Source: Monosiga brevicollis MX1
Taxonomy: Eukaryota > Opisthokonta > Choanoflagellata > Craspedida > Salpingoecidae
DNA: 49,988 nucleotides
Assembly (NCBI RefSeq): GCF_000002865.3
Contig: NW_001865075.1
Location: 191,811 to 241,798, forward strand
Direction: 5' to 3'
How positions within the stretch are numbered: position 1 is the stretch's first letter; each line of letters starts with the position of its first letter. Below, in pieces: positions 1-49,988 of the stretch. The notes under the pieces were generated by a model. That model ran no database searches and was not told the origin of the DNA. It worked only from the letters and a program-made list of their open reading frames with translations. Position numbers and translations under genes: made by a program.

Positions 1-783
1 TGTGTGATGAATCAACTTGCAGGGAGTAAGTACCGCGCCAATGGCAATGGGTCACTGTCTGTTTCGATTTGCGAGTGTGTCTGTCGGATGTGATGATGAA
101 CAGGGGACACCTCTCATGCTGGTGGTTTGCTGATGTGTTGGGACGTGGTGTGATGCTCCATGGCCTACGCTTCGTCGATTTGACATGGGCCGGGGCTGTA
201 TGTATGGCGTGTGTGTGATGAATCAACTTGCAGAAAGTAAGTACCGCGTCAATAGCAATGGGTCACTGTCTGTTTCGATTTGCGAGTGTGTCTGTCGGAT
301 GTGATGATGAACAGGGGACACCTCTCATGCTGGTGGTTTGCTGATGTGCTGGGACATGGTGTGATGCTCCATGGCCTACGCTTCGTCGATTTGACATGGG
401 CCGGGGCTGTATGTATGGCGTGTGTGTGATAAATCATCAACTTACAGGTTGTAAGTACCGCGTCGGCAGCAACAGGTCACTGTCTGTTTCGATTTGCGAG
501 TGTGTCTGTCGGATGTGATGATGAACAGGGGACACCTCTCATGCTGGTGGTTTGCTGATGTGCTGGGACATGGTGTGATGCTCCATGGCCTACGCTTCGT
601 CGATTTGACATGGGCCGGGGCTGTATGTATGGCGTGTGTGTGATAAATCATCAACTTACAGGTTGTAAGTACCGCGTCGGCAGCAACAGGTCACTGTCTG
701 TTTCGATTTGCGAGTGTGTCTGTTGGATGTGATGATGAACAGGGGACACCTCTCATGCTGGTGGTTTGCTGATGTGCTGGGAC
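1..783. repeat. Tandem repeat, ~212-bp unit, 3.7 copies
   Basis: Nearly identical units start at about 1, 212, 423 and 636; the last breaks off at about 783. Units 3 and 4 share a few differences from units 1 and 2 (a TTACAGGTTGTAAGT junction instead of TTGCAGGGAGTAAG), so they are the most recent duplicates. Each unit has an AG acceptor-like tract followed within a few bases by a GTAAGT-like donor, as if a tiny exon or fused intron ends had been copied. A short stretch in one frame reads EQGTPLM, which resembles the start of an ankyrin repeat and would fit the gene just downstream, but stops follow, so this is weak. The region is probably intron or upstream sequence of the ankyrin-kinase-PARP gene. 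Confidence 0.9.
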
Positions 784-816
784 TGTTCATGACGTGCATG
801 ATGCTGAGCAATATAG

Positions 817-3800
817 AATGGATCTACGCCGCTGTACGATGGCCTCTGTTCCACGGACATTCTGATGTCATCGACGTCCTATTGGAGCATGGCGCAGACC
901 TTGATGCCAAAAACACAGTTAGTTTTGCCTGTGTGACCAAACCCTTATTCTGCCTTTCCGCGCGGTGCCCACCGTCGTTCTTCGCATTGTGTTAAAAGTC
1001 GCTACTTTGAACCTCCACTGTTCTTTGTGTACCGTTTGAGCTTGAATCAACTGTTGTACACGTGCTCCTTTGCTTTTTTTCGGCGCCTCAAATTTTCATC
1101 GTTTTTTGTTCGATTGCTTTCGCCTCACCTTTTTTTTAAGGCTAAGTGGGCCTCTTTCACACACCGCCGTTGCTTGGCATTGCCCCCACATTGCCACCTC
1201 TATTTTTGACCAATTCATTGCACCTCTCATCTCTCCTTTCTTCTTATGGCTTGTTCGCCCCGTTTGGCAGGAAAACCAGACACCGCTCGACTTAGCACGC
1301 CAAAACGGCCATGGCGACAAGGTGGAACGCATATTTGCAGCTTACAAGGCTGCACAAAACGCACCCCCCCATTCAACTTCTACGCAAACTGCTCCTGCTA
1401 CGCAGCTTGAGCCATCTTGGCCGCCAACGCTGCCTGACGACGTACCCACCTTGAAGGTGTGTCCAAATCACCTCGTACCAACGGCTTTTCTTCCCCCGCG
1501 GTCCAATCATCTTCATATTCGCACTCCTTTACTATTGCACTTTGGAACAGGCGACAGCCTCGGTGGTCATGGCAGTCGAAGCCTGGCTCCAGCCACTGCT
1601 GCCCACGAATGCCATCACCCACCCGTTTCCGCACCTCGACGCTTTTGTCACCAATGCCCAAAGCAACGCCGGCGTGCGAGTGTCTGCAAAAGTGATCAAA
1701 CAGAGAATTGACGAAGCGCCAGTGGATTTGCCTCAGATGGATTGGGCGGCTTTTCAAACAATTGCAGCCAACGCCCTTGCCTCGCTTGACCAGGTGTTGA
1801 AAATAGCCGAGGCCCTCGCTGCCCGCATGAGCCAATCGGACCCAGAAGCCACCACTCTTAAAGCAGAGCTCATGGCAATGCACGATCTGACGTGCCAACC
1901 CGACCTGAAGCCGGCCTTTCATGAACTTTGCGAAGCACTCACACAATGCCCCGCTCCACCTGCCCCCAGCCCTTCGGCACCGAAAACCCCCCCGGCAAAT
2001 CTCACAGCGGCCATTGACCGACTGGCTAGCCTTCAGAACGTGGGCTCGGAGCACTCACGTCTCCTGAGGACTAGCAACAACCAGATTGAGCGCCTCATAC
2101 TCGATCTCATTGATGCCCTGGATACCCTGGCGGAAATGGGAATCAAGGATACGAGTAACCGCGTTCGAAGACTGCGACAACAAGCCAAGCGCCAGCCAAT
2201 CGAACAGACACCTCCTCAGAGCTTGTCCGCAGCCTGGAAAAAACTCTGCCGGGCCCACGAGAAGCTCAGCCAATCCAATCAGAATGGTCTTGAGCCAGTT
2301 GCGCAGTGGCAACCACCTCCCGACTACGAGCATTACGCCTGGTATCAAGCGTTTGTGCATCACGAAACCCAATGCCTGGTGCAACAGCTACAAGACATGA
2401 ACAACTGGCGAGAAAAGACGATGTCCGTGCTGTCTTCGTGTATGGATCTTGCAGACAATCTGGCTGAGAGCGTTGATGATCAAACTGTATCTGCGCATAA
2501 AGAGCTAGCCGAGTTGCACGAGCAGATCAAAGCAATTTCTTTCTTTCTCCAGGCTGCGCCCCCGGACATGCGATCTGGCCTTGGGGACAGATTGAACGAA
2601 ATGAAAGCTCGACGCGACACCTTGCAAAGACAGCTTCAAGGCCCATCGGATGACGTGGCAAAGTTGGCACAACTGCTGCATCAACATTTTCCGGCCCTCC
2701 TGGTATTTTTGTGCCCGGATCAGAGCATGTTGGGAGCGCATCTCCGTACCGTGCTTGGCCCCGATCTTCCGGTCAGCCTCATCTTGGAGGCCATGACCGA
2801 AGTGGACGGATCATTGACGCTCCTCAGCCTAGGCCAACTTGAGCTGATCTACATCCAAAACCACAAGGTGTACAAAGCCCGCGCACAGCTGCCAAATTGC
2901 CCTGAGCAAGAATTGGCCGTCAAAGAGTATGCGTTTGCTCGACAGCAGCAGGATCAGTTCCGTACTTTTCTTCGCGAGCTTCGCGCCATGCGTAAGCTAC
3001 AACATGCGCACATCATTCCAGTCCTGGGCGCGCTTGTGGATGTGCGAGATGGGCATCCAAGTGCCTACCTGGTGCAGCCATGGTGTGCGCAGGGTGACCT
3101 GCAGCAGTGGTTGAGCAAGGTGACTCGCCATGTGGCCACCTCGGGCGTCATTAAAGGGCTGATGAACCAGCTGCGCACGGCCCTGGCCTTTATGCACAGC
3201 AAGGGCTTAGTGCACCGTGATGTCAAGCTGAGCAACGTCATGCTGGACGGCTCGGAGGATCACCCTAAAGTACGGCTGGGCGATTTTGACATTGCCAAGG
3301 CGGCGGCTGAAGCAACGTTGTTGCCTTGCACGGCCACTGCATCGTCGGGCACGGCAGGCTATGTCGCACCCGAGGTCCTCTTTGGCAGGGGTCGCGTGGG
3401 TGCGCGTCCAACACAGGATGCCTTTTCCTTTGGCTGCGTTCTCTACAATACCTACATGTTCCCACAGACAGTACCGCCAGCTAGCTTGCCCACGGACCAG
3501 CTGGTCGAAAAGAGCAATTGGGATCCAACAGCAACAACCACAGAAAATAAGGCCTGCAAGTTTTCGCATCTAGCTGCCGAGGTTGGTGTTGACTTTTGTG
3601 GCAGTGATGATAGCGCGATCGTTTGAGGCCGACGCTCATGCTTGCTTTTGGTGCAGATGTGCGATTCGACGAGCAGTCTATATCAGGAAACGCGTGGTTT
3701 GCTTTCCACGGATCCGATGCAACGTCCAAGTCTCCTGAGTGTTCAGGTAGTTGGAGACCAGCCCTCCACTGATGTGGGACCAGCCATTGAAGTACTGCAG

Positions 3801-4686
3801 AATGCACCCGAGCTCATATCCGAGGTGTGTCGTTCGTGCGCTTGCTGCGTTGGAGGTGGGACAAGCCGTTACCAACCTAGTGCCTTTTATGTTGCGCGTG
3901 ACAATCAATGCAATTAGGTGGCTGAGCTCTTGAAGCAGCTGGGCGCCGACGGACGAGGTCCCAGAAACATGACTGTAAAACGGGTGGAGCGTGTGCACAA
4001 TCCCGTACTGTGGGAGCGCTACCGCAGCAAGCGACGTGAGATGGCCGAGCGCACGGCAAACTACGAGCACTTTGCCCAACTCCAATCAGCTACGGTGGAT
4101 GCGCTGCCAGGCCAACCAGCCTTGCTCCGAGATATGCCGTGCCAGGAGCGCCTGCTGCTCCATGGCATTGGCCCCGATCACGAGCTGCGTGATAAGATTG
4201 TGCGCCTGGGCCTCGACTATCGCTTTGCTGGCAGCAGTGCCGGTACTCTCTTTGGGCGGGGCATCTATCAAGCCGACCACCCCGGCAAGGTGGGCGGTCG
4301 TTTGGCAAATGCTCTATCTTGTCACAGCAAAATCTTATGAGTACACACCATGTTCATAGAGTCATCAATATGCCAAGCCATCTCGCCCTAATAAGGAGCG
4401 AACATTGATCATTACGCGGGCGTTATTGGGACGTGCGTGTGCCCATAAATCCCCCGATCCCAAAGCCTTGGATGCACCCCTTTTGCCCCATGCGCCCAAT
4501 AACGAGCGGTGCGTGAGCCACAGTCGCGCTTGCATGTTATACCCCATTCCTGTCCTTTTCTTAACACGTGCATTCTTCTTTAGTTATGACTCGGTGATTG
4601 CCACGCCGGCTGGGCAGTATCGCGAGGTGATCATGTTTGACAATGCCCAAATCTACCCTGAACTGGTCGTGTACTACACGGCTTAG
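817..4686 (+). CDS. Ankyrin repeat - protein kinase - PARP catalytic domain fusion protein (5' end not resolved)
   Basis: Exons: 817-917, 1271-1456, 1551-3581, 3657-3824, 3918-4289, 4360-4508, 4584-4686; phases agree from 1271 onward. The first two encode ankyrin repeats (HGHSDVIDVLLEHGAD, then TPLDLARQNGH). A long helical linker follows, then a kinase domain: beta3 lysine in LAVKEY (codon 2922-2924), HRDVKLSN (HRD 3213-3221), DFD in place of DFG (3282-3290), APE, and the last helix in exon 3657-3824 (DPMQRPS). Exons 3918-4686 encode a PARP catalytic domain: HG at 4161-4166, GRGIY with Tyr 4266-4268, ALLGR, and Glu 4624-4626 in REVIMFD, giving the H-Y-E triad of enzymes able to add poly(ADP-ribose). 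The domain ends normally at YPELVVYY before the TAG. No glycine-rich loop is clear, so kinase activity is uncertain. Exon 817-917 seems out of frame. The start codon lies upstream or was missed. Confidence 0.85.
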
Positions 4687-5038
4687 ATTCTCTCGACAAT
4701 CTGCGGTTCGGTCCTTGCCATGGCAATGTCTCCTTCGGGTGTTGCACTGCCTGCCGAGATAAGTATGCCAACATGTTTGACAATGCCCAAATCTACCCTG
4801 AACTGGTCGTGTACTACACGGCTTAGATTCTCTCGACAATCTGCGGTTCGGTCCTTGCCATGGCAATGTCTCCTTCGGGTGTTGCACTGCCTGCCGAGAT
4901 AAGTATGCCAACATGTTTGACAATGCCCAAATCTACCCTGAACTGGTCGTGTACTACACGGCTTAGATTCTCTCGACAATCTGCGGTTCGGTCCTTGCCA
5001 TGGCAATGTCTCCTTCGGGTGTTGCACTGCCTGCCGAG
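4632..5038. repeat. Tandem triplication, 140-bp unit, containing the PARP C-terminal codons
   Basis: Copies begin at 4632, 4772 and 4912 with essentially no differences. Each holds the last codons of the PARP domain (FDNAQIYPELVVYYTA and the TAG stop) plus about 85 bp of 3' flank. The first copy is the functional exon end, because only it joins the complete upstream PARP sequence; the other two lie in the 3' flank. Near-identity implies a recent event. Confidence 0.95.
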
Positions 5039-5479
5039 GCCACACCCAAGATAAGCATGCCAACCTTCCATTTTGTATTCAAGATGACCTTGGCGCCTGC
5101 CGCTGTGCCACTGTGCTTCGGTGCCTTTGTGCCGTGCCCAAATCTCTGTATCCCTCTGTCTACATGTGGTATTATTGTTCCTCTGTGTCTCTTGTCTTCG
5201 TTTCTCTCTCTTTCAATTCATTCATTTTGTTTCTCTCTATCTCGCTCTCAGTCATCTCTCTCTTAATTGTCAGCAAAATTATATTTGTATGTGTTTGCAG
5301 GGTAAAAATACAGCTCCAACGTATTTGCATTTGCGATCGACTTGACAACCAAGCGGCGCAGCATCGATCCGGTCGCAGGATCAGGGACGGGGTGGTGGTG
5401 GTGGTGGTGTTTGTGAGACGGGGCCCCCGAATTGGGGGGCGCATCGCACCGGGTGCACTGCTGCTAGGACCGTGCCAAG
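5039..5479. other. Intergenic region, 5' flank of CCDC146
   Basis: A pyrimidine-rich stretch (5150-5270) is followed by TGTTTGCAG at about 5292-5300, a possible acceptor for a 5' UTR exon, then a (GGT)n tract near 5390-5410 and the ATG of CCDC146. No convincing coding region was seen. Confidence 0.5.
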
Positions 5480-8400
5480 ATGAAGGCCGAGGCGGCAGAG
5501 ACCGCTTTGATGGCGGCGCAAGCGCGATTGCCCGTAGACCGCTTCGCCGCGCTGCGCTCGAGCCTCGATGCCCTCGTAGCGGCGCTGGCACAACAACAAG
5601 AGACTGAAGAGGCACAGCGCCGTAAAGCTGAGCAGTTGCATACGGACGTGCAGGTGAGCCCGGCATGACATGCTACCTGGGGCCTCACTGCCACCCCAGC
5701 TTCCTCTCCGCACTCGCCTCCTCCCTCTCATCTGGCCCGTGCATGCATCGTTCCTTGAAACAGAACCAACGCCAACGGCTGGCTCAGCACGATGGCAGCA
5801 TCCTCCAAGAGGGGACCCCACAGATGGCGCTGCACCAAGAGCTTCTGACCGCCAGCAACGAGCTCACACTCGTTCATCGGAAGCTACAAGACCGCGAGGA
5901 AGCCATTGACCAGCTCAAGGAAGACCTGGCCAACGCCAAGTTTGACCTCGGCGTCTCCCTCGATAGTCGCGGTGACAGCGAGCGCATACAGCAGATTGAA
6001 CAGCAGTCAACCGGCTTGCAGGCCGAGATTGATCGTGACACGTTACAGGCCTCGGAGTTGCAGGAAGAACTTGAGTCCTTGCGCGCCACCGTTCTTGCGA
6101 GTCGCGATCGAGAGGCCGCTGCCGCGGCTACTGTACAAAGCCTCCAAAACGATATGCAGGCAGCCAACGCGCTCCCCCAACGCATTGCAAATCAGGCTGG
6201 GCTCCTCGTTAACAACAAAAACCGTTGTGCCGCTGAACTTGAGCAACTCGAGCAAACGCTGCAAAATCGGAACCAAACCCTGGTTGATTTGCGCGACAAC
6301 CTCGCCCGCGTGCAGCAGGATACCAGCGCGGTCGATGACGCCATTGAAGCCGCCATCGCCGATCGCCTGCGTCTCGAGCGACTCCAGCAACAACATGAAC
6401 TTACGATTCAGAGCACTGAAGAAGCCAGTGTCGACCTAATTGGGCAACGTGCCCTGCTTGAAACCCAAATAGATTCTGCCGCGGGCCGCCTTCACTCCCT
6501 TGATGAGCAGGTGGCTGCCATCAAACGCCATCAAGACCGTGCCTTGCGTGAGCTCAAGGCCGCCCAGAGCAAGGAGGAAACGCTACGCTTGGCACGAGAC
6601 ACGGCTGTCAAAGAACGTGACCGGGTGGCTGTCGCGGTGGATGCTCGCCGCAAAGAAGCTCTAGATATTGCCGGCGGACTAGAACGACTCGAGGCCGACC
6701 TAACCACGAGTCAGCGCGCATGGGAATCCACAGCAGGCGTCTCGCGCGCCGCCGTGGCCAAGGTACAGGGCATGCATGCCAAAAACCGCTCCCTTGAGAA
6801 GGAGCTGGCCCATCTGGTGCGCCAAAGTGCCGACTTGGCTCGGCAACATGCGGCTGTCCGTCGGGCCGTAGATCATGCAGGCGCCGAAAAGCTGCGCTCG
6901 CTGCAAGTGTTGACGGCGCAGGAACAGCACCTCAACTCGGCCGCCCTGGGCCAGCGAGATGCCAAGCGCAGCCTTGATCAAGTGGGTTCAAAGGTCACGG
7001 CCGTTGCTATGCTTCTCGGGACCGCCAAGAATGAGAAGAACCTCTGCCTCACGCAGATCAACAGCCTGCAGCAGCGCCTGGCCGAAATGCGTGACAAACA
7101 GCGCATGTTGCACACGGAAATTGAGATTCTTCGCGCCTCGGCTGAGGAGAAGGATGTCAAAATCAACGAGATCAAGGCTGACGCCGCTGCCCGTGGCGTC
7201 ATCCTTGAGGGCCTGCGCGGAGAAGTCAATAGCACACGGCAGCAAGAGCGCGAGCTGCAGACCCAGGGCAAGAATCTGGGGCGCCTCAACCAAAAGCTGT
7301 TGGAAAGCATAGAAGTGGTGGAGAAGAAACTGGCACAGCTCCGTCAGGAGCAGGAAAGCGTCGTTCGCCAACGTGACTTTCATGCCAAGGGATTGGTGCG
7401 CCGGCAACACGACTTGGCTCAGCTTTATGAGAACCTCAACGTCACCAACAACACGCTCCACCAGGGCGAGGTTGGTACACATCGGCATGCCTGCGCTCAT
7501 TTATGTCTTTGACCTGCAGCCCTCGAGCTCACTCTCTCTCACCCACTTGGCTGGCCCTGGATGGATTTGGTAGATGGAATTGCAAGAGCGCGAGCAGGAC
7601 CTGAAGCTGCTCAATGCCGAAAAGGCTGAGCTGCTTCGAGCTATCCGTCTCCTCAACAAAGCGGTGCCTGTCAAGCACAAACTACAGAACGATCTCCTGG
7701 AATCGCAGGTACAAGAGTGCCTGTGGCTCGCCGGCCGCACTCTCGCCCTTGCCACGTGCGGATCCTTTGCAGTTGCGACCGCACCTATAGCCCTGACCCC
7801 TCACGCTTGTCCCTTGGTAGCTGGAACTGGTTTCCTGTCAGAAGCGAACGTCCGAACTTGAGGAACAGCTGCAATCACATACGCGCGTACAGCGGCAGCG
7901 TCCCGAGGATGAAACAGAAGACCTTGATCCGGTGGCGCTTGAGGAAAAGGCGACGCGCTTGGCCGAACGCTTGGCCAACAAGGAGGAGCAGGTCTTGGAA
8001 CGTGACATGGTGCTTGCAGAAACCGAACGTCTTCTGGGTCGCGCTCTGCGCCGACTCGAGGCCGGCCGGGGCGACGCACTGCAGGCCACCGCCACCGCAC
8101 GCGACTTTCAGATGCGCCTCAACGAGCTGCAGCTCAAGCTCAAGGCCTGCGTGTCCGAGCTGGCCATGTACCAGACCAAGGCCTCACAGTATCAGCGCGA
8201 AGCAGACGACCTTCGCGATACACTTGAAATGGCCGAAGCCAACCTCCTGGCCAACCGCCCTCCCAATCCCGAGGTGGGTTTAGAGACAAGTCATGTCGGT
8301 TCCGCGGCAACCACACGAGGGCATCCGACATGGCACTGCTTATTGCGCCGGTCAAATTACCAGACGAGGCATGCCATTGCGCGCTCATGTTCTTGCCCTC

Positions 8401-8773
8401 GACATGCCATGGTCTTGTTTGCAGATTGAAAGCGAGTGGCAACGGTTGAAGCGCCGTTTCAAGCAGGAATGGAATGCCGCGCTATCTGCCAGTATGGATC
8501 TTACCCAAGGTTCGACACCATCGTACAGTGACACGAGTTTTTGTTTGTTTGTTCGTGTGCTTTTTCTCATTTTTTTTTTTATGCTTTGGACTGCCAGGTC
8601 TATCACAGACGCACCGCCAAGGCGATTATGTTCCAGATGCCGATGGTGCGCTTCCGATTGCAAAGCCGTTTGGTGCTCAAGCGCCCTTCAGGCCGGCCAA
8701 TCGGCCACCCAAGCTACGGCATTATCGTAATCTTGTCAAAGCCCCCGCGGAATCAGCTGTGGCCATGCCCTGA
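5480..8773 (+). CDS. CCDC146: Coiled-coil protein CCDC146 / MBO2 orthologue
   Basis: Exons 5480-5653, 5764-7470, 7574-7708, 7821-8273 (or from 7842), 8425-8509, 8598-8773; all phases close, giving about 909 residues, close to the human protein (955). Almost the whole length is heptad-rich coiled coil. The call rests on the C-terminus, where YVPDADGALPIAKPFGAQAPF matches the conserved CCDC146 ending (Y-I-P-E-A-D ... L-P-L-P-K-P-Y-G-A-L-A-P-F), and on the preceding LSMYQ-like and ESEW segments. Known role of the family: MBO2 in Chlamydomonas is a flagellar protein needed for the forward waveform; CCDC146 in mammals is a centriole/axoneme protein required for sperm flagella. The start at 5480 is the first ATG of the exon and is preceded by CCAAG. 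Confidence 0.85.
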
Positions 8774-9440
8774 GGGCTTGATAGCTTTATGGCTTGCGCC
8801 TTTGATGGCGTACTTTGCCGCTCTAGTTTTCCGAGTAAATGTCTTCTGCCCCGCTCTGGGATCCCCGCTGTGCGGACCACTTCCAGATACGGGCGTCAAG
8901 TTGATTGATTGATTGATTGAGATTCATCGGGTCGCAAAGTGGAGATAAACTTTAGGGATCGAACACTTGTTTCAATGCTTCGGTTTACAACACACAACCA
9001 ATCAAGGGCGATTCGCGGCACTTGCGAACGACATCAAAGCTCGTTCAACATTCAACATGAGCTATGGCTTAAGGATAACCCCAGCCAGAGAAAGGATTGC
9101 AAGGACTTCTTTTGTAGTCCCCGAGGTTATTGCCTGCTTGATTGAGTCTGCTCGTTTACCCTTCTTTTCTTTTCTGTTTTTCTCTTGCTTGCTCCCTCCA
9201 CAGTCATGCGCAGATTTTCGGAGTACCGGTCAGTGCAGTCTCTCATATGGCTGCCATTTCCTGCAGCCTGCAGGTCGTTTTTCTATTTTTCTGCCCAAAA
9301 AAAGAATTGAAAAAAAAAATCCTTTTCTTCAAATTAATGTCTGCAAAGTTTGTTCAGAAAATGCCCATGCTTCACAGAAGCAGAGCTGGAGGGGGGGGTG
9401 TATGAAGATCTACTCAGGGCGACCAAAGAGCGGAATTCCG
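8774..9440. other. Intergenic region between convergent genes
   Basis: Holds the 3' flanks of CCDC146 (+) and SEPSECS (-). A short (TGAT)n run is present at about 8902-8920 and A/T-rich tracts at 9290-9340. No conserved reading frame was seen. Confidence 0.6.
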
Positions 9441-12080
9441 TCATTCGCGGGACGCTTCGGAAGCGCGCCGGTGGATATCGGTGATGATCTCGTCCAAACG
9501 TTCCACAGCCTTGAGAACCTCTGCCTGCACACACGGCCGACAGATATGAAAAATCAGATTTCCTCCATAACGCTCTCAACTTTGAATCTCCCCCCATTCC
9601 ACCAAGGTCGACGAGGGGTTACACAGCCATCACCACCACCAACCTCGCTAGCTCCGATAGCGGCAGCCACGGTCACATAAGGAGAAGGGTAGTCATCCAC
9701 GTGTGCACCATATCCCGTAAACTGTAAGCCAGCAACCTTTTTTTCTGCGTGGCCCGACACCACCCTGTCAAACACCAGTCGCTGATGAGTTGCCCACCTC
9801 AAAAGTGCGCCGGTGTAAGCAAAGCCTTGCCACCGAGGTGCCCTCTTTTTGTGAGGATGTGGCAACATCGTACCGGGCCCCGGAAACGCGGCGCAAAAAG
9901 AGCTGCGAGCCGAGATAAGTGACATCAGTGCCACACGCGCGCAGAGCCGTCTGTACATGATCGAGTGACATGGCTGAGAGGAGAGAGAGAGGGGGAGAGC
10001 ATATGGTTGAGTAGGATGGCCTGCGAACATTGAGCAACGCTTCTGATGCTGGCTGCGGATACAGGCGCTGATTAGGTGAAGGTCAGAAGCGCACCGAAAG
10101 AAATGAGGTTGCCCTTGGCCAGGATTATTCGCTCGCCGTGCTTCGTCGCAAGTTGTTGCATGGCTGTTTGCAATGCTGTGAATGCAGCCTGGGTCGAGGC
10201 AATGGCAACACGGCAAGAGTAATTAAAGGTTGAGCAGACGTGGGGTCCAAACGAGCATGGCATCGTACTGTGCGTTCTTCCAAGAGCTTTTTAAAACCAG
10301 TTTGCCCCAGCGACAGAAGAGTTAGAAAGACATCAACAATAGGCCCGCTGCTAGCCCGCCCTGAGATACTCGCAAGCAGCAAGGGACATGGATCCACGAG
10401 CACAATCAGTACAGATCAACTCCAAAGAGGACAAGTAGCGGGTCAGCCGAGGCCTCTAAGAATCCGCTGGGACTGACCAGGATAGGTTTGGCTGAGTGCA
10501 GTTATGAGGGCTGGGGTGGAGCTGGCCACAATAGAGCCACCGACAGGCACCATAAGATTCTTGTCGGTACTCTGGACCACGAAATCCACGCGCCCAGCCC
10601 GTTGAGCTGTATCAGGCGGTGCAAATGGGCGCGCATGAGTTGAAGCATTCCGTGTGCGCAGGGTTCACTCCCAAAGCGGGACGAATTATCCACCTGTTTC
10701 TATCAAGTGTATGCATTTGGTTGACTGGAGGCCGTACGCATTATTGACAACGTGAGGCACTTGCAAGTCCTTGCAAACGGCACCCACCCCTGGCACGCTA
10801 GCACAAGACGCCCCGTTTCATGGACGCGGGTTGGCATGTAAGAAAGATATCTTGGTTGGCGCTGGGGTCTCGAAGAGTTTGGAGAGGGCGTTTCTTACTC
10901 ATCTGGACTGCGCGGGGCAAAGCAGGAAGTCGTGGTAACAACGCAGAGGATGGCATCGGGGCCGTGTTCCTCGATGGCTTGACGGATGGCAGTCACGTCG
11001 GTAGCCAGCTGGTCCCCACTGCGGCGCAACTCAATAATGATTGGTGTATATCCTGGGCATGCCGAGGAGGGGGATGAGAACCAGGTCAACCGCTGTTTAA
11101 CTTGACCATTGGGGAAAGACGAGCAGCCAACCGGCCGTGACGATGGCTTTGAGGCAAGTCTTTTGATCGATGCGGGACCAGACGACGTAGCTGAGGATAT
11201 GTACGAGGGACCACAAGAATTGAGATTAACAAGTGTGCATAGAAAATTGTCTGAGCCGGTTGGAAAGGACTGTGAGGGGAAGTCACGCACCGAGCGGAGG
11301 GGCGTCGGGGACGGAGGGTCAGCATGGCAAAGACCAGGGCCATGCCGGTGGCCACGGGCAAAAGAATGCACTGTTTGGTACTCCGGAGGCCTACGCACGA
11401 CATGTGGAGGGAGGAAGAAAGGGCACGAGCGGATTCGCGTGGCCATCAGGCAAGAGCATCGGGAGCTCGAGGAGAAGGAGGGAAGCCTTGGCGAGCAGCG
11501 AGGGCTAACCGACAACTCGGAGGAGTTGCAAGGTCATTTTCTCCGTGAGACGAGCGAGCAGAGAAGAACCAGCGGCCTTTGGCTGAATGGCTGCAATGTC
11601 ACCCGACCGCCCGATGCCATGACCGAGCCTGTACTCATGTCCGTGGTTATGGTCCAGGCAAGATGCAAGGTGAGCAACGAGGGGAAAGTCGGCTCGGGTG
11701 GGGTGTGCTGCACGCACCGAAAATGTCTTCGAGCAACAATGCCAGCGGCGATTCGTCCTTCACGTTCACCGAGACCTGTGCTACCCGGAAAATTGTTCGA
11801 ATCCATAATGGCAAGCTCGTGCATCAACAGTTCGATGGTCTCATCACTCCAGCCCTGCTCGGGCCATTGGTGCTAAAGCAACAAGCAGCCCCCCGCATCA
11901 GACAGGAGCAACCAACCCCACCAACCATAACAGATGCATCCATCACCGCCACAATCAGGCACCGACCTGAGTTAAGAGTGCACGAATCTGTCGAGTATGC
12001 GTCCGCCGGGCATCCAAGCCCGTTTGCAAGTACGTCTCGCCCAAGAGCGCCGCCGCCGCCGCCACTGCCGTCTCGTCCAT
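9441..12080 (-). CDS. SEPSECS: O-phosphoseryl-tRNA(Sec) selenium transferase
   Basis: Thirteen minus-strand exons: 12080-11967, 11872-11718, 11628-11510, 11390-11291, 11190-11132, 11052-10899, 10797-10694, 10606-10478, 10360-10269, 10188-10095, 9973-9874, 9764-9644, 9524-9441; all phases close to 474 residues (human 501). The enzyme is PLP-dependent and converts phosphoseryl-tRNA(Sec) to selenocysteyl-tRNA(Sec) using selenophosphate. Diagnostic blocks: [92 protein letters not shown], and [13 protein letters not shown] with the PLP-binding lysine at residue 284, the same number as in human. C-terminal blocks YPGRASSGP and FLRRVSGAR are also present. Start Met at 12080. It diverges from the kinesin gene. 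Confidence 0.97.
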
Positions 12081-13553
<1,473 letters not shown>

Positions 13554-14576
13554 ATGTCCAAAGTCAAGGTTGGTGCACGCGTCCACATCCCACTCACTTG
13601 CGCAAGTACCCCCGGCTCTCGTGCCATGGGGGCAGCACTCGGTTCAGCCATTTACATTTCCTGATTACACTGACCGTCGCGCTCTCACCCCCTCGCACCA
13701 TCGCCTGCTGCACTCACACACACAATCGCACATTCACGTCATCTAGGTGGCCGTGCGGTCGCGCCCACTCAACAAGCGCGGTTCGTACCTACAACTCTTC
13801 TGCTCTCCTCATCATCCCCGACCGCTAATTGTCATGGTGACGGTCATTCATCGTACCCAACACCCATCCCCGCGACAATGCATGCGTTGGCTTGTAGAGC
13901 TTAAACGAGCACACGAGGTCATTGTGGAGATGCGCGGTGGCACGCAAACCATCCTCACCAAACCCAACGACGGCACAACCAAGGTCGGTTCGGACTCTGC
14001 ACCCGAGTGCAGAGTCAACCCTTCACAAGCTCACCCCACACTTGGGCGCGTGTACGCCCAATAGATCTTCAACTTTGACCACAGCTTCTGGAGCTCCAAT
14101 CTTGGCGATGACCATTATGCCGACCAAGCCCACGTCTTTGAGTCCCTGGGCAGTGATGTTTTGACCAATATTTTTGATGGCTACAACGTTCGTTCTTGCT
14201 ACCACTTGGCTCTTTCTCTTTAACTTACTTGCCTTAGTCACCTGCTCCGTCCCTCACCCTCGGGTCATCTCGTGCTGCCGTGCACGCGCTTTAGGCTTGC
14301 ATCTTTGCTTACGGCCAGACTGGTGCGCCTACCTTTGCATCGTGTAGCAGCAGCCCGGCAGTGTCAGTGCATGTACGCACCTGATCTTCCTCATGCCTGC
14401 CCGTGTGTACACGTGCTCTAGGCTCTGGCAAGACGTTCACCATGATGGGCAACCAAGACGACCACAGTGACCTGGGCATCATCCCTCGACTTTGCAATGC
14501 CATCTTTGAGCGGTCTGTCCTCTGTGCCCTCTCTCTGAACCAATACAATCTGAACACTTTCTGTCTGTCTTTCTTC

Positions 14577-14611
<35 letters not shown>

Positions 14612-17600
14612 GCTTTCTTGCTTTCTTGCTTTCTTGCTTTCTTTCTTTCTCTTTCTTTCTTGCTTTCGTTCCTGTTCCTTCTGGTTTTGACTGATGATAT
14701 CCGCGACCCTTTGCACCAAGAAGTTTTATGCGCCACCCCTCTTGCTGTCTCACAACTGACTCAATCATCCTGGCATGCTCTACAGTGTGGATGGCAACGA
14801 AAATCCCGACCTCAAGTTCAAGGTGGAAGTGAGCTACATGGAAATTTATAACGAAAAGGTATGTCGCAAGCCACCAATTTCCGTGTTTACACAGCTTCTT
14901 GCTCGTTTTCCGCTCATCGTGTGCGTGCTGCCCTGTGCAACCAGGTCCAAGATTTGTTAAATCCACGCAAAGGCTCAAACATGCGCGTCCGCGAGCACAA
15001 AGCCCTTGGACCTTACGTCGAGGGGTACGGCCGCGGTTCTGCAACTCCACGAATGCTCGGTGACCCGGTTCTGACCTGACATGAAACCATGTCTTGTTTG
15101 GGCGACAGATTGTCCAAGCTCGCGGTCAAAGGCTTTGACGCCATCAAGACTTTAATGGAAGAAGGCAACAAAGTAAGCCATGCAGCTTGGTACCCACCTC
15201 AATTGTCTTACTGTGGACGAGCCAGACAACTACTCACCTTTTTCCTTCTTTGCTACAAATGATTCAGCTGCGCCATACAGCAGCCACGGAGATGAACGAC
15301 AAAAGCAGTCGTTCCCATGCTGTATTCACCCTGACAGTGACACAGGCCCACTACTTTGCCGCCACTAAATCCACTGGTGAAAAGGTTCGCCCCAATCGCC
15401 CGCCATGTGACTGACTGCGAGGCTTTTCGGCAAAATTTTGACCATTGCAAATTCCCTCTCGCGCAGGTTTCGAGGGTGGCGCTCGTTGATCTTGCAGGCA
15501 GCGAGCGAACCTCCAAGACCGGTGCTTCGGGCATGCGGCTCCAAGAAGGCTCCAACATCAACAAGTCCTTGACCACGCTTGGCCTGGTCATCTCTGCACT
15601 GGCCGAAAACGGTGGGCACCACCATGCTTGACGGCTTGGAACCTATATTCAACAGACACTCATGGGGTGCCTCGCCGTCGCAATACATCCTGGAACATGT
15701 GCTTAGGCAAGGGCAAGCACAAGTTTGTGCCGTACCGTGACTCAACCTTGACCTGGCTTCTCAAGGTAAGGTGGCCATCTCCAAAGCCAAAGTGGCAAAT
15801 CACTGGTTGCTCATTCTCATCTGCACCACTGGGGTTGCTCGCCAGGATTCGATCGGAGGCAACTCCAAAACGGTCATGGTGGCAGCCATCAGCCCTGCCT
15901 CGGACAACTATGAGGAAACCCTCTCAACTTTGCGTTATGCCGATCGTGCCAAACGCATCGTCAATAATGCCATTGTCAACGAGGTTCGTGGCCATTTGAC
16001 CTTTTTTTTTTTCTTCTTCTTTTCAATTCCCCACCCCTCCTTCTTGTTGTTGTTGTTTATTGTTATTGTTGTTATTGTTGTTCGGTGTTCCATGCGCTGG
16101 TTTTCTCGAGCCATGTGCGCCATTCTGATGCTTGATCACGCTTCTCGGTCGGTCACAGGACCCCAACGCCAAGGTTATCCGCGAACTTCAAGAGGAGCTC
16201 GAGCGCCTTCGCTCAGAGGTAGCTCATGGAGGTAGTGGCGGCGACACCGAGGAGCTGCAGCACATGCGTGATCGCCTCACGGAGACCGAGAGTCTTATGA
16301 AAGAGATGGAGCTTACTTGGGAAGAAAAACTCAAGCAAACCGAACAGATCTTGTTGGAGAAACAAAAAGTAAGTCTTGCGCTCCTCAAAAGATTGATCCC
16401 ATGCGGCGTCCGCTATTGGACCCATGGCCAACGCGCAAGTTGATGCCCTTGCTTGTTCGCAGGCGCTGGATGAGCATGGTGCAAGTGTAGCCTCTGGCAA
16501 CCGTGCCCTACGTGTCGAATCCAAACTGCCACATTTCATCTGCCTGAGTTCATCGGACGACAGCTCGGCCGTTACAATTTACACCTTCAAGGTAAATCGA
16601 CGACACAAGTTTGCGTTTATGCTGCGCAGATGGCGCTTCCAGTCCAACCGGCTGGCGCGCCTCCATGCTGCCTCTACTCTTCTTTCTCTTTTCTCTCTCT
16701 TCTGGCCCAACTTCCGTGCGTTCTTTTGTCTCTTTCTGATGTGCCTGGCTACTCCTCTTGGCATGCCATTCTCCCAATTGCTAGGAGGGCATCACCCGCA
16801 TTGGCAACCCCAATGATCCCTTGGTTGAGGACGACATACCGGAGCAGGACATTATGCTTGACGGCGAAGGCGCTGAGGCAGAGCATGCGATTGTGGAGTT
16901 CAACCTTGAGCTTGATGCCGAAGCCAATTGCCTTGTGGAGATGGTTCGCCTCCACCCCATTGGCGAGCTCTGCTTGGTAAACGGTGAAGACATGGAGGAC
17001 TCGATGCGTCTGCGCCATGGTGACCTGATTCAATTGGGCGAGGAGAACCTTTTCCGGTTCAATCACCCCACCGAGGCCCGCCGTTTGAAAAAGCACAAAG
17101 GCAAGGGTCGCAAGGCCCACAGCGTCGTCAAGGTTCGTGTCGTCACAGCTATTAGGGGCTATTTTCATTGATTTTTTTTGTGTTTATTATGATGATTCTT
17201 CTTATCATGATTACTCCTCCCCTTGTAATTTTTTCATCTTTCTTCGTTTCTTCCCTTCCTCGCAATACTGCGAATGCCTTGCTTATGGGCATGGTGCTTG
17301 ACTGACGATAGATGATGGCACGGAAGCACGACAAGCTCAGTCCCGAGCAGATTGAAACAATGCGGAGCCAGCTGGATGCTGAGAAGCAAGCAGAAATTGC
17401 CCGATTGCAGGCCTTGCGAGAGGCTGCAGAGCAGGAGGCACGCGAGGAGATGGAGCGCAAAGCGGCCGAGACAGAGCGCCTCAAGCAAGAAATGGAGCAA
17501 ATGCGTTTGCAGTACGAGAAGCAAATGCAGGAGCAGATGGCAGCTGAACGTGAGCGACAGGAACGCGAACGTCACAACCAGGCTAAGAAGGCTGAGGCCG

Positions 17601-20409
17601 ATCAGCGCGAGCGCGAGCTGGACCGTGAGCGTATTCAAGCAGAGATGGAAGCACGCCTTCGCGAGCGCGAAGAGGAAATGCGGGCCAAGCTCAAAGCCGA
17701 GCTGGCAGACACGGCCACCGAGAAGCATCAGGCGCAGGAGCACGTGCGGCAAGCAGAACAGGCCATGCGTGAGCGTGAGGCACAGTTGGCCAAGTTGACA
17801 TCACAACTGAAGCAGATGGAAACTGAGACGGCACAGGAGCGTGAGCTACGCGAGCAGCGTCACCAAGTGGAGCTGGCCGAGCGTGCCGCTGAGCAAGAAC
17901 GTCAGCTGCGTGCTGAACTAGAATCTCGCGAGCAAGAACATGAGCGAGAATTGCAGGCGGAGCTAGCTCGACGTGAAGAAGAGAACCGTCAACAGCTTCA
18001 GGCCACGCTTGAAGCGCATGAGGCCAACATGCGCAAGGTACAGGAGGAAGAGGCGCGTCTTCGGGAGGAGGCCTTGCTCCAAATGCAAGCCAATGACGCA
18101 GCCACCAAGGAGAAGCTGCGCCAGCTCGAGGAGGAGAGCTTGCGGCGCGAAGAGGAGCAGCGAGAAGCTTCAGAGCGGGAGGTTGCACGCATGCGAGCAG
18201 AAATGTCAGAGCGCACATCGCGGTTTGAAGAGGAACAGCGCCGGCGTCGTCATGCTGAAGAAGAAGCTGAGCACACGCGGCGCCTGCGGGAGATCGAGGC
18301 GGCCAATGAGCGCAAAATGTACGAGGAAGAGATGAAGCAAAAGGTGCGTTTGTTGGTTTGAGAACTTTGGGTCCTGGGCTGTGTCTCGTGACTCGCAACT
18401 TCTTCTGGCACGCGATCGCATTTTTGGCTCCTGATGTTGTTGTGGCTGGCAATGCGACGGATGAAATCTAGGAAATGCAACAACGGCGCAACATGCAGGC
18501 CAAGGATCGGTGGTTGAACCGGCAGCAGCTTGAGGCCGAGGTCCGAATGCAAGAGCAGGCCATGGCGGAGGAGAAGTTGCAGGCTGAACTGGCACGGAAA
18601 GAGCTGTCCAAGGCCAACATCAAGCATGATCATGCACGTCGGCAGTCTCTCATGTACCGTGAGGGTTCGTCGCAGCCTTCGGACACGGAGGATGATGACG
18701 GTGCCGGCGTGCGCACGCTTGATCAGCAGTTGCAGGAACTTTTGCAGCTAGCCAACGCGGATGCCACAATCATGGAAGAGGAGAATGAAGAGGATGAAGA
18801 AGGCGAGGATGGTGATGAGGGCGACTACCACGAGGAGGATGAAGACGAGGATGAGGATGAGGATGAGGATGAGGATGCGAATGTCGATGGCGACGAAGAC
18901 GAAGATGAGGACGAGGACGAGGACGAGGACGAGGAAGAACAGGAATCGCCGAGCAGCGGAAAGGCTGTTTTTGCGGATGCCGAGCCTGAGTCGCCGCTTC
19001 AGTCGGTGGTTGAGCGACCAGCTCACCCTTTTTTGGACCTCATGGATGAGGCCAAGCCGATTAAAAAGGAACGCCTGCCGACTGAGTCGGATGACGGTGA
19101 TGATGAAGAGGCCGAAGAGGACGAGGAAGAGGACGAGATTATTGACCTTATGTCGGGTCGTTCCTCAACGGTGCGCATCAACCGATCTGACTCGGATGGT
19201 TCGATGAATAATCCCTTTTTTACCATGGACACGACTTCTCCGTCGAATACCGCGCGCAGTCGTCCGAAAGCCAGCAGTTTTACGGCGGGTTCGGATGATT
19301 TCAACCCCTTTGCCAACATGGGTCCCGTTTCCACGGGAAGGGCGTCATCTGGGAAAGTCAGCCCGGCCTCGGCCCCGGCCCGCTCGAGTCGGACAGTACC
19401 ACCTCGTGGATCCAGCGACGTCGCGGCAGGTCAGAGCCAGGATGCCATGCGTGAGCAAGAGCGAGATCGTAAGGCGCGACAGATGGCTAAGTTGCGTCAG
19501 CAACAAGAGCAACAGCGGAAAAAGCAGGCCGTGGGCAACGGAGCACCAAACGTGCCTTCTGGGCCGAGCCGAGCCGATAAGTACCGCGTTGATCTGACCC
19601 CGCAGACTCGGAGCAACGTGGACCTGCAGCAAAACCAAGCTGCTGTCCGCCAAGCGCGCCGACCTACGCAGAGCATCGCAGACGCCAAAGCCCGTGCTGC
19701 GGCCCGCAGTACGTTTTTGTTTTCTTTCTTTCTTTCTTTCTTTTTTTTTTTTTTTTTTAGCCATTCAGCAGAGTGAAAATGCTCGCTGGAACAACAATCT
19801 TTCTTTGATCTTTCTTGTCTCCTTGTACCCGTGACCAACAAACGCATTTCCTCTCACATGAGCTGTTGATGATGATGGCAGATGTAAAAGCGGCTGCGAA
19901 CGGCAAGGCCGGCCGCGCACCCTCGGTCACCAGTAGTACTGGCAGCGTGTCGCACGATGACTCGGTACGTGCCAACATGAGCGTTGGCATGCGAAAGATT
20001 ATGGAGGCCCAACAGGAACTTCGTCTGGTACGTTACCCAAACCTGCACGGGGTGTTTACTCAATGCACTGCTGAGAACTGCTCTCTCTTTCTCTTTATCT
20101 CTTTATCTCTCTCTCTCTCTCTCTCTCATTATCTCTCTTCCTTCCTTCTCATCCAAATGACTTTATGCGCTGCAGGCCAAGGATCGTAGCGCACAGCGTG
20201 CAGCTTCCAGCAAGAAAGAGTCACGCAACTCAGATGGGGTGGGTCTATGGCATCATTTCGTTCAGGGTGTGCTGAGTTGAACGCTCACGCTCGTTGCTGA
20301 TCGTCTGGGTTTGGGGTGTGTGCAGAAACGAAGCGGATCACGCTGGAATTTGTTCAAATCCAAGCATGCTCCGCTCGAAGGCGATGCGGCTGAGAATAGC
20401 ACGGCCTAG
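13554..20409 (+). CDS. Kinesin-3-like motor with FHA domain
   Basis: Twenty-one exons close in phase to about 1433 residues: 13554-13568, 13747-13780, 13898-13983, 14065-14187, 14295-14322, 14422-14512, 14786-14858, 14945-15024, 15109-15172, 15268-15384, 15467-15611, 15707-15765, 15846-15983, 16159-16368, 16463-16591, 16785-17132, 17312-18343, 18472-19708, 19882-20027, 20176-20238, 20326-20409. The N-terminal motor (1-351) has GQTGSGKT at 93-100, switch I NDKSSRSH, switch II DLAGSE, and [20 protein letters not shown] as in kinesin-3. A short neck, an FHA-like domain (about 465-560), a long charged coiled coil (581-985) and an Asp/Glu tract (about 1024-1084) follow; NPF motifs lie near 1170 and 1202. 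A basic tail ends in an S/K-rich segment. No PH domain is evident. It is a plus-end microtubule motor by family; cargo is unknown. Confidence 0.93.
14562..14672. repeat. (TTTC)n intronic repeat
   Basis: A tetranucleotide pyrimidine tract inside the kinesin intron 14513-14785. A shorter tract of the same motif, followed by a T run, lies in the intron at about 19721-19761, and a CT run at 20094-20130. All are pyrimidine on the sense strand. Confidence 0.95.
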
Positions 20410-21044
20410 GTCAAGATAGCTCGCCTATTCTGTTTTTTTTACCAATGGCTTTCCTCTCTTCTCGTTCTCTTTTTCTTTTTTCCATTCCTTTTTCTCTCCC
20501 TTTCCTTTTGCGCTCTATTTTGCCGTTTGAGCTTGAGAGCTTGTGGTTGAGGTTGTCGAGTCTGTGTGGGTCCGAGCGCCACTTGACTGCCGCTCTGGCT
20601 CTATCCCTCAATCACTTCTATCTAGTCTTTATGTGTCTTTTTTGAATTTCTTTCAGTCCTCCCCCCCCCACACACACACACTTTTTTTTTTTTTTTGCTT
20701 TGATTTGAACATTAATTGTGCTTCTCGTTCAGCCACCTCGCACCGATGGGCGCAGATTGTTTGTGTCTGCTCACCAGATTGCGCGTGGGCTGACCATTGT
20801 ACTGGCAGTTGCTGTCAAGCGTTCCCTCATTTTCCCGTTGTGTGAGTTTGCGTGTCGTCCCGGGGTGGCTGATTTCCCGTGAACACATGGATGCGTAGGC
20901 CCATGGTCGTGTGTTTGCCATTCCAATTAGGCTTTTTCTCTTTCATTTCAGCAGTTGTTGTTTTTCTCTCACTCGAATAGATTTCCAAAGTCTTGCTCCT
21001 TCTCCGTGTTTTTCCCACCGAGCCAGCCCCCACACCACCATCGT

Positions 21045-21045
21045 C

Positions 21046-21140
<95 letters not shown>

Positions 21141-21178
21141 ACACACACACACACTCACACACTCACACACACACGCGC
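21045..21178. repeat. Compound (CA)n(CT)n microsatellite
   Basis: About 24 CA dinucleotides pass directly into about 21 CT dinucleotides, then mixed CACT/CACA units. Confidence 0.97.
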
Positions 21179-21508
21179 GGTCATTGATCTGCCACTACCC
21201 ATGCGAGCCCTCGCGCTGAACCGGCACCTCAAGGAGCCCGGAACCACAACGAGTCGGCCTGAGCATAATCTGACAATCCCACCTCACATCACATGCACAC
21301 TCAGCACGAGCGCGAGTGAGCGAGCGAGTGAGCCAGCACGTCGACCACTCGCTGACCTAAAGGCATCAAAAGACTTGGTTGCTCGAATATAATCAGGTGG
21401 GATGGCTCGTCGACTTGTGCCCTCCCTCCTGCTTCCCTTTGATTAACATGCCCGTATTGGAATTTCCTACGCTGTCTACTGTTGTTTTTGTACGTTTGCA
21501 ACAATTCA

Positions 21509-21635
<127 letters not shown>

Positions 21636-22320
21636 TTTTCGCGGGAAGCAGACCGATCAAACGGCAGCCCCGGTGAGTGATGAGAGCCAGTGACAGCAAC
21701 GAGGTGGAGCAACACAAATCAGCAAACGCTCTACACACACGGTCAACGGCACCGAAAGATGCCACCACCACCCCCCACGAGATCAGGGCTCCATTCAGCA
21801 CGACCCCACCACTGCACTGTGCGCTTCTCTTTGTTGTCGCTTACACCCGCGTCTCGATATATAACTGATCAACTGCTGCTTCCCGCTTCCTCCCCCCTGG
21901 CCGTCCTCCTCCTCCTCCTCCTCCTCCTCTTGCTCGTCCTTGTCCTTCTCCTCTTTGCCTGCATCTACCGGTCATGTGCCCCTGCCCCTTGCTCTCCCCA
22001 CCGTTCGTGCCTTGCTCATCAAATCGATCCCTTGTGCGCCGGCTGGACTCGTGTGTAACACAGGCGACCGGACCCCTTCTCGTGCCTGCCAAGACACGCA
22101 ACACTGCGCCGCCGTTGCACTAGACGACGTGCATTCTTACACCTTTCCTCTTCCCTTTGCCCCCTACACACACGCGCGCCTTTTCTTGAACACGACCTTG
22201 GAGCCCCCGCCGGCGCGTTGCGTGGGTTGCTTTGTCGCCTCCTCGCTCGGTGGCGAGCCGAAAAGGCTCTCAGCCTTGTAGCTTCAGTATCAGGCTCCTC
22301 GGCAAACCCCACTTGACATC

Positions 22321-25300
22321 ATGGTGGCCAAGGAGGTTAAAGATGCCGTCAAGGCTGCTCTACGCGATCGCAAGATCAAACTCTGGAACCCTCCCTACAC
22401 GTTAGTGGCCCCGCCTTGCCCCGTCCAATCTCTGGGAACAAACCCAAACCCGCCCCCCTCTCATCGTGTTTCATCCTTTTACTGTGCTCGACACAATCCC
22501 CCTTCCCCTTACTCTACTGGCCATTTGCCTGCCCTTTCTTGCACATTCTTTCCCTTTTCAATGCACCTAGAGATGCCGACGGCAACAGCACCGTCCCTGA
22601 GGAACTGATTGCAGACCTCGTCAACACCACATCATACGGTGAGTTGACACACAACATCAGTCGAGTTCCTTGAGCCCACCTGGCTCAGGCAAACCATGCT
22701 CGTCCTGACCATGTCTATGTGTCTCACCCCCACCGTCCTGGTCGCAACAGATGCCAGCACCGTTTCCGAAGCCGTCGAGGCGCTTCGCGCTGCTGCCGTC
22801 AAACGATCTCGCGAACGCAGCAACACGATCGATAGTGCAGGGCGGAGTGGCTTTGATAGTGCCCACGACAGTGGAGCTGCCACTCTGACCCCGGCCCCTG
22901 TGCCAGCTGCAGCCGTGGCTACCACTTCTTCGCCACACGCTGAACACGACGCTGCTTCAACAACCCCGGCCACACATTCAACGCCTGCCGCTGACAGCCA
23001 CAAAGAGAAGGGCAAGGCCGCCTCCAATCAACCCTCGGAGGACGAGGAGGAAGTTCGCGCCAGGCCCCCACCTTTAAACGCCGGCATGATGGATGACATC
23101 TTTGGAGGCGAGGAAGCGACGCACAGCCCGGCTGCCAGCGCAGAAACCGATGCAGATGAGGATTTGCCGCGTTCGGCCACCGGAAAATCTCGCAAACAAC
23201 GCCTCCTCACGGGCGTGCTTAAGAGCCTGCGCCCCAGCAGCAAGAAGGACCTCTCTGACCAGATGGTCTCGCTCGAAAATGATGCCTTCTTCATGATGCA
23301 AGAACAGTCTGTGCACATGACCGTCACCAAAAACCCCGATGAAGAACCAGCCTACTTTGACGATCTGACGCCAGAGCAGCAAGCCCGGTACAACCGCCGA
23401 CAATCCGTCTCCACCCGTCTGCAGGCACACAACGAACCCTTTGATCCTTTTGCCGCACCCTCGGAAATTGCGCCCGAACCCCCCATCTTTGATATGGATG
23501 TGGAAGACCAAGACGCTGCCGCGGCTGCACCAACATCGGCAGACTCTGCGTCCAAGGAGGAGAAGGACGACGATGAAGCGAATGAGGCGCAGACCTCGAA
23601 CCAGGATGATGAGTCCGCTGAAGACGATCAGACAGCAGACAGTGCACCAGCTGCAGGGTCTGAGCCAAGCAAGACACTTGACCAACCGGAAGACAACAAC
23701 GACGAAGACGCCGCCTCTTCCTCCGCAGCCACGGGGGCCGCAGGCGATGACGAAGCCTCAGAAATGGCCGACTCTGTGTCCCAGCTCCCACAAACCAAGT
23801 TCACCAAGAACACGCATGCCTGGAAGCGCTCCATCTCTGGCAAACACCTCGTTGCTGCTGATGCAGAGGAGGAAAAGGCTGATGAGGTCGGTGCTGAGGC
23901 CGTGCACCTCGGTAGCGAGCTCTCGCAGGAATCCTCCACTGGTACGCTTCTTTTCACCTGCTTTGGCGCAATACTGATCACCCATTTTTTTTTTTTTGTT
24001 TTTTTTTTTCGCGCTCGAACTTGCTTGTTTTGGGACTCACTGTGGAGTCCGCTGAATTCGCAATTGCTGACAGATGAGCCTGTCAAGAACAAGCGACGCT
24101 TCGGCTTCAAGAGCATCAAACTTGGTCTTGGTCGCAAACACAAGAGCGACCCGAGTTTGCTGCCCCCACCCGCCCCCATCGTGCAGGTCGGTTCCGCTCT
24201 CCCCATGATGGACAACCAGATAGGAGAGTGAGGGGAAAGGGGGCCCGCACTTGGTTTGGGCAGGTCTGGTCGCGAACCACATGAATTTCCAAGGGCGTGT
24301 GCTCACCTTGGCCGCCCATGTAGCCCTCCTCCGAGCTTAAAGCCAGCGAGATGATGATGACCGATGCTCAGCGCATTGCCGTCATGACCATGGTCCGGGA
24401 TGGTACTTTGACGATCGACCAGGCCATTCGCAAGGTTTTGGCCGTGGAAGAGCTGCTGCACGACACGGCTGATGACAGCAAGGAAGATGGCGGGGCCAAG
24501 CCTGAGCCCACAGCCGCAGCTAATTCAGACAACCTTGACCTCAATGCCAGCACTGGTACTTCTGCGAGCGTGCGCATTGACCGAGAGATGCGCCGCCACA
24601 TCATGAATCAGGTTTGCAATCCGTCCTTGGCTCGACGTCACGTGTGATGTTTGCGTGTGTTTTTTCCTCGTGGATAGTGCAAGGGGAGCCGACGATTCGT
24701 CTTTCAGCTTCATACACGCCGTGTTTCTGCCTTGATTGACTTATTCTCGCCACTCACACTGATGTTTGGGCTTTGTTAGGTCAAGGCAGGAAAGCTAACG
24801 GTAGATGAGGCCATCTCCATCATCCTGGATGCTGAAGATGAGATGGCCATCGCACAGGGCCTCAAGCCCAGGCCTGCCAAGGCCCGCGCCAAGCAAGGAC
24901 GCGCCTCGCTCATCTTCTCTGATGACGACCTTGCCTACATGGCGGGCACGGTGCAAGAGCCTCTATCCTCAGCCACGGCTTCACGACCTCGGCCCAAGAA
25001 TCGTCCCCCCACTCGTGCAAAACTGCGTGAAACGGTCAACTTTGCCGCCGATCCCCGGTTCGAAGATGAGAGCGCAGCCGCAATGTTTGAAGAGGATGCC
25101 AGTCATGCAGACCCCGAGCCTGTCTCAGAAGCAGCACCAGTCGAGATCAAGCAGTCTGAGCCTGCCCCCGAGCCTGCCCCTGAGTCTGCCCCCGAGCCTG
25201 AAAGTGAGGAGGCAGCCCCTGTCGTGGCGCCACGCCGCAAGAAGCGCGGCAAGAAGAGCTCACTTGCTCCTGAAAGTGTGGAAGCGTGGCTCGCTGATCT

Positions 25301-27885
25301 TGGGCTGGAGGTGCGTCGGTACCTCAGCAAATGCACGCCTCTGACATTGTCATTGACGTATTTATTTATTTGTACTCATACGCTTGCCTCTTTGTGGCCC
25401 ATTGCTGCTGTTGCCCCCAGGTTCTGAGCCCCAAGTTCACCGCGCACGGATTAACCGACCCTGCAGCACTTGCAGAGCTGACTGACAGCACCTTGGTGTC
25501 CATGGACGTGGACGATGCCGAGCACAGGAAGCGTCTTCTTGAGGCTGCTGCGAGCTTGGGTAATGGTAAGGGTGAGAAGAAAGGCTTGGCAGCAGCTCTG
25601 AGCCCGCGCTCGGGCCGCAAGAAAGCCTCGCAGGAATCGCTACCCCCTGTTGAGGTCAAGTTCACTGCGCCGGCTTTCAAGGCGTCAGAGCTGCACCTTT
25701 CGCAAGAGCAGCAGCTTCAAGTCCTGAATTTGGTCAAGGAAGGCAAGCTGACCATGGATGAGGCCGTTGCGCGGGTGCTTGAGGTGGAGCGGCAGCATCA
25801 GGCTGGGAGCACGGACCCTGCGGTTGACGAACAGGGGTTCACCGTGGTACCAGAGGCACCGACTATGCGCCCAGAGGAGGCCTTCAAACAGGCCTTTGCC
25901 TCAGACTCGGAAGACGACAAGGACTCTGACGAAGAGGAAGAGAACAAGCCGCGTGCTCCCAAAATTCGGGTCCAGATCAAAGCCCACTCTGCCACGAGCC
26001 TGGATGACCCATTTGCCTCTGCTACCTCAGCAGCTACGAGCAGTGTGACCGCAGACGAATCAGTCACGCGGGAGCGCATAGACACAGCAACTGTAGCTGC
26101 GGCTTTTGATGGAACAGACGCTTTTGGCGTGCCCGCGTCAAGCACCGACGCGGCAAACGCCACCGCCGCATCGTTTGATCCGTTTGCTGCCTCGACGGAC
26201 GACCCGTTTGCCGCCGGTGCTACACAAGCGCCCGCTGCCCCTACCCCTGCCGAGGCGGTCGAAACCAACGCGGCCACCAATGACTCTGTAGATGTTACAG
26301 CCGACCCCGCGCAAGTGGACACCCAAACTGAAGATGTGCCAAAGCCACCCGATGCGAGCACCACGCAAGGCCCTGCCACTGGCTCAAGTCAGCCAAAGTC
26401 AGAGGATGAAAGTCAAACAACTGCTTCCGAAGCAACGCCTGCTTCCGAAGCAACGCCTGCTTCCGAAGCAACGCCTGCAGCTGAAGTCCCCGCCACTGCG
26501 CCCGTCCGCCCTACCCCTGCGCCACGGCGTGCATCCGTTGGACCGGCATCCGCGCCCAAGCAGCCACCGCCCGTGGCCCGCAAACGGTCTTCCACCGAGG
26601 TCAAAAAACCAGCACCGCCACCACCCAAGCCCAAACCCAAACCGCGTCCGGCTTCAGTGAGTTCCGAAACCGGAACTGCCGAAGCCTCTGAGGCCGTGAA
26701 GCCCGTCCCAACAAAGCCGGCTCTGGCAGAAACATCTGCAGCAGAGGCAGCTCCAGCGGAGGCAGCTCCAGCAGAGGTGACATCGGCAGAGCCCGCTGCG
26801 ATGACTGCTACGGAACCTGTAGCAGAGTTGCCCGCCACGGACGCCGCTGACGCCACCGAGGCCGGCGCGGCAAAGTCCGCCCCGCCAGCTACAGCACCGC
26901 GCAAATCAGCCAAGGCGCGCATGCAACTCAACCTAGCTGGTGTGACTCATGACGACTCGCCAACAGAGACCGCCAAGGCGGGGCCGTCTGCTCAACAAGC
27001 AGCAGAGCCCGAGCGAAGCCGCATTTACCAAGCCTTGAATGCCAAACCACTTTGGGCAGAATCCGATGAGGACCGCAAGAAGCGCGAAGCGTCGGCCGTG
27101 ATTGTTGGAACTGGGCGCAGTCAACGCTCAGCAGCTGCGTAAGTATCCAGTCTGATTGATTGGGAAGCTGCAGACTGAGCATTCTTGTTTTGGCTGGTTG
27201 TCTTGCTGGCTGGCCGTTGTCTTCTCGACATCTCACAATGCAGCTCGTCTACGCTCTGCTGCTTAGGTTTCTTGCTCAAGAGGACAACAGTATGGAGGAC
27301 CTAGAAGCGGCAGATGCTCGCATCGAGACTCTACGAAAGCAGGTATGTTACTGACGACCTTACTTCCTGTGGATGCCTCATTGAGAGTGACCGGTGCGTG
27401 GTGCGTAGGCATTGGGCAAGATGGAAGACTTTGATTCAGCCATGGTTGAGATGCAAACCGGTGGTAAAAAGGCTGCTCCACCACCCGTTGCGCCCAAGAA
27501 GAAATCGGCGGCCCCAAGCACGGGGTCGGCTGATTTCAATCCATTTGGCGCGCCGGCGACGAATGCTGCGTCATCCCAAGCAGAGGCTGAGGCCACCAGC
27601 GAGGACGAGCGTGAAAGCGACTCGGACTTTGATGCCGACTTCATGGCCCAGCTCAATCGTCGTCGCGCTGAGCGCGAGGCGGAGGAGCAGCGCCGGGCTG
27701 AGGAACTGCGCAAGCAATTTGAGGCCAAGAAGGCGGCCGAAGATACGGAGCGCGCCGAGCTGCTGGCTGCATTGGCCAAAGAAAAAGCCGAGGAAGAAGA
27801 AAAGGAACGACGTCGTCGCTCACAACTTTTCCACGAAACCATGGCTCGTGCTCAAGACATGTCTTTCCAGTTTTCCTTTTCTTAG
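22321..27885 (+). CDS. Uncharacterised SAM-domain protein with three GKLTxDEA repeats and DPF/NPF motifs
   Basis: Nine exons: 22321-22400, 22571-22638, 22751-23941, 24074-24186, 24351-24611, 24780-25310, 25421-27138, 27267-27342, 27409-27885; all phases close to about 1504 residues. No named orthologue recognised. A disordered acidic, Ala/Ser-rich N-terminal half is followed by three copies of a helix-turn-helix motif: MVRDGTLTIDQAIRKVL (about 490-520), QVKAGKLTVDEAISIIL (about 565-592) and LVKEGKLTMDEAVARVL (about 847-876). A SAM domain lies at about 737-797 (VEAWLADLGLE ... LTDPAALAELTDSTL ... HRKRLLEA), split by the 25311-25420 intron. DPF motifs (in FDPFAAP, DDPFAS, FDPFAAS, DDPFAAG) and an NPF (FNPFGAP) could bind AP-2 ears and EH domains. 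A proline-rich stretch (26500-26660) could bind SH3 domains. The C-terminus is a charged coiled coil. It is probably a cytoplasmic scaffold, perhaps in endocytosis; this is inference. Confidence 0.85.
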
Positions 27886-28328
27886 ACCCCTTTGGCCCAC
27901 TCTTTCTCGGCGCAGGCGCTGGTGACTTGACTTTGGCTTTGTGTTCCTCCTGTCTTGTTCGCGTTGACTCTGTTTTTGTTGGGGTAGAGATGAAGGTACA
28001 GGTATTGTGGCTCCACCGTCCAGCGATGATGTAACCCATCATCCTTTTGGCAAAATGGATGTACTTGGAGAGGTGCACACTTTTGTTTTGGAGAACCAAT
28101 GCAATCCCAAAGTATCACGGCCTCAAGCCTTTTTCTTGCTCTTTCATGTCCAAAAACTTGTATGGGCTTTTGGCGTCGATGAATACAGGATGGCGGCGCT
28201 TTGAGATTGGAGGTTGGTGTCTGAATCAGAAAATTGAGCGCCTGAACGTCCTTTTTCATTTGGCATCAGCTCGACGGCCCCCCAAAAAAGGCGGGGTCAA
28301 GCAGGGTCTTCTCAGAACAAAGACCTTT
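27886..28328. other. Intergenic region between convergent genes
   Basis: 443 bp of 3' flanks of the SAM-protein gene (+) and MMUT (-). No coding signal seen. Confidence 0.6.
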
Positions 28329-31300
28329 TTACTGCTCGCGGGGAATGTCGTGAAGCACCTTGAGTGCCGCGACGGGAATGCGCGTACCTGCAGAACACAG
28401 ACCATCTTAGTTTGTGCGCAAAGAACGCCTACAATCCCGCGCTTTCATTCAAAGAATAACACTACCTAGCTCCCCGCCTTGCGCTCACGTACCAGGACCG
28501 AAGACGTGCTTGACGCCCTTGCTTGCCAGAAATTCATAGTCTTGAGGGGGAATGACACCGCCACAAATGACAACAATATCCTCACGGCCCATGGCAGCTG
28601 ACGACAGGAAAACGAATACCAAGACAGACAGGGTGAGTGCACCGAGTTTGGACGATGCAGGCGAGAGTTGGTTGTTCAAAGAGCATTGGGCAGCAAAGCA
28701 GCAAAGATTGGGAGCAAAGCTATACCGAGCTCATCAATGAGGGCAGGAACAAGAGTCTTGTGACCGGCAGCCTGTGAGCTCACACCGACGACGTGCACAT
28801 CGGCATCTACAGCCTGCTGCGCCACCTCACGTGGTGTCTACGAGGAAAGCGTTCACAAAAAGATCAGAATAGAAGAAAAGAAATCCAGAAGAAACCAAGT
28901 AGGAAATGGAGAAGCCATACTACCCCGTACTTGGAAAAGCGGTGCCACATCGACATCAAAGCCAAGGTCGGCAAACCCAGTGGCAATGACCTTTTGTCCG
29001 CGGTCGTGGCCATCTTGGCCCATCTAAAAAAATTAAGTTCAAACAAAATACAAGAAATAAAATAGTGCATAGAGCTCATTGTGAGATGGAATCACCAAAG
29101 CTAAATTGAGAGCAACGGGTGGCAGTGTCAGGATGGAACGCGACCTTGGCCACGAGGATGCGAGGGCGACGGCCCTCGTCTTCTGCAAACTTGCTGACTT
29201 CGTCCATCACGTTCTTCAGCTCATCCGTCTCACCAAACTCAGCGGCATATGCCCCAGAGACGGTCTGAGTGGACGGCTGATGACGGCCCCAGACCTGAGC
29301 AGCAACAGTGCCGCATTGTAAAACGTGGGGTGAGTGTTCCCGGGCCACCAGCACTCGCGGGGGAGCAAGCACGTGTGTACCTTTTCCAAGGCGGAAGAAA
29401 TCTCGCCAACAGTCGCACGGGCGCGAGCTGCATCAATTGCCAAAGCCAGCAGGTTTTCTCCATTGGTGGCGCCGGCCTCAAGGGCAGCAAGCGCTGCGTC
29501 GGTTTTGCTTTGATCACGCGTAGCACGCAGGGTCTTGATCTTGTCCACCTAAGAAATGGGACAGGGCAATCTCTTCGGTGGGTGGCGGGTGTCGGCTGCA
29601 AATGGTGTCAACCCATGGGCGTGACCTGACTGACGAGCTGACCTGTTTGCGCAGCACCTCCGCATTGTCGATGGCGAGAACCTCGACGCTCTCGGCATCC
29701 TGCACCTGATACTTGTTGACACCCACAATCACCTCGTTGTTGGAATCGATGCGTGCTTGCTTGCGAGCGGCGCTCTCCTCGATGCGTAGCTTGGGCATCC
29801 CTGTCACGTGTCGGGTGTGCACTAACATGAGTTGAAAGGACCAGACCTGCACGGATGAACAGGCGGTGGGAGTATGGCACGCACCGCTGGCCACAGCCTT
29901 GGCCATGCCACCGAGGTCCTCGACCTCGCGAATAATCTCCAGTGCTTTGTCGTACATCTCGTTGGTCAGCGACTCCATCATGTAGCTACCAGCCCAAGGA
30001 TCTGCGACCTACAGGGCAAGCCACATGAGATGAGATGAGATGGGCCATCAGGTTGGCGGGATACGCATGAGTGGTGCTTGCAGCGGAGACGTTACAAAAA
30101 AGCGCAAGTGTGCGGGCTTCACCGCTGACGTACCTTGGTGATGTGCGTCTCCTCCTGGAGGATGATTTGAGTGTTGCGGGCAATGCGTGCAGAGGTGACG
30201 GTGGGCAGGCCTGGGCGAGAAAAAATAAATAAAATAAGCTCGGGGCTATCGGGCGGAGCTCGGGCGGCGCAAAGGAGACGAGCCGGGTCTTACCCAGAGC
30301 CTCGTCAAAGGCATTGGTGTGCAGAGACTGTGTGCCGCCAAAGACGGCAGCCATGGCCTCAACGGTGGTACGAATCACGTTGTTGTAGGGATCCTGGATT
30401 GCCACAGGCCAGGACAGAGGTGCGTAAGGGTATGTCCCTGGCATGCTCAGAAGCAGCGCCAACGGATTGGATGAAGCAGAGAACATGAATACCTGCTCTG
30501 TCAGGGACACGCCCGAGGTTTGGCAATGGGTACGAAGAAGAAGGGACTTCTCATTCTTGGGGGCAAACTTTTCCTTCATCAGGTTTGCCCAGAGTCGACG
30601 ACCGGCACGCATTTTGGCGACTTCCTGGGGTTGGCGTCCAGTGTGAGGGCAGAAAACCGAGCGTTCTGATGGAGTGAACGTTGTGCCAGGAGGGCGTACG
30701 ACACCGAAAAACACCACCGGGCGTGGAGGACCAAGTATCTTGGCTTGCATGAGGCGCATGTGTCACGTACGACAAAAAAGTTCATGCCAATGGCCCAGAA
30801 AAAGGAGAGACGAGGGGCAAACTTGTCGATATCGAGGCCAGCGTTAACGCCAGAGCGGCAGTACTCGAGACCATCGGCAATGGTAAAGGCCAGTTCGAGC
30901 TTGGGATCCGCACCGGCTACCAAGAATATGGGAAGAACGATAGCAAAGAACGACGAGTTTGAGCGATGAAGAGACCGGATCATGGCCTAGCTCAGTAGAG
31001 GAAATCATAACGCATGGCGAGGCAGAACAGGAGCATCAAGGCAGAAAGGGAACTTGAGCTCGAACCTTCTTGCATGTGGTACCCAGAGATGGAAATGGAG
31101 TTGTAGCGGGGCATGTGCTCCGCCGTGTAGGCGAAGATGTCGCTGATGATGCGCATTGAGGGTTCCGGGGGGTAGATGAAGGTGTTGCGGACCATGAATT
31201 CCTGTGGGTGCGGGCCAGGCAGGTGTGGACGGCGTGAGGCGTGGAGGTTCATGGTGGACAACAGTATGCAAAAGGCCAAAGGGAAACGGGCGGCCATGGG

Positions 31301-31989
31301 GGATCGGACCTTGAGGATATCGTTCTGGATGGTACCGGCCAAGTCGGCCTGCTTCACGCCTTGCTCCTCGGCAGCGACGACATACATGGCAAGGATGGGG
31401 AGAACGGCGCCGTTCATGGTCATGGAAACGGACATCTTGTCGAGGGGGATGCCATCAAAGAGACGCTTCATGTCCTCCACTGAGTCGATGGCCACACCAG
31501 CCATACCGACATCACCCACAACGCGGTCGTTGTCTGAATCGTAGCTATAGAAGTGCAAGTGATGTGTGTTGACCCGAAAAGGACGAGGCGTGATGTGGGT
31601 GAGGTAAGGTGGCACACTGGATAGGATCGCAGGCAGGGCTCGGGACAACGGGGGCGTACCCGCGATGCGTGGCAAGGTCGAAAGCCACGGAGAGGCCCTG
31701 CTGGCCAGCCTCGAGGTTTTTGCGGTAAAAGGCGTTGGATTCTTCGACGGTGCTGAAACCGGCATACTGACGGATGGTCCAGGGGCGCCGGGTGTACATG
31801 GACGCATAAGGGCCGCGGGTGAAGGGGTACACCCCGGGCATCTCCGTGGGCAAGCCAGCCGTGTCCTCGGCCGAGTACACGGGCTTGATGTTCAGGCCCT
31901 AATGGCGTGCCAAAAACAATGACCAGCATGACAAGGCGAAGGTGACCATGGGTGAGACCAAGGCGCACGCGAGGCACACTGAATAACTT

Positions 31990-32024
<35 letters not shown>

Positions 32025-32339
32025 AGCCAACCTCGGGAGACTTCCATGTCAAAGCCTCATAAGGATCTTGGCCCTTGTTCTCCTTGGTAGCCTTGGCCAG
32101 CCATTCATCGTGGACCTGAGAAGACGCGGCTCGCACCGTCTGCCAGCGCCCAGCAGTAGTAGTGAGATGCACGCCTCGCAGACAAACCCCACCCAACCCC
32201 CGACTGACACCATAGCTGCCACAGATACCCCCCAGCAGGCCCATACCACAAGAGCCGAAGCATTGCTACCAGCACCCAGCCCCGACTGGAGCCTGGCCAC
32301 GGCGGCGGCCCGTCGCGCTGCCATTTGCATCGACTGCAT
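28329..32339 (-). CDS. MMUT: Methylmalonyl-CoA mutase, mitochondrial
   Basis: Seventeen minus-strand exons: 32339-32247, 32115-32032, 31898-31660, 31544-31310, 31201-31066, 30916-30771, 30624-30493, 30393-30294, 30210-30134, 30008-29885, 29800-29643, 29548-29381, 29294-29145, 29023-28931, 28837-28726, 28597-28493, 28387-28329; all phases close to 736 residues (human 750). It isomerises methylmalonyl-CoA to succinyl-CoA using adenosylcobalamin in propionate breakdown. The Arg/Ala-rich N-terminus ([18 protein letters not shown]) looks like a mitochondrial presequence. Catalytic half: [71 protein letters not shown]12 half: MGQDGHDRG with the DxHxxG motif (D618, cobalt-ligand H620, G623), [20 protein letters not shown]. 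The stop at 28329-28331 follows IPREQ. It is a single chain, as in animals. Confidence 0.98.
31994..32022. repeat. Poly-A tract (poly-T on the sense strand of MMUT)
   Basis: 29 consecutive A on the + strand, inside the MMUT intron 31899-32031, near its donor end. Confidence 0.97.
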
Positions 32340-32385
32340 CTCGCCGACTGTACAAAACAAAAAAAATGTTTCAAGTGTGTGTGTG

Positions 32386-32416
<31 letters not shown>

Positions 32417-32803
32417 CTCTCTTAAGCTCTCTCTCTCTCTCTCTTAAGCTCTCTCTCCTCTCTCTCTCTCTCTCTCTCCTCTCTCTCACTCTCTCTTTCC
32501 TCTGTGTGTAGTGTAATCAGTTCAAACAAAGTGTAGCCTTATACACACTTTTCTGTTCAAGCTTCTGGACGTGTGTTCCGATGATGTAATTGTCAGATAA
32601 ACCCCTTCGAAAGTCCAGTCAAGACATTGGCACTACTAATCCCCGTTGATCACATGGTTTATGTAGTTAAATACGAGTTTACATCCTGCCATATAGCTTA
32701 AAGAATAAGACGTTTGTGTAGAAGATGTGGGGGTTATTGCAGTTTTCTTTTAAATTTCAATTCCGGAATCGTCGCGCTCTGTCTGTCGTCGCGCTCCGCC
32801 GTC
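32340..32803. promoter_or_regulatory. Divergent intergenic region MMUT / TEDC1-like, with CT microsatellite
   Basis: 464 bp between two divergent start codons, so a shared or back-to-back promoter is expected. A CT microsatellite with TTAAG interruptions occupies about 32383-32508; the rest is A+T-richer than the genes (32510-32760). No defined promoter element was identified. Confidence 0.6.
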
Positions 32804-34307
32804 ATGCAGCTCAAACAGGCCATGCGGACGGTGGTGCATGCTCTACGACTGTGCCAGCTACCATGTCCAGAGGCCGAGCTTTTGCGTCAGGCGCGCCATG
32901 ATGAACCTTCTGCTGTAAGCTACTTTTTTTTTTCTTTTTCTTTGAGAGTGCGTGGCCTCTCCCTCGCGTGCTGACGCCTTCTGCACCCCCTGGATAGCTG
33001 GCCGCGTTATGGCGTCTCTTACATGCCTTGGTCGTGCTGGTGGAAGCCGAGCGGTTGGGTTTGACCTACCACTGCCCGCTTGGTGCCGTCGACGAGCGGG
33101 GTAAGCCCCATGGCCGGCCCATCTACCCTTTCTAAGCTGCCGCTGAACTGATGGGCCCATTCGCTTCGTGTAGCTCGCGAATTTTGCCGGGCACGCTTGG
33201 CCGTCTTTAAATGCCCGGTCGTCGCCATCTACCTGCGTGGCATCGATTCTTCCCTGTAAGAAATTCTTCCTTTATCACGTCACATTTGCCTGCTACCTGC
33301 TTCTTCCATCGTACTGACCCGCCGCCACACACTGACCTGCTGCTACGCTTCGCCTCTTGTCATCGTCTTGGCCCCGGCTAGTGCCGTCTTGCAGGCCGCC
33401 ATGTGGCTCACCGAGACCGTTGGGTTGCTGGACCCGAATGTGTTTCTGGCCACCGTTCAACGCGAACATGGCCACTTGGCGGACAGCTTCCGCAGTCACG
33501 ACCTGACCACCACCGAGGCCGCGCTTCAATTGGTTCGCCCAACCCATGCACGAGCCGCCGCATTGCATATCGGCCCAATCGCTCACCTTGGCCCCTCGCC
33601 GTGGTCGCCTGGCTAGGCCCTGCAACGCCAAGCTGCTCGGACACGCACCAACCCCGATCGCAGCGTCTGCGATTCTCCCGGTCAGAGCGCTGCCCTGGCC
33701 CCAGAGTACAGACCCTGCGAGCATCAGATTCTGACCAAAGGCTGCTGAAATCATTTGCTCTGATCCCAGCCATGGAAGCCCTGATGCTCGCCCGGCGTAG
33801 CCTGGCCGCGCGGCACCAGCTGCAACAAGCCGTCCATCTGCTCGAAGCCAAAATCGAAGAGCTGCAAACCGTTCAACGGCGCTGTGCTCAAGCCGCGGTA
33901 CGATCTGCCCTGCCAGCAAGCCAAAGCGACGTTATGTGTGGTGACTGGGCCTCAAACCCGATTTTCCAAACACTAGGCACCGTTGCCCACAAGCATCGGC
34001 CTGGCCGGCGCCTGTCTGTTGGCCTCGAAACCTGAGCGGCAAGCCGTGCAGACTGCGCTCGCCCAACTCAATGGTAAGCCTCTGTCCACCCCCACCCCCC
34101 GGTGCGCCCGGGCTACAAGCGAAAAATCTACGTTGAACACCTGGAACCCGTTTTCACCCTTGGGGCATAAATCCGATGTCGAGCTCAAGTACACTGTCGC
34201 TCTCCCCGACCCGCCCTTCCCCAATAGAACGTCTCGAACCAGTGGCCCGAAATTTACCGATTGCACGTGTCTACATGCTCCGGTGGCTGAGCCTCGTTCG
34301 CATTTGA
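32804..34307 (+). CDS. TEDC1: TEDC1-like protein (tubulin epsilon and delta complex)
   Basis: Eight exons: 32804-32914, 32998-33100, 33174-33255, 33382-33532, 33617-33680, 33770-33897, 33977-34073, 34228-34307; phases close to 271 residues. The N-terminus (PEAELLRQARHDEPSA, then LAALWRLLHALV) resembles the TEDC1 pattern P-E-x-F-R-R-A-K-F-D-R-P-E-A followed by A-L-W-x-L-L. The central FKCPVVAIYL and LQAAMWLTE segments, and a late coiled coil (LMLARRSLAARHQLQQAVHL), also fit. In animals TEDC1 works with TEDC2 and the delta and epsilon tubulins to stabilise centriolar triplet microtubules. Similarity is by motif recognition only and the protein is shorter than human TEDC1. It diverges from MMUT. 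Confidence 0.55.
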
Positions 34308-34901
34308 GCCCCAAGACTGAGTTAGGCCGTCCATCTTGCTGAGCAAGCACCCGCCCCATGCTGTCAAACGTTTAAGCGAATTGATCGATCCCCAACTTTA
34401 TCATTTCATCCCAGGACAGCCTTCCCTATCACCCCAGTTTCAAAAGAGATGTTGGCACGCCTCGCCCATGCAATTGTGTCTCTGAGAGAGTGAGCACGCC
34501 TGCACCTTTGCCCGTGCCTATGCCTGCACCTGTACCTGTACCTGTACACCTGGACACCTGGACACCTGGACACCTGGACACCTGGACACCTGGACACCTG
34601 TACACCTATACACTTGTACCTGGACTTGTACACCTGTACACCTGTACACCTGGACACCTGGACACCTGGACACCTGGACCACCTGCACGTCGTACCTGCA
34701 GTACACCGTCCCTGTAGTACCTGTTGCCTGTACCTGTCTCTCTCTCTCTCTCTCACTCTCTTGCTCTCCAAAATCTCTACTATATTCAAAGTGTGATCAA
34801 ATCTATACTTTAGAGATCATTGTACTACCAAATGTACTTGCCAGATCGGACTCGACTCTTGCTCTCATTTTTTCCAAAAGAGAGAGAGAGAGAGATCTCT
34901 C
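34308..34901. other. Intergenic region upstream of the receptor tyrosine kinase
   Basis: 594 bp holding the CACCTGGA minisatellite (34526-34686), a short CT run (34737-34757) and a GA run (34881-34896) just before the RTK start codon. No gene seen. Confidence 0.7.
34526..34686. repeat. Minisatellite of 8-bp CACCTGGA units
   Basis: Two arrays of CACCTGGA separated by a diverged middle (TACACCTATACACTTGTACC-like). About 15 CACCTG hexamers occur in about 160 bp. The 8-bp unit does not preserve frame, so it is not coding. Confidence 0.95.
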
Positions 34902-40931
<6,030 letters not shown>

Positions 40932-41535
40932 GGTTCCTCAACGATTACCAGCGGTTGTCGTGTTCATGGCATTTTTGTGGCAACACAACGCATATGTGGC
41001 ATTCCTGCCTGTCGCTGCTGTCTGCGTAAGAAAAAACCATTGGTTGTTGAATTTGCATCCGGCTTGGGCTCCCTTCTGCTTGCGCGTCCAGTGCAACAAG
41101 GTTTTTGCCTTGTACGCCGGAATTGATGCAGACTCGGCTTGGTCCGTGATGTAACTGAATTCTGATTTCACATGTATTGCGCCTTGGGTGCCGTCAAAGG
41201 CGTGTGAATCACAATGAACAACCAGTCTCCAAAACCACTGGTGGGAACATTGAGCACAGAAGAGGTTTTGCGCATCTGGTTGTCCCCAGCCAAGGGGCGC
41301 AAATATATCAGACAGAGAAAGCACACGATGACTAGCCACTTGCGGCGCTTGCTCAGCAAGTCACGCAAGAGCCCCCCAATGTGATGCATTGCACGAGCGG
41401 ATTACAGATTGATACTTTGTAGCAAATCGATCGCGGGATCCTCTACAGGTACCCGGGCTAGAGAGACCAAGGTTGAGGCCTCTGTCTTACCAGCCGCCTA
41501 AAGGACCATTGTGGGCATGAGTGGGGGCATCATGG
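40932..41535. other. Intergenic region between convergent RTK and MED8 genes
   Basis: 604 bp of 3' flanks. No conserved reading frame or repeat was seen. The MED8 stop could lie further left if another 3' exon exists. Confidence 0.5.
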
Positions 41536-41828
41536 TCAAGAGAATGAAACAAGAGCATAATCCTGCCATGAGGCAGAACCGACCAGGATGTCTTTGCGCC
41601 GGTCCAACTGCAGGAGGGCACGCTGCGTGGCGAGCGAGAGCTCATCCAGTTCGTTCAGAGCGCTTTCAAAGGCATCCTTATCGGGTACGCTGTCATCAGT
41701 CTCCCTGAGCCAAGCCTCAGCCTCGGGTGTCAACCTCGTTCGGAGCAGCTCGGGGGCTGGGGCAAGCAAGCGGTGACACAACAGCAGGTGTAAGCTGCCA
41801 TACCAGACGCATCCCTGATATATTTTGT

Positions 41829-41886
<58 letters not shown>

Positions 41887-42470
41887 CGGATTTTTTATTT
41901 TTTTGAGGCACACGCACGAGGGGGATGCAGCACTCACGCTGAAGGTGGGTAAAGGCGTCAATGCTGCCTTGTGTCATTGAATGCAGGTGTTCGTCGCGTT
42001 CATGGCTCAAAGAGAAGGGAAGAACAACGACATCATGAAGCTGCCTTTGCTGGTTAGTAAGGTCGTTGACCTTGAGATTGACCAACAAGGCTTGCAATTG
42101 CTCTGCGTCAAGCGGAGACCCAAAGGGTGTGGTGAGGGGAAATGAGTCAGAGACATGCCATGCTCCTGCCGCAAAAGGGTCTGCAGGCGGTACAAACTTT
42201 GGATAGAGGAGAAAGAAGTCAGTGCATTCTCCCTAAAGAGATTCAAATTTTGAAAAGTATGAAACAGCACGTGAGCAGTCGGTCAGCTCTGTCAACAATG
42301 ACGGCAAATCGGTCCGAGCAGCATCACTGGCCTCGGGCCCAAACGCACCAGCTAAAGGTCGGATCTTGCTCCAGCTTGAAATGCAGCAGATGCAAGTCCT
42401 GCTTAATTTGATGCAGACGAGGGGTGACCTGCTGCAAAAGCACCGCAACCGTGTGCCCGTCCTTGGACAT
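41536..42470 (-). CDS. MED8: Mediator complex subunit 8
   Basis: Minus-strand exons 42470-42349, 42326-42271, 42102-41938, 41756-41536; phases close to 187 residues if the 22-nt gap 42348-42327 is removed. MED8 is a head-module subunit linking activators to RNA polymerase II. Match to the human pattern: an N-terminal helix ending FKLEQDP (human F-I-C-K-L-E-N-E), LPSLLTEL (P-S-V-L-D), then LTNQQRQLHDVVVLPFSLS followed by ERDEHL (human R-N-Q-V-I-I-P-L-V-L-S then D-R-D-E-D-L), and PELLRTRLTPEAE (D-H-L-R-T-K-P-D-P-E-V-E). The last exon continues as a coiled coil. It is shorter than human MED8 (268), lacking the glutamine/glycine-rich tail. The start at 42470 is the ATG before SKDGHTV. The 22-nt gap may be a sequencing error. 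Confidence 0.8.
41829..41886. repeat. (TTGCTG)n hexanucleotide repeat in MED8 intron
   Basis: About nine copies of a 6-bp unit inside the intron 41757-41937. On the MED8 sense strand it is purine-rich (CAGCAA), unlike the other intronic repeats in the window. Confidence 0.95.
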
Positions 42471-43026
42471 GTTCCCTCGTCCACTCCCACGTCTCAGTCT
42501 GATGCTGCTGCGCACACGCTGCCGTTTTCCAGTCCGTCGTCTCCACAAAAAAAAAAAAAAAAAAACTGAAACTGGAACTCGTCGTGTGAATGTAAACTTG
42601 ATCTCTTCAAAGTAAATTCTCTCTTCTGAGGCATCTGCTACCTAGTGTAATTTATTAAAGTGTAGCTACAAGTACACTTAGACATGCGTTTTGCGTGCAT
42701 GCATGTAACTACGTCGGCTTCGTAAAAGAAAGGGGCGGAGCTTGTCGCCCTGTAGCACTTGCTTAACCTGTGTGCTTTGTTGATTTGACTCTTTGATGGT
42801 CGGGTTTGGGTTCCACCGCGGCAGCAGCGACAAGTGCAGGGCTTCGGGTTCGCAAAAGCATGAACAGTCATCGATGGGCTCATGCAATTGTTTGTTTGGC
42901 TGCCAAATGCACCTGCAGGCATTCGTCATTTGTCCGGACAGGCAACGCTTCCATTGGTGCGCATCACAGCTTGGTTGAAAAAGCACGTCAGACGCGAGCC
43001 TCCGTCGAGGATCTGAGCGTGCCGCC
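42471..43026. promoter_or_regulatory. Divergent intergenic region MED8 / SH2-PDZ gene
   Basis: 556 bp between divergent start codons. It has a poly-A run (42547-42565) close to MED8 and an A+T-rich middle (42600-42700). Frames seen across it show no conservation. Both promoters are expected here. Confidence 0.55.
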
Positions 43027-43030
43027 ATGG
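43021..43030 (+). promoter_or_regulatory. Consensus Kozak translation start
   Basis: GCCGCCATGG is a full match to the vertebrate Kozak consensus and supports 43027 as the start codon of the SH2-PDZ gene. Confidence 0.75.
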
Positions 43031-46000
43031 CAAACCCCTGGCAGTTTGGTGAAATCTCCAAGGATGCTGCCGATGGTACGATGCGCCATGACTTGCCCTG
43101 TTGGTCGATCATTACTGTTGCAGGGCGCATGCAAGTGTGCCGTCACCTCGTCCGCGTGTGACCGTTGTTGTCATTGGTTTTTATTTTTGATCCGCCCCCA
43201 CGTTTTTTGTTTTTTGTTTTTTATTGGCTTGCTTGCTTGTCTCCGCACCCATTCGACTCATCCATTCCCCTCTTCAATTATCATGGACTCGGCGTGTTTT
43301 CAGAGCTGTTGCAAAAAGATGGCTTGGAGGATGGCAAGTTTTTGGTTCGCATTCGACCGGGACACCCAGAAGACTACGTCCTAGCCGTCGTGTTCAAGGG
43401 CCGTCCGACGCACCACCTGGTGCAAAAGGGGGTTGATGGCATGTTCACGGTCAACAAAAAGAGTTTTGGCCCAGCACGCAGTATCAGTGAGGTGCGCTCT
43501 TGCCAGACCCCATCTTGCACTCGCCCACAACGCTCAGAGCCAGGGTAGAAGAAAAAGAAGAAGAAGGCCATTGTACTCGGCGCCTCGAAGTTTCGGCCAC
43601 CTGACCTGAATGTGGCAATAGGTGGTGGCCCTATTCCAAACGGATACACTTCCACCCAATTGGCCAGTCAAACTGGCTTCCTTTGTCCGCAACCCCAATC
43701 TAGCGACCCCGTCGAGTGCGCCGGCACCCGCGGCGGGTGGCACTGAAGCCAACGATGCGGCAGGTGGTATCCGTCGGCAATCTTTAGCGCGACAGTCCTC
43801 ACGCCGAGGTCCCCCACCATGGATGCACCGTCCAATGGGGAAGAGCGACGCCGATCGTATGTTGCAACTATGCTGTCTTTCTGGCATCAATCGACCGGAG
43901 TTGCCTCGTGTAGGCAAGGGAGGCACGCTCTGGGAGTTTGGGATGGGAAAGCATTCCGTCATGTTTGATGGGCCCTTGCGCTGTTTCTCATGGTTGGCAT
44001 GACCCTTGTTGGGCTGTAGAACTGATCATGGCACATCCCGAAGTAGTGGATGGGCTCTTTTTCGTGCGGGGTCGGGGGGCCGATCGTCCTGGCGAGTACG
44101 TTATTACAGTCGTGTACAAAGGCAAGCCGACGCAACATTTGGTGCGCCAGAGTAGCAAGGGGGAGGAGTACACCGTCAATGGCAAGGCGTGCACCGATTG
44201 CACAACTTTGGGTCAGGTGGTCAAGTTTTTGCGCTCGGCCCATCCATTTTGGCCCGTACCTCTGAAGGACCACGTCCCCGCTCAGGGACGTAGCCGCAGT
44301 GACTCGGTCAAGAGCACGGGCTCGGCTCAGGGCTCAGCGTCGACAACTCCAGTTGCGGCTGCGGCGCCTCTTGCTGATGCAGCCCGTCGTGAGGCTGAGG
44401 ACAAGGCTCGCCGCGAGGCCGAGGACAAGGCCCGTCGTGAGGTCGAGGGCAAGGCCCGTCGTGAGGCCGAGGACAAGGCCCGTCGCGAGGCCGAGGACAA
44501 GGCCCGTCGCGAGGCCGAGGACAAGGCCCGTCGTGAGGCCGAGGACAAGGCCCGACGCGAGGCCGAAGAATCAGTGGAGCAACAGCGCCGCGCTCATGAG
44601 AGTAAAGTGGCAGCTGCTGAAGCAGAGGCCCGTCGCAAGGCAGATGAGGAATCTCGGATCCTTCGGCAGCAAGAAGCTGAGGCCGAGGCGGCGCGAGAGC
44701 GAAAGCTACAGGGTGAGGCAGAAGCAGAGCGCCGTGCCGAGGCCACACGTCGCCAGCAAGAGGCCCGCCAGCAAGAGGCCCGCCAGCAACAACAACAACA
44801 ACAACAACAACAACAAGCAGAAACAGATGAGGCACCCCCTCCCAAAATGCTGTCCGAAGCGACGAGAGCCAATGCCCGCCACTTGTCTCGTCATAACTTG
44901 GCAAACCTTATGCGCTCGGATACGCCCCTGTCCAACAATGACGATGTAGCTTCAGAACTAGGTTAGCCTTGCTGTCTGAGACGCGCGCCTAGTTTGACAC
45001 GACCTTGCTCTTGTCTTGCCTTGACTCCTGTCTTTGCCTTCTCTTGCGGGACTTCTCATGTTGTTGCCTTTGCCAGAGATCAACAAGCCTCGAGCCATGC
45101 CCAACGGGCGGGAGGTGACGCTTATGATATCGCGGCCCAACCGCATGGTTGCCTTTGGCTTCACCGTCTCGTCAATGTGGCGCGTTGATGCCCCCGACGA
45201 CGAGTACGGGCGCTACAACATTATCAAAATGATTGAGCCCGGTTCGCCCGCCGAGACTGGCAAGCTGGAGGTGGAAGACATTATCAAAACCATCGATGGC
45301 ATGGTCTGTCCTGGATACGAAATGCAAGCTTGCTATGTGGACACCGTGTCAGCTCATAGGCGCCCGCGGGCATGGTGTTTCATTTTTTGACTCGACTCGG
45401 GGTGAATGATGCGTGTAGGATGTGTCACACTGTGATATCAACGAGCTCAAAGCCATTGTGCGCGAGCGGGGTAAGTGGTGTCCGGACCGATTCTGCGCAT
45501 TTTGATTGGATTGGTTGCTACCACCGCTGCGCTCAACATTAAAAGGTTTTGGCCAAACTCATGGAGGTCCGATCCGCATTGATTTGATGGATGAAATATG
45601 GGGTAGAGCTCAAGTTTGAAGTCGTGGTGGTTCGCCCAGACCTGCAAATCTTTCGCAAGCGACAGGACATGTGTCGCAAGAAGGATGCCTCGCTACGTAC
45701 GTGCTGACGGCCGAGATTGGTGGCCATTGTTGTGCGAGCATTGCGGTTGTGCCAGCAATCTGCGACTATTGTCGCTACCGCCTTGGTTGTGATGCGGCGC
45801 CACGCGCGTGTCGACCATCAACCCTCGTGGAACCTCATGGGGGGTGGCGATTGGCCTGGCGGTGCCGATTGTTTATAGTGAAAAAGTCCAAGGGCAAGAA
45901 CGCCGTGCGCGCAAGTCAGAAGGCCAAAACCCGCCTTTCACGACGTAGGTGCTGATTTAAATCGAGTTGCCTTAGAGCGCATATCTGGGGCGAGGACTCA

Positions 46001-46210
46001 CCTAGATGTGGCGCCTTGCCGGTGGCTGTTCTTGTTGTTTTGGCAGAGGGCGAGTGCTGCGGTGGCATGTGGTGTCATCATGAAAGCAGTCAAGCCAAAC
46101 GCGAGGCGGAGGAGCAACAAATTCTCAACTCCTGGATCAGCGTCAAGCAGCGCTTGGCAGGCAAGCCTCAGGCGGTTCTCTTGGGCACTCAGGAGGTGTC
46201 TCGCGTTTGA
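43027..46210 (+). CDS. Tandem-SH2, coiled-coil, PDZ adaptor protein
   Basis: Exons 43027-43075, 43304-43491, 43622-43856, 44020-44961, 45077-45303, 45419-45470, 45607-45696, 45879-45944, 46047-46210; phases close to about 670 residues. SH2-1 (about 4-95) starts PWQFGEIS and has GKFLVRIRPG and YVLAVVFKGRPTHHLV. SH2-2 (about 143-245) starts PPPWMHRPM and has GLFFVRGRG and YVITVVYKGKPTQHLV. The phosphotyrosine-binding arginine is present in both. A linker holds eight copies of ARREAEDK (279-342), more coiled coil and a poly-Gln run. A PDZ domain (about 478-565) follows: VTLMISRPNRMVAFGFTV, IEPGSPAETGKLEVEDIIK, IDGM/DVSHCDINELKAIV, LKFEVVVVRP. A basic tail ends VSRV. There is no kinase domain. 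The donor at 45304 was chosen because it gives normal PDZ spacing; donors at 45337 or 45346 are alternatives. Likely links activated tyrosine kinases to membrane proteins. Confidence 0.88.
44382..44573 (+). repeat. Coding minisatellite: eight 24-bp units (ARREAEDK)
   Basis: Eight in-frame 24-bp units with few nucleotide differences; one unit reads ARREVEGK and the last ends EES. The periodicity gives a continuous charged helix. A CAA/CAG run for about eleven glutamines follows at about 44784-44816. Confidence 0.96.
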
Positions 46211-47924
46211 GCAGGCCTCGTCGGCTCAGGTGTTCTCTCCCTCCCGCTCTTCCTCTCTCTGTCTGTGGCTGTTGCTGTTTGATTTTTTTTTTGTTTTTTG
46301 CGTGTTCGCGGGTGCACGAAGGCAGGCCTTGTGTCCCCTTCGTGTTGGCACTGGTTGGCGACATAATATGGATCCATGATGTGCAGCTCTTGGCGTGTCT
46401 CTTCTTGCTGGGTGCAAGTTTCGATGGCATGGCCATGCATGCACGCTTGCTGCCCCCTTCAAATTTAACTCGTTCCACGAAAACACACTCATTTTCAACT
46501 TTTACAACTCTTCTCTCAATCAATTTCATTAACTTTTACTCTCTCTGGGTTGACTCATCACACGCGACCCATGGGAAAAACCTTCACAAGCTGGGGCCAG
46601 CGAGGAATTCATAGGAACACTATGGCAGAGATTGGCACCTGCCAGATGGTATTCGCCTGACCCTCACTCTGCGATTCTGTTGAGACGCTCCTGCCTACCT
46701 ACCGGCCACCACGTGTAGATAGATAGTGGGCGTCGTTGCAAATCAGTTGATGAGTCTTCCCCATGGACTCCTCGATTGTGCTTTGCGCTGATGAACCTCG
46801 CGAGCGATGAGGCATGCCTGCCTGATCTGAGGCAGGGATGCAGTCAAAGCGCAGTAGTCGTATCAAAGGGAAAGCGGGCGCAAGGTGTAGCGGTCAGAAT
46901 CCCACGCGGTTGACCATGAACATTGATTACAGAGAGAACAAAGTAGTTTGTGCCTTGCGCCGATTGTCGGAAAAACGCACGATAATCAAGCGCCAGCTTG
47001 GTAGGGCACTCCTGCTCTAGAGTTGACGTCTTCGCAAGGCACGATCTACCTTGTCAGGTGGGCTCTATTGCAAGTATGGCCGCCCAGATGATTGCATGCA
47101 TCGACACCTTGTGTCGACGACATCCCGGCAACCCAGCCGTCATGCACAAGCTCTTGTTTCATATGAAGATGAAGTCGATGATACCCTGTTGCGCCCAACT
47201 TCGATGCAGCTGACCTGATTGTTGTTGGTGGAGAGAGCCATTCCAGCAAAGCATGGCGGTAAACCCTCGATAAACAAGAGTGCGCACCTCACCGACCAAC
47301 CAGACAGACAGACAGACCCTGGCTCCGCCATTCATTGGAGAAAACACCTTGCCTCGCGGTGGCGCAGATCATCAACATGCTATAATAACAGAAGGTCACT
47401 TTGAAGTTCTGTCAAGAACTCGATTCAACAGTTGTAGGATAGAAAAAAAAAAGGTAGAGGCTTGCAAAGCCACACCAACGACGCTAGCAAAGCTAAAGAA
47501 GAAGGGAACGGAACAGCTCACACCTGAGCTGGAACACGGACACAGGGCGCACACGTCTCGAAAATAAAAATAAAAAAGAGACAGCGACCCAAAACACACT
47601 CAAACAAGGCTAAGAGGAATCATCGAATGCTTTCCTAGGGGCGGCAAAGTACGCATTGACGTCGAGGGGAAAGCAGGGGAATAACATGGGAAGGCTAAGA
47701 TGAAGTTCGACATGGAGAGATATATGGAAACAGCGACAAGAAAAGAAACAGGCTGGTGCCCGGACGGTAATGACGCGAAGAATAAGAACAGTGAAAAAGC
47801 GGGTCGAATGCAGAGAGCCAGCTCAGCACTCGCTTTGACGTTGGTCTTAAGATAAGACGACGCGCACAACGCCGTTCACAAACAGGAGAAACAAACAAGG
47901 GAATCTGTGAAAGGAGGGCAGGGC
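46211..47924. other. Intergenic region between convergent SH2-PDZ and zinc-protein genes
   Basis: About 1.7 kb with no supportable gene. Minor simple repeats only: GATAGATA near 46717 and CAGACAGACAGA near 47303. Short frames have no recognisable motif or codon pattern. It must hold both 3' UTRs. Confidence 0.5.
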
Positions 47925-49497
47925 TTAGGCAAGAGTTGCCAGAGTCGAGGCCATCTTGCTGCGCTTGGCGGCAGGTTGAGCCACATCATTGGCTGGGTTC
48001 TTTGCCAAAGACTTTTTGCTGGTTGACTTCTTGCCCATGGGCTTGGCCTCGCCCTGTTTTTGGCGCGACGTGCCATTGTTCACGACTGAATGATGTAGGA
48101 CAGAGAGGAAAAGGGTGAGTTGGGCCGTTGGGGCAGGCAATGGCGCGCAGATGCACGGCACATGACACTACTATCGCAGAGAGGGGACCGCGACTTACTC
48201 TCCACGGCCAAGCGCGGGGCAAAGGTGAGCGTGTAGATGGATCGACACCGCGTGCACTTTTCTTGAGGGGAGAGGGATGCCAAGAACTTTTCTGGACCAC
48301 ACATGTGCTTGTTCTGGCAGCCACGAGGAATGGTTTGCAGCGCTATTGAGAAGCAAATGGGGTGAGATGGTGGGAGCTTGTGCATTGCCCAGCAAGCTGT
48401 ACTAGTACGTTGGAGGGATGGGGGCTTACCAGTGCGAATAGTTTCGAGGTTCGTTTGCAGGTTCGAAGTCATGCACAACTGGTGCTTGACGCGAATGGCT
48501 TTGGCGATATCATTCCACAAGCCCGAGTAACAGGTCTACGCAAGCATCCCCAAAAAAAAAAAAAAAAAAAAAAAAAAACATGAGGTCGAATGAGTGCTCG
48601 GGCCTTTGTAGACAGGAGGCAGCCATGTGAATACAGCGTGCACCGCAAACTTACGCCACAGATGCGCAGATCGCTATTACGACCGGGCCCCTTGCAAACG
48701 GGACAGATGATGCCGTTGGTGCAGTTGGAGGTCTTTGTGGCCGTTTCAACCTTGGGCTTGACACTGCCTCTGCCCTTGCCCTTGCCCTTGCCTTTGCCCT
48801 TGCCCTTGCTCTTGGCTTTGCTCTGGGACTCGCCTTGATCGGTGCTAGCAGGGATCATGCCTGATGCAGATGCGGGACTTGCGGTTGGGTTCTGAAGCGC
48901 TTGGTAGTTGGAGAACGAGGAGCTCTCAGCGGTGGCTTCGATGGGCGAGACGGCGTTGCAAATGTGGATGGGAGAGGAAGCGGTTGCTTCGAGCTGCAAG
49001 CCCGGAGCATGGGTTGTGGAGGACGGGGTGTCGTACATGGAGGAAAAGACGCTGTCGCGTTGATCCATCAAGGCACCCAGTGGGCTCACTTGAGCCGCGG
49101 CTGAGAGGTATTGAGCTGGATCCTGAATCAAGCTGTGGAAGATACTTGAGGGCGGGAAGATGGGAACCGAAGGTGGGTTCACATGGGAGTGGCAGTCGGG
49201 GGAGTTGGTGCGTGAGTTAAAGCTGCTGGTGGCGCTGCTCGCGGCGGTGGGGCCGGGTTGTGGTGGAAGGGTGGTCACGGGCATGTTGATCAGATCGCCC
49301 AGATCCAAGTCCAGGTTGAGATTGACGAGGGTCGCAAAGGCATTGCTGTCCATACTGGCAGCGAAGGGAGGGAAGTCATCCTCCATGGTGGAGCGCAGAT
49401 CATCCACGATCATGTTCAAGTCGAGGTCAGGCAAGCCGCCGATCGCAGGCAAGCCGCCGATCGAACCGGTGGAGACCGCAGAGGCCAAGCAGTCCAT
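47925..49497 (-). CDS. Putative transcription factor with double C4 zinc module
   Basis: Minus-strand exons 49497-48655, 48535-48430, 48342-48199, 48085-47925; phases close to 417 residues. The N-terminal half is acidic and hydrophobic (PDLDLNMIVDDL, MEDDFPPF, NLDLDLGDLINM), like a trans-activation domain, then Ser/Pro/Ala-rich. A GKGKGK run near 235-250 could be a nuclear signal. Then come cysteines at C265-x2-C268-x11-C280-x2-C283 and C325-x5-C331-x14-C346-x2-C349, with a helix (LWNDIAKAIRVKHQL) after the first cluster. The C-terminal tail is lysine-rich and ends in ATLA. I do not recognise the family. The spacing is reminiscent of a nuclear receptor DNA-binding domain (C-x2-C-x13-C-x2-C; C-x5-C-x9-C-x2-C), but with a longer connector. 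The start at 49497 is chosen because the open frame upstream has no domain features. Confidence 0.75.
48552..48578. repeat. Poly-A tract (poly-T on the sense strand of the zinc-protein gene)
   Basis: About 27 consecutive A in the intron 48536-48654, next to its acceptor, so it forms the polypyrimidine tract of that intron on the minus strand. Confidence 0.95.
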
Positions 49498-49988
49498 GAT
49501 GGCAGAAAGGGGAGCTAGAAGTGAACTGGTGCGCGTGTTTGTTGTGTGTTTTCGTGGGTGCCAGCTGCCGTCTGAACGAACGAATGGTCGAGGCAAAAGA
49601 AGACGAACTGACAAAGGGGGCGGGCGATAAACGGTAAATGAGGTGCAGTGGCTCGCTGGCGTGGAAGCCAAGGGACCGACAAGTTGGGAGATCAAGTCGT
49701 TGGGGCATGTGGTGGTGGGGCGTGTGGTGGGGGTGTTTGAGAACGATCCGGTCCTTGAGGTGGGGGCTAACGGGGGTACACTGACTGATGTCGTCCAAGA
49801 TTGAGTGAGGAAGAAAAATGAGCAGGTTGAAGTCTCCACAGACGGAGCTGATCGGCACAAGAGCTTCAGGTTCAGTCCCTGCCAGTGGTGCTTGTTGAGC
49901 AAAACAAGCAAATGGATGTACCAGGCGAAAGTCAATGAGGTGAGTCGCTACAGAGAGAGAGAGAGANCCGTGTGTGTGTTTGTGTGAT
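49498..49988. other. 5' flank of the zinc-protein gene and window end
   Basis: The frame of the zinc protein stays open upstream to about 49935 but the sequence there is low-information (Ser/Thr/Pro-rich), more like a 5' UTR. A GA run ends at an unresolved base (N at 49967). Confidence 0.5.

Follow-up and report, generated by a model that had tools for sequence, protein, structure and literature searches.

Ankyrin–kinase–PARP genes with hypervariable ankyrin repeats in Monosiga brevicollis: a family that looks like a recognition system

The stretch of Monosiga brevicollis DNA analyzed here (49,988 nucleotides, called the window) carries at positions 817–4686 of its + strand a run of exons with ankyrin (Ank), kinase, and PARP sequence. 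The locus raises the question of whether one gene joins all three or two genes stand side by side, and of what such a protein could do. An earlier note, made from the sequence alone, had proposed a single fusion gene and a domain search of the joined protein.

Structure of the gene at 817–4686

The fusion is real, as judged from Pfam matches, splice joining, and paralogs. The gene is made of seven GT–AG exons, which together encode a pair of ankyrin repeats, an extended helical region, a kinase, and a C-terminal PARP. The joined chain has 1035 residues, and the domain search returned Pkinase (2.1e-35), PARP (4.3e-13), and Ank_4 (5.3e-5), with further ankyrin matches being weaker. Joining at the GT–AG sites gives a single frame from 1271 to the stop codon at 4684–4686; the last five introns are in phases 0,0,0,0,2.

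The last full ankyrin exon (817–917, +) is 101 nt long, and its frame is disturbed compared to the 99-nt exon of the family. The C-terminal ankyrin cap (ENQTPLDLARQNGH...) and a linker are encoded by the exon at 1271–1456 (+), identified by splice joining and Pfam. A match to this cap is present in 19 of 20 paralogs and absent in L022; the paralogs examined are the next best PARP matches after the 817–4686 copy, so the sample leans toward close relatives. The large exon (1551–3581, +) comprises the predicted helical region, the kinase N-lobe, and most of the C-lobe (K, HRD, N, DFD, APE). The exon at 3657–3824 (+) finishes the C-lobe (LSTDPMQRPS) and links to the PARP. The PARP catalytic domain is spread over three exons, all on the + strand. 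The first (3918–4289) has the H of LLHG and the Y of GIYQAD, the second (4360–4508) encodes the middle part, and the last (4584–4686) holds the triad E (REVIMF) and the stop codon. The exon at 4360–4508, bounded by introns at 4290–4359 and 4509–4583, had been missed in the chain proposed earlier. It carries the center of the PARP fold, and leaving it out would therefore give a PARP without its middle.

The helical region in the large exon spans approximately 415 amino acids, and a Pfam scan of it gave no family above cut-off. Its helices are predicted, from an AlphaFold2 model of exon 1551–3581 (20 alignment rows) with a pLDDT of approximately 50–85 over residues 1–367; the mean pLDDT of the model is 52, and it falls below 50 over the kinase. 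Foldseek with this model gave nothing at E <0.001, and its top rows (helical-bundle and axonemal proteins, E ≥0.03) were regarded as meaningless.

The kinase domain has the K, HRD, N, and metal-binding D, and the APE is also kept. DFD is found in place of DFG (in 20 of 20 aligned rows), and the glycine-rich loop is not recognizable; most of the 20 rows have a QNHKVYKA-like sequence where the loop is expected. Kinase activity is therefore uncertain. The PARP is of the H-Y-E class, with the triad H (LLHG), Y (GIYQ), and E (REVIMF) intact, as had been claimed. When aligned to PARP12, the E of REVIMF stands opposite an I, which we take to be the triad position.

The family in Monosiga brevicollis

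The 817–4686 gene is not unique but belongs to a M. brevicollis family of about 45. Two primers printed for the M. brevicollis RTKC8 kinase (PMC10263333) match the genome exactly in their gene-specific parts, on opposite strands and approximately 1.1 kb apart, and the shorter one has a second match 10 kb away; this marks the genome as that of M. brevicollis or of something extremely close. A kinase search of the genome, in which 130 of 191 candidates were scored, gave at least 46 related places (E up to 1e-20; 48 matches, 46 after merging split ones). At 45 of the 46, a PARP exon lies 284–509 bp downstream on the same strand (searched up to 1500 bp), and with 45 linked copies chance is excluded as the source of the fusion. 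The first PARP exon was found at 55 or more places; at least two further places, where only later PARP exons occur, are outside this count. At ten of the 55, no kinase match adjoins, and in six of them the listed match contains a stop that could also be an intron edge.

The order Ank, helical region, kinase, PARP is the same in 20 of 20 paralogs, including the kinase C-terminal end and the three PARP exons, and exon layout and splice sites are conserved. One type of gene joins the three domains, as first proposed. The frame from kinase to PARP is open to the stop in 19 of 21 copies (817–4686 included) and broken in L013 and L018. In 16 of 20 paralog loci, the kinase and the array are preceded by an N-cap exon whose first codon is ATG; in most it reads MSDDG.QL..AC..SDPQ. 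The match is partial in L009, at the locus edge, and absent in L013, L014, L021, and the window. A typical family gene starts with the N-cap exon, which holds the start codon; then come ankyrin repeats of one exon each, in variable number, followed by the cap repeat, the helical region, the kinase, and the PARP. Among 38 loci on contigs of known size, 13 lie less than 50 kb from a contig end, compared to at most 14% of the genome; this enrichment is weak, since contigs often break at repeats.

Both enzyme domains are under purifying selection. In the 19 open copies, kinase and PARP have median dN/dS values of 0.13 and 0.18 (170 pairs each), and the linking exon has one of 0.22 (157 pairs); the K, HRD, N, DFD, and APE, as well as H-Y-E, are kept in all 19. 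Two divergent copies have each lost one enzyme: in L030, HRD and DFD are kept but the PARP H and Y are gone, whereas L031 shows the reverse, with the PARP residues in place and the kinase HRD and DFD lost. Both activities are thus not always needed.

These data also bear on the number of genes. Two adjacent genes (Ank–kinase, then PARP) with separate transcription would fit the ATG that starts the exon at 3657 here and in 20 of 20 paralogs, the ten PARP places that lack an adjoining kinase match, and the extra block of a 3657-type exon plus PARP in some loci. However, the 3657 exon, which begins at residue 773, contains the end of the kinase C-lobe (the Pfam match runs to residue 799), and its acceptor, donor, and phase are conserved, with the L018 match split by the frame break. 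The extra block in L024 starts at a splice acceptor region, as would be expected of an exon-block duplication. Separate genes are not expected to keep their layout over dozens of duplications, which argues for a single gene. Two genes in tandem are thus highly improbable and were rejected on the linkage in 45 of 46 places, the conserved splice sites, and the junction that is open in 19 of 21 copies; the earlier claim that these are not two neighbors appears sound on this conservation.

The extra block of kinase C-terminal end and PARP in L024 (6441–7553 in gene orientation) lies approximately 1 kb downstream and is approximately 70% identical. L024 was included for a PARP copy without a kinase, and the gene analyzed there is the neighboring complete gene. 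The exons of the extra block read open, and it could serve as an alternative 3′ end. Blocks of this kind, with about the same distance and identity, are found near the 3′ ends of L017, L018, L025, and L026 (in L026, the PARP part).

Tandem repeats are present on either side of the window copy. A 214-bp unit is repeated 3.6 times at 11–783, just 5′ of the ankyrin exon; the first 1300 bases of the window, compared by blastn to the 20 paralogs, gave no match outside the window, these repeats included. A 140-bp unit is repeated 2.9 times at 4632–5038 with 100% identity and duplicates the final part of the last PARP exon together with its 3′ flank. The next stretch (5468–7512, +) has long open frames that are coiled-coil-like.

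The N-terminal part of the window copy is probably damaged. Its ankyrin exon at 817–917 appears frame-shifted. Its 101 nt compare to 99 nt in 70 of 80 paralog repeat-exon matches (lengths of 93–105 were searched in steps of three). From the best acceptor it reads NGSTPLYDGL, and HGHSDVIDVLLEHGAD comes only in another frame. The open frame from 669 has in-phase acceptors that yield exons of 234, 228, or 30 nt, and none of 99. The ankyrin section thus looks truncated or frame-shifted. Just 5′ of the exon, at 789, 798, and 801, lie in-frame ATGs from which a shorter protein could be made, with about one and a half ankyrin repeats.

It is quite possible, if not what we would expect, that this copy is a decaying pseudogene in an otherwise live family. 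The frame conflict in the 101-nt exon, the 214-bp repeats directly upstream, and the triplicated 3′ end point in this direction, whereas the kinase exon, over approximately 2 kb, and every PARP exon have an open frame, the catalytic residues are intact, and the ATGs ahead of the ankyrin exon permit a shorter protein. We take the kinase–PARP part as intact and the ankyrin part as doubtful. A pseudogene here would be compatible with the reading of the family as a recognition family, which is developed below.

Five extremely diversified codons in each ankyrin repeat

The paralog arrays have one 33-residue repeat per exon, usually of 99 nt and in phase 0. Of 239 open AG–99–GT stretches that precede the kinases on the gene strand, a profile made from the repeat exons matched 99; on the opposite strand, taken over the entire loci, it matched 0 of 396. 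The exons behind the profile are necessarily among the 99, as are a number of decayed or overlapping stretches. The main statistics use a stricter set of 68 distinct 99-nt exons, for which TPL-type and LL-type residues were required and positions 1, 3, 8, 11, and 12 were left unconstrained.

In these 68 exons, the contact-type codons 1, 3, 8, 11, and 12 are hypervariable (HV) and show an extreme diversification. Each HV position has 13–17 different residues, compared to 1–11 at the remaining positions of the repeat. This hypervariability, the most telling trait of the family, shows in the paralogs and is not visible in the window. The five positions were first noticed in the same 68 exons that were then used for the comparison of pN and pS; when neighbors were chosen from random halves of the codons, the same five ranked top. 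Over all exon pairs, pN and pS are 0.63 and 0.31 at the HV codons and 0.14 and 0.22 in the framework. In 35 close pairs, the values are 0.52 and 0.114 (HV) and 0.047 and 0.034 (framework), and in 13 non-overlapping pairs, an HV pN of 0.46 compares to a framework pS of 0.031. A pN well above pS at five codons is the pattern of positive selection on a handful of contact positions in each repeat, with the proviso that these are pN/pS counts, not a codon model, and that the raised pS leaves room for other causes. Given that in the close pairs the HV pS exceeds the framework pS, and that the framework itself has a pN no lower than its pS, selection on point mutations perhaps does not explain everything.

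Repeats with near-identical surroundings show the same contrast. In four pairs with near-identical introns, the HV nucleotides differ at 28 of 60 sites, the framework at 8 of 336, and the introns at 14 of 531. The comparison of 28/60 to 22/867 elsewhere gives a Fisher p of 1.6e-23, although repeats are not independent draws. The four pairs, from a wider set, were chosen for low framework and intron difference and not for the HV codons, and the low background is thus partly by choice. Among 43 nearest pairs of the wider set, two have no HV difference and two have a single-base difference.

Targeted mutation or block exchange in the repeat exons could have produced the hypervariability, rather than selection on point mutations alone; the arrays would still be a recognition repertoire. 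This is suggested by 10 of 20 HV codons that differ at two or three bases in the four pairs, where the introns differ so little, and by the HV synonymous difference of the close pairs (0.114 vs. 0.034 in the framework). The argument comes from four non-overlapping pairs, however, and the 36-nt blocks are nearly all distinct (93 of 95), so that none of the exons seen stands out as a donor. The same picture could also arise if the framework underwent gene conversion repeatedly. We regard such a process as improbable.

The mean repeat identity within a gene is 0.35–0.82, lowered by some decayed or misread stretches in the exon set, and single pairs reach 0.97–1.00. No gene (0 of 18) reaches a mean of 0.85; high internal conservation in fungi is defined by repeats that are more than 85% identical across at least 100 amino acids.

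The spacing of HV positions 1, 3, 11, and 12 (+2, +8, +1) equals that of residues 46, 48, 56, and 57, which are the modeled contact residues of a designed ankyrin binder in the accessible part of PMC3602593. As described there, designed binders share with the family arrays a fixed framework with variable contact positions at the same spacing. The binders are artificial, whereas the M. brevicollis arrays are natural and also vary at position 8. One fungal NLR locus has ankyrin repeats with five selected positions, on the concave face save one, according to the available text of PMC4986451. The excess at the HV codons, the spacing of the contact residues, and the similar fungal pattern together lead us to regard the arrays as binding surfaces that have diversified.

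Comparison with known systems and possible function

Tankyrases (PARP clade 4) resemble the family genes in having ankyrin repeats N-terminal to a C-terminal H-Y-E PARP. They have a SAM domain between the two, whereas Pfam found no SAM in the 817–4686 chain at E up to 1. The family genes further differ in the kinase between Ank and PARP, the copy number of about 45, and the hypervariable repeats. In a single-sequence search of solved structures, the PARP of the window copy ranks nearer to PARP12 (8.4e-10) and PARP15 (4e-9) than to tankyrase-2 (2.8e-6), which is a ranking and not a tree. On the missing SAM domain and this ranking, a tankyrase identity was ruled out.

Tankyrases were not detected in M. 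brevicollis, as far as the accessible text of PMC9688111 goes. A combination of Ank and PARP in this organism is noted in PMC4245714 and is probably the present family; the Ank–PARP passage available from that paper mentions neither a kinase domain, the family size, nor repeat variability for it. No Ank–kinase–PARP protein was found described in the accessible portions of open-access literature on kinases with PARPs, and an earlier mention in the original Monosiga kinome or genome papers is possible.

Fungal NLRs with internally conserved ankyrin repeats are likewise an expanded family with similar repeats and mixed effectors, including a protein kinase (available sections of PMC4986451). In these sections the fungal effectors are N-terminal, whereas those of the M. 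brevicollis family are C-terminal and each repeat has its own exon. The M. brevicollis family has a PARP effector, and "PARP" occurs 0 times in the PMC4986451 text. Neither NACHT nor NB-ARC was found in the 817–4686 chain, the one chain scanned (Pfam, E up to 1).

The family of about 45 copies looks like an undescribed recognition system, possibly an immune one. By analogy with the fungal repeat receptors, it is fairly likely to be a diversified family for recognition inside the cell, with a kinase and a PARP as effectors and no NOD domain. The ankyrin array would be the recognition surface, and its specificity would be renewed by repeat duplication and by change at the contact residues. The target bound by the array could be a microbial, viral, or non-self protein. 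On binding, the helical region and the kinase would pass a signal on, and the output would be ADP-ribosylation by the PARP, whether of the target, of host proteins, or of the receptor. Phosphorylation and ADP-ribosylation of one target might be coupled, as the earlier note suggested. The overall logic would be comparable to that of fungal NLRs, with other effectors and no NOD switch.

More tentatively, the family may be a protist counterpart of NLR systems, in which natural variable ankyrin arrays are coupled to two enzymes, a kinase and a PARP. Since the contact codons, synonymous sites included, change so fast compared to near-identical introns, their diversification may have a dedicated mechanism. 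Diversified binding could also serve prey recognition or mating instead of defense.

Ankyrin repeats commonly bind cellular partners, and the kinase and PARP are conserved across the copies. Both would agree with lineage-specific signaling enzymes that expanded by duplication and whose ankyrins scaffold endogenous partners, with no role in defense or non-self recognition. Fixed partners, however, do not predict that replacements cluster at contact-type codons when introns and the remaining repeat sequence can be near-identical, and we consider an endogenous scaffold unlikely.

If the recognition reading is true, approximately 45 genes, each with two enzymes and a binding surface that can be renewed, would be a concrete candidate for the recognition of microbes, viruses, or other strains by choanoflagellates, the closest relatives of animals. 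Several PARPs act in animal antiviral defense, and the present family would tie PARPs to a receptor-like architecture outside animals. The arrays would also be a natural ankyrin library whose variable positions protein engineers chose too. In a choanoflagellate transcriptome survey, the animal LRR-containing NLR family was not detected, while NACHT-plus-LRR proteins, cGAS, and STING were present (accessible part of PMC6040629).

Ankyrin repeats of this type are also found elsewhere. The consensus gave 852 candidates in the genome, of which 150 were scored, and arrays also occur on contigs away from the kinase–PARP loci, where they may be attached to other domains. Six stretches downstream of such arrays showed no clear effector domain by eye in frames of at least 130 residues. 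Eight stretches on viral contigs matched a pattern, and none encodes a relative. In L032 and L036, open frames with C2H2-finger-like motifs lie near ankyrin arrays and possibly belong to a mobile element.
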